DNA from: Bordetella bronchialis
GTDB lineage: Bacteria; Pseudomonadota; Gammaproteobacteria; Burkholderiales; Burkholderiaceae_B
DNA: 64,000 nt
NCBI RefSeq assembly: GCF_001676705.1
Contig: NZ_CP016170.1
Coordinates: 1,116,001-1,180,000 of the forward strand
Direction of reading: 5' to 3'
Part shown: piece by piece, positions 1 through 64,000 of the stretch
Numbering within the stretch: position 1 is the first letter of the stretch
Layout of the letters: every line of letters begins with the position of its first letter
The notes under the pieces: model-generated
Databases searched by the model: none
What the model saw: only the letters and a program-made list of their open reading frames with translations
Told to the model about the DNA's origin: nothing
Made by a program: the position numbers and the translations under genes

Positions 1-227
1 GGCGCCAGGGCGCCGGTGCGGAGCGCCGCGGGGTGGTCCAGGAAGCGCCTGAACCACATGGTGTCGGTCACCACGAGATGGTTGAGGGTACCCAGGATGG
101 AACCGAAGAACGCGCCGCGATCGGCCCGCAAGCCCTGCGGGGGCAGTTGGCGGGCGGCCTGCAGCAGCTTGTCGTTCATCCAGGCGTTGTAGCGGGCCAG
201 GAGCGCGAAGTGGTCGGGATCAGCCAT
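1..227 (-). CDS. DinB-family protein (partial, C-terminus beyond window)
   Basis: Only the first 75 or so residues lie in the window; the frame runs off the left edge. The N-terminus reads MADPDHFALLARYNAWMNDK, followed by LGTLNHLVVTDTMWFRRF. Family knowledge: DinB/DfsB-type four-helix proteins start with a helix of the form LxxYNxWxNxxL and carry an early metal-ligand His in a second helix (here the LNHL motif). Function of such proteins is mostly unknown; some are metal-dependent thiol transferases. The start is the ATG at 227, 16 bp past the end of the neighbouring diguanylate cyclase gene on the same strand, so the two may be co-transcribed. The family call rests on a short stretch. Confidence 0.7.
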   Translation of the reverse strand, partial: MADPDHFALLARYNAWMNDKLLQAARQLPPQGLRADRGAFFGSILGTLNHLVVTDTMWFRRFLDHPAALRTGALA

Positions 228-242
228 GGCGGGTTCCGGAGG

Positions 243-1913
243 TCAGGCGGACAGGACGGCCCGGTTGCGGCCGCGCTGCTTGGCGCGGTACAGGGCATGG
301 TCGGCGCTTTCGATGATGGCCTGGATGTCGCCGTCGCGCGCGCTGCCCACGGCGATGCCCAGGCTGATGGTGATGCGGATGGTCACGTGCTGGTATTCGA
401 TGGGCGTTTCCTGCACGTTGCGGCGCATCCGCTCGGCGGTGGCCAGCACCGCGTTGGGCGAGGCGCCCGCCAGCAGGATGACGAATTCCTCGCCGCCGAA
501 GCGCGCGACCAGATCGTGTTCGCGCACCGAGCCCGTCAGGATCTCGCCCACCTTGCGGATGGTGGCGTCGCCCGCGCCATGACCGTGGTTGTCGTTGACC
601 ATCTTGAAAAAATCGATGTCGGCCATGATGACGGCCACTTGCCCCATGCGGCTGCTTTGTTCGGCCATCAGCATGGCGGCCGCGTACAGGAAGGAGCGGC
701 GGTTCAACAGGCCGGACAAGGGATCGATGCCGGCCGCCTTGCGCAGCTCGCTGATCTCCTGCACGTAGCGCTGTTCCTCGATCTGCGCGCGGCGCTGCAC
801 GTGCTCGGCGCGCGCCTGCTCCACGTCCAGGCGGCGCATCAGCGAACGCAGCGCGGCGGAAAGGTCGACGATTTCCCGGGCGCCGCCCAGGCGGGGCAGC
901 ATGGTCACGGATTCGTCGCGGCCCAGGTGGGTGGCGGCCTTGGTCAGGGCGCGCAGGGGGCGGGCGATGCGGTTGGCGATCGTCCACATCAATGCCAGGC
1001 CGGCCAGGCTGATGAGCACGCTAAGGATCAGGACGCGCCATTCCAGGCGCCGCACCGCGGCATAGGCGTCGCGGGCCGGCTGCTGGGCCACGATGATCCA
1101 GTTGCGGCCCGGAAAATCGCGATAGCCCGATGCCAGGGCGTAGCCGGTCAGCATCTCGCCCTGGTCCGTCTGCATTTCGAAGTAGCCCTGCCGGCTGGCG
1201 CGCATGCGGGCGACCTGTTCGTCCGGAAAAGGTTTGCTGCCCAGGCGGGGGCCCAGCAGCATGGTGCCGTCCGACGACAGAATCCACAGGTCGCGGACGC
1301 CGCTGGCGCTGTCGGCTTCCAGCATGGCGCGGCGGACGTCGGCGGCCCAGGTCCAGCTCAGGTGGGCCCCCAGCACGCCGATGACGCGGCCGTGGTCCGC
1401 GATGGGCGCGGAGATCTCGACGAAGCGGAAACCCTTGCCGCGCGGACGCCCCAGCAGCTCGTTCAGCATATTGGATTCGCGCACGTCGCCGATGTTGGGC
1501 GATTCCAGGCCACGCCTGAACCACAGGCGGTCGGCCACGGAGCCGCCTTCCAGCTTGCCCTGGGTCGCGGCGATCACCGTCCCGTCGGTGCCGGCCACGC
1601 CTATCCATGCATAGTCCGTCATGGACTGCTGGCGGCCCGTCAGCACGCCGCGCAGGGACTCCGACGCCATGGCGCGCACGGCCGCGCTTTCCGACAGCAT
1701 GCGGATCTCGCGGAACCGCTCGAACATATCGCGGTCCAGGGTGCGCGCCATGGTGCCGGCGATGTCGGCCACGTGCTGTTCGATCAAATCACGAGTCTGG
1801 CGCTGGCCCATGTAGGCCGCTCCGCCGGCCGCCGCGGCCACCAGGGCCAGGCAAAGCGTGCCGGCCAGCAGGACGATCTGCTGCTGGATCGTGAGTGTTT
1901 GGCGACGGAACAA
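243..1913 (-). CDS. Membrane-bound diguanylate cyclase with periplasmic sensor, HAMP and GGDEF domains
   Basis: Predicted to make cyclic di-GMP from two GTP at the inner membrane. In order: a transmembrane helix near residues 10-33, a periplasmic region of about 250 residues that looks like a Cache/PDC sensor, a second transmembrane helix near 290-312, a HAMP linker (IARPLRALTKAATHLGRDE) and a C-terminal GGDEF domain. The active-site motif is GGEEF near residue 473, preceded by REHD five residues upstream, an intact RxxD inhibitory site, so product feedback is expected. The start appears to be TTG at 1913, because an in-frame stop lies just upstream and no ATG precedes the first membrane helix. 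The periplasmic ligand cannot be read from sequence. Confidence 0.9.
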   Translation of the reverse strand: MFRRQTLTIQQQIVLLAGTLCLALVAAAAGGAAYMGQRQTRDLIEQHVADIAGTMARTLDRDMFERFREIRMLSESAAVRAMASESLRGVLTGRQQSMTDYAWIGVAGTDGTVIAATQGKLEGGSVADRLWFRRGLESPNIGDVRESNMLNELLGRPRGKGFRFVEISAPIADHGRVIGVLGAHLSWTWAADVRRAMLEADSASGVRDLWILSSDGTMLLGPRLGSKPFPDEQVARMRASRQGYFEMQTDQGEMLTGYALASGYRDFPGRNWIIVAQQPARDAYAAVRRLEWRVLILSVLISLAGLALMWTIANRIARPLRALTKAATHLGRDESVTMLPRLGGAREIVDLSAALRSLMRRLDVEQARAEHVQRRAQIEEQRYVQEISELRKAAGIDPLSGLLNRRSFLYAAAMLMAEQSSRMGQVAVIMADIDFFKMVNDNHGHGAGDATIRKVGEILTGSVREHDLVARFGGEEFVILLAGASPNAVLATAERMRRNVQETPIEYQHVTIRITISLGIAVGSARDGDIQAIIESADHALYRAKQRGRNRAVLSA

Positions 1914-2314
1914 ACCAGGTGCCCGCTAATATGAACGGCACTCATTCTGTCGTAAACGTCGTCGCCGCGCTACATAATGTTCCCAATGTTGTATCGGGCG
2001 CAGTGCCAGCGGTTACGGCCGTCCCGGTCGTCATCCCGGGGCACGGTACGGGACCGGCCCACGCGTCCGCGCATCGCCCGAACGGCGGATCCTCCCGCCG
2101 GCGCGGTGGGTGTAGGGTTCCGTAGACCCATGCGGCTGCCTTACGTTGAAATCCGCCGTTTCGCCCCGATATGTCCACTATCTGAAAGTTTGTCCGGGAT
2201 CGCCAGGCTGGCGCCGGAAAGGGGATGCGCGGAACCTCGGCGCAGGCAGCGTTTTCCGCGGCGGCGTGGGCCGGGTAGTCCCCGCGCGGCGACCCGGAAC
2301 CGAGAGCGGGCAAT
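1914..2314. other. Intergenic region between divergent DGC and cbpA genes
   Basis: About 400 bp between two divergently transcribed genes. It carries a candidate promoter for the diguanylate cyclase (1928-1956). I see no clear promoter for cbpA. Short frames on both strands lack ribosome binding sites and family-like sequence, and I do not call them genes. Confidence 0.5.
1928..1956 (-). promoter_or_regulatory. Candidate sigma-70 promoter for the diguanylate cyclase
   Basis: On the minus strand a TTTACG -35 (1951-1956) is separated by 17 bp from a CATATT -10 (1928-1933). Transcription would begin only about ten bases before the TTG start at 1913, so the message would be nearly leaderless. 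The match is moderate. Confidence 0.35.
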
Positions 2315-3244
2315 ATGGAGTTCAAAAACTATTACGACATCCTGGGCGTGGAGCGCGGCGTCGGCGACGACGACCTGCGCCGCGCCTATCGCAAGCTGGC
2401 GCGCCAGTACCATCCCGACGTCAGCAAGGAGCCCGACGCCGAAGCGCGCATGCGGGACATCAACGAGGCCTACGACGTGCTGCGCGATCCCGAGAAGCGG
2501 GCCGCGTATGACGGCCTGGCGGCGGGCGTTTCCGCCGGCGCCGGCCACCGGCCGCCGCCGGGCTGGGACCAGGGTTTCGAATTCAGTTCCTCCGGCGGCG
2601 GCGAGGACGCCGACTTCAGCGAGTTCTTCTCGTCCCTGTTCGGCGGCGCGACGCGCAAGCGGCCGCGCGGTTTCCGCGCCCGTGGCGAGGACCACCATGC
2701 CACCATCGAGGTCGACCTGGAAGACGCGCTGCACGGCGCGGAAAGGCAGATCAGCCTGCGCTCCATGAAGATGGACGAGCAGGGCCGGCCACGGCTGCAG
2801 GAACGCAAGCTCAATGTGAAGATTCCCGCCGGCATCCGCGAGGGGCAGCGCATCCGCCTGGCCGGGCAGGGCATGGCGGGCTACGCCGGCGGCGCGGCGG
2901 GCGACCTGTACCTGGAGGTGCGCCTGAAGCCGCACCGGCTGTACCGGGTGGACGGCCGCGACCTGGCCCTGACCTTGCCGGTGGCCCCCTGGGAAGCCGC
3001 GCTGGGCGCGACCGTGACGGCGCCCACCCCGGGCGGACAGGTGGAAGTGGCCATCCCCGCCGGTTCCCGCAACGGCAGCAAGCTGCGCCTGAAAGGGCGC
3101 GGCCTGCCCGGCAAGCCGGTGGGCGACCTGTACCTGGAGCTGGAGGTGGTCCTGCCGCCGGCCGACACGCCGGCGATGCGCGAGGCCTACCGCAACCTGC
3201 AGCGCCAGGCGCCCTTCGACCCGCGCGCCAACCTGGGGCGCTGA
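2315..3244 (+). CDS. cbpA: CbpA/DnaJ-type co-chaperone (curved DNA-binding protein)
   Basis: A 309-residue J-domain protein. The N-terminal J domain (residues about 4-68) has the HPD motif within YHPDVSKEPDAE, which stimulates DnaK ATPase. A Gly- and Phe-rich linker follows (about 70-125), then two beta-sandwich substrate-binding domains (about 125-300, containing VKIPAGIREGQRIRLAGQG). There is no cysteine-rich zinc region, which separates CbpA from DnaJ itself. Length and order match E. coli CbpA, a stationary-phase DnaJ homologue that also binds curved DNA. No CbpM-like gene follows; the next gene is mog, 53 bp downstream, which is unrelated. Confidence 0.92.
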   Translation: MEFKNYYDILGVERGVGDDDLRRAYRKLARQYHPDVSKEPDAEARMRDINEAYDVLRDPEKRAAYDGLAAGVSAGAGHRPPPGWDQGFEFSSSGGGEDADFSEFFSSLFGGATRKRPRGFRARGEDHHATIEVDLEDALHGAERQISLRSMKMDEQGRPRLQERKLNVKIPAGIREGQRIRLAGQGMAGYAGGAAGDLYLEVRLKPHRLYRVDGRDLALTLPVAPWEAALGATVTAPTPGGQVEVAIPAGSRNGSKLRLKGRGLPGKPVGDLYLELEVVLPPADTPAMREAYRNLQRQAPFDPRANLGR

Positions 3245-3297
3245 CATCGGCGGCGGTATAGTGCGCGGAATGTCTTCGTTCCGTCAGGTGCCGTCAA

Positions 3298-3924
3298 ATG
3301 AGCAATACCGCCAAGCGCCTTGTGCGCCGCCATCCCGATGAATTGATCGTCGGCCTTGTGTCCGTGTCCGACCGGGCATCGCAGGGCACGTACGAAGACC
3401 AGGGCATCCCCGCGCTGCGGGACTGGCTGGGCACCGCCTTGTCCTCGCCGTGGCAGTCCGCGGAGCGCCTGATTCCCGACGACCGGGCGACGATTTCCGC
3501 GGTCCTGATCGAGCTGGTGGACCAGGTCGGCTGCGACCTGGTGCTGACCACCGGCGGCACGGGACCCGCGCGCCGCGATGTCACGCCGGAAGCCACCCTG
3601 GCCGTCGCCACGCGCGAAATGCCGGGCTTCGGGGAGCAGATGCGGCAGATCAGCCTGAAGTTCGTCCCCACCGCGATTTTGTCGCGGCAGGTGGCGGTGC
3701 TGCGCGAAACGCCCGACCATGCCGCGCTGATCGTCAACCTGCCGGGACAGCCGAAGGCGATCAAGGAAACGCTGGAGGGGCTGCGCGGCCCGCAAGGAGA
3801 GGTGGCGGCGCCCGGCATTTTCGCCGCGGTCCCGTATTGCATCGACCTGATAGGCGGCCCCTACATCGAGACGCGTCCTGAAATCGTCAAGGCCTTCCGC
3901 CCGAAGTCGGCGCTGCGCAAGTAA
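3298..3924 (+). CDS. mog: Molybdopterin adenylyltransferase (MogA/MoaB family)
   Basis: Predicted to adenylate molybdopterin before molybdenum insertion in cofactor biosynthesis. The 208-residue product has the family signature TTGGTGPARRDVTPEAT and the downstream LSRQVAVLRE and NLPGQPKAI elements of the MogA fold. No other molybdenum-cofactor gene is in the window. A TATAGT -10-like element sits at 3257-3262 without an obvious -35. A perfect 11-bp hairpin follows the stop codon. Confidence 0.9.
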   Translation: MSNTAKRLVRRHPDELIVGLVSVSDRASQGTYEDQGIPALRDWLGTALSSPWQSAERLIPDDRATISAVLIELVDQVGCDLVLTTGGTGPARRDVTPEATLAVATREMPGFGEQMRQISLKFVPTAILSRQVAVLRETPDHAALIVNLPGQPKAIKETLEGLRGPQGEVAAPGIFAAVPYCIDLIGGPYIETRPEIVKAFRPKSALRK

Positions 3925-3928
3925 GCGG

Positions 3929-3960
3929 GCGGCCCGCCGCCGGACGGCGCGGCGGGCCGC
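3929..3960. terminator. Hairpin between convergent mog and the secreted-repeat gene
   Basis: Arms GCGGCCCGCCG (3929-3939) and CGGCGGGCCGC (3950-3960) pair perfectly over 11 bp with a 10-nt loop. It lies between two convergent stop codons, as expected of a shared terminator. There is no U-run on either side, so it may act with Rho. Confidence 0.55.
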
Positions 3961-3969
3961 GGCGCGCGC

Positions 3970-4350
3970 TCAGGGCTTGGCGATATGCCAGGTCCCGCCG
4001 CCCGCGCCGTCGCCGGTCGCGTCTCCCGGCTTGGTGTCCTTCTTGAAGGTGTACAGCGGCATGCCGCCGTATGCCCATTGCTTGCTGCCGTCGTCGCGGG
4101 TGATGACGGTCCACTTGCCGCTGGCCTTGGCGTCCGTGCCGGCGGCCAGCGGCGGCCAGTTGGCCGCGCACTGCCCATTGCAATTGGACTTGCCCTGGGC
4201 ATCCTTGTCGTAGGTGTACAGCGTCATTTTCTTCTGGTCGACCAGGGCGGCGCCCTTGTCGGTTTTGCCCTGGGTGGCGGGCTGGGCCTGCACGGCGGAA
4301 ACGGCGAGGGCGCCGCAGGCAAGAGCGAGAGCAAGGTATGAACGTTTCAT
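3970..4350 (-). CDS. Secreted protein of the COG4315 lipoprotein-repeat type
   Basis: A 126-residue exported protein of unknown function. The start chosen is the ATG at 4350 (MKRSYLALALACG), with AAGGAAT upstream; a longer frame to 4404 would bury the signal peptide. Signal peptide about residues 1-23 (VQA before QPATQ). The mature part holds the family's two related segments: LYTYDKDAQGKSNCNGQCAANWPPL, and LYTFKKDTKPGDATG after WTVITRDDGSKQWAYGGMP. The pattern of LYTF/LYTY, the CxxxC pair and NWPP is typical of COG4315. No lipobox is seen. Confidence 0.8.
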   Translation of the reverse strand: MKRSYLALALACGALAVSAVQAQPATQGKTDKGAALVDQKKMTLYTYDKDAQGKSNCNGQCAANWPPLAAGTDAKASGKWTVITRDDGSKQWAYGGMPLYTFKKDTKPGDATGDGAGGGTWHIAKP

Positions 4351-4498
4351 GGGGATTCCTTTTCGAGCTGGGAAAGGCGGACGTTCGAAACCGCGGCATG
4401 ACATGCCGCATCCCGTGCCAGCGGGCCGCGGGACCGCTTCAGCATACTCCTGCGCTATAGTCCCGGATCGTTATCGATGAAATGAATGGGATGCCGTG

Positions 4499-4837
4499 AT
4501 GACCCGTCGCCTATGCGCCGCCGCCGCCCTGCTGGTTCTGGCAGGCTGCACCTCCCCCAGCGATCTGCTGAAAAGAGACCCGGTGTTTTTCGGACGTACG
4601 TCCAAGTCGCCGCAAGCCTATGCGCAGTGCGTCGCCGACGGCTGGCGCGGCCAGGGCGAACAGGTAAAGACGATCGCCATCAGCAATGGCTACGACGTGG
4701 TGGCCGAAGGGGCGATGGGGCCCAGTTCGGTGGTGCGCATCCTGCAGTATGCGAACGGCAACGTCGAAGTCCGCATGTCCTCGCGTTCGTCCTTCGGTTC
4801 CCAGAACCTGGTCCAGACCGCCAATCTGTGCATGTGA
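4499..4837 (+). CDS. Small lipoprotein, unknown function
   Basis: A 112-residue protein beginning MTRRLCAAAALLVLAGCTSP; LAGC is a lipobox, so the mature N-terminus is probably a lipidated Cys. The remainder has two further cysteines (in AQCVADGW and at the end, NLCM) that could form a disulfide in the periplasm. I do not recognise the family. The GTG at 4496 directly before the ATG is an alternative start. A TATAGT element at 4456-4461 is a possible -10. Confidence 0.75.
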   Translation: MTRRLCAAAALLVLAGCTSPSDLLKRDPVFFGRTSKSPQAYAQCVADGWRGQGEQVKTIAISNGYDVVAEGAMGPSSVVRILQYANGNVEVRMSSRSSFGSQNLVQTANLCM

Positions 4838-4863
4838 GGCGCGCCGGCGCGGCACCCGCGGCC

Positions 4864-5202
4864 TCAGGGCCGCGTGGGCGCCGCGGCGACCTCGCCGGGA
4901 TGCTCATCCGGATGACGCTCCGGGGCTTCTTCCCCGGCCGCGGACCGCGCCAGGCTGGCGTAATGCTCGTGGGCAGCCTGTAGCGCCTGCGTAAGGTGTT
5001 CGTACAGGCGGCGCTGTTCCTCGACGAAGTCGTCGAACTTGATCTGGGCGTGCGCGTAGGACAGGCCGGTGTGCCGCAGGCTGCTGATGAACGCCGCGCG
5101 GGAGCGGCCCAGCAACTGCCAGCCGCGGTCGGCCAGGGCGAGTTGTTTTTCGAGTTCGGTGATGCGCGCGAGGGCGGCGCGCAAGTCCTGTTCAGTCGCC
5201 AT
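4864..5202 (-). CDS. Small coiled-coil protein, unknown function
   Basis: A 112-residue, cytoplasmic-looking protein. Residues about 5-30 (ALARITELEKQLALADRGW) look like a coiled coil, and the middle is helical; the C-terminal 25 residues are acidic, Pro-rich and probably disordered. No recognised family. It ends about 27 bp from the convergent lipoprotein gene and lies downstream of infA on the same strand. Confidence 0.6.
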   Translation of the reverse strand: MATEQDLRAALARITELEKQLALADRGWQLLGRSRAAFISSLRHTGLSYAHAQIKFDDFVEEQRRLYEHLTQALQAAHEHYASLARSAAGEEAPERHPDEHPGEVAAAPTRP

Positions 5203-5295
5203 GGCTGGCTGATGGGTGCTTCGGCGAAAGCCGGAACATTAACCCATGGCGCGACCGCGCATTCGGTCGAAATCGGGCCGAAAGCCCGGCCACTC

Positions 5296-5559
5296 CTAGC
5301 GTCGGTACGTGCTGGTGGCGGGACGCGGCACGGGGTTGGCGTCCTTGTGGCGGAAATTGATGCGGCCCTTGGTCAGGTCGTAGGGCGACATCTCCAGGGT
5401 GACACGGTCGCCGGCCAGGATGCGGATGCGGTGCTTGCGCAGGCGTCCGGACGCATAGGCGCCGACTTCCACGCCGTTGTCCAGCGTGACGCGGTAGCGG
5501 GCGTCGGGCAGTACTTCATCGACGATACCGTCGAGTTCGATCAGTTCTTCTTTCGCCAT
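5296..5559 (-). CDS. infA: Translation initiation factor IF-1 (87-residue paralogue)
   Basis: IF-1 binds the ribosomal A site with IF-2 and IF-3 during initiation. The sequence [20 protein letters not shown], then [24 protein letters not shown] and a final RINFRHK, is a full S1/OB-fold IF-1. It has a 16-residue tail (after RHKDA) beyond the usual 72 residues. Family knowledge: Burkholderiales often carry this longer copy outside the ribosomal-protein operon in addition to the 72-residue one. The ATG at 5559 has GGAG upstream. A frame extending to 5640 is an artefact. A good promoter lies about 300 bases upstream, implying a long leader. Confidence 0.95.
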
Positions 5560-5859
5560 AAAAGTCTCCAGAAATGGGGAACCGTCGCGTTGCACGGCTG
5601 CGGCGCAACGGCAGGAAAAATCCCCGGGGGCCAGGTCCAAGGGCTTGCGCCCGTGACGCTCCGGCAGCCGGTTGCGTCCGGGGTGGAAAAAGGGCGAGGA
5701 CGCTTGCCGCCGCGGCGGCTGAAAACCCGCGCAAGCGGGCGCTTGGTCGCAATGCGCCCAGGCAGGCGTATTGGAAGAAGCAGGTGGGAGCGGCAGTGCC
5801 GCCGACAGGCCGCAATCGCTCAGACGCAGTCTGGGCTATGGGGATTTATTACTCGATAG

Positions 5860-5888
5860 AGTTTACGCTAATTTTACCCTGGTGTAAA
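5860..5888 (-). promoter_or_regulatory. infA: Candidate infA promoter
   Basis: On the minus strand, TTTACA (5883-5888; five of six to consensus) and TAAACT (5860-5865; four of six) are 17 bp apart, in the most AT-rich stretch of the region. The two elements also form the arms of a GTTTAC/GTAAAC inverted repeat at 5861-5889. Transcription would start near 5852, giving a leader of about 290 nt. Confidence 0.5.
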
Positions 5889-6031
5889 CCTTTTACTGCC
5901 GCCGTGCATGTACCGGGACGGCGTTTCGTACGGCATCGGCGCCTTCCACCGGAGCGTGGCGCAGCGCTGAGCACAGGCGCCCGACAGAGACCTGAACGGG
6001 CCGCCAACTGTTGCGCATGCGCCCGGTTTTA

Positions 6032-6061
6032 TTGCGACCGCTCGATGTACGGGAGTATTCT
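6032..6061 (+). promoter_or_regulatory. Candidate promoter for the DUF3311-symporter operon
   Basis: TTGCGA (6032-6037) and TATTCT (6056-6061) are 18 bp apart, about 107 bp before the DUF3311 start. Moderate match only. Confidence 0.3.
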
Positions 6062-6167
6062 GCGGCCTCGCCGCCGGCACGCTACCTCGCGTCGCGTGGC
6101 GCCATGTCCATCCGCGCAACCCGCCGCGAGACAAACGAGAGACAACCCCTTTACAACGAGTCTAGGC

Positions 6168-6347
6168 ATGTGGATTCTGCTATTGCTGCCCTTCATCGGC
6201 TTGCTCTGGGTACCGTTCTACAACGAGACCTTGCCCGAGCTGTTCGGCTTTCCCTTCTTCTACTGGTACCAGCTGCTGTGGGTGCCGATCACCGCGTTCC
6301 TGACATGGATCGTCTACCGTAGCCAGCGTGGCCAGGGAGACGAATGA
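6168..6347 (+). CDS. DUF3311 small membrane protein
   Basis: A 59-residue protein with two transmembrane segments (about 2-20 and 29-48) and the family core VPFYNETLPELFGFPFFYWY. Family knowledge: DUF3311 genes sit directly before sodium:solute symporter genes of the MctP/PanF type, and the product is presumed to be a small accessory subunit. Here its stop codon overlaps the symporter start as ATGA, which implies translational coupling. The start is the ATG at 6168; longer upstream extensions in this frame lack hydrophobic or family-like sequence. Confidence 0.85.
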   Translation: MWILLLLPFIGLLWVPFYNETLPELFGFPFFYWYQLLWVPITAFLTWIVYRSQRGQGDE

Positions 6348-7837
6348 TGACCGGCATCAACTGGACCGCCCTCGGCGTATTCGTCTTTTTCTTCGTGCTG
6401 GTCACGGTCATGGGCTTCGCGGCCTCGCGCTGGCAACGCGGCGACGCCGCCAGCCACCTGGATGAATGGGGGCTGGGCGGACGCCGCTTCGGCACCTGGA
6501 TCACCTGGTTCCTGGTCGGCGGCGATTTCTACACCGCGTACACCGTCATCGCCGTGCCCGCGCTGGTCTATGCGGTCGGCGCCTATGGCTTCTTCGCGCT
6601 GCCATACACCATCCTGGTCTATCCCATCGTGTTCACCATCATGCCGCGCCTGTGGCGGGTGGCGCACAAGGCCGGCCACGTCACCTCGGCCGATGTGGTC
6701 TACGCCCGCTTCCAGTCGCGTCCGCTGGAACTCGCCATCGCCGTCACCGGCGTACTGGCGACCATGCCCTACATCGCGCTGCAGCTGGTCGGCATGGAAG
6801 TCGTGATCAAGGCCCTGGGCCTGACCGGCGAGCTGCCGCTGGCCGCGGCCTTCGTGATCCTGGCGCTGTATACCTATTCCGCCGGCCTGCGCGCGCCGGC
6901 GCTGATCGCCTTCGTCAAGGACCTGATGATCTATATCGTGGTGCTGGTGGCGATCGTGCTGGTGCCCGCCAAGCTGGGCGGCTATGGCGCGGTGTTCTCT
7001 TCCGCGGCGGCGGGCTTTGCCGCCAAGGGCGGCGCCACCGGCCTGACGCTGAAGGCCTCGCAGTTCCTGCCGTATGCGACCCTGGCGCTGGGCTCCGCCC
7101 TGGCGGCCTTCATGTACCCGCACACGCTGACGGGCATTTTCGCCGCCAAGAGCGCCGATACGATACGCAAGAACGCCATCTTCCTGCCGGCCTATACGCT
7201 GCTGCTGGGGCTGATCGCGCTGCTGGGCTACATGGCCTATGCCGCCAACCTGCATCCGCAGACCCCTAACGACGTGGTGCCGGCGCTGTTCAACACCCTG
7301 TTCCCCAGCTGGTTCGCGGGCTTTGCGTTCGCCGCCATCGCCATCGGCGCGCTGGTGCCGGCCGCCGTGATGTCCATCGGCGCGGCCAACCTGTTCACCC
7401 GCAACTTCTGGAAGGCCTACGTCAATCCCGCGGTCAGCTCGGAAGGCGAGGCCAAGGTCGCCAAGATCGTCTCGCTGGTGGTCAAGGTGGGCGCGCTGGT
7501 CTTCATCCTGTTCGTCCCCACGCAGTACGCGCTCGACCTGCAGCTGCTGGGCGGCGTGTGGATCCTGCAGACCTTCCCCGCCGTGGTGTTCGGCCTGTTC
7601 TTCGGCTGGTTCCGCGGCGGTCCGCTGCTGCTGGGCTGGCTGGCCGGGCTGGCCACCGGCACCACGCTGGCCTATATGGACGGCATCAAGCCCGTGCATA
7701 GCTTCGTGGTGGGCGGCGACAGCTACGGCGTGTACACGGGCCTGGTGGCGCTGGTCGTGAACATCGTCGTGGCCATCGTCGCGCAAGCGGTCTCCGGTGC
7801 CTTCTCAAGCCCGCAGGGCGCGCGCCGGAGCGCCTGA
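6344..7837 (+). CDS. Sodium:solute symporter family transporter, MctP-like
   Basis: A 497-residue inner-membrane protein with about 13 hydrophobic segments. The N-terminus MMTGINWTALGVFVFFFVLV, the EWGLGGRRFGTWITWFLVGGDFYTAYT segment and the later SIGAANLFTRNFWK motif are typical of the SSS family. The combination with DUF3311 resembles the MctP monocarboxylate transporters, so uptake of a small organic acid (lactate, pyruvate or similar) is a reasonable guess, not a reading. It begins with ATGATG overlapping the DUF3311 stop and overlaps the convergent acyltransferase gene by 33 bp at its 3' end. Confidence 0.88.
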   Translation: MMTGINWTALGVFVFFFVLVTVMGFAASRWQRGDAASHLDEWGLGGRRFGTWITWFLVGGDFYTAYTVIAVPALVYAVGAYGFFALPYTILVYPIVFTIMPRLWRVAHKAGHVTSADVVYARFQSRPLELAIAVTGVLATMPYIALQLVGMEVVIKALGLTGELPLAAAFVILALYTYSAGLRAPALIAFVKDLMIYIVVLVAIVLVPAKLGGYGAVFSSAAAGFAAKGGATGLTLKASQFLPYATLALGSALAAFMYPHTLTGIFAAKSADTIRKNAIFLPAYTLLLGLIALLGYMAYAANLHPQTPNDVVPALFNTLFPSWFAGFAFAAIAIGALVPAAVMSIGAANLFTRNFWKAYVNPAVSSEGEAKVAKIVSLVVKVGALVFILFVPTQYALDLQLLGGVWILQTFPAVVFGLFFGWFRGGPLLLGWLAGLATGTTLAYMDGIKPVHSFVVGGDSYGVYTGLVALVVNIVVAIVAQAVSGAFSSPQGARRSA

Positions 7838-8899
7838 CGGCGCGCCGGACTTGACGCGCTCGCGCAGCCTTTCGATCCTGCTGTCTATCAGGCGCCAGAG
7901 CACCACGGCCAGCATCAGCGACAGCAGGACGTTCAGCACCGAGATCGCCAGCGCGTCGGTCAGGCCCAGCCAGCTCGTCGCCTGATGCACCAGCAGAATG
8001 GCGACGGCATGCGAGATATAGATCGGGTAGCTCAGCTGCCCGATTTTTTTATCCAGCCTGTGCCGCGACTGATAGATGAAAGTCAGCGGCAGGATGCCGG
8101 TGAACACCGCCAGCGCCAGGGCGTCGCGCACGTTGTGGTTGATCGTCACCGAGAAGTGGAACAAGGCATACACCACGAACAGGCCGGTGGCCAGTTCCGG
8201 CAGGTAATGGAAGCGCGCGACCAGCCGCTGCCAGCCCGGCAGCAACAGCCGGTGCGACAGGGCGCCGGCCAGGAACAGCGCCAGTTCCAGCGGGAAGAAG
8301 CGATACGTCCACGGGTCGGACTGCGCCACGCCCATATGCAACAGCACCGCGCGCAGCGCGAGCGACGCCAGGAACAGGGCCGCCACCCGCCACATCGAAC
8401 GCAGCACGAACGGCGCGATCAGGTAGAAGCTCAGCTCCACGCCCAGCGTCCAGGCCTGCGGCACCAGCAAGCCCTGGTACAGCGGCACGTCGCTGGCGGC
8501 ATAGCTGCCCGTGAAGGCCAGCGTACCGTTGCGTATGCCGAAGAACATCAGCCAGTCCTGGCCAAAAATGAACAGGTTCGAAAGCACCAGGAACAGGTCG
8601 GCACTGTCGGGGCTGCGGCGGTATACGTCGATGAATTCCGGGTTGGCCACCCAGTTCAGCGCCAGCGCGACGACGGCGACCGCCAGATACGTGGGAAACA
8701 GCCGCAGCAAGCGGTTCTCGTAGAAGCGTGCCGTGCTGCGATAAGCCGGGTCGGTGGCCAGGATGTACGAAATCAGGAAACCCGAAATGACATAGAAAAG
8801 CTGCACCGCAAGGCGTCCGCCCACCAGCATATTGCCGTCATTGAAAGGTGAGTGGTCCAGAACCACGGATAGCGCGAATAAAGTCCTGAGCAAGCCCAT
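7805..8899 (-). CDS. Acyltransferase family 3 membrane protein (OafA/YrhL type)
   Basis: A 364-residue integral membrane protein with about ten hydrophobic segments. The start MGLLRTLFALSVVLDHSPFN and the GRLAVQLFYVISGFLISYIL block are the acyltransferase-3 signature; the His in VVLDHS is the conserved catalytic-type residue. Such enzymes O-acylate lipopolysaccharide, peptidoglycan or other surface glycans. No glycan-synthesis genes are nearby, so the acceptor is unknown. The ATG has GGAGG upstream. The C-terminal 20 residues are basic and cytoplasmic. Confidence 0.88.
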   Translation of the reverse strand: MGLLRTLFALSVVLDHSPFNDGNMLVGGRLAVQLFYVISGFLISYILATDPAYRSTARFYENRLLRLFPTYLAVAVVALALNWVANPEFIDVYRRSPDSADLFLVLSNLFIFGQDWLMFFGIRNGTLAFTGSYAASDVPLYQGLLVPQAWTLGVELSFYLIAPFVLRSMWRVAALFLASLALRAVLLHMGVAQSDPWTYRFFPLELALFLAGALSHRLLLPGWQRLVARFHYLPELATGLFVVYALFHFSVTINHNVRDALALAVFTGILPLTFIYQSRHRLDKKIGQLSYPIYISHAVAILLVHQATSWLGLTDALAISVLNVLLSLMLAVVLWRLIDSRIERLRERVKSGAPSGAPARALRA

Positions 8900-9324
8900 G
8901 GGCGACCTCCTATGCCCTTAACCATGCTCCGATTCTGCGCGTCCGGCGCAGCGCCATGCGTCCTCCATAAGAACCGGAGATGACCCATGTGCTTAGGGTG
9001 CAACGGCCCTGCCGATGCGGCGCCGCAGCGTGCTCATGCATTGCACGGCTGGGCAGCCGCGATATCGGCGTTTCTGGCGGGTGTTTCGCCGCAATAGCGC
9101 GTATATGGCCGCCTGCGGGGCCGCGACCGGAGCCGTGGGGGCGCGCCTGGGGACTCCGCCGCGAGGACTAATGCAGCGGCCCGCATGGCGGTGCGCATCA
9201 TTTCATTTTGATGACGAACATACAGACCGTCACGAAAAACTGTCTGAATGCCGTATTACACCGTCATGCCCTTGTCATGGGGGCTGCCCAGACTACTCGC
9301 ATCAATTTGAAGGCGGGATCCGTC
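8900..9324. other. 425-bp region between divergent acyltransferase and phnC genes
   Basis: The right third holds the Pho-box-like repeat array (9227-9278). The remainder shows no gene; frames through it are not supported by a ribosome binding site or recognisable protein sequence. Confidence 0.5.
9227..9278 (+). promoter_or_regulatory. Candidate PhoB-binding (Pho box) array upstream of phnC
   Basis: The best unit is CCGTCAT-GCCC-TTGTCAT (9261-9278): two heptamers at the standard 11-bp pitch, each one base from the CTGTCAT consensus. Weaker heptamers precede it: CTGTCTG (9240) and CCGTATT (9251), also 11 bp apart, and CCGTCAC (9227). It lies 47 bp before the phnC start. PhoB activation under phosphate starvation is well established for phosphonate operons. 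Confidence 0.5.
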
Positions 9325-10167
9325 ATGACTTATGCAATCGATGTGCGCGGGGTGAGCAAGTCCTTCCGTCCCGGGCACAAGGCCCTGGACGACGTGAGCC
9401 TGCAGGTGCGGGACGGCGAAATGGTCGCGCTGCTCGGCGCCTCGGGCTCCGGCAAGTCCACGCTGCTGCGCCACCTGGCCGGCTTCGTGGCGGCCGATGC
9501 CGGCGGCGGCGAGATCCGCGTCAACGGCGACCTGATCCAGCGCAACGGCCGCATCAGCCGCGACGTGCGCCGCGCGCGCGCGGGCATCGGTTTCGTCTTC
9601 CAGCAATTCAATCTGGTGGGCCGCCTGCCGGTCATCACCAATGTGCTGGCCGGCATGCTGCCGCGCGTTCCCCTGTACCGCAGCCTGCTGCGCTGGTTCC
9701 TGCGCGGCGAAATCCAGGTGGGCCTGGACGCCTTGGCGCAGGTGGGCATCGAAGGCCATGCCTTCCAGCGCGCCTCGAACCTGTCCGGCGGCCAGCAGCA
9801 GCGCGCCGCCATCGCGCGGACCCTGGTGCAGAACGCGCGCACCATCCTGGCCGACGAGCCCATCGCCTCGCTGGATCCCGAATCGTCGCGCCGCGTGATG
9901 GATACGCTGGCACAGATCAATCGCGCCCGCGGCGTGGCCGTCGTCGTTTCGCTGCACCAGGTCGATGTGGCCATGCGCTACTGCCCGCGGGTGGTGGCCC
10001 TGCGGCACGGCAAGGTGGTGTACGACGGTCCCTCGGCCGACCTGAGCCCGGCGATGCTGCAAGACCTGTATGGCACCGAACTGGACGAGCTGATGCCTGC
10101 CGCGCCGCCGGCGGAAGGCCTGCCGCCGCGCGCCGCCACGGGCCGTCCCCAGCTGGCCGCCGCCTGA
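9325..10167 (+). CDS. phnC: Phosphonate ABC importer, ATP-binding subunit PhnC
   Basis: ATPase of the phosphonate uptake system, working with PhnD and PhnE. The 280-residue protein has Walker [10 protein letters not shown], the PhnC-typical insertion around [23 protein letters not shown] signature LSGGQQQR and Walker [12 protein letters not shown]. The start is the ATG at 9325 ([14 protein letters not shown]) with AAGGCGGG upstream; a 39-residue longer frame would run through the Pho-box array and is rejected. It heads a plus-strand operon phnC-phnD-phnE-HD gene. Confidence 0.95.
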
Positions 10168-10206
10168 ATTCCTTTCCTTCCTACCGCAAGACACGGAGTT
10201 ACCCTC

Positions 10207-11202
10207 ATGCTTCGCAGAACCTTTTGCGCCCTCGTCGCCTCCGCGGCCCTGACCGCTCCGGCGTTCGCCCAGGACGCGAAGACCCTGAATTTCGGCATTA
10301 TCTCGACCGAATCGTCCTCCAATCTGCGCAGCGCCTGGCAGCCGGTTATCGATGACCTGAGCAAGGCCGTCGGCGTGCCGGTCAAGCCCTTCTTCGCGTC
10401 CGACTACGCCGGCATCATCGAAGGCATGCGTTTCAACAAGGTCCAGCTGGCCTGGTACGGCAACCTGTCGGCCATCGAGGCGGTGGACCGTTCCCAGGGC
10501 GAAGTCTTTGCCCACGTGATCGACAAGGACGGCAATCCCGGCTACTGGTCGGTGCTGGTCACCGCCAAGGACGGCAAGGTCAAGTCCCTGGACGACGTGC
10601 TGAAGAACGGCAAGACCATGAGCTACGGCGCCGGCGATCCCAACTCGACCTCGGGCACGGCCGTTCCCAATTACTACCTGTGGGGCGCGAACAAGATCGA
10701 TGCGAAGAGTTTCTTCAAGAATTTCCGCATCGCCAACCACGAGACCAATCTGCTGTCGGCGATGAACGGCCAGGTGGACGTGGCGATCACCAATACCGAA
10801 GCGATCGCGCGCTACCAGATCAGCACCGGCCACAATGCGGAGGAAAAGATCCGCATCCTGTGGAAGTCGCCGCTGATTCCCGCCGATCCGCTGGTGTGGC
10901 GCACCGACCTGCCGGCCGACCTGAAGAAGAAAGTGCAGGCCTTCTTCGTGAACTACGGCAAGACCGGCCCCAACGCCGCGCAGGAGCTGAAGAACCTGCA
11001 GGGCCTGACCTACAAGGGCTTCGTCCAATCCGACAACACGCAGCTGCTGCCCGTGCGCCAGATCAACCTGGCCGGCCAGCGTGCCAAGGTGGAGCACGAC
11101 ACGACGCTGGGCGCCCAGGAAAAGCAGCAGAAGCTGGCGGAGCTGGATGCCAAGCTGGCGGACCTGGCCAAGCAGGTCACCGCCGCCAAGGCGCAACAGT
11201 AA
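10207..11202 (+). CDS. phnD: Phosphonate-binding periplasmic protein PhnD
   Basis: Extracytoplasmic receptor delivering phosphonates to PhnE/PhnC. It has 331 residues, with a signal peptide about 1-22 (cleavage after AFA, before QDAKTLNFG). Conserved features include FGIISTESSSNL near the mature N-terminus, VQLAWYGNLSAI, and the phosphonate-binding segment PNSTSGTAVPNYYL. The C-terminus (LAELDAKLADLAKQVTAAKA) is a predicted amphipathic helix or coiled coil beyond the usual lobe fold. It lies 39 bp after phnC and 33 bp before phnE. Confidence 0.95.
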   Translation: MLRRTFCALVASAALTAPAFAQDAKTLNFGIISTESSSNLRSAWQPVIDDLSKAVGVPVKPFFASDYAGIIEGMRFNKVQLAWYGNLSAIEAVDRSQGEVFAHVIDKDGNPGYWSVLVTAKDGKVKSLDDVLKNGKTMSYGAGDPNSTSGTAVPNYYLWGANKIDAKSFFKNFRIANHETNLLSAMNGQVDVAITNTEAIARYQISTGHNAEEKIRILWKSPLIPADPLVWRTDLPADLKKKVQAFFVNYGKTGPNAAQELKNLQGLTYKGFVQSDNTQLLPVRQINLAGQRAKVEHDTTLGAQEKQQKLAELDAKLADLAKQVTAAKAQQ

Positions 11203-11235
11203 TCGCGCGCATCGCAGTAAACAGGTAGATATCCA

Positions 11236-12033
11236 ATGAGCGCCACCCTGTCCTCGGCGCGGCCCGCGCCGCAACCGCCCAAGAGCTCGCTGCCCACCAT
11301 GCTGGCCTGGGCCATCGTCATCGCGGTGCTGGCCGCCTCGTGGCAGGGCGCCGACATGCGTCCGCTGGACCTGTTCCGGGATTCGGGCAACATGTCGCAG
11401 TTCGCGCGGGATTTCTTCCCGCCGAACTTCCGCGACTGGCGCATGTACCTGGAAGAAATGCTGGTCACCGTCCAGATCGCGATCTGGGGTACCTTCCTGG
11501 CCATTGTGCTGGCGGTTCCCATGAGCCTGCTGTGCTCGTCGAACATCGTCCCGGCCTGGGTATACCAGCCCGTGCGCCGGCTGATGGACGCCTGCCGCGC
11601 CATCAACGAGATGGTCTTCGCCATGCTGTTCATCGTCGCCGTGGGCCTGGGGCCCTTCGCCGGCGTGCTGGCGCTGTGGGTGCATACCCTGGGTGTGCTG
11701 GCCAAGCTGTTCTCCGAGGCCGTGGAGGCCATCGATCCCCGGCCGGTGGAGGGTGTGCGCGCCACGGGCGCGGGGGCCATAGAGGAAATCGTCTTCGGGG
11801 TCATCCCCCAGGTGCTGCCCTTGTGGATTTCCTATTCCCTGTACCGCTTCGAGTCCAACGTGCGGTCCGCGTCCGTCGTGGGCATCGTGGGCGCCGGCGG
11901 TATCGGCATGGTGCTGTGGGAGATCATCCGCAGCTTCCAGTATGCGCAGACCTGCGCGGTCATGATCATCATCGTGGTCTTCGTGACGGGCATCGACTTG
12001 CTGTCGTCGCGCATACGCAAACTTTTCATCTGA
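11236..12033 (+). CDS. phnE: Phosphonate ABC importer permease PhnE
   Basis: Inner-membrane permease of 265 residues with about six transmembrane segments. The binding-protein-dependent transport motif is near residues 165-195 ([29 protein letters not shown]), which matches the EAA loop that docks PhnC. It ends KLFI. Only one PhnE is present, whereas some bacteria carry two. The stop codon overlaps an ATG (12033) that could start the next gene. Confidence 0.94.
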
Positions 12034-12044
12034 TGGGGGGCGTC

Positions 12045-12581
12045 ATGTCCGAAGCCCTGACGCTGGCGCGCGTCGAGAGCCTGTTCCGCGGCTACGGCAG
12101 CGCCTATTACGGCCGCGAGGCCATTACCCAGACCGAACACGCGCTGCAGTGCGCGGCCCTGGCCGAACAGGCCGGCGAATCGCCCGCCACCGTCGTCGCC
12201 GGACTGCTGCACGATATCGGCCACCTGATGATGGCCGAGAGCGAGCAGGAGGACAAGCGCCACCAGGACGTGGGCGCGCGCGCCTTGCTGGGCCTGGTCG
12301 GCGAGAGCGTCTGCGCGCCGGTGCGCCTGCACGTGCCGGCCAAGCGCTACCTGTGCGCCGTCGACCGCGCATACTGGGCCACGCTGTCGCAGGCGTCCAA
12401 GGACACGCTGGTGCTGCAGGGCGGTCCGTTCAGCACGCAGGAAGTGCAGGCCTTCGAGCGCCTGCCATATTTCGCCGAGGCCGTGCGCCTGCGCAAGTAC
12501 GACGACCTGGCCAAGGTGCCGGGGGCCGCGACGCCGCCGCTGCGGCACTACCTGGATATGCTGGAGACGGTGGCCGCCTGA
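12045..12581 (+). CDS. Phosphonate-operon-associated HD-domain protein (Phn-HD / PhnZ-like)
   Basis: A 178-residue HD-domain protein of the type repeatedly found in phosphonate operons. H32, H56-D57 (in GLLHDIGH) and H60 are the metal-ligand residues visible in the first half. Family knowledge: the relative PhnZ is a mixed-valent di-iron oxygenase that cleaves 2-amino-1-hydroxyethylphosphonate made by PhnY. No PhnY-like oxygenase is in the window, so the substrate here is open. The chosen start is ATG 12045, with a G-run upstream; ATG 12033, overlapping the phnE stop, would add four residues. Confidence 0.85.
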   Translation: MSEALTLARVESLFRGYGSAYYGREAITQTEHALQCAALAEQAGESPATVVAGLLHDIGHLMMAESEQEDKRHQDVGARALLGLVGESVCAPVRLHVPAKRYLCAVDRAYWATLSQASKDTLVLQGGPFSTQEVQAFERLPYFAEAVRLRKYDDLAKVPGAATPPLRHYLDMLETVAA

Positions 12582-12757
12582 GCGGCGCCTCCGTGGGCGC
12601 ATCGGTCGACGCCGGGCGTGGGCGGCGGGACGGGCAGGGGAGCAGGGCGCGCGTTGATGAATCGTGGAGCGCCGCCCTCCACGGGCACTGGATGCGGGGA
12701 TCGAAGCGCGCCGCCGGGCCACCACCATGTGGCCTTTTTCAACCCGTCCATGTCCCC

Positions 12758-14515
12758 ATGATTTCCAGCCACGTTTCCACGCCCGCGGCCGCGGTGCCGC
12801 CCGACCCCATGCCGGCGCCCGTCACGCCGGCGACCCCCGCCAGCCAAGCCGCCGACAACGCGACGCTTACGCTCGAAAGCGCGGGGCGGGACGACCCGCT
12901 GTACCCTTATCAGTGGCACCTGAAGAACACCGGGCAGCGTGTCTTCGCCGATACCCTGCCCACGCCCGGGATAGACCTGAACATCGGCACGCTGCACCGC
13001 GAAGGTATCACCGGCAAGGGCGTCGTCGTGGCCATCCACGAACAAGGCCGCATCGATCCCGGGCACGAGGACCTGGCCCCCAACCTGGTGCTGGGCGGAC
13101 CGGTGGACCCGGCCCGCTCGCCCGCGCGCGAGGTCGCGCACGCCACCGCCACGGCCAGCATCATCGGCGCCGTGGCGCACAACGGCAAGGGCGGCCGCGG
13201 CATCGCGCCCGACGCGAGGCTGCTCGACATGATGGCGCCCGGCGCGCACGATCTGCCCACGCCCATCCTGCACAACGCCAGCGGTGGCAATTCGCCGGTG
13301 TATTTCGCCCCGTACGATGCATCCGAATACCCCGATACCGAGCTCGATTCGCGTCACGGCAAGCTTTTCATCAAGTCCGCCGGCAACGAATTCGAGCGGC
13401 CCCACAAGATCGGTATCGATGCCGACGCCTGCCGTGCCGCGACGATGGGCACGGGCATCAGTTGCCTGACCGCGACGGCCGACAAGATCAATACCATGGC
13501 CAACGCCCTGACGGTGGGGGCGGTGAACGCCGCCGGCGTCAAGGCTTCCTATTCCAATACCGGCTCGGCGCTCTGGGTCAGCGGCCTGGGGGGCGAATTC
13601 GGCCACGAAAGGCAATACGCGGAGGCATCCGGCGCCAACGGCCATACCGCGCGGCTCGTCGAATCGGGCGCGCACGGAAGATCCTCGCGCGTCGACGATG
13701 CGCATTTGTACGCGCCGGCCATCGTCGCGGCGGATACCACGGGCGTGCAACAGGGCTTGAATCGCGAGGAACCGGGATATCCTCGCTTCAACGCGCTGGA
13801 CAGCGCAAGCGCGTCGCCCATCGACCCCAGCGGCAACTACACCGCGCGCGCCAACGGTACCTCCGCCGCGGCGCCGACCGTGACGGGCGTTGCCGCGCTG
13901 GTGCTGCAGGCCAATCCCCGGCTGACGTGGCGCGACATCAAGTACATCCTGGCCACCACGGCGCGCAAGCTGGACCCGGACCGCCAGAAGATCGTCTGGC
14001 AAGGACTGGTGCTGGACGATGGCTGGGTGACCAACGCCGCCGGGCGCGCCTTCAGCAACTGGTATGGCTTTGGCCTGGTTGACGCAAGCGCCGCGGTACA
14101 GGCCGCGCGGCGCCATAGGCTGCTGGGGCCGCTGCGCAACACCGGCTGGCTGGCGACGGCGCAGACGGATGTGCCGGTCTCGGCCAAGGACGCCGACGCC
14201 GGGAAATCGCGCATCGCGGTGGACGGCGACATCAAGGTCGAGACCGTACAGCTGCGGCTGCGTACCACGCACAAGGAGCCCGGCCAGTTGCATATCGTGC
14301 TGACGTCGCCCGCGGGAACTCGCAGCATCATCCTGCCGGCGCACACCATGGTCAAGCTCATAGGCACCGACGAGTTCTCCATCGACCTGGCCGCATCCAA
14401 CGCCTTCCTGGACGAGTCCGCGCGCGGCACCTGGACATTGCAGGTGATCGACGCCCGGGATCCGGCGCCCGCCGCCGCCATCGTTTCGTGGGAGCTGCGC
14501 GTGCTGGGGCATTGA
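12758..14515 (+). CDS. Kexin-like S8 serine protease with C-terminal P domain; catalytic Asp apparently replaced
   Basis: A 585-residue protein. Residues 1-40 are Pro/Ala-rich; the kexin-type entry DPLYPYQWHLKNTGQ follows at 46-60, then an S8 catalytic domain (about 85-455) and a P domain (about 470-585, ending VSWELRVLGH). His128 (in HATATAS), the oxyanion Asn210 (SAGN) and Ser369 (GTSAAAP) are in place. The catalytic Asp motif, normally DDG, reads HEQG (94-97), so Glu95 sits where Asp is expected. No signal peptide or pro-domain is evident and no strong ribosome binding site is seen, so the start is uncertain; a longer frame exists. It lies among phosphonate genes without an obvious link to them. 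Confidence 0.8.
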   Translation: MISSHVSTPAAAVPPDPMPAPVTPATPASQAADNATLTLESAGRDDPLYPYQWHLKNTGQRVFADTLPTPGIDLNIGTLHREGITGKGVVVAIHEQGRIDPGHEDLAPNLVLGGPVDPARSPAREVAHATATASIIGAVAHNGKGGRGIAPDARLLDMMAPGAHDLPTPILHNASGGNSPVYFAPYDASEYPDTELDSRHGKLFIKSAGNEFERPHKIGIDADACRAATMGTGISCLTATADKINTMANALTVGAVNAAGVKASYSNTGSALWVSGLGGEFGHERQYAEASGANGHTARLVESGAHGRSSRVDDAHLYAPAIVAADTTGVQQGLNREEPGYPRFNALDSASASPIDPSGNYTARANGTSAAAPTVTGVAALVLQANPRLTWRDIKYILATTARKLDPDRQKIVWQGLVLDDGWVTNAAGRAFSNWYGFGLVDASAAVQAARRHRLLGPLRNTGWLATAQTDVPVSAKDADAGKSRIAVDGDIKVETVQLRLRTTHKEPGQLHIVLTSPAGTRSIILPAHTMVKLIGTDEFSIDLAASNAFLDESARGTWTLQVIDARDPAPAAAIVSWELRVLGH

Positions 14516-14529
14516 TCCAGGCCTGGCGC

Positions 14530-14562
14530 GCCCGGGATGGGGCGACGCGGCCCATTCCGGGC
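14530..14562. terminator. Hairpin between convergent protease and phnN genes
   Basis: GCCCGGGATGGG (14530-14541) pairs with CCCATTCCGGGC (14551-14562) with one mismatch and a 9-nt loop. It sits between two convergent stop codons. No U-run is visible. Confidence 0.55.
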
Positions 14563-14577
14563 GGCCCGCGCAAGGCG

Positions 14578-15141
14578 CTATGCGTGGCGCCGCCGGACAA
14601 TGTCCAGCAGTTTCGTCGCCGCTTCTTCGGGCGCGCCGTTGTTGTCTATCGTCAGGTGCAGGCAATCCGCCGGCACGTGGAACGGTGTCGTCGCGCGCGC
14701 CAGCCTTGCTTCCAGCGCGTGTCCGCTTTCGCGGCCGCGTCCCGCCAGGCGCAGCTTCAGGGCTTGCGGCGCGACCGCGATCTCCACCGCGCACAGGCCC
14801 GGATAGCGCGCGCAGGCCTGCGGCAGGTAGGCCCGCGATCCGTTCACCAGGACGGTCACGCCCGCCGCCATCCAGGCGTCGATCTCCACGCCTATGCCGT
14901 AGGCCAGGCCATGGCTGCGCCAGGACAGGGCGAAGCAGCCGAGCTGTTCGCGGCGGACGAATTCCTCTTCGTCCAGCGCGAGCGAGGCCTCGTCCGCCCC
15001 GCTGGGACGGGTGATGTAGCGGTGCGCCACCAGGATGCGGTCCTCGGGCGCGCTCATGGCGCGCAGCCGGCGCAGCAGCGTGTCCTTGCCGCTGCCCGAA
15101 GGGCCCATGACGTAGACCAGGGGCGGGGAATCGTCCTTCAT
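14578..15141 (-). CDS. phnN: Ribose 1,5-bisphosphate phosphokinase PhnN
   Basis: Converts ribose 1,5-bisphosphate to PRPP with ATP, recycling the ribosyl product of the C-P lyase pathway. The 187-residue protein is a guanylate-kinase-like P-loop enzyme with Walker A GPSGSGKDT near residue 13 and HRYITRP, a typical PhnN motif, near residue 41. Its ATG overlaps the stop of the DUF1045 gene (ATGA), so it is the last gene of a minus-strand operon phnM-DUF1045-phnN. Confidence 0.93.
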   Translation of the reverse strand: MKDDSPPLVYVMGPSGSGKDTLLRRLRAMSAPEDRILVAHRYITRPSGADEASLALDEEEFVRREQLGCFALSWRSHGLAYGIGVEIDAWMAAGVTVLVNGSRAYLPQACARYPGLCAVEIAVAPQALKLRLAGRGRESGHALEARLARATTPFHVPADCLHLTIDNNGAPEEAATKLLDIVRRRHA

Positions 15142-15875
15142 GGCGCGTCGTCGTCCAGATACGAACTGCCGGCGGCGTCGCGGACGCGGCCGTCGAAACC
15201 GTAATGCCGCGCGACGATAAAGGGATCGTCCTGGCGTGGCTGCACGTATACGCTGACCGCCTCGACGGGCATGGCGCCGTCCAGCGCGCGTCCGGCGCGG
15301 GCGCGCACCAGGTCCTGCGCGTGGTCGAGCTCCGTGCCGCCCAATTGGCCGGTCAGCGTGACATGGAAGGTGTAGGTGTCGAAGACATAGGGGTAGCCCC
15401 ATTCCGCCAGCATGCGTTGCTGGGGCAGGCTGAGCTGGTCGGGCCGGCGGCGCGCGATCTCGGCGGGAGAAGGCGGTTCGCGGTAGGCATCCACGTCGCG
15501 CACCATGCGGTCGGCCAGTGCCCGTACGCGCGCGTGCGTGCCCGCGTCGTCGGGCAGGCACCAGGCCAGGAAACCGCGCAGTGCGCGCAGTTCCAGGCCG
15601 ATGGAGAAGGGCGCCTGCATGCGCGCCAATGCACGCATGGTCTCGTCCAGCCCCCGGGCGGTGGTGCCGCGCCGCAGGCGGAATGGCGGCTTAAGGGTGG
15701 CGTGCAGCCCGTAGTGGCGGGGCGCCTCGGTCCAGGCGTCCAGGCGCGGATCGTCCTGGCGCGAGCGGGGCAGGCGCTGGCCGGTTTCTTCATCGCGGCC
15801 CAGCCAGGCCCGGCCGAATTCGCGCCAGGCGCCCACCGGGGCCAGGTAAACGGCATATCGATAAGCCCGCGGCAT
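15138..15875 (-). CDS. DUF1045 phosphonate-operon protein, 2H-phosphoesterase-like
   Basis: A 245-residue protein of the family known from phosphonate operons. Two His-containing motifs, HATL (His58) and HVTLTG (His171), match the paired HxTx motifs of 2H phosphoesterases such as LigT and cyclic phosphodiesterases. No PhnP, which opens 5-phosphoribosyl-1,2-cyclic phosphate in E. coli, is in the window. It is reasonable to infer that this enzyme fills that step, between PhnJ and PhnN. It lies 11 bp after phnM and overlaps phnN by 4 bp. Confidence 0.88.
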   Translation of the reverse strand: MPRAYRYAVYLAPVGAWREFGRAWLGRDEETGQRLPRSRQDDPRLDAWTEAPRHYGLHATLKPPFRLRRGTTARGLDETMRALARMQAPFSIGLELRALRGFLAWCLPDDAGTHARVRALADRMVRDVDAYREPPSPAEIARRRPDQLSLPQQRMLAEWGYPYVFDTYTFHVTLTGQLGGTELDHAQDLVRARAGRALDGAMPVEAVSVYVQPRQDDPFIVARHYGFDGRVRDAAGSSYLDDDAP

Positions 15876-15886
15876 GGTGTGGCACC

Positions 15887-17083
15887 TCAGGCGGCGGCCC
15901 GTTCCAGGCGGCTGTCGAAGTGGCGCGCGGCATAGCACAGGCGTCCGCCGACGATGGCCGCGCAGACGCGCGGGACCTCGGGAACGCTGTCGTCCACCAC
16001 GATGGCGTCGGCCGTCATGCCGGCATCCAGCAGGCCGCGGTCCTTCAGGCCCGCTGCCCGCGCGGGGTTGCGCGACACCAGCGCCCAGGCCTGCTCCAGC
16101 GGCAGGATGCCGCGGGCGGCCAGCTTCAGGACGGCGTTCAATTGCGCGGGATAGTAGTAGTCGGATGCCAGGATGTCGCACAGGCCGGCGCGTATCATCG
16201 CCGTCGCATCGGGCGCATTGGTGTGGCTGCCGCCACGCACGACGTTGGGCGCGCCGAAAACGATGGAGTCGCCCAGCCCGCGGGCGACCTGGGCGGCTTC
16301 CATGGTCAGCGGGAATTCCGCCACCTTGCAGCCCAGCTGGTGGTAATAACGCCGCGTGGCGGCATCGCGGTCGTCGTGGGATGCGATCTCCAGGCCGGCG
16401 TCCAGCGCGCAATCGGTCAGTTCGCGCATGGCGCCGGCCACGGCGTCGGCCGACCTCATCGCCGCCCGGATGCGTTCCTGGAACGTGTCCAGGTCGCATT
16501 CCGCGCGTTCCGCATACTGCAGCAGCTTGCGGTCGTCGCCCAGGCGCCTGGTCATGCTGGGCAGGTGGTCGTTCAAGGCCAGGAAGCGCACCTTGCCCGC
16601 CCGTATCCACGACTGCGCGAGTTCCACGCCGGCCACGTGATGGGTCTCGAAGCGCAGGTGCACGTAATGGCGCGCGCCCAGCAGGCGCTGCATGCGTTCC
16701 AGCGCGTCGAACATGCGCTGGGCGTAGGGCTCGCCACGCAGGCCGCCTTCCCAGGACAGGGTCAAGCCGTGGAATTCGGTGGTGATGCCGTTGGCAAGCA
16801 GCTGGCGATCGACGTCGAGCAGGGCGCCGTCGTACGGGAAGGTCACGCCGGGGCGCGGCATGATGGCGCGTTCGAAGGCGTCGCCGTGCAGGTCCACGAT
16901 GCCGGGCAGCACCAGCAGGTTACCGGCGTCGAAATCCGCCCGCGGGTGGTCCGCGTCCAGGCTCACCTCGGCGATGCGGTCCTGCGCGAAGGACAGGCCG
17001 GCTGGGCCCAACCCCTGGGACGTCAATACGCGGCGGCCGCGGATGCCGCGCAGAAAGCGGGGGGGCGTAGTGTCTGTATGCAT
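15887..17083 (-). CDS. phnM: PhnM-type amidohydrolase, divergent paralogue
   Basis: A 398-residue member of the PhnM family (alpha-D-ribose 1-methylphosphonate 5-triphosphate diphosphatase). Metal ligands are conserved: DLHGD in the HxD position, LNDH, SHDD and SDYYYP. The sequence LHGDAFERAIMPRPGV differs from the LHCDAIEKEAEPRARV of the second PhnM in this window (22673-23875), so the two are distinct subtypes rather than a recent duplication. It heads phnM-DUF1045-phnN, divergent from nothing but preceded by phnF on the same strand. A HutC-type operator half lies upstream (17135), and AGGTAGACCT directly precedes the ATG. Confidence 0.88.
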   Translation of the reverse strand: MHTDTTPPRFLRGIRGRRVLTSQGLGPAGLSFAQDRIAEVSLDADHPRADFDAGNLLVLPGIVDLHGDAFERAIMPRPGVTFPYDGALLDVDRQLLANGITTEFHGLTLSWEGGLRGEPYAQRMFDALERMQRLLGARHYVHLRFETHHVAGVELAQSWIRAGKVRFLALNDHLPSMTRRLGDDRKLLQYAERAECDLDTFQERIRAAMRSADAVAGAMRELTDCALDAGLEIASHDDRDAATRRYYHQLGCKVAEFPLTMEAAQVARGLGDSIVFGAPNVVRGGSHTNAPDATAMIRAGLCDILASDYYYPAQLNAVLKLAARGILPLEQAWALVSRNPARAAGLKDRGLLDAGMTADAIVVDDSVPEVPRVCAAIVGGRLCYAARHFDSRLERAAA

Positions 17084-17132
17084 AGGTCTACCTGTTGAGC
17101 CGGATAGCTTAGGCGGGATTGATGACGGACAG

Positions 17133-17144
17133 ATGTCTAGATGT
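17133..17144. promoter_or_regulatory. Candidate PhnF (HutC-type) operator upstream of phnM
   Basis: GTCTAGAT (17135-17142) matches seven of eight positions of the GntR/HutC consensus GTMTAKAC. It lies about 50 bp before the minus-strand phnM and just past the end of phnF. A weaker second copy, GTCTACCT at 17096-17103, overlaps the phnM ribosome binding site. Confidence 0.4.
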
Positions 17145-17185
17145 GTTGCGAGACGCGGCGGCCCCTGGGGAGCGGGCCGCCGGGG

Positions 17186-17938
17186 CTAGTCCTGGTCGTT
17201 GACCATGAGCTGCACCCAGTCGCCGGAGAACCGCGTGACGCTGTATTGCAGCGGCAGCTTGTCCTGGTCGACGTTCAAGGCCTCTACCTTCAGGATGGGG
17301 CGGGTCTTGGGCTGGGCCAGCAGGCGCGCGACATCGTCGTTGGGCAGCGTGGCGGTGATACGCGACCACTTGCGGGTGTAATCGGCGATACCGAACTGGC
17401 GATAGGTCTTGGAGATCGAGCGCGTGGCGTTCAGCTTGTCCACGAAGCCGGGAAAGCGCTTTTCGTCGAAATAATGCTCGGCCACGCTGATGGTGCGGTT
17501 TTCGGTTTTGCCGACCAGATGCACGCGCAGCAGGGCCGCGTTGCGCGCCAGGCCCAGGTGCTGCGCGATGTCGGCCGACTTGACGGTGCCGCTGTCCAGC
17601 ACATGCGTATGGCCCAGTACGCCCTGGCTGCCGAGATTCTCGGAAAAGCGCGTGCGCTTGCCGATGGCGTAATCGATGGCATGCTCCTGCACGAAAGTCC
17701 CGCGGCCCTGCTCGATGCGCACCAGGCCGCCTTGCTCCAGCGCCCCCATGGCGCGCCGTATCGTGTGGCGGTTCACGGAGAACTTGGCGGCAAGCTCCGG
17801 CTCCGGCGGCAGCTGTTCGCCGGGCACGTAGCGCTTGTTGCGTATGTCCGTCGCCAGGGCCTCGCCGATTTGGCGCCAGATGGCGATGCCCGATCCTCTT
17901 TCCACCATGATGTCGTCCCGTTGCGCAGGCGTAGTCAT
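17186..17938 (-). CDS. phnF: GntR/HutC-family transcriptional regulator PhnF
   Basis: A 250-residue regulator. The N-terminal winged helix (about residues 15-80; SVNRHTIRRAMGALEQGGLV) is the GntR DNA-binding domain, and the C-terminal UTRA domain (about 100-245) is expected to bind an effector. Position next to the divergent phnG operon supports the PhnF name and repression of C-P lyase genes. The start chosen is ATG 17938 with GGGTGA upstream; GTG 17965 and ATG 17918 are alternatives. The ligand is not readable. Confidence 0.9.
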   Translation of the reverse strand: MTTPAQRDDIMVERGSGIAIWRQIGEALATDIRNKRYVPGEQLPPEPELAAKFSVNRHTIRRAMGALEQGGLVRIEQGRGTFVQEHAIDYAIGKRTRFSENLGSQGVLGHTHVLDSGTVKSADIAQHLGLARNAALLRVHLVGKTENRTISVAEHYFDEKRFPGFVDKLNATRSISKTYRQFGIADYTRKWSRITATLPNDDVARLLAQPKTRPILKVEALNVDQDKLPLQYSVTRFSGDWVQLMVNDQD

Positions 17939-17970
17939 AAAAAATTCACCCACATCGTGCTTCACTGCGG

Positions 17971-18018
17971 TTGAACTTTGCTGTCCGGGCGATCATACTA
18001 CATCTACTCGTATAGACG
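17971..18018 (+). promoter_or_regulatory. phnG operon promoter with PhnF operator
   Basis: TTGAAC (17971-17976) and CATACT (17994-17999) are 17 bp apart. Directly downstream, CGTATAGACG (18009-18018) contains GTATAGAC, an exact match to the HutC-subfamily consensus GTMTAKAC. The site would cover the start of transcription, the usual layout for repression. It lies in the divergent phnF-phnG gap, 14 bp before the phnG ATG. Confidence 0.6.
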
Positions 18019-18031
18019 TTTAGAGGTAACC

Positions 18032-18496
18032 ATGATTTCGGATACCGGTGGACAGCCCCACGCCCCGCGCGCCGCCTGGATGCGCGTGATGGCCTTGGCG
18101 GATCCCCAGGCGCTGGCCGGCGCCTATGCCGGGCTGGGCGCGTTGCCCGGCTACCGCAAGCTGCGCGCGCCGGAGACCGGCATGGCGATGGTGCGCGGCC
18201 GTGCGGGCGGGACCGGCGCGCAATTCAACCTGGGCGAGCTTTCCGTGACGCGCTGTACCGTCGCCTTCGACGACGGCGTCGTCGGCACCGCGTATGTGCG
18301 GGGGCGCGCGCCGCGCCACGCGGAGCAGGCCGCCGTCCTGGACGGCCTGCTGCAGATGGATGCCTGGCGCGAGCGCGTGCGGCGCGACGTTATCGAGCCG
18401 CTGGCGCGCGCCCATGCCGAGCAGGCCGCCGCGCGCGCGGCGGCCGCCGGACAGACGCGCGTCGATTTCTTCACCATGGTGCGCGGAGAGGACTGA
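18032..18496 (+). CDS. phnG: C-P lyase core subunit PhnG
   Basis: PhnG is a structural subunit of the PhnGHIJ core complex, which with PhnI helps install the phosphonate on ribose triphosphate. The 154-residue protein has the family pattern WMRVMALADP, then GELSVTRCTVAF and GTAYVRGR, and a C-terminal DFFTMVRGED. ATG 18032 has AGAGG upstream. First gene of phnGHIJKLM, in which genes are separated by one or two bases or overlap. Confidence 0.94.
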   Translation: MISDTGGQPHAPRAAWMRVMALADPQALAGAYAGLGALPGYRKLRAPETGMAMVRGRAGGTGAQFNLGELSVTRCTVAFDDGVVGTAYVRGRAPRHAEQAAVLDGLLQMDAWRERVRRDVIEPLARAHAEQAAARAAAAGQTRVDFFTMVRGED

Positions 18497-18497
18497 C

Positions 18498-19124
18498 ATG
18501 ACGATGCATCACACCGCCGCCGCGCACGCCGCGGCGGCCGCCGCCACGCTGCTGCCGGGATTCGACGATCCGGTCGGCGGCGCGCAGGCCACCTTTCGCG
18601 CCGCGCTGCAGGCGCTGGCCCATCCCGGCGCGATCCAGTCGCTGGACGCCGCCAGCGGGGTGCCCGATGGCCTGTCGCCCGCGATGACGGCCATGCTTCT
18701 GGCACTGGCCGATATCGACGCGCCCGTGTGGCTGCCCGCGGATGTCGGGGAAACGGTGCGGGGCTTCCTGCGCTTCCACTGCGGCTGCCCGCTGGTGGAC
18801 GAGCCGGCGCAAGCGCGTTTCGTCGCCGTGCCGGCGGGCTGCGCGGCGCCCGCGCTGGATCGGTGCGACGCCGGCGATCCCGCCTATCCGGACCGGTCCG
18901 CGACCTTGCTGCTGGAAGTCCAGGCCTTCGACGCCGATACGCCGTTGACCCTGTCCGGGCCGGGAATTCCGGGCAGCCGCGCCTTGCGCGTGCAGGGCCT
19001 GCCCGCGGGCTTCCAGGCGCAATGGGCGGCCAATCATGCGATGTTCCCGCTGGGCGTGGACCTGTTCCTGACCCAGGGCAGCCGGCTTTGCGGCCTGCCG
19101 CGCACCACGCGGATGGAGAACTGA
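18498..19124 (+). CDS. phnH: C-P lyase core subunit PhnH
   Basis: PhnH is a pseudo-PLP-transferase-fold subunit of the C-P lyase core. The 208-residue sequence has LLPGFDDPVGGAQATFRAAL and LAHPG near the start, and HAMFPLGVDLFLTQGSRLCGLPRTT at the end, both typical. The N-terminus (residues 2-20) is an Ala-rich extension. It starts 2 bp after phnG. Confidence 0.94.
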   Translation: MTMHHTAAAHAAAAAATLLPGFDDPVGGAQATFRAALQALAHPGAIQSLDAASGVPDGLSPAMTAMLLALADIDAPVWLPADVGETVRGFLRFHCGCPLVDEPAQARFVAVPAGCAAPALDRCDAGDPAYPDRSATLLLEVQAFDADTPLTLSGPGIPGSRALRVQGLPAGFQAQWAANHAMFPLGVDLFLTQGSRLCGLPRTTRMEN

Positions 19125-19125
19125 T

Positions 19126-20295
19126 ATGTACGTTGCCGTGAAGGGGGGCGAGCGCGCCATCCTGAATTCCTACCGCATGCTGGACGGCTATCGCCGCGGG
19201 GATCCCGCGGTGCCCGCCCTGACGCTGGCGCAGATCCGCGAGCAAATGCCGCTGGCGGTCGCGCGCGTCATGGCCGAAGGATCGCTTTACGATCCGCACC
19301 TGGCGGCGCTGGCGCTGAAACAGGCGGCCGGCGATGCCATCGAGGCGGTCTTCCTGCTGCGCGCCTACCGCACCACGCTGCCGCGCTTCGGCTACACCCA
19401 GCCGCTGGATACGGCCCGCATGGGCTTGCAGCGGCGCATCTCCGCCACCTTCAAGGACATACCGGGCGGCCAGGTGCTGGGGCCGACCTACGACTACACC
19501 CAGCGCCTGCTGGACTTCAGCCTGGAGGACGACGCGCCGCCGCCGCCGCTGCCGCCCGCGCAGGAACCCGTGGCCGCCCGCATGCCCCGCGTCACGGACC
19601 TGCTGCGGCGCGAATCGCTGGTGGAGGACGAGGCCGTCCCCCCCGGCGATCCCGCGCCCTTCGACCTGACGCGCCAACCGCTGTCCTTCCCGGCATCGCG
19701 GGCCGCGCGGCTGCAGAATCTCGCGCGCGCCGACGAGGGCTACCTGCTGTCCATGGGCTATTCCACCCAGCGCGGCTATGGCAATACCCACCCCTTCGCC
19801 GCGGAGATCCGCTACGGCACGGTCGAAGTGGAGATGTACGTCGAAGAACTCGGCTTTACGGTGACCGTGGGCGAGATCGAAGTGACGGAATGCCAGATGG
19901 TCAGCCAGTTCGCCGGCGATCCCCAGGAAGGCCCCCGGTTCACCCGGGGCTACGGCCTGGTCTTCGGCTATGGCGAGCGCAAGGCCATGTCCATGGCGCT
20001 GGTGGACCGCGCGCTGCGCGCGGCCGAGCTGGGAGAAGCCGCCGACTCGCCGGCCAACGACCAGGAGTTCGTGCTGTATCACAGCGACAATGTCGAGGCC
20101 TCCGGCTTCGTGCAGCACCTGAAGCTGCCGCACTACGTGGACTTCCAGGCCAATCTGGAACTGGTGCGCCGCATGCGCGCAGAGCTCGCCGCGCGGGCGG
20201 GCGCCGGACGCGCCGCCGGTGCCGCCACCCAAGACGACGATACGGCGGCCGCGCGCGCGGCCGCTTCCACCCTGGACGAGGCCATTGCATCATGA
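19126..20295 (+). CDS. phnI: C-P lyase core subunit PhnI
   Basis: PhnI is the nucleosidase-type subunit that, with PhnG, H and L, exchanges adenine of MgATP for the phosphonate. The 389-residue protein starts MYVAVKGGERAI, and has GYTQPLDTARMGLQRRISATFKDIPGGQVLGPTYDYTQRLLDF and HSDNVEASGFVQHLKLPHYVDFQ, all conserved blocks. The last 30 residues are an Ala-rich low-complexity tail. Its stop overlaps the phnJ start as ATGA. Confidence 0.96.
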   Translation: MYVAVKGGERAILNSYRMLDGYRRGDPAVPALTLAQIREQMPLAVARVMAEGSLYDPHLAALALKQAAGDAIEAVFLLRAYRTTLPRFGYTQPLDTARMGLQRRISATFKDIPGGQVLGPTYDYTQRLLDFSLEDDAPPPPLPPAQEPVAARMPRVTDLLRRESLVEDEAVPPGDPAPFDLTRQPLSFPASRAARLQNLARADEGYLLSMGYSTQRGYGNTHPFAAEIRYGTVEVEMYVEELGFTVTVGEIEVTECQMVSQFAGDPQEGPRFTRGYGLVFGYGERKAMSMALVDRALRAAELGEAADSPANDQEFVLYHSDNVEASGFVQHLKLPHYVDFQANLELVRRMRAELAARAGAGRAAGAATQDDDTAAARAAASTLDEAIAS

Positions 20296-21179
20296 CCGCC
20301 ACCGACGTCGCGCGCGACCCGCATTACAACTTCGCCTACCTGGACGAATCCACCAAGCGCATGCTGCGCCGGGCCTTATTGAAGGCCGTGGCCGTGCCCG
20401 GCTACCAGGTCCCCTTCGGCGGCCGCGAAATGCCGCTGCCCTACGGCTGGGGAACCGGCGGCATCCAGGTGACGGCCGCCATCATCGGCGCCGGCGATGT
20501 GCTGAAGGTCATCGACCAGGGATCGGACGACACCACCAACGCCATCAACATCCGCCGCTTCTTCGCCCGCGTCACGGGCGTGCGGACCACCGAATCGACG
20601 CGCGAGGCCACGATCGTGCAGACCCGCCATCGCATACCGGAAACGCCGCTGCGCGAAGGCCAGGTGATGGTGTTCCAGGTTCCCATCCCGGAACCGCTGC
20701 GCTGGCTGGAGCCCAGCGAAACCGAAACGCGGACCATGCATGCCCTGGCGGAGTACGGCGGCATGCACGTCAAGCTGTACGAAGACATCGCGCAGCACGG
20801 CCATATCGCCACCACGTACGACTATCCGGTCGTGGTCAACGACCGCTACATGATGCGGCCTTCGCCCATACCGAAGTTCGACAATCCCAAGCTGGACGGC
20901 AGTCCGGCCCTGATGCTGTTCGGCGCCGGCCGGGAAAAGCGCGTCTACGCCGTACCGCCCTACACCCGGGTACGCAGCCTGGACTTCGAGGACCACCCCT
21001 TCACGGTAGAGAAATGGCGGGATTGCTGCGCCCTGTGCGGATCGCGCGACAGCTTCCTGGACGAGATCATCCTGGACGACGAAGGCACGCGCCGGTTCGT
21101 CTGCTCCGATACGGAATACTGCGCGGACCGCCAGTCCGCCGGACACCAAGGCCCGCGGGTCGAGGAGAACGCGGCATGA
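20292..21179 (+). CDS. phnJ: Radical SAM C-P lyase PhnJ
   Basis: Cleaves the carbon-phosphorus bond of alpha-D-ribose 1-methylphosphonate 5-phosphate, releasing methane and the 1,2-cyclic phosphate. The 295-residue protein has the unusual C-terminal cluster motif CxxC-x21-C: Cys246, Cys249 and Cys271, plus the conserved Cys277 (E. coli 241, 244, 266 and 272). Gly37 corresponds to the E. coli glycyl-radical Gly32. All residues needed for activity are present. It overlaps phnI and phnK by 4 bp each, so stoichiometric coupled translation is likely. Confidence 0.97.
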   Translation: MTATDVARDPHYNFAYLDESTKRMLRRALLKAVAVPGYQVPFGGREMPLPYGWGTGGIQVTAAIIGAGDVLKVIDQGSDDTTNAINIRRFFARVTGVRTTESTREATIVQTRHRIPETPLREGQVMVFQVPIPEPLRWLEPSETETRTMHALAEYGGMHVKLYEDIAQHGHIATTYDYPVVVNDRYMMRPSPIPKFDNPKLDGSPALMLFGAGREKRVYAVPPYTRVRSLDFEDHPFTVEKWRDCCALCGSRDSFLDEIILDDEGTRRFVCSDTEYCADRQSAGHQGPRVEENAA

Positions 21180-21955
21180 TGGCGCCCACCCCTTTGCTTT
21201 CCGTGCGCGGCATGACGCATACCTGGGACGGCGTGCACGGCTGCCGGGACGTCGATTTCGACCTTTATCCCGGCGAAGTGCTCTGCGTGGTCGGCGAATC
21301 CGGCTCCGGCAAGAGCACCCTGCTGCAGGCGGTGTCCTGCCAGGTCGCGCCCCAGGCCGGCAGCGTGCGCTACGACCTGCGCGAAGAAGGCCCCACCGAC
21401 CTGGCCACCTTGTCGCGGGCGCGGCTGCGCCTGCTGGCCCGCACGGATTGGGGCTTCGTGCGGCAGAATCCGCGCGACGGCCTGCGCATGCAGGTCAGCG
21501 CCGGCGCCAATATCGCCGAACGCCTGATGGCGGTGGGCCAGCGGCACTATGGCGGCCTGCGCGAAGTCGCCGGCAATTGGCTGCACAAGATGGAGATCGA
21601 CGTGGGCCGGCTGGACGATGCGCCGGCCTCGTTTTCCGGCGGCATGCAGCAGCGGCTGCAGATCGCGCGCAACCTGGTGACGCATCCGCGCATGGTGTTC
21701 ATGGACGAGCCGACCGCCTCGCTCGATGTCTCGGTGCAGGCGCGGCTGCTGGACCTGCTGCGCCAGCTGGTGTCCGACCTGGGCCTGGCCGCCATCGTCG
21801 TCACGCACGATCTGGCCGTGGCGCGCCTGCTGGCGCATCGCACGCTGGTGATGCGCGGCGGCCGCGTGGTGGAAAGCGGGCTGACCGACCAGATCCTGGA
21901 CGATCCGCAGCATCCGTACACCCAGCTGCTCGTTTCGTCCATTTTGAGTAATTGA
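21176..21955 (+). CDS. phnK: C-P lyase ABC-type ATPase PhnK
   Basis: ABC-family ATPase that docks on the PhnGHIJ core rather than on a permease. The 259-residue protein has Walker A GESGSGKST, the Q-loop segment FVRQNPRDGLRM, signature FSGGMQQR and Walker B MVFMDEPTASLD, followed by the H-loop THDL. It starts ATGATG overlapping the phnJ stop. Confidence 0.95.
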   Translation: MMAPTPLLSVRGMTHTWDGVHGCRDVDFDLYPGEVLCVVGESGSGKSTLLQAVSCQVAPQAGSVRYDLREEGPTDLATLSRARLRLLARTDWGFVRQNPRDGLRMQVSAGANIAERLMAVGQRHYGGLREVAGNWLHKMEIDVGRLDDAPASFSGGMQQRLQIARNLVTHPRMVFMDEPTASLDVSVQARLLDLLRQLVSDLGLAAIVVTHDLAVARLLAHRTLVMRGGRVVESGLTDQILDDPQHPYTQLLVSSILSN

Positions 21956-21956
21956 T

Positions 21957-22670
21957 ATGACTTCGCGACACATCATGCTAGAGGCGCGTGGGCTGTCCAA
22001 GCTGTTCACGCTGCACAACCAGGGCGGCATCACGCTGCCCGTCCTGCGCGACGTTTCCTTCGACGCGGCGCGCGGCGAATGCCTGGTGCTGGCCGGGCCG
22101 TCGGGCACGGGCAAGAGCACGCTGCTGCGCTGCCTGTATGGGAACTACCTGGCGACGGCCGGCAGCATCCATGTGCGCGACGGCGAAGAATGGGTCGAGC
22201 TGACCCGCGCGCCGGAGCAGCGGGTACTCAAGCTGCGCCGCGACGCGATCGGTTATGTCAGCCAGTTCCTGCGGGCGATTCCGCGCGTTTCGACGCTGGA
22301 TGTCGTGGCCGATCCGCTGCGCCAGCGCGGCGTCGCGGTGGCCCAGGCGCGCGAACGCGCCGCCGCCTTGCTGGAACGGCTGCGCCTGCCCCGGCGCCTG
22401 TGGGATCTGCCGCCGGCCACCTTTTCCGGCGGCGAGCAGCAGCGCGTGAACATCGCGCGCGGCTTCATAGGCGGGCATCCGCTGTTGTTGCTGGACGAGC
22501 CGACGGCTTCGCTGGATGCCGGCAACCGCGAGGTGGTCGTCTCGCTGATCCGCGACGCGGTGGCCGAAGGGCGCTGCGTGGTGGGCATCTTCCATGACGA
22601 CGCCGTTCGCGACGCCGTGGCCACCCGCATCCTGGCCCTGGAACCGGCCATCGCGGCCTTGCAGGAGTAA
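21957..22670 (+). CDS. phnL: C-P lyase ABC-type ATPase PhnL
   Basis: Second ABC ATPase of the C-P lyase complex, required for forming the ribosyl triphosphate intermediate. 237 residues with Walker A GPSGTGKST, signature FSGGEQQRVN and Walker B LLLDEPTASLD. It starts 1 bp after phnK. ATPase motifs are intact. Confidence 0.95.
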   Translation: MTSRHIMLEARGLSKLFTLHNQGGITLPVLRDVSFDAARGECLVLAGPSGTGKSTLLRCLYGNYLATAGSIHVRDGEEWVELTRAPEQRVLKLRRDAIGYVSQFLRAIPRVSTLDVVADPLRQRGVAVAQARERAAALLERLRLPRRLWDLPPATFSGGEQQRVNIARGFIGGHPLLLLDEPTASLDAGNREVVVSLIRDAVAEGRCVVGIFHDDAVRDAVATRILALEPAIAALQE

Positions 22671-22672
22671 TC

Positions 22673-23875
22673 ATGACCACCACATTGCTGACCCACGCCC
22701 GCATCGTGCTGGCCGACGACGTCCTGGACGGCGCATCGCTGCTGCTGGAGGACGACCGTATCGCCGCCGTCGACCCGGTGAACGCCCGCGCCGACCATGT
22801 CGTCGACCTGCGCGGCCATACGCTGATGCCGGGCCTGATCGACCTGCACTGCGACGCCATCGAGAAAGAAGCCGAGCCCCGCGCCCGGGTTCTGTTTCCC
22901 CTGGAATTCGCCGTGGCGCAGATAGACCGGCGCAACGCGGCGGCCGGCATCACCACGCCCTACCATGCCGTGTCCTTCGCCAATCGCGAATGGGGCGTGC
23001 GCAACAACGACACGGCCGCCGAGGTCATCCGCAGCCTGCACGCCTTCCGCCCGCATAGCCTGGTGGACAACCGCGTGCACTGCCGCTACGAGGTCACCGA
23101 TCCGTATGCCGTGCCGGTCCTGACCGCGCTCATGGACGAAGGCATGGTGCAACTGCTGTCCGTCATGGACCATTCGCCGGGGCAGGGCCAGTTCAAGACC
23201 CTGGATGCCTACCTGGAATACATGATGGGCAACCATGGCATGAGCCGGGAACAGGCGGAAGAGGCCGCGCGCGCCAAGACGGTCGCGCAGGAAGGCGCGG
23301 TAGGGCGCGTGGAACACCTGCTCGAACGGGCGCGCCGCCACGGGATCCCGACCGCCAGCCATGACGACGATTCGGTGCATCGCATCGCCGCGATGCGCGC
23401 CCTGGGCGTGGCGATGAGCGAGTTTCCCATTACGCTGGATACCGCCAAGGCCGCCGTATCCTGCGGCCTGCCCACCATCCTGGGCGCGCCCAATGTCTTG
23501 CGCGGGCAAAGCCAGAGCGGCTCGATACGGGCCATCGACGCGATACGCGCCGGCGTTGCCAGCTGCCTGTGCTCCGACTACCAGCCGTCCACGCTGATCG
23601 CGGCGGCCTTCGTGGCGGCGCGCCAGGCGTCGCTGCCGCTGCCGCAGGCCGTCGCGCTGGTATCCGCCAATCCGGCCCAGGCCGCCGGCCTGACCGACCG
23701 CGGCCGTATCCAGGCGGGGCTCAGGGCGGACCTGACGGCCGTCGCCATGGTGGGCGGCCAGCCGCTGGTCAGCCACACGTGGAGCGCGGGCCGCCTGGTT
23801 TTCTCGGCCGGCTACGCGCGCGCGGCCGATCCGCTGGCCGCCATGCGCGGCGAGGGCGCCGCCGTCGCGGCCTAG
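22673..23875 (+). CDS. phnM: PhnM: ribose 1-methylphosphonate 5-triphosphate diphosphatase
   Basis: Removes pyrophosphate from the 5-triphosphate intermediate, preparing the PhnJ substrate. The 400-residue amidohydrolase has DLHCD (HxD motif), VMDHSPGQGQF, SHDDDSVH and CSDYQPS as metal-ligand or active-site segments. It closes the C-P lyase operon, 2 bp after phnL. A second, different PhnM is encoded at 15887-17083. A strong hairpin follows the stop. Confidence 0.94.
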   Translation: MTTTLLTHARIVLADDVLDGASLLLEDDRIAAVDPVNARADHVVDLRGHTLMPGLIDLHCDAIEKEAEPRARVLFPLEFAVAQIDRRNAAAGITTPYHAVSFANREWGVRNNDTAAEVIRSLHAFRPHSLVDNRVHCRYEVTDPYAVPVLTALMDEGMVQLLSVMDHSPGQGQFKTLDAYLEYMMGNHGMSREQAEEAARAKTVAQEGAVGRVEHLLERARRHGIPTASHDDDSVHRIAAMRALGVAMSEFPITLDTAKAAVSCGLPTILGAPNVLRGQSQSGSIRAIDAIRAGVASCLCSDYQPSTLIAAAFVAARQASLPLPQAVALVSANPAQAAGLTDRGRIQAGLRADLTAVAMVGGQPLVSHTWSAGRLVFSAGYARAADPLAAMRGEGAAVAA

Positions 23876-23891
23876 CCCGCGGGGCAGGAAC

Positions 23892-23930
23892 CATTCCGCG
23901 AAACCGCCACATAAGGCGTTTTGCGGAATG
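23892..23930 (+). terminator. Strong hairpin between phnM and the effector-like gene
   Basis: CATTCCGCGAAAC (23892-23904) pairs with GTTTTGCGGAATG (23918-23930), one mismatch in 13. The stem continues inward (CGCC/GGCG) to a loop of about six bases (ACATAA). It fits a terminator for the phn operon but lacks a U-run. Its right arm ends five bases before the ATG of the next gene, so it would also occlude that gene's ribosome binding site. Confidence 0.55.
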
Positions 23931-23935
23931 TGCCC

Positions 23936-26900
23936 ATGTATGCGAATACTGTTGGTATATCCGGCTTCAGACCCGAGTTCTACCTGCCGTATCCCCAAAA
24001 GCCGGAAGCTCCGGCGGATGGCAGCCCGCAAGGGCCGCCGGCGCCGCCGGGCCCCGGCATCAGCTATCAACCGCAGGTGCACGGCTCGCACGCGCAATTT
24101 CGCGCCAGCGCCGAATTCGCGCGGTACCGCGAGGAATTCCATGCCTTGCTGGACGGCCTGGCGCGGTTCGCCGCGCGGGACGATATGCCGGCCCAGGACA
24201 GGCAGCGAATCGCCGACGGTTTTCATTCCCTGTACCGCCGGCGCTTCGCGGAAGGCCAGTCGTATGTCCACGATGAATTGATCGACGGCATCGGCAAGCG
24301 CTCCCTGGAAAGCCTGTACGCGCTGGTCCACGACGAATCCATCCCGCTGCATATCCGCCGCGCGGAGGCGATCAACCTGTCGGAAAGCCTGGCGGTATGC
24401 GGGCCGGGCACGATCGCCAATCTGGTGACCGCCCAGCGCGCCCTGCTGATGTCGGCCGGGGGCATCAAGGCGCGGCTATGGAAAATGAAGGACCTGTGCG
24501 CGCGCAATGTCCTGACCCAGGCCGCCTCGCAGATGTTCGGGCGGCGCGACGATTACGCCCGCGTGGAAATCCACTTCGTCAATGCGGCATGGAATTACCT
24601 GGCCGACGAAATCGGCCTGGAACCCATCCTGGATTCCTATGCGCCGAATCTGCACCTGGAGTCCCCCGGCTTCCTGCCCGCATGCCGCGAGAAAGTGCTG
24701 GCGGCCATCACGCCAGGCAACCTGGCCAGCCTGCTGGCCGAAGAATGCCTGTCCGCGTTCAACCGCCATGCCGCGCCGCCCGGGCAGCGGCAGGTGTCCT
24801 ATGACGATGCCGTGGCCCAGTCCTTCGATGCCATCCTGGACAACATCCTGTTGGATATGGGCTTGAGCAAGGATCGCTTGACCCTGCACGCCTTCGTGGA
24901 GACCGACGACGACGTCGGATGCTACAGGTTCCGCACGGACGCCACGCTGATCGCGGTGGCGGTCCTGGACATGATCCATGCCGAAGGCCTGATGGACGAC
25001 ATGCCGGTCCATCGGGGCGAATGGCGCGACGAAAGCGGCGCGGTGGAAGCCTTGCTCGCCTACGAGAATCTGGTGTGGCGGTTCAGGTTCGGCCGCGCGG
25101 CCGGCGCCCCCACCTGGGACGCCAGCGCGGGCAGCCCGGAATTGTTGCGGGTTCCGCAATTGCTGCGGTGGATCGATACGCAGCCATCCGGCGCGCCCGA
25201 TGTTCCGGTCCTGGCGGTGCGCGCCGCGATCCGCGCGTCCGATCCGGACGAGCTCATGGCCGTCCCATGGCACTGGCTGCTCGATGCCGATATCGCGCTG
25301 GCGCTGCTGGCGCGCATGGGCGAAGAACGGGCGCGCCGCTATGTGGACGGCCGCGTCGATGGTTTCCTGTATCGGTTTCCGCCGGACCAGCGCGCCGCTT
25401 TCATCGACGGGGCCATGCACCTGGGCGGCGCGGTAACGATCCTGGCGAGCCAGTGGTACCCGAACATGTGGACGCTGTTCAACGAGACGGCCAGGCCCGG
25501 CGGCCCCACCCGCCTGCAGCGCTGGGTGGCGGACCGCAACGTCCGCGCCATCGACGCCGTGCGCGTGCTGGCCGAAGGCGGCTGGGGCGCCGCCACCGAA
25601 AGATGGGGCAAGGGCCACCTGCTGTACGGCATGCTGTGCGGCGACGCCAAGCGCCCCATGCTGTATGACGCGATGGCCGCCGACAACGACGTGGGCATGG
25701 CCGCCTGGGCCCGGCTGCTGTGTTCCGCCGCGGTATTGCCTCATGTCCGCGGGATGCTGGCGGACCTGCTGATCGCCGACCGCAAGCATGGCGTTTCGGC
25801 ACTGGGCGCGGCCATGCATCGCAACTGCGCCAAGGCGGTGGAGGCGTACGGCGCCATGCTTTGCCATCCCGCCATCCTGCCCAGGATCCGGTCCAGGCTG
25901 CCGACGCTGCTCTCGGCCACCGGCCACCGCCACGCGGGACCGCGCGAACGCGTCAATGCCTTGATGTTCGGCATGGATGGCGGCGGCGACCTTGCCATAC
26001 GGGCATATGGCAGGTTGCTGCTGAGCCCCGCGCTTTTTCCGCTGATACGCAAGGAGCTGCCGCGCTACTTCGGCATCGAGCGCGGCCTGGGCCGCCGCAA
26101 TGCCCGCGTCCACAAGCGATCGCCCCTGTGGTGGGCCATGCACGCCGGGCGCGCGGACGCCATCCGGGAATACCGCGCCCTGCTGACGGAGCCGCGCATT
26201 CTGGAACGCTTGAAGAAGTGGCTGCCCGCCTTATGCGCGGCGATGGATCCCGCCGGGCAGGTCACCGCCCTGCACAGCGCGCTGGAAATGGGCCACGCGG
26301 AAGCCATCGACGAGTATCGGCACTTGCTCGCCCATCCCGCCATCGCGCCGCTTATCCAGTCCGCCCTGCCGGTACTGGCGCTGGGCGAAGGCCAGTGGGG
26401 AACGCCGGGCCTGGCGGTGGCGATGCGCCAGGGGCATGCCGCGGCGGTCGCCGCCTACGGGCGGCTGCTGGTGGACGACGCCATCCTGCCCGCCATCCGG
26501 CGCTGCCTGCCGGCATTGCTGACGGCGCGGCCCATGGGCGAGGCCTCCAGCCTGGCGCAGGCGCTGGCCGGCGGACACACCGAGGCCGTGCGCGAATTCC
26601 ATGCCTTGCTGGTGCATCCCCGGATACTGCCGGAGATCATCCCCGTCCTGCCGCGGCTGCTGATCGCCAAAAGCCTTTCCGGCATGGGCGGCCTGCCCAT
26701 GGCGGTGCACGACGGCCATTCCTCCACCATCCTCGCCTATCGCGGCATCCTGGCCGACCCGCGCATCGGGCCGCATATCGAGACAGCGATGATGCGCCGC
26801 CTGGCCCATTCACGGCATGCCGACGCCGCGCGGGTGCTGGCGGCGGTTCCCGATACGGACGGCGCGCCGGTCAGGATTTCGCCCTGGGACATCAAGGTCG

Positions 26901-27004
26901 ACCAATGGCTGACCTTCTACATCAACAGCCGCCTGCCCGGGCCGGGCCTGGCCGAGCGGCTGGCGCGCCGCATCAGGCAGTGGACGCGGCTTATTCCACA
27001 GTGA
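23936..27004 (+). CDS. Large effector-like protein with ankyrin-like helical repeats
   Basis: A 1,022-residue protein with no signal peptide; not firmly recognised. Residues 1-50 are Pro/Gly-rich and probably disordered, as in many type III effectors. About 60-350 is a helical domain containing a single Cys in AVCGPGTIANLVTAQRAL, followed by VEIHFVNAAWNYLADEIGLE. From about 560 to 975 there are some eight repeats of 38-40 residues of the form (A)M-x2-GHAxAIxxYxxLLxxPxIlpxIxxxLPxLL, each like an ankyrin-type helix pair. The Cys-plus-helices layout recalls bacterial E3 ligases (NEL), but this is my impression, not a computed match. The upstream 15 bases of the frame lie in a hairpin, so ATG 23936 is chosen. 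Its end overlaps the convergent yfiB by 14 bp. Confidence 0.6.
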   Translation: MYANTVGISGFRPEFYLPYPQKPEAPADGSPQGPPAPPGPGISYQPQVHGSHAQFRASAEFARYREEFHALLDGLARFAARDDMPAQDRQRIADGFHSLYRRRFAEGQSYVHDELIDGIGKRSLESLYALVHDESIPLHIRRAEAINLSESLAVCGPGTIANLVTAQRALLMSAGGIKARLWKMKDLCARNVLTQAASQMFGRRDDYARVEIHFVNAAWNYLADEIGLEPILDSYAPNLHLESPGFLPACREKVLAAITPGNLASLLAEECLSAFNRHAAPPGQRQVSYDDAVAQSFDAILDNILLDMGLSKDRLTLHAFVETDDDVGCYRFRTDATLIAVAVLDMIHAEGLMDDMPVHRGEWRDESGAVEALLAYENLVWRFRFGRAAGAPTWDASAGSPELLRVPQLLRWIDTQPSGAPDVPVLAVRAAIRASDPDELMAVPWHWLLDADIALALLARMGEERARRYVDGRVDGFLYRFPPDQRAAFIDGAMHLGGAVTILASQWYPNMWTLFNETARPGGPTRLQRWVADRNVRAIDAVRVLAEGGWGAATERWGKGHLLYGMLCGDAKRPMLYDAMAADNDVGMAAWARLLCSAAVLPHVRGMLADLLIADRKHGVSALGAAMHRNCAKAVEAYGAMLCHPAILPRIRSRLPTLLSATGHRHAGPRERVNALMFGMDGGGDLAIRAYGRLLLSPALFPLIRKELPRYFGIERGLGRRNARVHKRSPLWWAMHAGRADAIREYRALLTEPRILERLKKWLPALCAAMDPAGQVTALHSALEMGHAEAIDEYRHLLAHPAIAPLIQSALPVLALGEGQWGTPGLAVAMRQGHAAAVAAYGRLLVDDAILPAIRRCLPALLTARPMGEASSLAQALAGGHTEAVREFHALLVHPRILPEIIPVLPRLLIAKSLSGMGGLPMAVHDGHSSTILAYRGILADPRIGPHIETAMMRRLAHSRHADAARVLAAVPDTDGAPVRISPWDIKVDQWLTFYINSRLPGPGLAERLARRIRQWTRLIPQ

Positions 27005-27521
27005 TGACGATGGCGACGCGGCGGTTTTCCGCGCGTCCGGCCGCCGTGCCGTTATCGGCCACCGGGCGGGTCGAGCCCAGGCCCCGTACCTGGACATTGG
27101 CCGCCGGCATGCCGGCGGCGGTCACGACATCCGCCACGGCCTGGGCGCGGCGCAGCGACAACTGCTGGTTGTAATCGGCCGCGCCGACGTTGTCGGTATG
27201 CCCGTCCAGCCGTACGCGGTCCAGCCCCACGCCAAGCAGGTTGCGGGCCAGGCGCTGCAGGTTGTCCGTCGCTTCCGGCTTGACCACGTAGGCGTCGAAG
27301 TCGAACAGCACCTTGTCGGACAGTCCCAGCTCCCAGCCTTCGTCGGTCTGCTTGAAGCCTTCCTGCTTGAGTACTGCGATCTGCGCCGGCGTCAGGCCTT
27401 TGTGCACGGTCTGGCAGCCGGCCAGCAGCATCGCGCCGAAGGCGAGCCACAGGCACCAGCGCATGGATGCCATCCACAGGGTGGGAAACCGGCGGTGGCC
27501 GGAGGGGGAAATCGCTGACAC
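26991..27521 (-). CDS. yfiB: YfiB-like OmpA-domain outer-membrane lipoprotein
   Basis: Third gene of a YfiR-YfiN-YfiB signalling operon. In Pseudomonas, YfiB sequesters the periplasmic inhibitor YfiR at the outer membrane and so switches on YfiN. The 176-residue product has a lipobox LAGC (Cys36) and a C-terminal OmpA peptidoglycan-binding domain (about 65-176: VLFDFDAYVV, LDGHTDNVG, NQQLSLRRAQAV). The start is GTG 27521, with AAGGAG 7 bases upstream and 12 bp after the yfiN stop; ATG 27473 would give a shorter signal sequence. Confidence 0.88.
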   Translation of the reverse strand: MSAISPSGHRRFPTLWMASMRWCLWLAFGAMLLAGCQTVHKGLTPAQIAVLKQEGFKQTDEGWELGLSDKVLFDFDAYVVKPEATDNLQRLARNLLGVGLDRVRLDGHTDNVGAADYNQQLSLRRAQAVADVVTAAGMPAANVQVRGLGSTRPVADNGTAAGRAENRRVAIVITVE

Positions 27522-27533
27522 GTACTTGCTCCT

Positions 27534-28817
27534 TCAGTTGTAGGCGTTGTTGTGGATGCCGCGCGCCGAGCGGCCGCGGCGCGCGGCGGTCGACTGCGTG
27601 CCGCCGCCGCGGCGCTTGGCGTGATACATCGCGCTGTCGGCGGCATCGAAAAGGTCGGCGGCATTGCCGGCATGATCCGGATAGACGGCGATGCCTATGC
27701 TGAGCGAGCAGACGATGTCGTCGCCGTTGGGCAGGCGGATGGGCGCCCGCATGCCCAGCAGGATGTCGTCGGCGATGCGTTGCGCGTCGCTCAGTTCGCG
27801 CAGCGGCGACAGCATGACGGCGAATTCGTCGCCGCCCAGCCGCGCCACGACGTCGCCCTCGCGCAGCTGGCCGCGCACGCGGGCGGCGATATTCACCAGC
27901 ACGGCGTCGCCGGCGGCGTGCCCCATGCCGTCATTGATTTCCTTGAAGCGGTCGCTGTCCAGGAACATGATGGCGACCCGCCGCTCGAGCACCGCGGCAT
28001 CGTGGATGGCGCGGTCGAGTTGTTCCTCGAAGTGCGCGCGGTTGGGCAGGCCGGTCAGGCTGTCGTGCGCGGCCTTGTGCGCCAGCGAGGCGTTTTCGTG
28101 CAGCCATTGCGTCTGCCAGGCCTCGAGTTCGTCCAGCAGGGCATTGAAGTCCTCTCCCAGCGCGTGCAGTTCGCGGATGCGCGCGGGCGGCACGCGGCGC
28201 GAGAAGGCCCGCTCGTTGCGCACGGCATGGGCGACTTCGGCCAGTGCCCGCAGCGGGCGCCCTATCTGGCGCGACGTCCGGCGCGACAGCCGGTTGGCCA
28301 CCAGGCCGCTGATCAACGCGCAGGCGGCGACGCCCGCCAGGCCCTTGAGCAGGAAGTCGAACAGATTGCCGCCGCGTCCCACCAGCAGCAGCCGGCCGAC
28401 CGTCTGCCCCTGGTGGACGATAGGCATGAAGACAGGGGGTGGATTGAGCAGCCGCGCGACCTGCTGGCGCGCCCACGCGAAATTGTCGTCGGCGGAGCGG
28501 TGCCACTCCGCCAGGATTTCGTTCTTCCCGTCGTAGACCACGGCGGCGGCCACGTCTTCCCGGGCGGCGATCGCGGCCAGCGTTTCCGTCGCGGCCACCC
28601 GGTCGTGGAACACGGTGGCCGCTTCCACCGTGTAGGCGATGGAGCGGGCGATCAGCTTCTGGTGATGGTCGGTATAGGCCCGCAGCGCCACCAGCCCGGT
28701 CACGGTCAGGACGATGCCGGCCAGGCCGACGGCGAACAGGGTCACGACGAAATGCAGCCTGCGCAACGCCTGGCGCAGGCTGGGTCGGCTGGAGTCGGGG
28801 CGCGCGTTCTTCTTCAT
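27534..28817 (-). CDS. yfiN: YfiN-like membrane diguanylate cyclase
   Basis: Makes cyclic di-GMP; in the YfiBNR system its activity is held off by YfiR bound to its periplasmic domain. The 427-residue protein has transmembrane helix 1 (about 20-45), a periplasmic domain of about 110 residues resembling CHASE8, transmembrane helix 2 (about 160-180), a HAMP region and a GGDEF domain. The GGDEF motif is near residue 328 with REGD five residues upstream (intact inhibitory site). ATG 28817 overlaps the yfiR stop as ATGA. A frame extending to 29060 belongs to yfiR in another frame. Confidence 0.9.
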   Translation of the reverse strand: MKKNARPDSSRPSLRQALRRLHFVVTLFAVGLAGIVLTVTGLVALRAYTDHHQKLIARSIAYTVEAATVFHDRVAATETLAAIAAREDVAAAVVYDGKNEILAEWHRSADDNFAWARQQVARLLNPPPVFMPIVHQGQTVGRLLLVGRGGNLFDFLLKGLAGVAACALISGLVANRLSRRTSRQIGRPLRALAEVAHAVRNERAFSRRVPPARIRELHALGEDFNALLDELEAWQTQWLHENASLAHKAAHDSLTGLPNRAHFEEQLDRAIHDAAVLERRVAIMFLDSDRFKEINDGMGHAAGDAVLVNIAARVRGQLREGDVVARLGGDEFAVMLSPLRELSDAQRIADDILLGMRAPIRLPNGDDIVCSLSIGIAVYPDHAGNAADLFDAADSAMYHAKRRGGGTQSTAARRGRSARGIHNNAYN

Positions 28818-29356
28818 GGAGATGGCCTGCGACGCGAAAGCTGCAGCACGCTGGGGTGGATGCGGACACCGCTGCGCGCCACGGAATCGAGGTTGACCTG
28901 GAAGCCGACCCGGTCGGGCTGGACGTCCAGGCAAAACATGCTGCCGACGGCGCACTCCGCGTCGTCTTCGACAATGCTTACCACCGGATGTCCGACGATG
29001 CGCCGCAGGACCTGCCGCCGCGCGCCGGGCTTCAGCCCGCCCAGGTAGACCGCATCGCATTCCTGCGCCAGCGCCGGATCGTCGGCGACGGCGCGTCGTA
29101 CTTGCACCGCCAGCGCCGGAGGCCGTGCCTGATCGTCGAACAAAGCCGAGTCATAGGCCGGCTGGCCCGCCACGCACAGGCGGATGACATCCGGCTGCAC
29201 CGGCCAGCGCGTGTAGCCCAGAATCCCCATGACCGCCTGCCCGACCAGGGCGGACCGGGTGGCCGTGTCGGTCGAGGAGGGCGCCGCGCCCGCGGTCGCA
29301 TGGGCAACCGCCAGCAGCGCAGGCAACCAGAAGCGCCAGGCGCGGCGGCCTATCAT
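28814..29356 (-). CDS. yfiR: YfiR-like periplasmic inhibitor of YfiN
   Basis: A 180-residue periplasmic protein with a signal peptide about 1-24 (MIGRRAWRFWLPALLAVAHA, cleavage after AGA). Family features: VGQAVMGILGYTRWP near the mature N-terminus, LCVAGQP, CDAVYLGG, VSIVEDDAECAVGSMFCLD and FQVNLDSVARSGVRIHPSVLQL. The final block is diagnostic of the YfiR/DUF4154 fold. Four cysteines are present, as in YfiR where two disulfides stabilise the fold. First gene of yfiRNB. The longer frame to 29425 runs into the promoter. Confidence 0.88.
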   Translation of the reverse strand: MIGRRAWRFWLPALLAVAHATAGAAPSSTDTATRSALVGQAVMGILGYTRWPVQPDVIRLCVAGQPAYDSALFDDQARPPALAVQVRRAVADDPALAQECDAVYLGGLKPGARRQVLRRIVGHPVVSIVEDDAECAVGSMFCLDVQPDRVGFQVNLDSVARSGVRIHPSVLQLSRRRPSP

Positions 29357-29394
29357 GGGATCGATGCTGGATGAGGAGGCTGGAGAACCGTGGG

Positions 29395-29425
29395 AGTGTA
29401 GATGAGTTTGCTTATTATTTGTCAA
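29395..29425 (-). promoter_or_regulatory. Candidate yfiRNB promoter
   Basis: A perfect TTGACA -35 (29420-29425 on the minus strand) precedes TACACT (29395-29400; four of six to consensus) at a wide spacing of 19 bp. It lies about 40 bp before the yfiR start. Confidence 0.4.
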
Positions 29426-29524
29426 GCGCAGTCAGCACTGGACACAAAGTCTGGCGGGCGCTTGCTCCCCAGGTCTGGCGCGTTACCATGGCGGACAGGC
29501 ATTCAATTCCGTGGGAGGACCCCG

Positions 29525-29959
29525 ATGACGCACTTTGAGTTCCACCAGGATCCCGAGGAACCGGGACTCTGGGCGGTGGACAACGTCGTCTACACCGCGG
29601 ACCGTCCACCCATGCACGTCATGGTGCAGACCGAAGGCGAGATGCCGTCGCGGGAGTGCGGCAAGGCGCTGCAGGCCCTGCTTGCCGTCCTGCCCGACAA
29701 AATCCTGGAGGCCGCGGATCTCCTGCTCGAACACTACACGCGCGAGGAATGCGAGAAGATGGGGGTCGATCCCGCCTGCCTGCCGGCGCAGGACACGGCC
29801 GAGGGCATGGCCCGCGTCGCGGTGTTGCGCGCGCTATGGCTGTTCGATGAAAGCTGCGAAGACTACGAGCTGTGGTTCACCGTGCCCTGGGACCGGGACC
29901 ACACCTATGACGTCGAATTCGAAGAGGGCGAGGCGGTCGCCTGCACCGTGAACGACTGA
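29525..29959 (+). CDS. Small acidic cytoplasmic protein, unknown function
   Basis: A 144-residue, strongly acidic protein (MTHFEFHQDPEEPGLWAVDN at the start, DVEFEEGEAVACTVND at the end). GGGAGG lies 8-13 bases before ATG 29525. It has no membrane segment or signal and I do not recognise the family. The alternating hydrophobic pattern at both ends suggests beta strands around a helical centre (ALQALLAVLPDKILEAADLLLEHY). It is flanked by a divergent yfiR and a convergent unknown gene. Confidence 0.65.
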   Translation: MTHFEFHQDPEEPGLWAVDNVVYTADRPPMHVMVQTEGEMPSRECGKALQALLAVLPDKILEAADLLLEHYTREECEKMGVDPACLPAQDTAEGMARVAVLRALWLFDESCEDYELWFTVPWDRDHTYDVEFEEGEAVACTVND

Positions 29960-29969
29960 GCGCCCGCCT

Positions 29970-30524
29970 TCAGGCGGCGGCGGGCGTATCCGGCGGGTTG
30001 TCCGACGGCTTGTCCGATGTCTCGGCGGACTGCGTGTCGTCCGCCTGCGGGGTTCCGCGGTCGCGCAGGTATTCCACCGGGACGCCGGGGTTGACCTGGG
30101 TGACCCGGTCGCGCTGGATATGCGAACGCACGAATCCCACCTTCTTGGTTGCCGCGCCCTGCAGCAGCACGGACAGGATGGAGCCCTTGTCCTGGATCCA
30201 CTGGGTCTTGCCGCGCAGCAGGCGGATGGCGTCCTCCGCCGGGCCGAGCTTGAAGGTGGCGCCGTTGATCGTGGTCGATTTGCGCGCCGCGAAGTCCGCT
30301 TCCGTCAGGGTCGTCATGGACACCGCGTCCAGGTTGTTGCTCATGCTGTCGATGCGGTAGACGAAGTTGATGCGCGTATGGGGATCCTGGACCACGATGA
30401 ATTTCTCCGATCCGGAGAAGTCCCCGAGCTGTCCGACGACGATGGATTCGACCCATTGATTGCCGCGCTTTTCCTCGGTGTAGAGGAAAATCGTCGGCGG
30501 GGCGGATGTGAGATTCTGCGTCAT
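29970..30524 (-). CDS. Conserved-looking protein of unknown function
   Basis: A 184-residue protein starting MTQNLTSAPPTIFLYTEEKR at ATG 30524. No signal peptide or membrane segment. Residues about 10-120 alternate charged and hydrophobic positions as in a beta-rich domain, and the last 40 residues (TPQADDTQSAETSDKPSDNP) are a disordered tail. No family recognised. A frame extending to 30869 is rejected because the added sequence is a low-complexity GC shadow. Confidence 0.55.
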   Translation of the reverse strand: MTQNLTSAPPTIFLYTEEKRGNQWVESIVVGQLGDFSGSEKFIVVQDPHTRINFVYRIDSMSNNLDAVSMTTLTEADFAARKSTTINGATFKLGPAEDAIRLLRGKTQWIQDKGSILSVLLQGAATKKVGFVRSHIQRDRVTQVNPGVPVEYLRDRGTPQADDTQSAETSDKPSDNPPDTPAAA

Positions 30525-30763
30525 GGCGTAAGGAAAGGGCCAACCGGGCGCGGGACCCGTCCCGGCGCGAACGCGCGGGAGTTTACCCGGGATCCGGCCT
30601 GCATGGGGCGCTGCCCCAGGGTGGCCGGCTGGCGGGGGACCGGGCCCCGGGCCGGCCGGAAGCGTCCGGCGGGCGCGTGGCAGGGGCGGCGACGGCCATG
30701 AGGCGGGGCCCGCGGCGGGCCATGAGCGTCCGGGGTCCCGGCAGCCTGGCCGGCAGCCTGGCC

Positions 30764-31090
30764 TTATTGGCCCTGGGCGCGGCGCTGGTTCAATTCGTCC
30801 AGGCAACGGCCGACGGCCTCGCGCATTTTCGCCGCCGAGGTCGCTTCGCGGTCGGCGTCGTCGCGGCATTGCGTGTACTGGCGCACGCTTTCGGGGCTGT
30901 CCCGCACCGGCGGCGGGGGCGGCACCGCGGGGCCTTGCGGCGTCACGGTCATACGCAGGGTGGACGGGGGCGAAAGGCTGCCGTCGTGGCCGGGGAACTG
31001 CATTTCCTGCGTGGCCTGGGCGTGGACCGGGGCGGCGGCCGCCGCCGCCATCAGGGCGAATACGATTGCGGGAAGCGCGCGTGATTTCAT
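30764..31090 (-). CDS. Small secreted protein, unknown function
   Basis: A 108-residue protein with a clear signal peptide (MKSRALPAIVFALMAAAAAA, cleavage after VHA), a Pro-rich middle (AVPPPPPVRDSP) and a helical C-terminus with two cysteines (QYTQCRDDADR and VGRCLDELNQRR) that could form a disulfide. Probably periplasmic. No family recognised. The 240 bp on its downstream side (30525-30763) hold no gene that I can support. Confidence 0.6.
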   Translation of the reverse strand: MKSRALPAIVFALMAAAAAAPVHAQATQEMQFPGHDGSLSPPSTLRMTVTPQGPAVPPPPPVRDSPESVRQYTQCRDDADREATSAAKMREAVGRCLDELNQRRAQGQ

Positions 31091-31332
31091 ACTGTCCTCT
31101 TCGATGCGCCGGCTGCGTACCGGCTGGGCTGAGACACCGTAGTGCCGCGGGGGTTCAAGGTACCACCGCCGCGGTGGCCCGGGTACCGCGGGGCATGCCG
31201 CGCGTAATGCCCGGAAACAATCGCGCCCATGGGCTAGTTCCTCCGTCCCGAGACCTTTCCTGCCGGCGCCGGTAAAATCGCCCCGTTCCAAAAATTCACA
31301 TTAATCGATCATCGCCTATCAGGAGGACCACC

Positions 31333-32397
31333 ATGGCCCTAGTTTCCATGCGCCAGCTGCTCGACCACGCCGCCGAGAACGGGTACGGCATTCCGGCGTT
31401 CAACGTCAATAATCTGGAGCAGGTCCAGGCCATCATGGAGGCCGCCGCCGAGACCGACAGCCCGGTGATCATGCAGGCATCCGCCGGCGCCCGCAAATAT
31501 GCGGGCGAGGGCTTCCTGAAGTACCTGATCCAGGCCGCGGTGGAATCCTATCCCCACATCCCGGTGGTGATGCACCAGGACCACGGCCAGTCGCCCAAGG
31601 TGTGCCAGGGCGCCATCGACCTGGGTTTTTCCAGCGTCATGATGGACGGTTCGCTGAAGGAAGACGGCAAGACCATCGCCGACTACGACTACAACGTCGA
31701 AGTCACCCGCAAGGTCGTGGAAATGGCCCATAAGGTGGGCGTCACCGTGGAAGGCGAACTGGGCTGCCTGGGCTCGCTGGAAACCATGAAGGGTGACAAG
31801 GAAGACGGCCATGGCGCCGAAGGCACCATGACGCGCGAGCAACTGCTGACCGACCCCGAGCAGGCGGCCGACTTCGTCCGCAAGACCCAGCTCGATGCGC
31901 TGGCCATCGCCATCGGCACCAGCCACGGCGCCTACAAGTTCACCCGCAAGCCCACCGGCGACATCCTGTCGATCTCCCGCATCAAGGAAATCCACCGCCG
32001 CCTGCCCAATACCCACCTGGTGATGCACGGCAGCTCCAGCGTGCCGCAGGAATTGCTGGCGGAAATCCGCGAATTCGGCGGCGACATGAAGGAAACCTAC
32101 GGCGTGCCGGTCGAGGAAATCCAGGAAGCCATCAAGTACGGCGTGCGCAAGGTGAATATCGACACCGACATCCGCCTGGCCATGACCGGCGCCATCCGCC
32201 GCTTCTTCGCCGAGAACCCGTCCAAGTTCGACCCGCGCGAATACCTGAAGCCCGCCCGCGCCGCCGCCAAGACCATCTGTGTGCAGCGCTACACGGAATT
32301 CGGCACCGCCGGCAACGCGAGCAAGATCAAGGCGCTGCCGCTGCAGGAGATGGCCCAGCGCTACGCCGGCGGCAAGCTGGCGCAGGTCGTGCAGTAA
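31333..32397 (+). CDS. fba: Class II fructose-bisphosphate aldolase
   Basis: Zinc-dependent aldolase of glycolysis, gluconeogenesis and, in some relatives, the Calvin cycle. 354 residues. The zinc-ligand segment [11 protein letters not shown] and the following [11 protein letters not shown], the GTSHGAYK motif and [11 protein letters not shown] near the substrate site are all typical of the long class IIB form. ATG 31333 has AGGAGG upstream; TAAAAT at 31273-31278 is a candidate -10. A long hairpin follows. Confidence 0.97.
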
Positions 32398-32430
32398 ACT
32401 GCGCGCATCAGCCGGCATTTCCTTTATCCG

Positions 32431-32480
32431 ACATTCCCGCTGGACGCGGCCGGCCCAGGCCCCGCGTCCGGCGGGAATGT
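32431..32480 (+). terminator. 19-bp hairpin between fba and purC
   Basis: ACATTCCCGCTGGACGCGG (32431-32449) pairs with CCGCGTCCGGCGGGAATGT (32462-32480) with one G-U type mismatch and a 12-nt loop, followed by TCATTT. It ends 22 bases before the GTG start of purC. Most likely the fba terminator; a read-through or attenuator role for purC is possible. Confidence 0.7.
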
Positions 32481-32502
32481 TCATTTCCGCCATAGGCCAC
32501 CC

Positions 32503-33384
32503 GTGACTTCAGCCCTGCATCAATCCAGTATCCGGTCCTTGCCCCTGCTGGGGCGCGGCAAGGTGCGCGACATGTACGCGGTCGGCGACGACAAGCTGCT
32601 TATCGTCGCGACGGACCGCATTTCCGCTTTCGACGTCATCCTTGACGACCCCATTCCAGGCAAGGGCCAGGTGTTGACGGCGCTGACGGAGTTCTGGCTG
32701 TCGCGGCTGGCGCATCTCATCCCCAACCACTCCACCGGCGTCGCGCCGGAGGACGTGGTGGCGGCGGACGAAATCGAGCAGGTACGGGGCAGGGCGGTGG
32801 TCGTCAAGCGGCTCAAGCCCATCCTGGTAGAGGCCGTGGCCCGCGGCTACCTGATCGGTTCGGGCTGGAAAGACTACCAGGCCACGGGCTCGGTATGCGG
32901 CATCGCCCTGCCGGCGGGACTGCGCCAGGCCGAGCAACTGCCCCAGCCCATCTTCACCCCGGCGGCCAAGGCCGAGTTCGGCACCCACGACGAAAACGTC
33001 GATTTCGACCACGTGGTGCGCGAGGTCGGCCAGTCCATGGCCGAGCGTATCCGCGATGTCACCCTGGCGCTGTACCAGGAGGCTTCCGCCTTCGCCACGA
33101 CCAAGGGCATCATGATCGCCGATACCAAGTTCGAATTCGGGCTGGACGACAAGGGCGGGCTGTACCTGATGGACGAGGTGCTGACGCCGGATTCCTCGCG
33201 CTTCTGGCCGGCCGACAGCTACCGCGTCGGCATCAGCCCGCCTTCGTTCGACAAGCAGTTCGTGCGCGATTGGCTGGAGACCCAGCCCTGGGACAAGACG
33301 CCTCCCGCGCCGCGCCTGCCGGCCGACGTCATCCGCAAGACCGCGGAGAAATACCGCGAGGCCCTGGACCGGCTGACCGCCTGA
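32503..33384 (+). CDS. purC: SAICAR synthetase
   Basis: Phosphoribosylaminoimidazole-succinocarboxamide synthase of purine biosynthesis. 293 residues, with [30 protein letters not shown] at the N-terminus, then [13 protein letters not shown], and DTKFEFG and [12 protein letters not shown] blocks. It is the longer, yeast-like form common in proteobacteria. The start codon is GTG. purE and purK are 1.1 kb downstream, separated by a dsbB-like pair, so the purine genes are near one another but not a single tight operon. Confidence 0.97.
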
Positions 33385-33604
33385 CCGGCCGGGCGCCCGC
33401 CGCCGCGCGGGCCCGGGCGGCGCCGCGGGGCCGCGCGGACCCGGCCCTTGAAGTCGTCTTTCCGCGAAGGATCATATATAGTGCCGCGCAACCGCGCCCG
33501 GGAGGGCGACGGGTGCCACCAATCCGGGTCGGCCGCATCGGCCCGGCGCCTTTCTTTGGGCGTTCTTCCGGGGCGCCCCGGTGATGAAAAGGAGGGGCGC
33601 TGCA

Positions 33605-33763
33605 ATGATCATGATGCTGCCGTTTGTGCTTGGCATGCTGGCGGTGTGGTTCGGTATCCGGGGCAAGCGGGGGGCCTGTTTCACGCTGTGGCTACTGACC
33701 CTGGCCGTCTTCGCGGCCTGGGCCCACTACCACATGACCGACGCCCTGCGGCTGTCCCTTTGA
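33605..33763 (+). CDS. DUF5993-type small membrane protein
   Basis: A 52-residue protein with two transmembrane segments (about 2-20 and 27-43) and a C-terminal AHYHMTDALRLSL. The pattern, and its position 10 bp before a dsbB-like gene, match DUF5993 proteins, which commonly accompany DsbB relatives; their role is unknown. ATG 33605 has a strong GGAGGGG 6-12 bases upstream. The frame could extend to 33581, which would include the ribosome binding site, so the shorter start is chosen. An AT-rich stretch at 33448-33480 (TTGAAG and TATATA) may be the promoter. Confidence 0.75.
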   Translation: MIMMLPFVLGMLAVWFGIRGKRGACFTLWLLTLAVFAAWAHYHMTDALRLSL

Positions 33764-33773
33764 GAGACCGGCC

Positions 33774-34349
33774 ATGCAATTCGCGTCGCGGTCTTCGCAT
33801 CCCGCCTCTTTCTTCCTGAACGCGCTGGCGCTGCTGGGCGTTACCGCCGCCCTGGTCCTGGCCTTCGTCTGGCAAATCGTCTTCAACGAGCTGCCCTGTC
33901 CCTTGTGCCTGCTGCAGCGGGTGGCCTTCGTGCTGGCGGGCGCCGGGCTGCTGCTCAATCTGCGCTTCGGCGCGTCGCCCGCGCATTACGCCATGGTGAT
34001 CGCGGCCGCGCTGGGCGGCATCGTGGTGTCGGCGCGGCAGTTGTTGCTGCACCAGGCGCCCGGCGACCCGGGCTATGGTTCCACCCTCCTGGACCTGCAT
34101 TTCTATACCTGGGCGCTGATCGCCTTTGTCGCGCTGATCGCCTATTGCGCCGTGATGCTGGCCCTGGACCGGCGGGCCGGCGACAGCGGCCAGCCGCGCC
34201 GCACGGGCATCGTGGCGGGCGCCATCATGTGGCTGTTTTTCCTGGTCTCGCTGGTCCACGCGGCCAGCACGACGCTGGAATGCGGGGTGGGCGCCTGCCC
34301 GGACAACCCCACCACGTATCAGTTGCTGGCTCCGCTGTCCGGGGACTGA
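33774..34349 (+). CDS. dsbB: DsbB-like disulfide-bond formation membrane protein
   Basis: Inner-membrane quinone-linked thiol oxidase that would reoxidise a DsbA. 191 residues with about five transmembrane helices. The first redox pair is C42-P-L-C45 in NELPCPLCLLQRVAF, the typical DsbB context. The second pair, C170 and C175 (LECGVGACPDNP), is near the C-terminus after the last helix rather than in the loop between helices 3 and 4. This places it in a DsbB-like subfamily. No DsbA gene is in the window. Confidence 0.82.
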   Translation: MQFASRSSHPASFFLNALALLGVTAALVLAFVWQIVFNELPCPLCLLQRVAFVLAGAGLLLNLRFGASPAHYAMVIAAALGGIVVSARQLLLHQAPGDPGYGSTLLDLHFYTWALIAFVALIAYCAVMLALDRRAGDSGQPRRTGIVAGAIMWLFFLVSLVHAASTTLECGVGACPDNPTTYQLLAPLSGD

Positions 34350-34506
34350 CGGGCGGCGCGCAAGGCGCTGCCCCCGGGGCGGGTAAAGATACGGCGCCGG
34401 GGGCGGGCGAAAGACGCCGCGGCGGGGGACGGTTAAAATCGAGGGCTTTCCCCGCCGCCGCGCCCATGCCGCCTGACGGCGGGGGCCATTCCTCTGCCGT
34501 CCCCTT

Positions 34507-35034
34507 ATGACCGCCAATTCCAACTCCTTGCCCGCGCCGACGCCCCTGGTCGGCGTCATCATGGGTTCATCCAGTGACTGGGAAGTCATGAAGCACGCCG
34601 TCACCATGCTGGATGACTTCGGCGTGCCGTGCGAAGCGCGCGTGATCTCCGCCCATCGCATGCCGCAGGACATGGCGGAATACGGCGCGGCGGCGCGCGG
34701 GCGCGGGCTGCGCGCCATCATCGCCGGCGCGGGCGGCGCCGCGCACCTGCCCGGCATGATGGCGGCGCTGACTGAAGTTCCCGTGTTCGGCGTGCCCGTG
34801 CCTTCCAAATACCTGCGTGGCGAGGACTCCCTCCTTTCCATCGTGCAGATGCCCAAGGGCATCCCGGTGGCCACCTTCGCCATCGGCGAGGCCGGCGCGG
34901 CCAATGCCGCCCTGCACGTCATCGCCAACCTGGCCACCATGGACGACGCCCTGCATGCCAGGCTGCTTTCATTCCGTGCGCGCCAGACCGACGCGGCGCG
35001 GGCGATGCGGTTGCCGCCGGGAGAGCAGGCATGA
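34507..35034 (+). CDS. purE: N5-carboxyaminoimidazole ribonucleotide mutase
   Basis: Class I PurE, which converts N5-CAIR (from PurK) to CAIR. 175 residues. [16 protein letters not shown] near the start, [13 protein letters not shown] and [17 protein letters not shown] form the active-site loops. A TAAAAT element at 34434-34439 is a candidate -10. The stop overlaps the purK start (ATGA). Confidence 0.97.
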
Positions 35035-36299
35035 CGTCGACGACGGTTTCCATGTCTTCAGGCGCGGCCGGCTTAGGCGCGGCCGGCTCAGGCGCGGCCG
35101 GCACCGCCGTGGCGTCCGCGGCGGGCCCGGGCATGGTGGTCGAGCCCGGCGGATGGCTGGGCCTGTTGGGCGGCGGCCAGCTGGGCCGCATGTTCTGCCA
35201 CGCGGCGCAAAGCCTGGGCTACAAGGTGGCGGTGCTGGATCCGGCCGCCGACGGGCCGGCCGCGATGGTGGCCGATCGCCACATCCACGCGGGATATGAC
35301 GACGCCGCCGGCCTGGACGAATTGGCCCGCATCTGCCGCGCCGTCACCACGGAATTCGAGAACGTCCCCGCGGACAGCCTGCGCGCGCTGGCGGCGCGCT
35401 GCCGCGTCAGTCCGTCCGCCGATGCCGTGGCGGTGGTGCAGGACCGCATCGCCGAAAAGGCCTTTATCGCATCGCAAGGCATTCCGGTCGCCCCCCATGT
35501 TGCCGTGCGCCAGGACGACGACCTGCGCCAGGCCGCCGACGGCCTGTTCCCCGGCATCCTGAAAGTGGCGCGCCTGGGCTACGACGGCAAGGGGCAGGCG
35601 CGCGTGCAGACCCGCGAGCAGGCGCTGGCGGCTTTCGAAGCCTTCGGCCGCGTACCGTGCGTGCTGGAGGCCCTGATGCCGCTGGATCACGAGATCTCCG
35701 TGGTGATCGCGCGCGGCTTCGATGGCGGGACCGTGATGTTCCCCGTGGCGCGCAATGTGCACCGCGATGGCATCCTGGCGGTGTCCACGGTGGACCGCGC
35801 GGCGCTGTCCGGGCCCGATGCGGCGCTGGAACGCGCGGCCGGCGATGCCGCGCTGCGCATTGCCGCGGGCCTGGATTACCACGGCGTGCTGTGCGTGGAG
35901 TTCTTCGTGCTGCGCGATGGCTCGCTGCTGGTCAACGAAATCGCGCCGCGTCCGCACAATAGCGGCCATTACACCATCGACGCCTGCGTCACCAGCCAGT
36001 TCGAGCAGCAGGCGCGCGCGATGGCGGGCCTGCCGCTGGGCGCCACCGATCTGCTGGCGCCGGCGGTCATGCTAAACATCCTGGGCGATATCTGGTACGA
36101 GCCGGGCACGGACCGGCAGCGCGAACCCGATTGGGCCGCGGCCCTGGCCGTGCCCAGCGCCAAGCTGCATCTGTACGGCAAGCGCGACGCGCGCCGGGGC
36201 CGCAAGATGGGGCATGTGACCATCGTCGCCGCCACCATGGCGCAGGCGCGCCGCGATGCCGGCCGCGTGGCGTCGGTGCTGGGCATGCCCGCGCCCTGA
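35031..36299 (+). CDS. purK: N5-carboxyaminoimidazole ribonucleotide synthase
   Basis: ATP-grasp enzyme making N5-CAIR from AIR, bicarbonate and ATP; partner of PurE. 422 residues. The catalytic core begins near residue 40 ([20 protein letters not shown]), about 35 residues later than in most PurK. The extra N-terminus is an Ala/Gly/Ser-rich stretch encoded partly by three 15-bp repeats (35061-35105). Whether translation truly starts at 35031, overlapping purE, or further in is unclear, but no better internal ribosome binding site is visible. Confidence 0.95.
35061..35105 (+). repeat. 15-bp tandem repeat (3 units) in the 5' end of purK
   Basis: Unit GGCGCGGCCGGCTTA, then ...CTCA, then ...CACC: three copies, each encoding GAAG plus one variable residue. 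The unit length keeps the frame, so copy-number change would only alter the length of the N-terminal extension. Confidence 0.8.
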
Positions 36300-36364
36300 G
36301 CCGACGCTCCCGGGCCGGCGCGCGCCGGCCGCGCGCTCCCCTTTCTTCATCCAGGATTCCCGCC

Positions 36365-37408
36365 ATGGCGCCCGACACGCAGACCGAAGCCGAAGCCTCC
36401 GACGCCCAGATCGAGCACGCCGCCCGCGTGCTGGCGCAAGGGCAGCTGGTGGCCTTTCCCACCGAGACGGTGTATGGGCTGGGCGCCGACGCGGAAAACC
36501 CCCTGGCCGTGGGCCGCATCTACGCCGCCAAGGGGCGGCCTTCCAATCACCCCGTCATCGTGCACGTGGCGCCGGGCGCCGACCTGTCGTATTGGACGGG
36601 CAGGATTCCGCCCCAGGCGCGCGACCTGATCGATGCCTTCTGGCCCGGGCCCCTGACGCTGATCCTGAAACGCGCGCCGCGCATCGATCCCGCCGTCAGC
36701 GGCGGGCAGGACAGCGTGGGCCTGCGCTGCCCGTCCCACCCGGTGGCGCAGCGCCTGCTGCGGGCCTTCGCGGCGCTGCAAGCCAGCGGCCAGGGCGGCG
36801 TTGCGGGCCCCTCGGCCAATCGTTTCGGCCACGTGTCGCCGACGCGGGCCGAACACGTGCGCGCCGAGTTTCCCGATGAAGTGGCGCGCGGCATGCCGGT
36901 GCTGCAGGGGGGCGCCTCGGCCGTGGGCATCGAGTCCACCATCGTCGACCTGTCGCGCTTGGACCAGGGCGTGGGGCCCGTGCTGCTGCGGCCCGGCCAT
37001 ATCACCGCCGCCGACATCCAGCGGGTGCTGGGCGAGCCGCCCTCCTTGCCCGACGCCGCGGCGCCGCGCGCCTCCGGCACGCTGCGCGCGCATTACGCCC
37101 CGCGCACGCCGCTGGCGCTGGCCACGCGCGAACAGCTGGAAGCCGCGGCGGTCGGCATAGGCCTGCCCGAGGACGGACGCACCGTGGTGGTCGCCTATAC
37201 GCCGCGCCCGCTGCAAATCGATCCGCGCCTGGTGTGGCAGCCGGTGGCCGCCGAACCCGCGCAATATGCGCAGGCCTTGTATGCCTTGCTGCGCGAACTG
37301 GACGGCATGGGCTTTCGCCGCATCCTGGTCGAGGCGCCGCCGCGTACGCCCGAATGGGCGGCGGTGAACGACCGCATCGGCCGCGCCGCGGCCGCCTTTG
37401 ATATGTGA
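36365..37408 (+). CDS. tsaC: L-threonylcarbamoyladenylate synthase (Sua5/YwlC type)
   Basis: Makes threonylcarbamoyl-AMP for the t6A37 modification of tRNA. 347 residues: a YrdC/TsaC domain (about 15-205, with FPTETVYGLGADA, KGRPSNHPVIVHV and the catalytic-type segment AGPSANRFGHVSPT), then a Sua5 C-terminal domain (about 225-345) after the linker SGTLRAHYAPRTPL. The two-domain form distinguishes it from E. coli TsaC. It follows purK by 65 bp on the same strand. Confidence 0.94.
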   Translation: MAPDTQTEAEASDAQIEHAARVLAQGQLVAFPTETVYGLGADAENPLAVGRIYAAKGRPSNHPVIVHVAPGADLSYWTGRIPPQARDLIDAFWPGPLTLILKRAPRIDPAVSGGQDSVGLRCPSHPVAQRLLRAFAALQASGQGGVAGPSANRFGHVSPTRAEHVRAEFPDEVARGMPVLQGGASAVGIESTIVDLSRLDQGVGPVLLRPGHITAADIQRVLGEPPSLPDAAAPRASGTLRAHYAPRTPLALATREQLEAAAVGIGLPEDGRTVVVAYTPRPLQIDPRLVWQPVAAEPAQYAQALYALLRELDGMGFRRILVEAPPRTPEWAAVNDRIGRAAAAFDM

Positions 37409-37667
37409 TGCAGACATGCCGGGGCGGCGATGCCCCGGCTGCCTGGCCCGTGCGCCCGGCTTCCCGTCTGCGCGCGCAGCCGCGAAGCCGCGCGCCCCCC
37501 GCCTTGCGCCGCCGCCTTCATCGCGGCTAAGTGTTCCACCTAATTGTTCCGCCGGCCTGCCCGGCTTACGCTGCGCCGCCTACATGCAAGACCGGCCGGC
37601 GGCTAGCCCGGCGATCCGGTTCCGCGTGCCCACAAGGCGGGCGGCGCCGACACCAAGGAGAACACCC

Positions 37668-38690
37668 ATGAAGAAGTTTCTTACCCTGACGGCCTGCGCC
37701 CTGGCGTTGGCGGGCGCCGCGCATGTCGCGGTGGCGGGGCCGACGCTGGACGCGGTCAAGAAGAAGGGCTTCGTCCAATGCGGGCTGAGCGATGGCGTGA
37801 CCGGTTTCAGCGCGACGGACAGCAAGGGCGAATGGGCCGGCATGGACGTGGACATCTGCCGCGCCATCGCGGCCGCGACGCTGGGCGATGCGGGCAAGTT
37901 CAAGGGCACGGCCCTGTCCACGCAGCAGCGCTTCACGGCCCTGCAGTCCGGCGAGGTCGACGTGCTGCTGCGCACGGTAACGCTGACCCAGACGCGCGAT
38001 ACTTCCCTGGGCCTGGCCGCGGTGGCGGCCAGCTTCTACGACGGCCAGGGCATCCTGGTGCGCAAATCGCTGAACGTGAAAAGCGCCAAGGAGCTGGACG
38101 GCGCGACGATCTGCGTGCAGCCCGGCACGACCACCGAGCTCAACCTGTCCGACTGGTTCCGCGCCAACGGGATCAAGTTCACGCCCGTGGTCATCGACAA
38201 GGTGACCGAAGTGGTGCGCGCGTTCGAGTCCGGCCGTTGCGATGCATTCACGGACGACGCCTCGCAGCTGGCCGCCGTGCGCGCGTCGCAGGTGGCCAAT
38301 CCCAACGACTACGACATCCTGCCGGAGCGCCTGTCCAAGGAGCCCCTGGGGCCGATGGTGCGCCAGGGCGATGAAAACTGGCTGGGCATCGTGCGCTGGA
38401 CGCTGTTCGCGCTGATGGAGGCCGAGGAATACGGCATCACCCAGAAGAACGTCGATGACATGCTCAAAAGCAGCAACCCCAATGTGCTGCGCATCCTGGG
38501 CGTGACGCCCGGCGCCGGCAAAAACATGGGCCTGGACGAGAAGTGGGCCTACAACGCCATCAAGGCGGTCGGCAATTACGGCGAAATCTTCGAGCGCAAT
38601 GTGGGCGGCGGCAGCAAGCTGGGGCTGAAGCGCGGCGTGAACGCGCTGTGGAACCAGGGCGGCGCGATGTATCCCTGGCCCGTACGCTGA
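37668..38690 (+). CDS. Amino-acid ABC transporter substrate-binding protein (AapJ/BztA-like)
   Basis: A 340-residue periplasmic receptor with a signal peptide about 1-23 (MKKFLTLTACALALAGAAHV, cleavage after VAG or AVA). The opening GPTLDAVKKKGFVQCGLSDGVTGFSATDSKGEWAGMDVDICRAIAAA is typical of general L-amino-acid (AapJ) binding proteins, and the C-terminal WAYNAIKAVGNYGEIFERNVG is also diagnostic. AAGGAG precedes the ATG. The permease and ATPase genes that usually follow (aapQMP) are absent; a convergent liv-type cluster begins 12 bp away. Confidence 0.9.
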   Translation: MKKFLTLTACALALAGAAHVAVAGPTLDAVKKKGFVQCGLSDGVTGFSATDSKGEWAGMDVDICRAIAAATLGDAGKFKGTALSTQQRFTALQSGEVDVLLRTVTLTQTRDTSLGLAAVAASFYDGQGILVRKSLNVKSAKELDGATICVQPGTTTELNLSDWFRANGIKFTPVVIDKVTEVVRAFESGRCDAFTDDASQLAAVRASQVANPNDYDILPERLSKEPLGPMVRQGDENWLGIVRWTLFALMEAEEYGITQKNVDDMLKSSNPNVLRILGVTPGAGKNMGLDEKWAYNAIKAVGNYGEIFERNVGGGSKLGLKRGVNALWNQGGAMYPWPVR

Positions 38691-38701
38691 GCGGGCCCGC
38701 G

Positions 38702-39414
<713 letters not shown>

Positions 39415-39418
<4 letters not shown>

Positions 39419-40200
39419 GGCGCGGCCACCCGCGTGCAAGCTTCGCCGTCGCCGCCGGCTGCGCCCAGGTAAGCGGTGCGTACCGCCTCGTCGGCGCGGA
39501 TCGCGGCGGGGGCGCCGCTGGCGATCACGCCGCCATCCACCATCACGGTGATCGTGTCGGCGACGCGGAACACGGCGTCCATGTCGTGTTCGACCAGCAG
39601 GATGGCATGCTGGGGCTTCAAGGCCTGCAGCAGATCCAGCATGCGGCCGGTTTCCTCGGCGCCCATGCCGGCCAGCGGCTCGTCCAGCAGCAGCACGGAC
39701 GGGCGCGTCGCCAGGCACATGGCAATCTCCAGCTGCCGCTTGCGGCCGTGCGGCAGCGTGCCGGCGATGCGGTGGCGGTCCGCCGACAGTCCGGTGCGCT
39801 CGAGTACCTCGTCCGCCAGCGCCACGGTCCGCCGGCACGCACCGGCGTCGCGCCACCACTGCCAGAAGCGCGGGCGCGCGGCCTGCGCCGCCAGGCGGCA
39901 GTTCTCGTGCACGCTCAGGGTGGGGAACAGGGTGGATCGCTGGTAGCTGCGTCCCAGCCCGGCGCGGGCGCGGCGCGGCTGCGGCCAGGCCGTTACGTCA
40001 TGTCCCGCGAACTCGATGGCGCCGGCATCGGCGGGCAGGTCGCCCGACAGCAGATTGATCAGCGTGGATTTGCCTGCCCCGTTGGTGCCGATCACGGCAT
40101 GCAGGCTGCCGCGGCGCAAGGCCAGCGTGACGCCACGAACGGCGGTCAGGCCGCCGAAGCGGCGGGTCAGGTCGCGGGCGTGCATCAGTGTGTCAGGCAT
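39415..40200 (-). CDS. livG: LivG-type ABC transporter ATPase
   Basis: First ATPase of the importer. 261 residues: Walker A GTNGAGKST, GRSYQRSTLFPTLSVHEN, the signature segment LPHGRKRQLEIAM (a degenerate LSGG, usual for LivG) and Walker B VLLLDEPLAGMG, then VEHDMD. It overlaps livM by 8 bp and livF by 4 bp. Confidence 0.92.
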
Positions 40201-41191
40201 GGGACTCCCCCGTGGCGGTTCTCTTCCGGATGCGCGGCGATGCGCCATCCGCCAGGCCGGCCAGGCCGCGCGGCAGCAGGGCCACCAGCAGGATCACCGC
40301 CAGGCCCAGCGGCAGATGCCAATGGCGCGCGTAGTCGCCGAAGACCGCTTCCGACTGGAACAGTTCCTGCATCAGGACCAGCGCCACGGCGCCCGCCACC
40401 GCGCCGCCGGGGCGCGCCATGCCGCCCAGGATCACCATCAGCAGCACCATGCCGGACTGCCCCCAGGCGAACAGTTCCGGCGTGACGAAGCCATCCTTGA
40501 GCGCGAACAGGAAGCCCGCCAGGCCGGCCAGCGCGCCGCCCAGCGCATAGGCCACCAGTTTGTAGGGAAAGGTGGAGTAGCCGGCCGCGCGCATGCGCTG
40601 TTCATTGATGCGGATGCCGGCGAGCGCGGCGCCGAAGGGCGAGCGCCGCAGCCGGGCCAGCAGCCCCCAGCACAAGGCCAGGCAGGCCGCCACGAAAAGA
40701 TGGAAGGTCGTCGCATCGGCCAGGTCGAAGGGCATCCAGCCCCCCACGCTGGCCTGCGGACGGAAGTACAGATAGGCGCCGTCGCTGCCGCCGCCCACCT
40801 TGGTATCGTGAAAGACGTAATAGGCCATCTGGGCGAAGGCCAGCGTCACCATGATGAAGTACACGCCGCGTGTGCGCAGCGCCAGCGTGCCCGTGGCGAG
40901 CGCATAGGCCGCGCCGCCCCCCATGGCGGCGGCCAGCAGCGGTACCAGCGGTCCGGCCGCCGACGGCGGCGACAGCAGCGCGGCGGCATACGCGCCCAGG
41001 CCGAAGGGCGCCGCGTGTCCCAGGCTGACCAGCCCCGCCTCGCCCACCAGCAGCTGCAGGCTGAGCGCGAACAGGGCGTAGATCATGATGCGGGCGGCCA
41101 GGCCCAGGTAGTATTCGCTGGCCATCCAGGGCAGCAGCGCCAGGACCAGCAGGGTGGCGATCGCCGCGGCGGCGCCAGCAGATATCTTCAT
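40193..41191 (-). CDS. livM: LivM-type ABC transporter permease
   Basis: Inner-membrane permease of 332 residues with about eight to nine transmembrane segments. LVGEAGLVSLGHAAPFGLGAYAAALL and the later GGMARPGGAVAGAVALVLMQEL are family blocks. Pairs with the LivH-type gene 12 bp upstream. Confidence 0.92.
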   Translation of the reverse strand: MKISAGAAAAIATLLVLALLPWMASEYYLGLAARIMIYALFALSLQLLVGEAGLVSLGHAAPFGLGAYAAALLSPPSAAGPLVPLLAAAMGGGAAYALATGTLALRTRGVYFIMVTLAFAQMAYYVFHDTKVGGGSDGAYLYFRPQASVGGWMPFDLADATTFHLFVAACLALCWGLLARLRRSPFGAALAGIRINEQRMRAAGYSTFPYKLVAYALGGALAGLAGFLFALKDGFVTPELFAWGQSGMVLLMVILGGMARPGGAVAGAVALVLMQELFQSEAVFGDYARHWHLPLGLAVILLVALLPRGLAGLADGASPRIRKRTATGESHA

Positions 41192-41203
41192 CGCCGTCTC
41201 TCT

Positions 41204-42085
41204 TCAGCCTTGCTTGAACAGGCCTTCGGGCCTGCACAGCAGGACCAGCGCCATCAGCACATACACCAGCACCCCGGCCGCGGCCGGGAAGAACACCTGG
41301 CCGAAGGTATCGACGAAGCCCACGAGCATCGCGGCCACGAACGCGCCGCGGATGGAGCCGATGCCGCCGATCACCACCACCACGAAGCAGGCGATCAGCA
41401 CGCCGTTGCCCATGCCGGGATACACAGAGGAAACCGGCGCCGCGATGGCGCCCGCCAGGGCGGCCAGGGCCACGCCGGCGGCGAACACCAGCCGGTACAG
41501 GCGGTTGATGTCCACGCCCAGCGAGGCGATCATCTCGCGATTGCTGGCGCCCGCCCGCACCATCATGCCGATGCGGCTGCGGGTGATCGCCAGGTAAAGC
41601 AGCAGCGCCACCGCCGCGCCCACGGCCGACATGAACAGCCGGTAGACGGGGTAGGTCATGACGCCGCCCAGCGGGATACTGCCTTGCAGCCAGGCGGGGA
41701 TGGGCACGCCGTGGACATCGTTGCCGACCAGGATGGCGCGCGCTTCCTCGAATACCAGGATCAGGCCGTAGGTCATCAGCACCTGCTGCATGTGGTCGCG
41801 GCGGTACAGGAAACTGAAGAAGGCCAGTTCCAGCACATAGCCCAGCACCGCCGCCAGCACCACGCAGGCGACGATGGTCGCGGCCAGCCCGCCGCCCGTG
41901 GTCCTGTCGATCCACGGCCCCAGCGCGAAGGCCATGTAGGCGCCGGCCATATAGAAGCTGCCGTGGGCCAGGTTGATGATGCCCATGATGCCGAAGATCA
42001 GCGTCAGGCCGCTGGCCACGAGGAACAGCAGCAGGCCGTATTGCACCGCGTTCAGGCACTGGATAAGAAAGACCGTCCCGTCCAT
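41204..42085 (-). CDS. livH: LivH-type ABC transporter permease
   Basis: Inner-membrane permease of 293 residues with about seven to eight transmembrane segments. The start MDGTVFLIQCLNAVQYGLLL, then SGLTLIFGIMGIINLAHGSFYMAGAY, is the classic LivH opening; GGIGSIRGAFVAAMLVGFVDTFGQ is the conserved loop. It lies 11 bp after the binding-protein gene. Confidence 0.93.
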   Translation of the reverse strand: MDGTVFLIQCLNAVQYGLLLFLVASGLTLIFGIMGIINLAHGSFYMAGAYMAFALGPWIDRTTGGGLAATIVACVVLAAVLGYVLELAFFSFLYRRDHMQQVLMTYGLILVFEEARAILVGNDVHGVPIPAWLQGSIPLGGVMTYPVYRLFMSAVGAAVALLLYLAITRSRIGMMVRAGASNREMIASLGVDINRLYRLVFAAGVALAALAGAIAAPVSSVYPGMGNGVLIACFVVVVIGGIGSIRGAFVAAMLVGFVDTFGQVFFPAAAGVLVYVLMALVLLCRPEGLFKQG

Positions 42086-42096
42086 GGACGACGGTC

Positions 42097-43275
42097 CTAC
42101 AGCCGGCAGCCGCGCGCCGGGTCGGCCAGTTTCCTGACCGCCACCTTCACGACCTTGTTCTCCATGCCGTCGACCTGGCGCAGGTAGATGTCCTGCACGG
42201 GATTGCCGGCAACGGATAGCGTGAACGCGCCGCGCGGGCTGTCTATCGTGGCGGCGCGCATCGCCTTGCGCATGTCGGCCTTCCTGGACAGGTCGCCCTG
42301 CACCGACCGCAGTCCGGCCGCCAAGAGCTGGGCGGCGTCGTAGCCCTGTACCGCGTAGACGTCGGGCGGCGTGCCCGGGTAGGCCTTGGCATAGGCCGCG
42401 CGGAAGGCCGTATCGCGCGGCGTATCCAGGCCATCAGCATAGTGCAGCGTCGTCAGCAGCCCTTGCGCGGCCTGCCCCTGCGCCTGCAGGGTGCCGTCGG
42501 TCAGGAAGCCGGAACCGTACAGCGGGATCGTTTTATTCAGGCCCGCGGCGGCGTAGTCCTGCACGAACTTCACCGCGCCGCCGCCCGCGAAGAAAGTGAA
42601 AACCACGTCGGGCTTGAGCGCGGCGATCTCCGTCAGCAGCGGCTGGAACTCGACATTGGGAAAGGGCAGGCTCAGGTCCTTGACGACCTTGCCGCCGGAT
42701 TTTTCGAAGCCTTCGCGAAAGCCCGCCACCGCCTCGTCGCCGGCGGCGTACTTCCACGTGATGGTGACCGCGGTCTTGTAGCCTTTCTCGGCGGCGACCG
42801 GTCCCATGGCGTAGGCCGGCTGCCAGTTGCTGAAAGACGTGCGGAACACGCCCATGCCGCACATCGGGCCGGTAATGGCGTCGGCCCCGGCGTTGGTGAC
42901 CAGCAGCGTGGTGTCGGATTCCTTGGCCGCCTTGGTCAGCGCCATCGCCACGCCCGAATGCACGGTGCCCACCAGGATATCGACCTGGTCGCGCTTGATG
43001 AGCCGGTTGGCGTTTTCCGGCGCCTTCGCCGGGTTCGATTCGTCATCGACCTTGTAGTATGCGACCTCGCGGCCCGCCAGCTTGCCGCCCTGTTCGGCCA
43101 CGTACAGCTTGAAGCCGTTTTCGATGGCCGTGCCCAGGGCCGCGTAGGTGCCGCTGTACGGCAGCATGAAGCCTATCTTGACGGGTTCTTGCCGGGGCGC
43201 CGGCTGCGCCTGGGCCAGCCCGGCGGACATGGTCAGCGTCGCGGCGATCGCGGCGTGCATGATGCGCGTGTTCAT
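42097..43275 (-). CDS. Periplasmic ligand-binding protein, LivJ/LivK type
   Basis: A 392-residue receptor with a signal peptide about 1-23 (cleavage after AQA). VKIGFMLPYSGTYAALGTAIENGFKLYVAE is the typical first strand-helix of aromatic-acid and branched-chain amino-acid receptors; the VGTVHSGVAMAL and YAVQGYDAAQLL segments follow. Such receptors next to box genes are thought to bind benzoate or hydroxybenzoates. The actual ligand cannot be told from the sequence. Confidence 0.9.
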   Translation of the reverse strand: MNTRIMHAAIAATLTMSAGLAQAQPAPRQEPVKIGFMLPYSGTYAALGTAIENGFKLYVAEQGGKLAGREVAYYKVDDESNPAKAPENANRLIKRDQVDILVGTVHSGVAMALTKAAKESDTTLLVTNAGADAITGPMCGMGVFRTSFSNWQPAYAMGPVAAEKGYKTAVTITWKYAAGDEAVAGFREGFEKSGGKVVKDLSLPFPNVEFQPLLTEIAALKPDVVFTFFAGGGAVKFVQDYAAAGLNKTIPLYGSGFLTDGTLQAQGQAAQGLLTTLHYADGLDTPRDTAFRAAYAKAYPGTPPDVYAVQGYDAAQLLAAGLRSVQGDLSRKADMRKAMRAATIDSPRGAFTLSVAGNPVQDIYLRQVDGMENKVVKVAVRKLADPARGCRL

Positions 43276-43299
43276 CGTGTGTCTCCGTCTCGTGGGTCG

Positions 43300-44187
43300 T
43301 TATAGGTGTGGTGTCCGCGTGCCGTGCTGCCGCAGGAAGCCGCGGATCGCATCGATGACGGCTTCGGGCTGGTCCCGGTGCGGCGAATGGCGGCAATCGG
43401 CCAGCACCCGCATGGCCGCGCGCGGCGCGCGCCGGGCGATGCTTTCGATCTGCGCGAGCGTGCCGTATTCGTCGTCCCGGCCTTGCAGCGCCAGCACCGG
43501 GCAACGGATCGTGGCGATCTCCGCCTCGATATTCCACGCACGGAAGGCCGGATCCAGCCAGATATCGTTCCAGCCCCAGAACGCCGAATCGGGGTCGTCG
43601 TGATAGCGGGCCAGCCGGTCGCGCAGGTCCGTCTCCAGATAGGCGCGGCGTGCGGCCTCGATATTGCCCACCGTGACGTCCTCGACGAAGACATGCGGCG
43701 CGGCGGCGATGACGCCGGCGACCGCGTCGGGATGCCGCGCCGCATACAGCAGCGCGATGGATGCGCCATCGCTGTGGCCGAAAAGCACGGGCGGATCGCG
43801 GCGCGCGTCGATGCCCAGGGCTTGCAGCAGCGCGGGCAGCACCGCGTCGGCCTGTTCATGCATAAAGGCCACGGGCCACTTCTCGTGCGCCGCGCGCGGC
43901 GTGGAGCGGCCGTAGCCCGGGCGCGAATACACCAGGCCGCGGCACCCGGCCGCGGCGCAGGCGCGGGCAGGCCAATCCTTCCACATCGACAGCGATCCCA
44001 GCCCCTCATGCAGGAAGACCAGCAGCGGCGTCCCCTGGCGCTCCGGCCCGATCCATTGGTATTCCAGGCTCAGCGCGCGGCCGCCCACCCGCACGCGGGC
44101 CTGCCCCGTGCCCGGCGCGGCCGCTTCCCCGGGATGCCGCGCCATGTCCCCCTGCGCGGCGGCGTGTTGCCCGGTGGCCGCGTTCAT
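43300..44187 (-). CDS. Alpha/beta hydrolase of the benzoate cluster
   Basis: A 295-residue hydrolase. The nucleophile elbow is GHSDG (Ser in FGHSDGASIALLYAA), the acid is in LQGRDDEYG and the catalytic His in ADCRHSPHRDQP, so the triad is complete. Residues 1-30 are a disordered Ala/Gly extension. Family knowledge: such hydrolases are frequent in box clusters and may act as thioesterases that relieve dead-end CoA thioesters; the role is not proven. Its start overlaps the bclA stop (ATGA). Confidence 0.85.
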   Translation of the reverse strand: MNAATGQHAAAQGDMARHPGEAAAPGTGQARVRVGGRALSLEYQWIGPERQGTPLLVFLHEGLGSLSMWKDWPARACAAAGCRGLVYSRPGYGRSTPRAAHEKWPVAFMHEQADAVLPALLQALGIDARRDPPVLFGHSDGASIALLYAARHPDAVAGVIAAAPHVFVEDVTVGNIEAARRAYLETDLRDRLARYHDDPDSAFWGWNDIWLDPAFRAWNIEAEIATIRCPVLALQGRDDEYGTLAQIESIARRAPRAAMRVLADCRHSPHRDQPEAVIDAIRGFLRQHGTRTPHL

Positions 44188-45743
44188 GCGTGTTCTTCCA
44201 TCTGGCGCAGCCGGAAGCGCTGGATCTTGCCGGTGGCGGTCTTGGGCAGCTCGTCGGTGAAGTGGATCTGCCGCGGGTACTTGAAGGGCGCCAGATGCTG
44301 CTTGACGTAGGCCTGCAGCGCGGCCCCCGTGTCGGGGTGCGCGGCGTAGCCGGGGCGCAGCACCACATAGGCCTTGGTCTTGACCAATCCCTGTCCGTCG
44401 GGCACGCCGATCACCGCGGCTTCCAGCACCGCCTCGTGCTGGATCAGCACGTTCTCCACCTCCACCGGCGACACGTACTGGCCGCTGACTTTGATCATGT
44501 CGTCGCTGCGGCCGGCATAGGTGTAGTAGCCGTCCTCGTCGCGGACGTATTTGTCGCCGCTTTTGAGCCAGTCGCCCAGGAAGCACTGGCGGGTCTTCTC
44601 GCGATTGTTCCAGTACATCAGGGCGGCGCTGGGACCCTTGATATACAGGTCGCCGATGGTGCCGGGCGGCACCGGCTGACCCTGTTCGTCGCGCAGCTGC
44701 ACCTCGTAGCCGGCCACCGGCATGCCGGTCGTGCCATAGCGGATCCTGCCCGCCTGGTTGCTGATGAAGATATGCAGCATTTCGGTCGAGCCTATGCCGT
44801 CCAGGATGTCGCAGCCGAAGTGCCGGCGGAATCGCTCGCCGATATCGCGCGGCAGGGCTTCGCCGGCCGAGGTACAGACGCGCAGCGCCAGCTGTTCGCG
44901 CGGCGGCAGGTCGGGCGCGGCCAGCATGGCGGCGTACAGCGTGGGCACGCCATAGAACACCGTGGGCCGGTGCCGGGTCAGCCGCTGGAAGACGGCCTGC
45001 GGCGTCGGGCGCTCGGCCATCAGCACCACGGTGGCCCCCACCGACAGGGGAAAGGTCAAGCCGTTGCCCAGCCCGTAGGCGAAGAAGAGTTTCGCCGCCG
45101 AGAACACCACGTCGTCCTCGCGGATGCCCAATACGGGCTTGGCATAGAGCTCGGCGGTATGCCACAGGTTGCCGTGCGTGTGCACCACGCCCTTGGGCTT
45201 GCCGGTGGAGCCGGAGGAGTACAGCCAGAATGCCATCTCGTCGGCCAGCGTGCGCACGGGCGGGATGGCGGGCGCCCGGGCCAGCGCGGCTTCCAGCTCG
45301 ATGGCGCCGTGCCCGGCCGGGTCGGCCTCGGGCCGCGACACGATGATGTGTTCGAGCTCCGTCTGGCCCTGCGCCATTGCCCGCCGCAATACCGGAAGCA
45401 GGGCGCCGGACACGATGGCGGCACGGGCCCGGCTGTGCGACAGGATGTAGGCGTAGTCGTCGGGCGTCAGCAGGGTATTGACGGCCACCGGCACCACGCC
45501 CCCGTGCAGCGCGCCCAGGAATGCCACGGGCCAGTCCGCGGTATCGTGCATCAGCAGCAGCAGGCGTTCCTCTCGACGCAGCCCCAGCCCTTGCAGCACG
45601 CCGGCGAAGCGCGCCGCGCGGTCCGCCAGTCCGCCGTAGCGCAGCACGCCAAAATCGTCGATATAGGCCGGCTTGTCCGCCCGTCCCGCGTTCAGCGCGG
45701 CCAGGTGGCTGGCGAAATTGAGTTCCTGCGGACAGCTATCCAC
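44184..45743 (-). CDS. bclA: Benzoate-CoA ligase
   Basis: Activates benzoate to benzoyl-CoA, the entry step of the box pathway. 519 residues: AMP-binding motif YSSGSTGKPKGVVHTHGN near residue 169, GEALPRDIGERF, GIGSTEMLHIFISN and SGDKYVRDEDGYYTYAGRSDDMIKVSGQYVSP, and the C-terminal catalytic Lys in PKTATGKIQRF. The EMLHIFISN motif is typical of benzoate-specific ligases. The start is GTG 45743 with AGGAGA upstream. First gene of an operon with the hydrolase and the ABC importer. Confidence 0.94.
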   Translation of the reverse strand: MDSCPQELNFASHLAALNAGRADKPAYIDDFGVLRYGGLADRAARFAGVLQGLGLRREERLLLLMHDTADWPVAFLGALHGGVVPVAVNTLLTPDDYAYILSHSRARAAIVSGALLPVLRRAMAQGQTELEHIIVSRPEADPAGHGAIELEAALARAPAIPPVRTLADEMAFWLYSSGSTGKPKGVVHTHGNLWHTAELYAKPVLGIREDDVVFSAAKLFFAYGLGNGLTFPLSVGATVVLMAERPTPQAVFQRLTRHRPTVFYGVPTLYAAMLAAPDLPPREQLALRVCTSAGEALPRDIGERFRRHFGCDILDGIGSTEMLHIFISNQAGRIRYGTTGMPVAGYEVQLRDEQGQPVPPGTIGDLYIKGPSAALMYWNNREKTRQCFLGDWLKSGDKYVRDEDGYYTYAGRSDDMIKVSGQYVSPVEVENVLIQHEAVLEAAVIGVPDGQGLVKTKAYVVLRPGYAAHPDTGAALQAYVKQHLAPFKYPRQIHFTDELPKTATGKIQRFRLRQMEEHA

Positions 45744-45934
45744 GGTGTTGTCTCCTGGTCTGTCTGACCCGTCCCGCCGCCGGCGTCATGGGCCGGCGGT
45801 TCGTTCTGCCGCGCCGGGCGCGGCGAAGGGAACCGGGGCGGCCCGGGAGGGCCGCGGCGCTACTCTAGAATCACAGGCCGCCGCCCTGGGCGCTATCCGC
45901 CCGGTGATGTCAGCCCTTATTCAACATTGCAGGA

Positions 45935-45976
45935 AAAATAGTGCTTTAATCGGCCCGGGTCAAGCACTATAATGCA
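45935..45976. promoter_or_regulatory. Divergent bclA/boxR promoters with BoxR-like operator
   Basis: For boxR (plus): a perfect TATAAT -10 at 45968-45973, with a poor TTTAAT -35 at 45945-45950. For bclA (minus): TTGACC -35 (45958-45963) and TATTTT -10 (45935-45940), 17 bp apart. AGCACTATAATGCA (45963-45976) differs by one base in its first half from the TGCA-N6-TGCA form found before boxC, and overlaps the boxR -10 and the edge of the bclA -35. It can therefore repress both directions. Confidence 0.6.
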
Positions 45977-46017
45977 TAAACGCCGGCCACTAGGGAAACC
46001 TCGGAGCAACCCGATTC

Positions 46018-46923
46018 ATGACTCAAGCGTTGGACAAGGCGTCTACCGATCCGCAACGTGAACCCTTCCTGGTGGCGCTGGGCGAACGCGTGCGCCGCCT
46101 GCGCGCCATCCGCGGCATGACGCGCAAGGCGCTGGCGCAGGCCACCGGGGTGTCCGAGCGCCACCTGGCCAACCTGGAGCACGGGCTGGGCAATGCATCC
46201 ATCCTGGTGCTGCTGCAGATCGCCCGCGCCTTCAATTGCGCGCTGGCGGAACTGGTGGGCGACGTCACCACCGAATCGCCCGAATGGCTGCTGATACGCG
46301 AATTGCTCAGCGGCCGCACAGAGGCCGACCTGCAACGCGCGCGCGTGTCGCTGGCCCAGCTGTTCGGCGTGGGCGGCGGGCAGCGTCCCGACCGCTTCCA
46401 GCGCATCGCGCTTATCGGCCTGCGCGGCGCCGGCAAATCCACGCTGGGCCAGATGCTGGCGGACGACCTGGGCTACCCCTTCGTCGAACTCAATGTCGAG
46501 ATCGAGCGGGTCGCCGGTTGCGGCATCCTGGAGATCCATAACCTGTACGGCCCCAATGCCTACCGCCGCTACGAACGGCGCGCCCTCGAAGAGGCCGTGC
46601 AGCTCTATCCCGAGATGGTCCTGGCCACGCCGGGCGGGCTGGTGTCCGAGGCCGCCACCTTCAATCTGCTGCTGGCGCATTGCTATACCGTGTGGCTGCG
46701 CGCCACCCCGGAAGAGCACATGGGCCGCGTCATGGCGCAGGGCGATTTCCGCCCCATGTCCGGCAATAACGAAGCCATGGCGGACCTCAAGCGCATCCTG
46801 GCCGGCCGCGAGGCCTTCTATGCCAAGGCCGACCTGACCTGGAACACCAGCCATATGGATGTGGCCGAATGCTTCGCCGGCCTGCGGGCGCAGGTGCGCA
46901 AGGCAGGCGGCCTGCCGCTTTGA
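46018..46923 (+). CDS. boxR: BoxR transcriptional regulator (HTH plus shikimate-kinase-like domain)
   Basis: Benzoyl-CoA-responsive repressor of the box genes. 301 residues: an XRE-type helix-turn-helix (about 18-80; RKALAQATGVSERHLANLEHG) and a C-terminal domain like shikimate kinase (about 125-300) with P-loop GLRGAGKST near residue 136. This fusion is unique to BoxR/BzdR regulators, where the kinase-like domain binds benzoyl-CoA. It is divergent from bclA and directly precedes boxC. Confidence 0.95.
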   Translation: MTQALDKASTDPQREPFLVALGERVRRLRAIRGMTRKALAQATGVSERHLANLEHGLGNASILVLLQIARAFNCALAELVGDVTTESPEWLLIRELLSGRTEADLQRARVSLAQLFGVGGGQRPDRFQRIALIGLRGAGKSTLGQMLADDLGYPFVELNVEIERVAGCGILEIHNLYGPNAYRRYERRALEEAVQLYPEMVLATPGGLVSEAATFNLLLAHCYTVWLRATPEEHMGRVMAQGDFRPMSGNNEAMADLKRILAGREAFYAKADLTWNTSHMDVAECFAGLRAQVRKAGGLPL

Positions 46924-47018
46924 AGGCGCGGCCGTAACCGTCCGCCGTCGCGCCCGGCGCGATCCCGGCCGGCGCGCAGGCGAATGGCGTCCCACCGGAA
47001 GTTTGTTGCATGTCGGCC

Positions 47019-47079
47019 TTGACGCCCACCTGAGGCTGCACTATTCTGCATCAAACGATAGCGCATGCAGTATCGTGCA
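47019..47079 (+). promoter_or_regulatory. boxC promoter with two TGCA-N6-TGCA operators
   Basis: TTGACG (47019-47024) and TATTCT (47042-47047) are 17 bp apart. TGCACTATTCTGCA (47037-47050) covers the -10, and TGCAGTATCGTGCA (47066-47079) lies 29 bp further on, just after the expected start point. TGCA-N6-TGCA is the published recognition pattern of BzdR/BoxR. The layout fits repression of boxCBA until benzoyl-CoA accumulates. Confidence 0.75.
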
Positions 47080-47105
47080 TGCGCGCCATGGTGCAGGAGA
47101 CCTCC

Positions 47106-48764
47106 ATGACGAACGCCCCATCCCCGGTCGACTTCAGGACCGATCCCACCCGCTACCGCCATTGGCGCCTAACCACCGACGGCCCGGTCGCCACGCTGGC
47201 CATGGACGTGGCCGAGGACGGCGGCCTGCGGCCCGGCTACAAGCTCAAGCTGAACTCCTACGACCTGGGCGTGGACATCGAGCTGCACGACGCCCTGCAG
47301 CGCATCCGCTTCGAGCATCCCGAAGTCCGCACGGTCGTGGTGACCAGCCTGAAGGACCGCGTGTTCTGCTCCGGCGCCAACATCTTCATGCTGGGGCTGT
47401 CCTCGCACGCGTGGAAGGTCAACTTCTGCAAGTTCACCAATGAGACCCGCAACGGTATCGAGGACGCCAGCCGGCACAGCGGCCTGAAATTCATCGCCGC
47501 CGTGAACGGGGCTTGCGCCGGCGGCGGCTACGAGCTTGCCCTGGCGTGCGACGAGATCCTGCTGGTGGACGACCGCTCCTCCGCCGTCGCCTTGCCGGAA
47601 GTCCCCCTGCTGGGCGTGCTGCCCGGTACCGGCGGCCTGACCCGCGTGATCGACAAGCGCAAGGTGCGGCACGATCATGCCGATATCTTCTGCACCCTGG
47701 TGGAGGGCGTGCGCGGCGAGCGGGCCAAGGCCTGGCGCCTGGTCGACGACGTCATCAAGCCGCAGCAGTTCGCGGCCGGCGTGCGGCAGCGCGCGCTCGC
47801 CCTGGCGGAAGGCAGCAGCCGGCCGGGGCAGGGCGCCGGCGTGGCGCTGACGCCGCTGCAGCGCCGCGACGGCCCGGACGGCCTGTCCTACCGCTATGTC
47901 GACGTGGCGATCGACCGCGAGCGCCGCCTGGCCAACTGGACCGTGCGCGCGCCGGACCAGGACGTCCCGCGCGATGTCGACGCCATCCTGGCGCAAGGCG
48001 CCGAATGGTGGCCCCTGCGAATGGCACGCGAGCTGGACGACGCCATCCTGTGGATGCGGGCCAACGAACTCGACATCGGCACCTGGGTGCTGCGCACGCG
48101 CGGCGATCCCCAGGCGGTGCTTGCGGTCGATGCCACGCTGCAGGCCCATGCCGGCCATTGGTTCGTCAACGAAACCGCGGGCATGCTGCGGCGTACGCTG
48201 GCGCGCCTGGACGTGACCTCGCGCACCTTGTTCGCGCTCGTGGAGCCGCAATCCTGCTTCGCCGGCACGCTGCTGGAACTGGCCCTGGCCGCGGACCGCA
48301 TCTATATGCTGGACGACGAAGACAGCGCCGCCCCCGCGCGCCTGGTGGTCGGCGAGCGCAACTTCGGCGCCTGCCCCATGGTCAGCGGGGAAAGCCGCCT
48401 GCAGCGCCGCTTCCACCACGAAAGCGCGCCGCTGGAGGCCGTGCGCGCCCGCGCCGGCCGGGCGATCCCGGCGCGAGAGGCCCTGGACCTGGGCCTGGTC
48501 ACCTTCGCGCCCGATGCCATCGACTGGGATGACGAAGTGCGCCTGGCGCTGGAAGAACGGGGCGCGCTCTCGCCCGATGCCTTGACGGGGATGGAGGCCA
48601 ACCTGCGGTTCGGCCCGCGCGAAACCATGGAAACGCGCATCTTCGGGCGGCTGACCGCTTGGCAGAACTGGATCTTCAACCGCCCCAACGCGGTCGGGGA
48701 AAAGGGCGCGTTGAAGCTGTACGGCAAGGGCGAACAGGCCGCCTTCGACTGGAACCGGGTCTGA
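47106..48764 (+). CDS. boxC: BoxC: benzoyl-CoA-dihydrodiol lyase
   Basis: Opens the ring of 2,3-epoxybenzoyl-CoA to 3,4-dehydroadipyl-CoA semialdehyde and formate. 552 residues; the first half is a crotonase-like domain (VFCSGANIFMLGLSSHAWKVNFCKFTNET, AAVNGACAGGGYELALACD, LPEVPLLGVLPGTGGLTRV), and the second half is a BoxC-specific domain. ATG 47106 has AGGAG upstream; the earlier in-frame ATG at 47079 lies inside the operator. Confidence 0.96.
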   Translation: MTNAPSPVDFRTDPTRYRHWRLTTDGPVATLAMDVAEDGGLRPGYKLKLNSYDLGVDIELHDALQRIRFEHPEVRTVVVTSLKDRVFCSGANIFMLGLSSHAWKVNFCKFTNETRNGIEDASRHSGLKFIAAVNGACAGGGYELALACDEILLVDDRSSAVALPEVPLLGVLPGTGGLTRVIDKRKVRHDHADIFCTLVEGVRGERAKAWRLVDDVIKPQQFAAGVRQRALALAEGSSRPGQGAGVALTPLQRRDGPDGLSYRYVDVAIDRERRLANWTVRAPDQDVPRDVDAILAQGAEWWPLRMARELDDAILWMRANELDIGTWVLRTRGDPQAVLAVDATLQAHAGHWFVNETAGMLRRTLARLDVTSRTLFALVEPQSCFAGTLLELALAADRIYMLDDEDSAAPARLVVGERNFGACPMVSGESRLQRRFHHESAPLEAVRARAGRAIPAREALDLGLVTFAPDAIDWDDEVRLALEERGALSPDALTGMEANLRFGPRETMETRIFGRLTAWQNWIFNRPNAVGEKGALKLYGKGEQAAFDWNRV

Positions 48765-48938
48765 GCCGCCGCGCCTTGGCGGGGCAAGGGCGCGGCATGG
48801 CCGGCCGGTCCGGGCGAAGCCAGGGCAAGCCAAACGGAGTTCCCATCGCGGCCGATACGCGGGCCGGCCGCTTCCACACAGAGCATGCAGGGCGCGCCAG
48901 CCACGGCGCCGGGCGCCCTGCCGGACAGGAGCACAGAC

Positions 48939-50366
48939 ATGTCAGGCGTGAACTATACGGACCGGATCCCGAACAACGTCGATCTTTCCAGCGACCGCGC
49001 GCTGCAGCGCGCCCTGGAGCATTGGCAGCCCAACTATCTGCAATGGTGGCGCGACATGGGGCCCGACGGCTCGCACAACCATGAGGTCTACCTGCGCACG
49101 GCCGTCAGCGTCGAGCCGGATGGCTGGGCGCATTTCGACCACGTCAGGATGCCCGATTACCGCTGGGGCATCTTCCTGGCGCCGCGCGACGGCCAGCGCA
49201 GGATTCACTTCGGCGAGAACCTGGGCCGCGACGTCTGGCAGGACGTGCCCGGCGAACACCGCGCCAATCTGCGCCGCATCATCGTGACCCAGGGCGATAC
49301 CGAACCGGCGTCGATCGAGCAGCAGCGCCACCTGGGCCTGACCGCGCCTTCGCAGTACGACCTGCGCAACCTGTTCCAGATCAACGTGGAAGAAGGCCGC
49401 CATCTGTGGGCCATGGTGTACTTGCTGCACCGCTACTTCGGCCGCGACGGCCGCGAAGAGGCCGACGCGCTGTTGCAGCGCACGTCCGGCGATGCCGACA
49501 ACCCCCGCATCCTGGGCGCCTTCAACGAGAAGACGCCGGACTGGCTGTCCTTCTATATGTTTACCTACTTCACCGATCGCGACGGCAAGTTCCAGCTGTG
49601 CGCGTTGGCGGAGTCCGGCTTCGATCCCCTGGCCCGCACCACGAAGTTCATGCTGACCGAGGAAGCGCACCACATGTTCGTCGGCGAGTCCGGCGTGTCC
49701 CGCATCATCCAGCGCACCTGCGAGGTCATGAACCAGCTCAAGACCGACGACCCCGCGGCGGTGCGCGCGGCCGGCGTGATCGACCTGCCGACCATACAGC
49801 GCTACCTGAATTTCCACTACAGCGTCACCATCGATCTGTTCGGCGCGGACCAGTCGTCCAACGCGGCGATCTTCTACAGTGCCGGCCTGAAGGGCCGCTA
49901 CGAGGAAGGCAAGCGCACGGACGACCACCAGCTGAAGAACGACAGCTACCGCATCCTGTCCCTGGAAGGCGGCAAGCTGCGCGAAACCGAAGTGCCCATG
50001 CTGAATGCCTTGAACGAAGTGCTGCGCGACGACTTCATCCGCGATTCCATGGCGGGTGTCGGGCGCTGGAACAAGGTCATCGAAAAGAACGGCATCCCCT
50101 TCCGCCTGTCGGTGCCGCACAAGGCCTTCAACCGCCAGATCGGCACGCTGGCCGGCATCAAGGTCACGCCGGAAGGGGAAATTGTCGATGAGGCGCAGTG
50201 GCAGGCAGGCCGGTCGCGCTGGCTGCCCACGGACGAGGACCGCGTCTTCGTGGCCTCGCTGATGGGACGCGTCGTCGAGCCGGGCAAGTTTGCCAACTGG
50301 ATCGCGCCGCCCGTCATGGGCGTGAACCGCCAGCCGGTCGACTTCGAATACGTCCGCTTCAATTGA
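48939..50366 (+). CDS. boxB: BoxB: benzoyl-CoA 2,3-epoxidase, oxygenase subunit
   Basis: Di-iron oxygenase forming 2,3-epoxybenzoyl-CoA with electrons from BoxA. 475 residues. INVEEGRHLWAMVYLL (iron-ligand Glu and ExxH) and MLTEEAHHMFVGESGV (about residues 239-254) are the two di-iron motifs. NYTDRIPNNVDLSSDRALQRALEHWQPNYLQWWRDMGPDG is the typical N-terminus. ATG 48939 with CAGGAG upstream. Confidence 0.97.
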   Translation: MSGVNYTDRIPNNVDLSSDRALQRALEHWQPNYLQWWRDMGPDGSHNHEVYLRTAVSVEPDGWAHFDHVRMPDYRWGIFLAPRDGQRRIHFGENLGRDVWQDVPGEHRANLRRIIVTQGDTEPASIEQQRHLGLTAPSQYDLRNLFQINVEEGRHLWAMVYLLHRYFGRDGREEADALLQRTSGDADNPRILGAFNEKTPDWLSFYMFTYFTDRDGKFQLCALAESGFDPLARTTKFMLTEEAHHMFVGESGVSRIIQRTCEVMNQLKTDDPAAVRAAGVIDLPTIQRYLNFHYSVTIDLFGADQSSNAAIFYSAGLKGRYEEGKRTDDHQLKNDSYRILSLEGGKLRETEVPMLNALNEVLRDDFIRDSMAGVGRWNKVIEKNGIPFRLSVPHKAFNRQIGTLAGIKVTPEGEIVDEAQWQAGRSRWLPTDEDRVFVASLMGRVVEPGKFANWIAPPVMGVNRQPVDFEYVRFN

Positions 50367-50481
50367 ACGCCGCGCCGCCGCCCCGCGTGGCCATGCCTTG
50401 CGGGGCGAATGGCCGGACGCGTCGCAGCGGCCGCCATGACGCCATCAACCGCCGCCCGCATGCCGCAACCAGGGTGAAACG

Positions 50482-51840
50482 ATGAACGCCCCATTGCCCC
50501 CCAGCCTGTTGAAGCAGCACCTGATCGATCCCGAGATCTGCATACGCTGCAACACCTGCGAGGAGACCTGTCCCATCGACGCCATCACCCACGATGGCAA
50601 CAACTATGTGGTCGACCCGGACGTCTGCAACGGCTGCATGGCCTGCGTGCCGCCTTGCCCGACGGGTTCGATCGACAATTGGCGCGTCATTCCGCGCGCG
50701 CGCGCCTATGGCGTGCAGGACCAGTTCGGCTGGGACGCGCTGCCGCCGCAGGAGCCCGTGGAGGCCCTGCTGGCCGAGGCGCGGGCCGCGGAAACGACGG
50801 GCGGTAACGCGACCGGCGCCGGCGAAACGGACGCGGCGGGCGTGGCGGAGGCGGCGGCCGCCGCCGCTTCGGGCCCCGCGGCCGCCAGCGGGGCCGATCG
50901 CGGCGATTCCGCCATGGATCCCGAAAGCCTGGCCGGGCCAGCCGCCGCGCCCGCGGTGATCCGCGGGGCCGTCGTGCCGCCCTGGTCCGCCGCGCATCCC
51001 TACGTCAACCTCTACACGCACAAGGATCCGGTCGTCGCCACCGTGGTGGGCAACTATCGCGTTACCGACGACTCTGCCGACAGCGATGTGCGCCACATCG
51101 TGCTCGACTTCGGCGAAATGCCTTTCCCCGTGCTGGAGGGCCAGTCCATCGGCATCCTGCCGCCCGGCGTGGATGCGCGCGGGCGCCCGCACCATGCGCG
51201 CCAGTATTCCGTGGCAAGCCCGCGCGACGGCGAGCGGCCCGGCTACAACAATCTGTCGCTGACGGTGAAGCGCGTGGCCGCCGGCCGGGACGGCAACAGC
51301 CACGACGGCCTGTGCTCCAACTACCTGTGCGACCTGGCCCGGCACGACACCGTGCGCGTGATCGGCCCCTTCGGCAACACCTTCCTGATGCCGGGACGGC
51401 GCGGCGCCAACCTGCTGATGATATGCACGGGCACGGGATCGGCCCCTATGCGCGCCATGACGGAGCGTTGCCGGCGCCGCATGGCCAGCGGAGACAACGG
51501 CAGGCTGATGCTGTTCTTCGGCGCCCGCACCCGCCGGGAGCTGCCGTATTTCGGCCCCCTGATGAAGCTGCCCCGGGACTTCATCGACATCAACCTGGCC
51601 CTCTCGCGCGAGCCGGACCAGCCCAGGCGATACGTGCAGGACCTGATCGTCGAGCGCGCCGCGGACGTGCTCGCCCTGCTGAACGACGACAGGACCTGTG
51701 TCTACGTCTGCGGCCTGAAGGGCATGGAAACCGGCGTGCTCGACGCCCTGGCGCATGCCGCCGTGCAAGCCGGCCAGGATTGGTCTATCCTGCACCAGGC
51801 CTTGTGCCGCCAAGGCAGGCTGCATTTCGAGACGTACTGA
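50482..51840 (+). CDS. boxA: BoxA: benzoyl-CoA 2,3-epoxidase, reductase subunit
   Basis: NADPH-dependent flavoprotein that feeds electrons to BoxB. 452 residues. Two 4Fe-4S motifs at the N-terminus (CIRCNTCEETCP and CNGCMACVPPCP, about residues 14-60), an Ala-rich linker of about 60 residues (near 95-160) and an FNR-like FAD/NADPH domain (about 175-452; ARQYSVASPRDG, ICTGTGSAPMRAM, YVCGLKGMETGV). The linker is longer and more Ala/Glu/Gly-rich than I expect for BoxA. It follows boxB by 115 bp. Confidence 0.96.
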   Translation: MNAPLPPSLLKQHLIDPEICIRCNTCEETCPIDAITHDGNNYVVDPDVCNGCMACVPPCPTGSIDNWRVIPRARAYGVQDQFGWDALPPQEPVEALLAEARAAETTGGNATGAGETDAAGVAEAAAAAASGPAAASGADRGDSAMDPESLAGPAAAPAVIRGAVVPPWSAAHPYVNLYTHKDPVVATVVGNYRVTDDSADSDVRHIVLDFGEMPFPVLEGQSIGILPPGVDARGRPHHARQYSVASPRDGERPGYNNLSLTVKRVAAGRDGNSHDGLCSNYLCDLARHDTVRVIGPFGNTFLMPGRRGANLLMICTGTGSAPMRAMTERCRRRMASGDNGRLMLFFGARTRRELPYFGPLMKLPRDFIDINLALSREPDQPRRYVQDLIVERAADVLALLNDDRTCVYVCGLKGMETGVLDALAHAAVQAGQDWSILHQALCRQGRLHFETY

Positions 51841-51925
51841 CCGCGATCCGATTCCTTCGTCCAGGCCCCGCATGGCGCGCGGCAGGGCACGAGTCCCGGC
51901 GCGGTCGCCATGGGGAAGCCGCTAG

Positions 51926-52375
51926 ATGAAGTTCGCCGATTTCAAGCAGGGCATGGTGATCCATGCCGGTCCGGTCACGGTCACGGAAGCCGAGATCCTG
52001 GAATTCGCCCGCAAATACGACCCGCAGTGGTTCCATACCGACGTCAAGCGCGCCAACGAAGGGCGCTGGGGCGGGCTGATCGCCAGCGGGTGGCACACCT
52101 GCGCCATGGCGATGCGCATGGCCGTGGATACGGCGCTGCACGATTCCGAGTCCTTCGGATCCCCCGGCCTGGGGGAAGTCCGCTGGCGCGTGCCGGTGCG
52201 TCCCGGCGACCGGCTGCGGCTGGAAGCGCGCGTGCACGGCGTGCGCAGTTCCTCGTCGCGCAACGACCTGGGCATCATCAACTGGGCCTGGGTCGTCTAC
52301 AACCAGCACGACGAAGCGGTGCTGGAGCTGGACGCGACCAGCCTGTTCGACCTGGGCGAGGATCCCGCCGCTTGA
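51926..52375 (+). CDS. MaoC-like hot-dog dehydratase
   Basis: A 149-residue single hot-dog domain. FADFKQGMVIHAGPVTVTEAEILEFARKYDPQWFHTD, then GLIASGWHTCAMAMRM, is the MaoC hydratase 2 signature; the Asp and His of the dyad are in the YDPQWFHTD segment. It may hydrate an enoyl-CoA from the ring-cleavage product, but similar proteins act in many pathways. It follows boxA by 85 bp on the same strand. The stop overlaps a possible TTG start of the next gene. Confidence 0.88.
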   Translation: MKFADFKQGMVIHAGPVTVTEAEILEFARKYDPQWFHTDVKRANEGRWGGLIASGWHTCAMAMRMAVDTALHDSESFGSPGLGEVRWRVPVRPGDRLRLEARVHGVRSSSSRNDLGIINWAWVVYNQHDEAVLELDATSLFDLGEDPAA

Positions 52376-53211
52376 AGCCCAAGCGCGCCGCACGCCCCGC
52401 CGCCGGCCTGGTCCTGGCCGTCCTGCCGCTTGCCTGCGTGCCCCCCGCGCTGGGGGCGCCGGCCGCGCCGGGCGAAAACTACACCTTGCGCCAGGCGCTC
52501 ACCGCCTGGGACATGCTGGCCAAGGTCGATGTGCTTTGCCCGGATGGCGACGGCGACCGGCAGGCGCGGCGCCTCGATGAACTGGAAGCCGTCGCCACGC
52601 AGCGCCTGAAACTGTCCGCCAAGGCCATGCTGGAAAAGCTGGCCGAAGAAGTGCCCCCGGTGCTGATGACCGCCGAACAGGCGGTTCGGGTGGTAGCCAA
52701 CGCCGGCGGCTGCAAGACCGAGGCCCTGGCGCAATGGCGCGGACGGGCCGCCTTCGTCGCGGACACGTCGCGCCAGGTGCTGGCGGGCGAGGCGCGCGCC
52801 GACCGGCAGTGGCCGCGCGACGCCGCCCTGGAGCGGCCGCTGCGGATCACGGTGTCGGGCCAGCGCGGCGATCCCATGCATGGCAGCGGCGTCTCGCTGC
52901 GTGTGGAGAACCGCGCGGCCAGGCCCGTCCGATTCGCCTTGCTCGGTCCACAGACTTTCGTCGGCCTGTGCACGCGGCTGTCCATCAGCGGCGTGCCGGT
53001 GGAACAAGGCTATGCGCCGCGCGAGTGGCTGACCTTGCCGGGCCGCGGCGACGCCACGGTGTCGCTGGTCCGCGATCCCTCCTGCTTGCGGCCGCCACCC
53101 GGCCGCGTCAACGTCGGTGGCGTGGTCGCGGTCGATGCGGGTGGCGGCGCGCGATATTGGCGTTTCCTGGTGCGCGGCGTGGGCGCCGCGCCGGCGGGCC
53201 TCAAGCCCTGA
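52372..53211 (+). CDS. Exported protein of unknown function, TTG start
   Basis: A 279-residue protein with a clear signal peptide (KPKRAARPAAGLVLAVLPLA, then cleavage near ALG-APA). The only start that keeps this signal is TTG 52372, whose TGA overlap with the MaoC stop implies coupled translation. The body has four cysteines in pairs (VLCPDG, GGCKTE, GLCTRL, PSCLRP) and a beta-rich C-terminal half with RPVRFALLGPQTFVG and PREWLTLPGRGDATVSL. No family recognised; probably periplasmic. Confidence 0.65.
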   Translation: MKPKRAARPAAGLVLAVLPLACVPPALGAPAAPGENYTLRQALTAWDMLAKVDVLCPDGDGDRQARRLDELEAVATQRLKLSAKAMLEKLAEEVPPVLMTAEQAVRVVANAGGCKTEALAQWRGRAAFVADTSRQVLAGEARADRQWPRDAALERPLRITVSGQRGDPMHGSGVSLRVENRAARPVRFALLGPQTFVGLCTRLSISGVPVEQGYAPREWLTLPGRGDATVSLVRDPSCLRPPPGRVNVGGVVAVDAGGGARYWRFLVRGVGAAPAGLKP

Positions 53212-53282
53212 CCCCCTCTCGCATGCGATAGCGCCGCGGATGTCGCCGAAGGCATCGGCATCCCACGTCAATGCGCAAAACG

Positions 53283-53331
53283 CGAACTGGCAGTTCTGCC
53301 AGTTCGTATTACATCGGCCCCTCCATAGAAT
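53283..53331 (+). promoter_or_regulatory. Lux-box promoter upstream of the 53.4-kb gene
   Basis: AACTGGCAGTTCTGCCAGTT (53285-53304) is a perfect 20-bp inverted repeat, extended by one base on each side (53284 and 53305) and again to C/G at 53283/53306. It has the CTG-N10-CAG form of LuxR-type quorum-sensing operators. TAGAAT (53326-53331; five of six to consensus) is centred 34 bp downstream of the box centre, so the box falls at about -43, the standard activation position. Transcription would start near 53338. Confidence 0.75.
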
Positions 53332-53423
53332 GAACGCCAAGACAGGCGGCGCGTGCCGCTTGGCCGCAACCCGGGACCAGCCGCATGCCCGGAACGAAGC
53401 CGTACCGTCGCCAGGAGATAGAA

Positions 53424-54803
53424 ATGGCCGATTCGATCATGCCACCCACCGGATGCTCGATGGGCTTGAGAGCCCCGATGCTTTTCACGTTCACCTACGA
53501 TCCGCCCAGTCCCACCGACCCGAAGAACATACCCGTCACGTTCCAGAGTTCCGATGCCAATGTCACGTTCGACCAGGTCATGCCGGTGACCACGGACGTG
53601 AACACGGGGCAGGTCGCCGTCGTCGTGACATACACGGGCGATACCGATGGGGTTGTCGTCCCGCTGGAAGTGGTGGACCCGGCAACCCTGGCGCCGTATG
53701 TCTCGGCTACCTACACCACCACCTGGGTGAATACCGGCAATCTGGTCGTCAGCCCCAATGCCGTTCCCGTCGCCCCGGATGCCGCCGACCTGGGCCTCCC
53801 CGCCTACACGATCACCGCCACCGCGCAGTTCACCAGCCGTGGGTCGACACAGCTGAAGTACTACCCGATCGGCGTCGAGGTGGTCGGCAACATCAATGTG
53901 TACGACAAGAACGGAAACATACAGGTCGTCTCCCCGGACGGGCTTTACTGGTTCTACAGCGGCCCGCTGGGCGAGGCCATCGAATTCAAGCTCTCCTCGC
54001 TGTACGAGGGCATTTTCCTGGTCGCCATCAAGTACGGGACGGGCAACCTGGCGGACAACGAACACGTGGTGTTCCTGCCGGAACTGGTAGGCGGGGATGG
54101 CAATCAATTCAATCTGTGGTCGCCGCTCAACCTGGATGCGTATAACGGTGCGCTGCTCACGACCACCGTGGTGGGCAACCTGGACGTGACGGGCAAGATA
54201 GGCCAGCCGACCGTCGCCCTGGTGAACGGCAAGCTCGCGAGCGCGGTCGAGGCCTACGAGGCACTGGTCCAGGGCTTCGATATCCAGAAGCAGGCCTTCG
54301 TCGGTGCATCGAACTACGTCATCAGCTGGATGACCACCGAAACAGGCGCCAGCCTCAGGACGACCCAGTCCAACACGGTGAATCCGGAGTCGGTCACGGG
54401 CAACACCTGGCTGCATCCGCCGACCGATGGCAAGCTCGCCCGGCCTTATACGATCGGCCTGTCCAGCATCAACACCAGTGTGCTGCTGAAGGGCGACCCG
54501 TCGGTCTACATCCCCGACCTGGCAACGGGCGACGAGGTCACGCTCGTCTACTTCCTGAACGGCTATGACCCCCTGGACACGGACAGATCGAAAGCCGCCA
54601 GCTTCAAGTTGCAGGTGACAGCGACGCAGAACGGCACCAATGTCGCGAAGATTCCGGCGGGCAATCTGTCGGGGTACGCGGCCCATGGCCGGGAGGCGGG
54701 CACTTTCGAGTGCTATTACTACAAGGGTTTCGGCGACGCGCCGAGGGATCCGACGCTGTATTCCGCGCCCTTGACGCCGATTCTCCAGCTCGTGACCGCC
54801 TGA
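53424..54803 (+). CDS. Beta-rich protein of unknown family, lux-box controlled
   Basis: A 459-residue protein with no signal peptide (MADSIMPPTGCSMGLRAPML). ATG 53424 has AGGAG upstream. The sequence is rich in Thr, Val, Asn and Asp with alternating hydrophobic residues, as in tandem beta-sandwich domains. Repeated themes such as GDEVTLVYFLNGYDPL and VTGNTWLHPP reappear in the 57.2-kb protein (GDTVVMSLYLNGLFPQ, VTGNTFLTY), so the two are probably distant relatives. Gly/Asn-rich turns and only two or three Cys suggest an extracellular destination, but no export signal is seen. No known family. Confidence 0.7.
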   Translation: MADSIMPPTGCSMGLRAPMLFTFTYDPPSPTDPKNIPVTFQSSDANVTFDQVMPVTTDVNTGQVAVVVTYTGDTDGVVVPLEVVDPATLAPYVSATYTTTWVNTGNLVVSPNAVPVAPDAADLGLPAYTITATAQFTSRGSTQLKYYPIGVEVVGNINVYDKNGNIQVVSPDGLYWFYSGPLGEAIEFKLSSLYEGIFLVAIKYGTGNLADNEHVVFLPELVGGDGNQFNLWSPLNLDAYNGALLTTTVVGNLDVTGKIGQPTVALVNGKLASAVEAYEALVQGFDIQKQAFVGASNYVISWMTTETGASLRTTQSNTVNPESVTGNTWLHPPTDGKLARPYTIGLSSINTSVLLKGDPSVYIPDLATGDEVTLVYFLNGYDPLDTDRSKAASFKLQVTATQNGTNVAKIPAGNLSGYAAHGREAGTFECYYYKGFGDAPRDPTLYSAPLTPILQLVTA

Positions 54804-54812
54804 CGGCACAGG

Positions 54813-54843
54813 GCCGGCCGGCACGCGACGCGCGCCGGCCGGC
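54813..54843 (+). terminator. Hairpin after the 53.4-kb gene
   Basis: GCCGGCCGGC (54813-54822) and GCCGGCCGGC (54834-54843) pair perfectly with an 11-nt loop. No U-run. It may end the lux-box transcript or only partially reduce read-through. Confidence 0.5.
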
Positions 54844-54884
54844 TTGCATCCGTCAGGACTCTTGACCAGACGCGATGGTCGAAC

Positions 54885-54900
54885 ACCGGGCTTGCCCGGT
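54885..54900 (+). promoter_or_regulatory. Short inverted repeat in the leader of the Hint-domain gene
   Basis: ACCGGGC-TT-GCCCGGT: a 7-bp perfect inverted repeat with a 2-bp spacer, 17 bp before the ATG and directly before the GGGAG ribosome binding site. Could be an operator or RNA hairpin. It does not have lux-box form. Confidence 0.3.
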
Positions 54901-54917
54901 CCGGGAGATATCCGAGT

Positions 54918-56717
54918 ATGCGTAATGTTCTGTCGATAGCGGTCGGCACGGCATGCATGACGATGCTGGCGTTGGCGCCGTTCCAGGTGGCGGGAGCGCC
55001 TGCCTTTCATAAACCGAACGCCGCGGACGATCGCGCGATCCGGGCCGACGTGGACAGCACGCCCAACACGGGCCTGCCGGTGGCCTGCGACGCCAGCGGG
55101 GAAGAAGCCCGGCGCGCCCTGCTGCGGATGTGGGGGCGCGATGCCCAGCGCTATCCGGCGGCCTATCGCACGCTGGAAACGCTGAAGGCGCGCGGCTGGA
55201 AGTTTCCCGATATGACGTCTACCGGCAAGCCCGGCCGCTATGGCATGACGCATGCGCCGGACGATTTCGCCATCATCCACGTCACGTCGACCGCGCCTCT
55301 GTTCACGAACGTGACCGCGCTGTCATTCAGCAGCATGTTCGTGAACGATACGGACCTGGACAAGTTCGAGATCCAGACCGTCAACATCTACACGAAGGAC
55401 GCCGCCGGCCTGGCCGAGACGCTGATCGCTTCCGGCACGAACTCCGACGACGAAAGCATGCGCAATATGCCGGTCGTGACCCAGTCGGTGGTCGCGGGAA
55501 ACAACAATCCCAATAAAGCCAACGTCATCACGTACACGAATTACTTCGGGGAGGCGGGCGGCCAGCCCTTCTGCTGGAATGTCCGCATGGATCGCGACGC
55601 TTCCGCCGGCCCCCTGAGCGTGGCGATGCTGGATCCCACCCCCGCGCCCGGCCATCCGCCGCCGCAGGACGGTGTCCCGGACAGGACGATCATTTGCCTG
55701 AATCGCGCCGTGGCGGATACGAATGGCGAGTTCTGCGACTACGGGCCGTCCCAGCCGGGGGTGCTGAACGACGACTTGGACCTGCTGTTTCCCTTCGCGG
55801 GCACCATAACGATCGCCAACGCGATCTACACGATGACGGGAACCGACGGGCGTACCATCCCCGCCATCCCCAGCGGCAAGGACAAGACCCCCGGGAAACT
55901 CCGCGTCAAGCTGGTCAGGGTAGAGGGTGGCGCCTGCGATGCCAGTTTCGACATCGATCCGCCATGGAAAGGCTTCAATGTCCTCGGCAATAAGCTCCAG
56001 TGGCAGTTCTCCAATCCGCAGGACCGCAAGGATTCTTCCCAGTTTCTCGACGCCGGCAAGATATCGACCTGCACCGACCTGGATCCGGCGGATATCCAGG
56101 ATTGGTACATGATCGCCATGTTCTTCGACGAGCGGAACGGCAGTCCCTACCATCCGGTCTCGATCGGTCTGGGTTCGCTGAAAACCTTCGACGGATTCGA
56201 CGCCAACAAGCAGCTGCCGCCGGTGGGCTACCAATGGGGATGCGTGATAGAAGGCACCCCGGTTGCGCTGGCCGACGGCCGGACCGTGCCCATTGAAACG
56301 CTCAAGGCCGGGGATCTGCTGCTGGGTCCCTCGGGAAAAAGCGTGCGGCTGAGCGGAATCAGCCCCGGCCGCGACAAGAAGTTCATCAAGCTCGTGGACG
56401 CGGCCGGCGAGTCGGTGGTGGTCACGCTCGACCATCCGGTGCTGACGAAGACAGGCATGCGCCGCGCGCGGGATCTGCGCGCCGGAGACACCGTGTACGG
56501 CCGCAATGGTCCTTCCATACTGCGCGAGGTGCTCGCGGACAATCGCGACACGCCGGTCCGCGTATACAGCGTGCACCTGGCGACCAGCGACGGCGGGCGC
56601 ATCGCGGATACCAACGATCGCGCTTTCTATGCCGGAGCGATCCTGGTGGGCGACTACGCCGCGCAAGGCGCCGCCATGCGGCAGGCGGCGAACGAAAGAA
56701 TGCATGGCAAGAACTGA
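54918..56717 (+). CDS. Exported protein with C-terminal Hint (intein/hedgehog-type) domain
   Basis: A 599-residue protein. Signal peptide about 1-27 (MRNVLSIAVGTACMTMLALA, cleavage near VAGA). Residues about 30-450 are an unfamiliar beta-rich region with paired cysteines. From about residue 449 a Hint domain starts exactly at Cys in YQWG-CVIEGTPVALADGRTVPIETLKAGDLLLG; block B is VVVTLDHPVLT (Thr and His), and FYAGAILVGDYAAQ near the end matches the last Hint strand. Only about 20 residues follow, so there is no C-extein to ligate. Autocleavage or transfer at the Gly-Cys bond is the expected activity. GGGAG precedes the ATG. Confidence 0.8.
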   Translation: MRNVLSIAVGTACMTMLALAPFQVAGAPAFHKPNAADDRAIRADVDSTPNTGLPVACDASGEEARRALLRMWGRDAQRYPAAYRTLETLKARGWKFPDMTSTGKPGRYGMTHAPDDFAIIHVTSTAPLFTNVTALSFSSMFVNDTDLDKFEIQTVNIYTKDAAGLAETLIASGTNSDDESMRNMPVVTQSVVAGNNNPNKANVITYTNYFGEAGGQPFCWNVRMDRDASAGPLSVAMLDPTPAPGHPPPQDGVPDRTIICLNRAVADTNGEFCDYGPSQPGVLNDDLDLLFPFAGTITIANAIYTMTGTDGRTIPAIPSGKDKTPGKLRVKLVRVEGGACDASFDIDPPWKGFNVLGNKLQWQFSNPQDRKDSSQFLDAGKISTCTDLDPADIQDWYMIAMFFDERNGSPYHPVSIGLGSLKTFDGFDANKQLPPVGYQWGCVIEGTPVALADGRTVPIETLKAGDLLLGPSGKSVRLSGISPGRDKKFIKLVDAAGESVVVTLDHPVLTKTGMRRARDLRAGDTVYGRNGPSILREVLADNRDTPVRVYSVHLATSDGGRIADTNDRAFYAGAILVGDYAAQGAAMRQAANERMHGKN

Positions 56718-56718
56718 G

Positions 56719-56752
56719 CGGCCCGGCCCGGCCCGGATCGCGGGCCGGCCGC
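56719..56752 (+). terminator. Hairpin after the Hint-domain gene
   Basis: GCGGCCCGGCCCG (56719-56731) pairs with CGGGCCGGCCGC (56741-56752) with a one-base bulge. No U-run. It separates the Hint gene from the small gene downstream. Confidence 0.45.
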
Positions 56753-56791
56753 TAGCCGAATTTCGCTGTATCTGCGTGGACGGAACCAACC

Positions 56792-57088
56792 ATGGCTTAT
56801 CCGATAAATCTCAAGACGGCCACCTACGATCCCGCGGGCATCGTCAGCGCGACCTGGGATCTGCTGACCCTGGCGGGCAACGTCGGCTTCTGGGTGCGTA
56901 TCGATTGGCCCAACGGATACAACGCCTTTTTCGTCCGGGATCCCGCCGCGATCTCCGTGTCGCTGCCCATGCAGCTGGACCGCCAGTACGCGTACACCGT
57001 GACCTTGTACGGCCTGCAGGATGACGACGACGTGAACCAAAACGTTTATTCCGCCACTGTACATATCTTCGGCTGGCCCCCCGCGTAG
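56792..57088 (+). CDS. 98-residue beta-rich protein, unknown function
   Basis: MAYPINLKTATYDPAGIVSA... with VGFWVRIDWPNGYNAFFV and YTVTLYGLQDDDDV: aromatic and beta-strand-rich, resembling a single beta-sandwich domain. No signal peptide, no Cys. A weak GGA is the only ribosome binding site candidate, so translation strength is doubtful. Same orientation as the neighbouring unknown proteins, and the amino-acid style is similar to theirs. No family recognised. Confidence 0.6.
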   Translation: MAYPINLKTATYDPAGIVSATWDLLTLAGNVGFWVRIDWPNGYNAFFVRDPAAISVSLPMQLDRQYAYTVTLYGLQDDDDVNQNVYSATVHIFGWPPA

Positions 57089-57140
57089 CGGATCCGGCGG
57101 CCATGCGGGGCGTGTGCCACATGGCGTGTGGCGTGCGCGG

Positions 57141-57172
57141 TGGTGCAGTGGTGCAGTGGTGCAGTGGTGCGG
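57141..57172 (+). repeat. Octanucleotide tandem repeat upstream of the 57.2-kb gene
   Basis: TGGTGCAG three times (57141-57164) followed by TGGTGCGG (57165-57172). It lies 60-90 bp before the ATG at 57232. An in-frame ATG at 57103 would place it inside the coding sequence, where a change of one unit would shift the frame. Confidence 0.85.
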
Positions 57173-57231
57173 AAGCGGTGCGCCGATGGCGTGGCAGTGG
57201 CGCGGTACGAACCCATTCTCAGGTGACGCTC

Positions 57232-58668
57232 ATGAACGTCCAGTTCAACAATCCAGGCCCCGATACCCAACTGATCGTCGGCACCGTCAATACGCTGAAA
57301 ATCCTGGTAAGCGGCATAACCGGCACCTCTGTCTCGTGGTCGGTGATCCCCGTGGCGTCGCTGGCGGGCGCCAAGACGGGCACCGCCACCGTCCAGGGCG
57401 GACAGGCCAGCTTCAGCTTCGGCATCAAGAGCCGGCCGGGCACCGATAGCCAATTCATGGTCCTGGTTTCCGTCTGGGATACCGAGGCGCCCGACGCCGG
57501 CCACTGCACGGCCTTGTATCGCTGCGCCCGGCCGCGCATGCAATACAGCATCAGCCGCACTTATGGCGAAACCGCGGACCCGCAGGTGTCGCCCTTCGAT
57601 CCCAATGATCCGGACCCGGACCAGGTGATGATGGTCACGCTTTGGTTGAGCGACGCGGACGAGGGAACCCCCCTGAACAACAACAAGGTGACATGGCGCG
57701 GCCATCCGGCCAATCCCACCTATGTGCTGACGGCAGATAACAAGGACCCGCAGCTGGATCCCGCCGACGTGACGGGCAATACCTTCCTGACGTATACGGA
57801 TCCCACCGGTCGCGCCGCGCTGAAATTCGCCAATACCGCGCCGTCCATCGTGCTGATGTCCGCCACCTGGGGAGGCGTCACGACGCGGGCCTTCCCGCTG
57901 ACTTTTTCCGCCCTGGGCACGCCCTGGATCGACGCCGGGGTCCAGGTGCCGGAAATAACCGATCCCGTGAACCTCGACGATTACGACGATGCGGGCGTTC
58001 CCATCACCATCAACGCCGATGCCACCCTGACGTGGATGCAGAACGGCGCCCAGATCTACGTGGGCTGCTGGCTGAACGGCATCATGACCGATGCCTACAA
58101 GCTCAAGGTGGGCGACACCATCAAGATCCCGAAGCGGTACTTCATGTCCCTGGAGGCGACTGAAAAGACACCGAACGTCGTGGCCTATACGGTGGTGCCC
58201 GCCGTCAGCGCCAACGGGGAAGACTCCAATTACCTGCCGGTGAACGTGCTCGGTACCGTGCCGCCGGCCGCGCCGCAGCGTCCCAGCGGCGCATTGAAGG
58301 GCCTGCCGCCGTATCTCCCGGGCAAGCCGGCGACGGTGACGCCCGATATCATCGCGGGCGGCTTGCAGGTCTTCGTCCCGCAGTCCTACACCGCCTTCCA
58401 GCCCGGCGACACGGTCGTCATGAGCCTGTACCTGAACGGCCTGTTCCCCCAGACCGGCAACCCCCGGATCGTCACCCTTTCCAGTCCCGAATACGCCATA
58501 CCCGTCGATGAACAGTGGGGAGACTTTTCCTTCGTGTTCTCCGAGAACCAGCTGAGCGGCTTCGACGGCGCGAATGCCACGCTGGTGGCGCAGTACGAAG
58601 TGCGGCGCAGCGGCGTCTCCATCTGGTCCGACACCTTGACCGTCGCGCTGGCGACGGCTGCGCCGTGA
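57232..58668 (+). CDS. Beta-rich protein of unknown family, relative of the 53.4-kb protein
   Basis: A 478-residue protein (MNVQFNNPGPDTQLIVGTVN) with no signal peptide at this start. AGGTGA lies 6-11 bases upstream of ATG 57232. The sequence suggests three or four immunoglobulin-like beta-sandwich domains, with VTGNTFLTYTDPTGRAALKFA resembling Big-type adhesin repeats. Segments GDTVVMSLYLNGLF and VTGNTFL echo the 459-residue protein at 53.4 kb. An alternative start at 57103 would run through the octanucleotide repeat. No known family. Confidence 0.7.
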   Translation: MNVQFNNPGPDTQLIVGTVNTLKILVSGITGTSVSWSVIPVASLAGAKTGTATVQGGQASFSFGIKSRPGTDSQFMVLVSVWDTEAPDAGHCTALYRCARPRMQYSISRTYGETADPQVSPFDPNDPDPDQVMMVTLWLSDADEGTPLNNNKVTWRGHPANPTYVLTADNKDPQLDPADVTGNTFLTYTDPTGRAALKFANTAPSIVLMSATWGGVTTRAFPLTFSALGTPWIDAGVQVPEITDPVNLDDYDDAGVPITINADATLTWMQNGAQIYVGCWLNGIMTDAYKLKVGDTIKIPKRYFMSLEATEKTPNVVAYTVVPAVSANGEDSNYLPVNVLGTVPPAAPQRPSGALKGLPPYLPGKPATVTPDIIAGGLQVFVPQSYTAFQPGDTVVMSLYLNGLFPQTGNPRIVTLSSPEYAIPVDEQWGDFSFVFSENQLSGFDGANATLVAQYEVRRSGVSIWSDTLTVALATAAP

Positions 58669-58760
58669 TGATGGATCGCGCGACGCCCATGTGTACACCC
58701 ATACGAATTTTCTTATTCAACGTCGCGCGACGGCAATCTAACCTCGTGCGCTTCGAGAAG

Positions 58761-58774
58761 TTTCGTTTAAGAAA
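58761..58774 (+). promoter_or_regulatory. Candidate BvgA-type inverted heptad upstream of the autotransporter
   Basis: TTTCGTT (58761-58767) directly abuts TAAGAAA (58768-58774). The second heptad reads TTTCTTA on the other strand, an exact fit to the BvgA consensus TTTCYTA; the first fits at five of seven. Adjacent inverted heptads are the high-affinity BvgA site in Bordetella. It lies 43-56 bp before the ATG. No convincing -10 follows, so this is tentative. Confidence 0.35.
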
Positions 58775-58816
58775 ATTCCGACAAGGGTGTCGGGTTCACA
58801 TGGACGGCGTACAGGG

Positions 58817-61800
58817 ATGAATCGCATCTATCGTTTGATACGGAACAGGAAAACCGGCCAGCTGGTGGCGGCATCGGAAATCGCGAAGGGCAATCCGTCA
58901 TCGGACGGCGGGCGGTCGGCCTGCGTGGCCGGCGCATCCTCCCGTCGTCGCATCGCTGGGGGATCGGCCTGGCTGGGCGGGACCGCGGCAGTCCTGGTGT
59001 TCATGTCGAATTCCGCCTATGCCGCCTGCGGCCCCACGCAAACGGCCAGCCTGGCCGTCGGCCAGAGCGTCGAGACCTGCAACGATGCGGAGGCCGGGCT
59101 GCTGGCCGACGGGGCGACCTTGACGGCGCCCGGCAACAACACCATCCTGACACATGGCCTGGGCTCGGATGGCGTGGTCGCGCAGAACGGCGCCAACGTC
59201 AATCTGGTGGGCACCAGCGTCACCGTCGAAGGCAATGGGTCGAATGCCGTGAACGTGTCCGGCGCCTCTACCGTCACCATGGATGCCAATACGGTATTGA
59301 ACGTCCACGGCAACGGCGGAACGGGATTGGGGAATGCCATCTCGGGCATACGCCTGCGCGGTGGCCCGGGGCAGTCCAGCACCCTGAACATCACGGGTAC
59401 GCAGGTCTTTACCACGGGCACCAACGCCCTGGGCGCCGACCTGCAGGGTGTGCTGCAGAATCTCAACATCCAGGGCGCGGGTTTCACCACCACCGGCGAC
59501 CAGTCGGTCGGGGTACTGCTGACCGCCAGCGGCACCTCCACGCTCACCAACACTGCGATCCAGACCTCGGGCGCGGGCGCCACCGGGCTTCTGGTCGGCG
59601 GCGGCAGTGGCACGATCGTCAATTTCAACGGCGGATCCATCGGCGTGGCCGGCCCGTCCATCGGCGCACAGGTGGTCAGCTCGTCCAGCCTGACCTTGAA
59701 CGGCGCCACTATCAATGCCACGGGCACGGGCTCCACCGGCCTTTCCGTCGAGAGCGGCGCCAGCCTGACCCTGGGCAACACCACGCCGTTGACCGTGAAT
59801 GCGACGGGCAGCGGCGCCGTCGGCCTGGCGATCGGTTCGGCCACCACCGCGGGCACGGCCACGCTGGCCGACGCCACCATTTCGGCCGGCGCGAACGCCA
59901 GCGACGCGGTACGCCTCAATTCAGCGGGCAGCAGCGTCACTTTTGGCCCCAACACGCTGATCCAGGCAGCGGGCGCCGGCGCGCACGGCATCGTGGTCGG
60001 CAACGGGGCGGTGGTCACCTTCGATCCGACGGCCGCGCCCGGCACGACAACGCTGCCCCGGATCAGCGTGACGGGCGACGGCGGCGCGGCGATCGATGTC
60101 AACGGCGCCAACAGCCGTGTCAACTTCAACAATGTCACCCTCGACGCGACGCAGACGGCCTCGCTCAATCTGGGCGCGAATTCCTGGGGCATCCTGGCGG
60201 AGAATGGCGGCGTGGCGGTGGTGGACGGCACGACGTCGTTGAACAGCGTGGGAATCTGGGCCAGGGGCTCGGGCCCGGCCGCGGTGGGCACCATCCAGTT
60301 CAGGCCCAACGCCACCGTCGCCAATGTGGCCGCCCGCGTGGACGACTATGGCCAGCTGGATATCAGCCCGCGGACCAACGGCAGCACGTTTACGCTGGAT
60401 TCCCTGGAAGGCGGCGGAACGGCCGGTACCGGGGAAGTCCTGATGGGACCCGTCAACCTGCAGATCGCAGGCGCGGCGCAGACCACGTATGCCGGCCGCC
60501 TGACTGGCAACGGAGACCTGACGCGCAGCGGGACCGGCAGCCTCACCCTGACCGGCGCCAATGCCCTGGCCGGTTTCAGCGGCACCGCCCACATCCAGGA
60601 CACGGCCACGCTGGGCTTGGCCGGGGCGGCGCAGGGCACGGGCGTGGCCTTCGATTTCTCCACGGCGGGCGCCACGCTGGATATCTCCGGGTCGACCGCC
60701 TTGTCGGGCGTGCAGGTGGGCCGCATCAACAGCCTGGCGAGCGGAAACGGCACGATCCAACTGGGCGCGAACAACCTGACCGTGTCCTCTGCCCTGGATT
60801 CCGATTTCAGCGGCACGATCCAGGACGCCGCCGGCGCCGGCCGGCTGACCAAGGCCGGCACGGGTACGCTGACGCTGTCGGGCCCCAATGTGTTCGGCTT
60901 CGGTGCCGCGACAGGCGGTGGAGTCCTGGTACAGGACGGGACGCTGGCGGTCGGCGGCCAGGCCAATGCCAGCCAGAGAACCTTCAACGTGACGGGCCCC
61001 GGCGTCCTGGACGTGTCCGCGGTATCGAACGCGCAAGGCAATTTCAACGTAGGCATGATCTCCGGCGACGGCACGATCAACCTGGGCGCCAACTCGCTGA
61101 CCGTCGACGGCGTGAATAATCTGGACGGCACCAGCACCGGGACCTTCTCCGGCACCCTGACCGGCGGCAATGCCGCGGGCATGGGCCTGATCAAGCAAGG
61201 CGCGGGCACGCTGATCCTGTCCGGCAATAACGCCTTCGGCTATGCCGGCGGGACCGATATCGCGTCCGGCGTGCTGGCGATACGCAATGTGGCGCCCGGC
61301 ACGTTCACCAAGACCTTCACCCTGGATGGCGGCTGGCTGGATCTGTCGGACGTCGGACCGCCGAACGAGACCCTGGCCAACAACTGGCCCGGCATCACCC
61401 TGAACCAGGGCGCGAATGCCAGCCAGGGCGGCGTCATCGGCGCGGATGACAACATGACCTACAACGTCGCCGCGGGCGCGACGCAGACGGTGGCCTATCA
61501 CCTGGGCGACGGCACGACGCCCAATGGCCAGGGCATCTTCGTGGTCAAGCAGGGCGCCGGCACGCTGGAACTGACGGGCGACAACAACTATGTGGGCAAT
61601 ACGCGCATCGAGGGCGGCACGCTGCGGGTCACCAGCGACCGCAATCTGGGCGATACGACGGCCGCCCGCGAAGTCGTGCTGGATGGCGGCGGCCTGGACA
61701 TCGGCGGCAGCTTCGTGTCGGGGCGCAATATCGAACTGCGCGCGGCCGGCGCGGTCAACGTCGAAAGCGGGCAGGACACGACCTGGCGCGCCGCGGTCGA

Positions 61801-63769
61801 CAATGGCGCGGGCTATACCCTGACCAAGAACGGCGCCGGGCGGCTGGCTTTCAGCGGCGCCAGCCAGCTGGGCGGCGTAATCGCGAATGCCGGCACGCTG
61901 GACATGGGCGCCGCCACCGTGGACAGCACGGCGGCCGGCACCGCCGCCGTCGCGGTCCATGGCAGTACGGTCGGATTCGCCGGCGGCACCATCGGCAGCG
62001 CGGACGATGCCATCGTTTCGGACGGTTCCAGCGTCGTCAATCTGTCCAACACCACCTTGAACGCCGCTGCCGGCAAGTCGCTGTACCGGGTGGCCAGCGG
62101 GCAGGGCACGCTCAACGCGAACGGGCAGATATTGTCCGGCGACTTGCGGGCCGACGCGGGCGCCGCCCTGACCTTGAATCTGAATGGCGGAAGCGTCTAC
62201 ACCGGCACCCCGTCGCTGGGCGATGCTTCCAGCACCGCGGCGATCAATGTCAACGATGCGTCCAGCACGTGGAACGTCACCGCCGATACCACCCTGGCCA
62301 GCCTGGGCAATGCCGGGACGGTCGCGTTCGGCGCGCCGGTCAATGGCGCCTATAAATCCGTGACGGTAAACGGCGATTACCAGGGCGGCGGCACGGTGGC
62401 GATGAACACCGTCCTGAATACCGGCGGTGCGCTGGGCAATCAAAGCACCGATCGCCTGTTGATCAAGGGCAATGCGACGGGGACGACGACCCTGCAACTG
62501 CAGACGACCGGGACGGGCGCCAATACGAATACGGCGCTCAACAACCTTCCCGTTCCCACCGAGGGCATTTCGCTGGTCCAGGTCGCGGGTAATTCGTCCG
62601 CCAATGCATTCACGCTGGCGGGCGGCTATGTCGCGGCCAATGGCAGCCCCTACCAGTATCGGCTGTTCGCCTACGGGCCCGGGCAGGCCGCGGCCTCGCA
62701 ATCCATGCTCGGCGCCGCGCCCCTGAATTGGGATTACCGCTTGCAGACCGCGTATCTGGATCCCAACGGCAATCCGGTGCCCGGCATGCCGCCGGGCGGG
62801 CAGGGCGGCGGCGGACGTCCCGCCATCGTCGCGCAGGCCAGCTCCGAACTCGTCGCGCCCCTGGCGCTGCAGAACTACGGCGCCACGGTCATGGGAAGCC
62901 TGAATCGCCGCCTGGGCGAAATCCGGGGCCAGGACATCCCCCCGCCGGACAACCGCGCGGAGATGTTCAGCCGCGTCATCGCCGCCAGCAGCAGCTACCG
63001 GTCCAGCCGCGACTTCGACGACTACGGCTACGATTTCCACCAGGACATCCAGGCCATGCAGATCGGCGGCAACTGGCTGCATCTGCGCGACCAGGACCAG
63101 AACCTGCGCCTGGGCGCGGCGGTGACCATCGGCTCGACCTCGGTCCGGCCCAAGACCCAGGACGCGGAGTCCAGCAAGTTCAGGCTGGATGCGCGCAGCG
63201 TGGCGCTGACCGCCACATGGCAGCACAAGAGCGGCTGGTACGTCGATGGCGTGCTGTCGGCCGGTACCTTCAACGGCGACGTGAAAACCGACAAGAGCAG
63301 CGAGGCCAGCAAGATCAAGGGCAATAGCCTGGAGGCCTCCGTCGAAACCGGCAAGGCCTTCGCGCTGGACAACGGCTTCGTGGTGGAGCCCCAGTTGCAG
63401 TTGATGAGTCAGACCTTCCGCTTCGATGACCACACGGACGTGGACGGCGTGCACACCGACTGGGACACCAACACCTTCTTTACCGCGCGGGGCGGCGTCA
63501 AGGTATCCATCCCGGTTCCGTCAGCGCCCCAATGGAAACCCTATGTGGCGGCGAACCTGCTGCAAACGTGGGGTGGCGACAACGATGTCAAGCTGGCCGA
63601 TACCTCGTTCACGCCGGGCAAGGTCGGCACCGCCGTGCAATTGCAAGTGGGGGCGACGGGGCGCCTTACCCCCAACCTGTCGGTGTATGGCGAACTGGCG
63701 GGACAGCAGCGGCTTGGACATGGCACGAGTTCGGTCTATGGCAACGTCGGAATCCGCTACCTGTTCTGA
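58817..63769 (+). CDS. Large ESPR-type autotransporter adhesin
   Basis: A type V secreted surface protein of 1,650 residues. It begins with an extended signal peptide region (ESPR): MNRIYRLIRNRKTGQLVAAS, then a hydrophobic stretch and AYA-AC cleavage near residue 69. The passenger (about 70-1370) is a long beta-helix made of imperfect GSGxNAVNVSGAST and GxGTLTLSGxN repeats; several of the latter match passenger-associated transport repeats, which aid secretion. The C-terminal 280 residues are a 12-strand beta-barrel (RAEMFSRVIAASSSYRSS to SVYGNVGIRYLF, ending in Phe as outer-membrane proteins do). The pertactin-type barrel fits Bordetella. ATG 58817 is chosen because it starts the ESPR. Confidence 0.93.
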   Translation: MNRIYRLIRNRKTGQLVAASEIAKGNPSSDGGRSACVAGASSRRRIAGGSAWLGGTAAVLVFMSNSAYAACGPTQTASLAVGQSVETCNDAEAGLLADGATLTAPGNNTILTHGLGSDGVVAQNGANVNLVGTSVTVEGNGSNAVNVSGASTVTMDANTVLNVHGNGGTGLGNAISGIRLRGGPGQSSTLNITGTQVFTTGTNALGADLQGVLQNLNIQGAGFTTTGDQSVGVLLTASGTSTLTNTAIQTSGAGATGLLVGGGSGTIVNFNGGSIGVAGPSIGAQVVSSSSLTLNGATINATGTGSTGLSVESGASLTLGNTTPLTVNATGSGAVGLAIGSATTAGTATLADATISAGANASDAVRLNSAGSSVTFGPNTLIQAAGAGAHGIVVGNGAVVTFDPTAAPGTTTLPRISVTGDGGAAIDVNGANSRVNFNNVTLDATQTASLNLGANSWGILAENGGVAVVDGTTSLNSVGIWARGSGPAAVGTIQFRPNATVANVAARVDDYGQLDISPRTNGSTFTLDSLEGGGTAGTGEVLMGPVNLQIAGAAQTTYAGRLTGNGDLTRSGTGSLTLTGANALAGFSGTAHIQDTATLGLAGAAQGTGVAFDFSTAGATLDISGSTALSGVQVGRINSLASGNGTIQLGANNLTVSSALDSDFSGTIQDAAGAGRLTKAGTGTLTLSGPNVFGFGAATGGGVLVQDGTLAVGGQANASQRTFNVTGPGVLDVSAVSNAQGNFNVGMISGDGTINLGANSLTVDGVNNLDGTSTGTFSGTLTGGNAAGMGLIKQGAGTLILSGNNAFGYAGGTDIASGVLAIRNVAPGTFTKTFTLDGGWLDLSDVGPPNETLANNWPGITLNQGANASQGGVIGADDNMTYNVAAGATQTVAYHLGDGTTPNGQGIFVVKQGAGTLELTGDNNYVGNTRIEGGTLRVTSDRNLGDTTAAREVVLDGGGLDIGGSFVSGRNIELRAAGAVNVESGQDTTWRAAVDNGAGYTLTKNGAGRLAFSGASQLGGVIANAGTLDMGAATVDSTAAGTAAVAVHGSTVGFAGGTIGSADDAIVSDGSSVVNLSNTTLNAAAGKSLYRVASGQGTLNANGQILSGDLRADAGAALTLNLNGGSVYTGTPSLGDASSTAAINVNDASSTWNVTADTTLASLGNAGTVAFGAPVNGAYKSVTVNGDYQGGGTVAMNTVLNTGGALGNQSTDRLLIKGNATGTTTLQLQTTGTGANTNTALNNLPVPTEGISLVQVAGNSSANAFTLAGGYVAANGSPYQYRLFAYGPGQAAASQSMLGAAPLNWDYRLQTAYLDPNGNPVPGMPPGGQGGGGRPAIVAQASSELVAPLALQNYGATVMGSLNRRLGEIRGQDIPPPDNRAEMFSRVIAASSSYRSSRDFDDYGYDFHQDIQAMQIGGNWLHLRDQDQNLRLGAAVTIGSTSVRPKTQDAESSKFRLDARSVALTATWQHKSGWYVDGVLSAGTFNGDVKTDKSSEASKIKGNSLEASVETGKAFALDNGFVVEPQLQLMSQTFRFDDHTDVDGVHTDWDTNTFFTARGGVKVSIPVPSAPQWKPYVAANLLQTWGGDNDVKLADTSFTPGKVGTAVQLQVGATGRLTPNLSVYGELAGQQRLGHGTSSVYGNVGIRYLF

Positions 63770-63775
63770 CGACCG

Positions 63776-64000
63776 CTACAGCAGCCCGAGAATGGCCGCC
63801 TTCAGCGCGGCCGACGTCCGGTTGGCGGCCGCCAGTTTCTGCAGGATTTTCTCCATGTGGAAATTCACGGTCCGTTCGGACAAATGCATGATCCGCCCGA
63901 TGGCGACCGATGTCTTGCCATCGGCGGTCAAGCGCAATATGTCGATTTCCCGTTCCGAAAGACCGGTCGTGGCTTCCGGCATGTATTTCGGCACCAGCAG
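63776..64000 (-). CDS. LuxR-type quorum-sensing regulator (partial, C-terminal DNA-binding domain)
   Basis: Only the last 75 residues are in the window; the gene continues past the right edge. LSEREIDILRLTADGKTSVAIG, then HLSERTVNFHMEKILQKLAAANRTSAALKAAILGLL, is the GerE/LuxR helix-turn-helix. The GKTS..IG, SERTVNFH and ANRTSAALKAA features are those of acyl-homoserine-lactone-responsive LuxR proteins rather than response regulators. Convergent with the autotransporter, only 6 bp apart. The ligand-binding domain and any luxI gene would lie outside. Confidence 0.8.
   Translation of the reverse strand: MLVPKYMPEATTGLSEREIDILRLTADGKTSVAIGRIMHLSERTVNFHMEKILQKLAAANRTSAALKAAILGLL

Follow-up and report, generated by a model that had tools for sequence, protein, structure and literature searches.

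Does a long inverted repeat in front of a group of genes in Bordetella bronchialis serve as the operator of a quorum-sensing regulator, and if so, which genes would respond to it? The repeat lies in the window analyzed here, that is, the whole stretch of 64,000 nucleotides, and the features of the locus are collected in Table 1. The dyad is a probable new LuxR-type promoter element, and the genes behind it are poorly known. More specifically, we consider it fairly probable that an AHL-responsive activator of the LuxR type, most likely encoded by the gene at the right edge of the window, uses 53283-53306 as its operator and switches on gene 1. A quorum-regulated exported-protein system, as suggested in the preliminary description of this DNA, is possible but unproven.

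The sequenced strains of B. bronchialis come from cystic fibrosis patients (PMC5064114). Judged from the listings, the open-licence literature yielded nothing on quorum sensing in this group of Bordetella. The open-licence papers naming B. bronchialis or Bordetella flabilis contain zero occurrences of "quorum sensing", and among the further matches listed no title names Bordetella.

Table 1. Features of the locus, with positions counted from the first nucleotide of the window
Feature	Positions	Strand	Remarks
Candidate lux box dyad, CGAACTGGCAG-TT-CTGCCAGTTCG	53283..53306	.	Probable LuxR-type operator
-35 position at 17-bp spacer, TTCGTA	53303..53308	+	3/6 to TTGACA; overlapped by the dyad
-10 hexamer, TAGAAT	53326..53331	+	5/6 to consensus
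Gene 1, 459 aa	53424..54803	+	Directly behind the box; neither a Pfam/NCBIfam family nor a signal peptide
Strong hairpin at the end of gene 1	54799..54857	+	Possible terminator or attenuator; no T run
Gene 2, 599 aa	54918..56717	+	N-terminal signal peptide pattern; C-terminal Hint domain from C442
Gene 3, 98 aa	56792..57088	+	No family match
Gene 4, 478 aa	57232..58668	+	No family match; weak relationship to gene 1 in the C-terminal part
Gene 5, classical autotransporter	58817..63769	+	ESPR signal, PATR repeats, beta-barrel
AHL-type LuxR regulator gene, C-terminal 74 codons	63776..64000	-	Continues past the window; may encode the regulator of the box

The dyad and its promoter geometry

The dyad consists of two perfect 11-bp arms separated by a 2-nt spacer (TT), 24 bp in all. 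Its inner 20-mer (53285-53304) has the form CTG-N10-CAG and is paired at 9 of 10 positions. It had been described as a perfect 20-bp dyad. The CTG-N10-CAG dyad is present and its symmetry reaches as far as 24 bp, but the 20-mer falls one pair short of perfect, its central TT being unpaired. Seven CTG-N10-CAG sites occur in the 64-kb window, and the runners-up have 6 of 10 pairs. In 200 first-order Markov sequences, sites with at least 9 of 10 pairs are expected 0.04 times per 64 kb. The bare pattern is rarer than expected in the window (7 observed versus a mean of 17.9 in shuffles).

The window is richer in long dyads of any kind than the random model predicts, since palindromes with arms of at least 11 and gaps of 0-10 number 5 versus 0.625 expected (40 simulations). 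When the gap is exactly 2, two are found (53283-53306 and 38756-38779) versus 0.025 expected (40 simulations). The palindrome at 38756-38779, GGCGTCCTGGCAAGCCAGGACGCC, likewise has 11-bp arms and a 2-nt gap and is not of the CTG-N10-CAG form. A scan of viral contigs for both arms with any two central bases returned one stretch, within the short open frame 4865-5161. It was taken as chance.

The dyad is located in the intergenic stretch 53212-53423 between the end of the upstream gene (53211) and gene 1, about 70 nt 3' of the upstream stop codon. This upstream gene (52354-53211, with the start codon chosen by us) has no Pfam match at E 0.1 and stands behind a MaoC-like gene. The genes before it presumably belong to a box (benzoyl-CoA) pathway.

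The center of the dyad (53294.5) is 34.0 bp from the center of TAGAAT (53328.5), a layout that matches the class II activation distance of LuxR. The preliminary description had named this distance and this geometry, and the measurement agrees with both. TTCGTA is poor as a -35 element. A sigma-70 scan requiring both hexamers found no promoter in 53100-58900. Hexamers with at least 5/6 identity to TATAAT and with A2 and T6 occupy 16 of the 63,995 + strand positions in the window, so the chance of such a -10 at 33-35 bp from the dyad is about 0.00075 by arithmetic done after the site was seen. The layout is that of an activator standing in for the -35 element, as in activator-dependent LuxR promoters, and a transcript start is predicted near 53338. 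The dyads of LuxR homologues are reported to overlap the -35 element in general (PMC1766932).

The LuxR-type gene at the right edge

The edge gene lies 10.5 kb from the box, and its N-terminal part, where an autoinducer-binding domain would be expected, falls past position 64000. Its GerE helix-turn-helix (HTH) domain matched Pfam at 7.6e-19, above cut-off. Among solved structures, the HTH matched a designed RhlR variant (1.5e-14), QscR (3.8e-12), SdiA (1e-11), and native RhlR (3.4e-11). CviR (3.6e-9) stands near the best response-regulator HTH (5.6e-9), and LasR (6.1e-7) ranks below the latter. The domain had been called an AHL-type LuxR DNA-binding domain from the start, and this assignment is upheld, with the RhlR variant, QscR, and SdiA all ahead of the best response regulator. 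In NCBIfam, the matches were SdiA (3.8e-14), the MadR response regulator (2.5e-13), and NarL (1.7e-8), none of them above cut-off; taken alone, this library separates the AHL type from the response regulator type less clearly.

Matches in the plasmid collection point in the same direction as the structures. Among the best 20 of 792 records, those from Sulfuriferula and Burkholderia have the lowest E-values, with 46-50% identity. Six of these 20 are annotated as autoinducer-binding, four are unannotated, and ten are Deinococcus response regulators, whose E-values are weaker (6e-11). One of the unannotated records among these best 20 of 792 is a Burkholderia multivorans LuxR that is 50% identical to the edge HTH. 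An autoinducer-binding domain is recognized in it (3.2e-35), and one short open frame separates its gene from an autoinducer synthase gene (luxI). We take this pair to be CepR/CepI. Furthermore, the alignment of three Burkholderia and Sulfuriferula LuxRs with the edge gene starts at their residue 163 or 164 and takes in the linker; the Deinococcus matches begin at residue 7 of the edge-gene query. From these sequence comparisons, we conclude that the HTH is best assigned to the AHL type rather than the NarL type, and a NarL-type regulator at the right edge was rejected. A luxI gene was sought in the 64-kb window by tblastn with two LuxI queries, and none was found (best E 0.28).

Genes behind the dyad

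How far would control by the box extend? The hairpin at the end of gene 1 is exceptionally stable (z -5.40; 0/200 shuffles equally stable). The hairpin after gene 2 is GC-rich and not unusual (z -1.57; 14/200 shuffles equally stable). Thus, of the hairpins that the preliminary description placed after the first and second genes, the one after gene 1 is strong and the one after gene 2 does not stand out. The hairpin after gene 1 probably lowers or ends the transcript, and therefore control of genes 2-4 by the box is uncertain. Given its strength, gene 1 would be the main target of the box, which supports the earlier warning that nothing beyond the first gene may be under its control.

Neither Pfam nor NCBIfam gives a match at E 0.1 for genes 1, 3, and 4, in line with the view that the run consists of unfamiliar genes. 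The structure model of gene 1 is all-beta with a mean pLDDT of 50.8 (low confidence), and that of gene 4 is mostly beta with a mean pLDDT of 62.4, the two together spanning low to medium confidence. Compared with known structures, the models of genes 1 and 4 resemble only generic strings of Ig/FnIII-like domains, in each case with query-normalized TM-scores of at most 0.22 among the 50 matches listed. No function was read from the models. The C-terminal parts of genes 4 and 1 align in hhalign with an E-value of 1e-4 and a probability of 58%.

Among genes 1-4, N-terminal hydropathy and residue pattern, a crude test rather than a trained predictor, indicated a signal peptide in gene 2 only. The products had been proposed to be surface or secreted proteins. 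This fits gene 2, with its signal peptide pattern, and the autotransporter gene 5, but not genes 1, 3, and 4, for which this test indicated no signal peptide. Genes 1-4 (53424-58668) have a GC content of 0.606-0.642 versus 0.68 for the window, and their GC3 is slightly below that of the preceding genes. The gap between genes 3 and 4 holds an 8-bp tandem repeat, GTGGTGCA, in 3.9 perfect copies (57140-57170), which is possibly length-variable.

The Hint domain of gene 2 resembles bacterial intein-like (BIL)/Hint domains. A profile of gene 2 and its relatives matched the solved structure of the bacterial intein-like domain 2lwy at 6.8e-7 over profile positions 442-555, and all matches of gene 2 in Pfam and NCBIfam were below cut-off. 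The cysteine and the TxxH motif (C442, T503, H506) are invariant in 9/9 aligned sequences and in 6/6 in the alignment with Tistrella and Pseudoalteromonas. The end of the domain differs. Inteins have a terminal HN motif. In gene 2, GD (G578, D579) is found where inteins end, in 9/9 sequences and in 6/6 with the distant relatives. An intein proper was therefore rejected, and protein splicing is unlikely because the terminal His-Asn is absent. The domain may instead cleave itself or pass its substrate to a different nucleophile.

In the plasmid collection, gene 2 matched five records, all at less than 60% identity. Three of them, from Pseudoalteromonas, cover approximately residues 195-579, and those from Tistrella and Embleya cover the Hint part only. 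A Hint lineage with GD in place of HN is common to Bordetella (54918-56717), Tistrella, and Pseudoalteromonas (the non-Bordetella loci being L005 7326-9308 and L006 6867-8612). These GD-type Hint genes each time adjoin large uncharacterized genes. Around three of the five plasmid matches, four stretches (L005-L008, of which L006 and L008 overlap) were searched for genes 1, 3, and 4, which were unmatched but for one 28-bit match to gene 1.

Gene 5 matched three Pfam families, all above cut-off (PF13018, 4.5e-11; PF12951, 2.1e-19; PF03797, 7.5e-35). It is probably a separate transcription unit, since it has its own upstream region with a lower GC content (52%). Upstream of this gene are a TTTCTTA at 58709-58715 and an inverted pair, TTTCGTT-TAAGAAA, at 58761-58774, which to our eye resemble BvgA heptads. 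TTTCYTA occurs five times in the window versus 1.2 expected, a count that 2/100 shuffles reach, and two of the five are upstream of gene 5. These motifs raise the prospect that the gene 5 promoter may be Bvg-controlled.

Relatives were compared as proteins only, in searches of 5.8 billion proteins, in each of which scoring was confined to the 7,995 candidates with the most words in common. Gene 1 has six relatives, gene 2 eight, and gene 4 eight, the last count including the window's own protein. The organism is named in 6/22 rows and is Bordetella every time. The gene 4 protein has a record of 100% identity, and that of gene 2 has a B. bronchialis counterpart with 94% identity. Genes 1, 2, and 4 tend to travel together, since 4/6 gene-1 relatives apparently lie on one contig with gene 2 or 4 when the length of the longest contig is taken as a proxy. 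Contigs of 13,060 and 42,545 bases apparently carry all three. For B. flabilis, genes 1 and 4 are among the matches and gene 2 is not among them. Pattern scans of the genome-contig collection gave 64 matches for gene 1 and 18 for gene 2, none of them confirmed. In viral contigs, such scans gave 71 matches for gene 1, 24 for gene 2, and 16 for gene 4, again with none confirmed. Genes 1, 3, and 4 had no match in the plasmid collection.

Alternative readings and comparison with known LuxR boxes

In the reading that we favor, an AHL-bound LuxR dimer would sit on the dyad, covering the poor -35 position. It would contact RNA polymerase at the TAGAAT -10 (class II activation), with transcription starting near the predicted site. 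Gene 1 would be switched on, and genes 2-4 would receive weaker read-through. What is made would be proteins restricted to the lineage, some with Ig-like beta domains and one an exported Hint protein, and their functions would presumably lie at the surface or in the community.

Many regulator families bind dyads with arms of 9-11 bp, and a dimeric regulator from a different family, such as the TetR or MarR type, could have its operator in the dyad, whose likeness to a lux box would then be fortuitous. The lack of enrichment of bare CTG-N10-CAG in the window and the non-adjacent position of the LuxR gene speak for this. We nevertheless regard it as unlikely, in view of the coincidence of the CTG-N10-CAG ends, the 34 bp to the -10, the poor -35, and an AHL-type LuxR within 11 kb. 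It is distinctly unlikely, in our estimate, that the dyad is a true LuxR-type box that is bound by another LuxR of the genome or acts in repression, in which case no linked quorum-activated unit would be formed by the edge gene and the island. The distance of the edge LuxR from the box suits such a reading, but this gene is the only LuxR-type gene seen nearby, and the poor -35 suits activation better than repression. Repression by LuxR from a promoter box has been reported for ainS (PMC5601948).

The dyad might also act at the RNA level, as a hairpin at which the transcript of the upstream gene is terminated or processed. The RNA of a 51-nt piece with the dyad folds at -18.6 kcal/mol (z -4.09; 1/200 shuffles equally stable), and it would follow the upstream stop codon by some 70 nt. 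However, a terminator needs neither CTG-N10-CAG nor a set distance to a -10, and the terminator scan did not list the dyad. We consider a function of this kind very improbable. A T-run terminator in particular was rejected, since no T run follows the dyad.

An extended version of the LuxR-operator reading is quite improbable and is put forward as speculation. The locus could be a module found solely in the B. bronchialis/flabilis/sputigena group and controlled by quorum sensing or eavesdropping, in which LuxR would turn on Ig-domain proteins. The co-conserved exported Hint protein has the acyl-shift cysteine and TxxH without the intein HN. By way of a thioester, it would then cut itself or become joined to the Ig proteins or some other molecule, much as in hedgehog-type processing. 

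The near-symmetric box and the AHL-type LuxR about 10 kb away make a directly testable target. If the favored LuxR-operator reading is true, an uncharacterized, lineage-restricted gene set would be tied to the signals of the cell's own kind or of neighboring bacteria.

Dyads of this quality were also sought at the plasmid loci of the LuxRs closest to the edge HTH. No site with at least 8 pairs was found beside luxI or luxR in the loci of B. multivorans (L001) and Sulfuriferula (L002), or beside luxR in that of Burkholderia stagnalis (L003). Sites of 8-9 pairs exist elsewhere in these loci. When at least 6 pairs were required, the Sulfuriferula locus had one site of 7 pairs upstream of luxI (4879), the B. 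multivorans locus none, and the B. stagnalis locus two of 6 pairs downstream of luxR. A near-perfect dyad is therefore not general for such LuxRs.

Among described systems, the cep box at cepI of Burkholderia cenocepacia (CepR) is likewise an inverted repeat overlapping the -35, and its 24-bp repeat is needed for expression: changes of 4 bp within it lower expression below 20% (PMC1766932). The Bordetella box matches 11/18 bases of the cep box consensus. The cepI box is an imperfect dyad, whereas the Bordetella box has perfect 11-bp arms and no luxI seen beside it or in the window. The afe-box of Acidithiobacillus ferrooxidans (AfeR), a 20-mer (PMC3759942), is alike in its 9-bp arms around two unpaired bases and its overlap with the -35. 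It differs in that it precedes the synthase gene afeI and forms the middle of a 30-bp palindrome, and 12/20 of its positions are equal to those of the Bordetella box. Finally, the las/rhl-type sites of Pseudomonas aeruginosa (LasR, RhlR) differ in genes and organism but have CT-N12-AG in common with the Bordetella box, the form reported for RhlR sites (PMC9241726).
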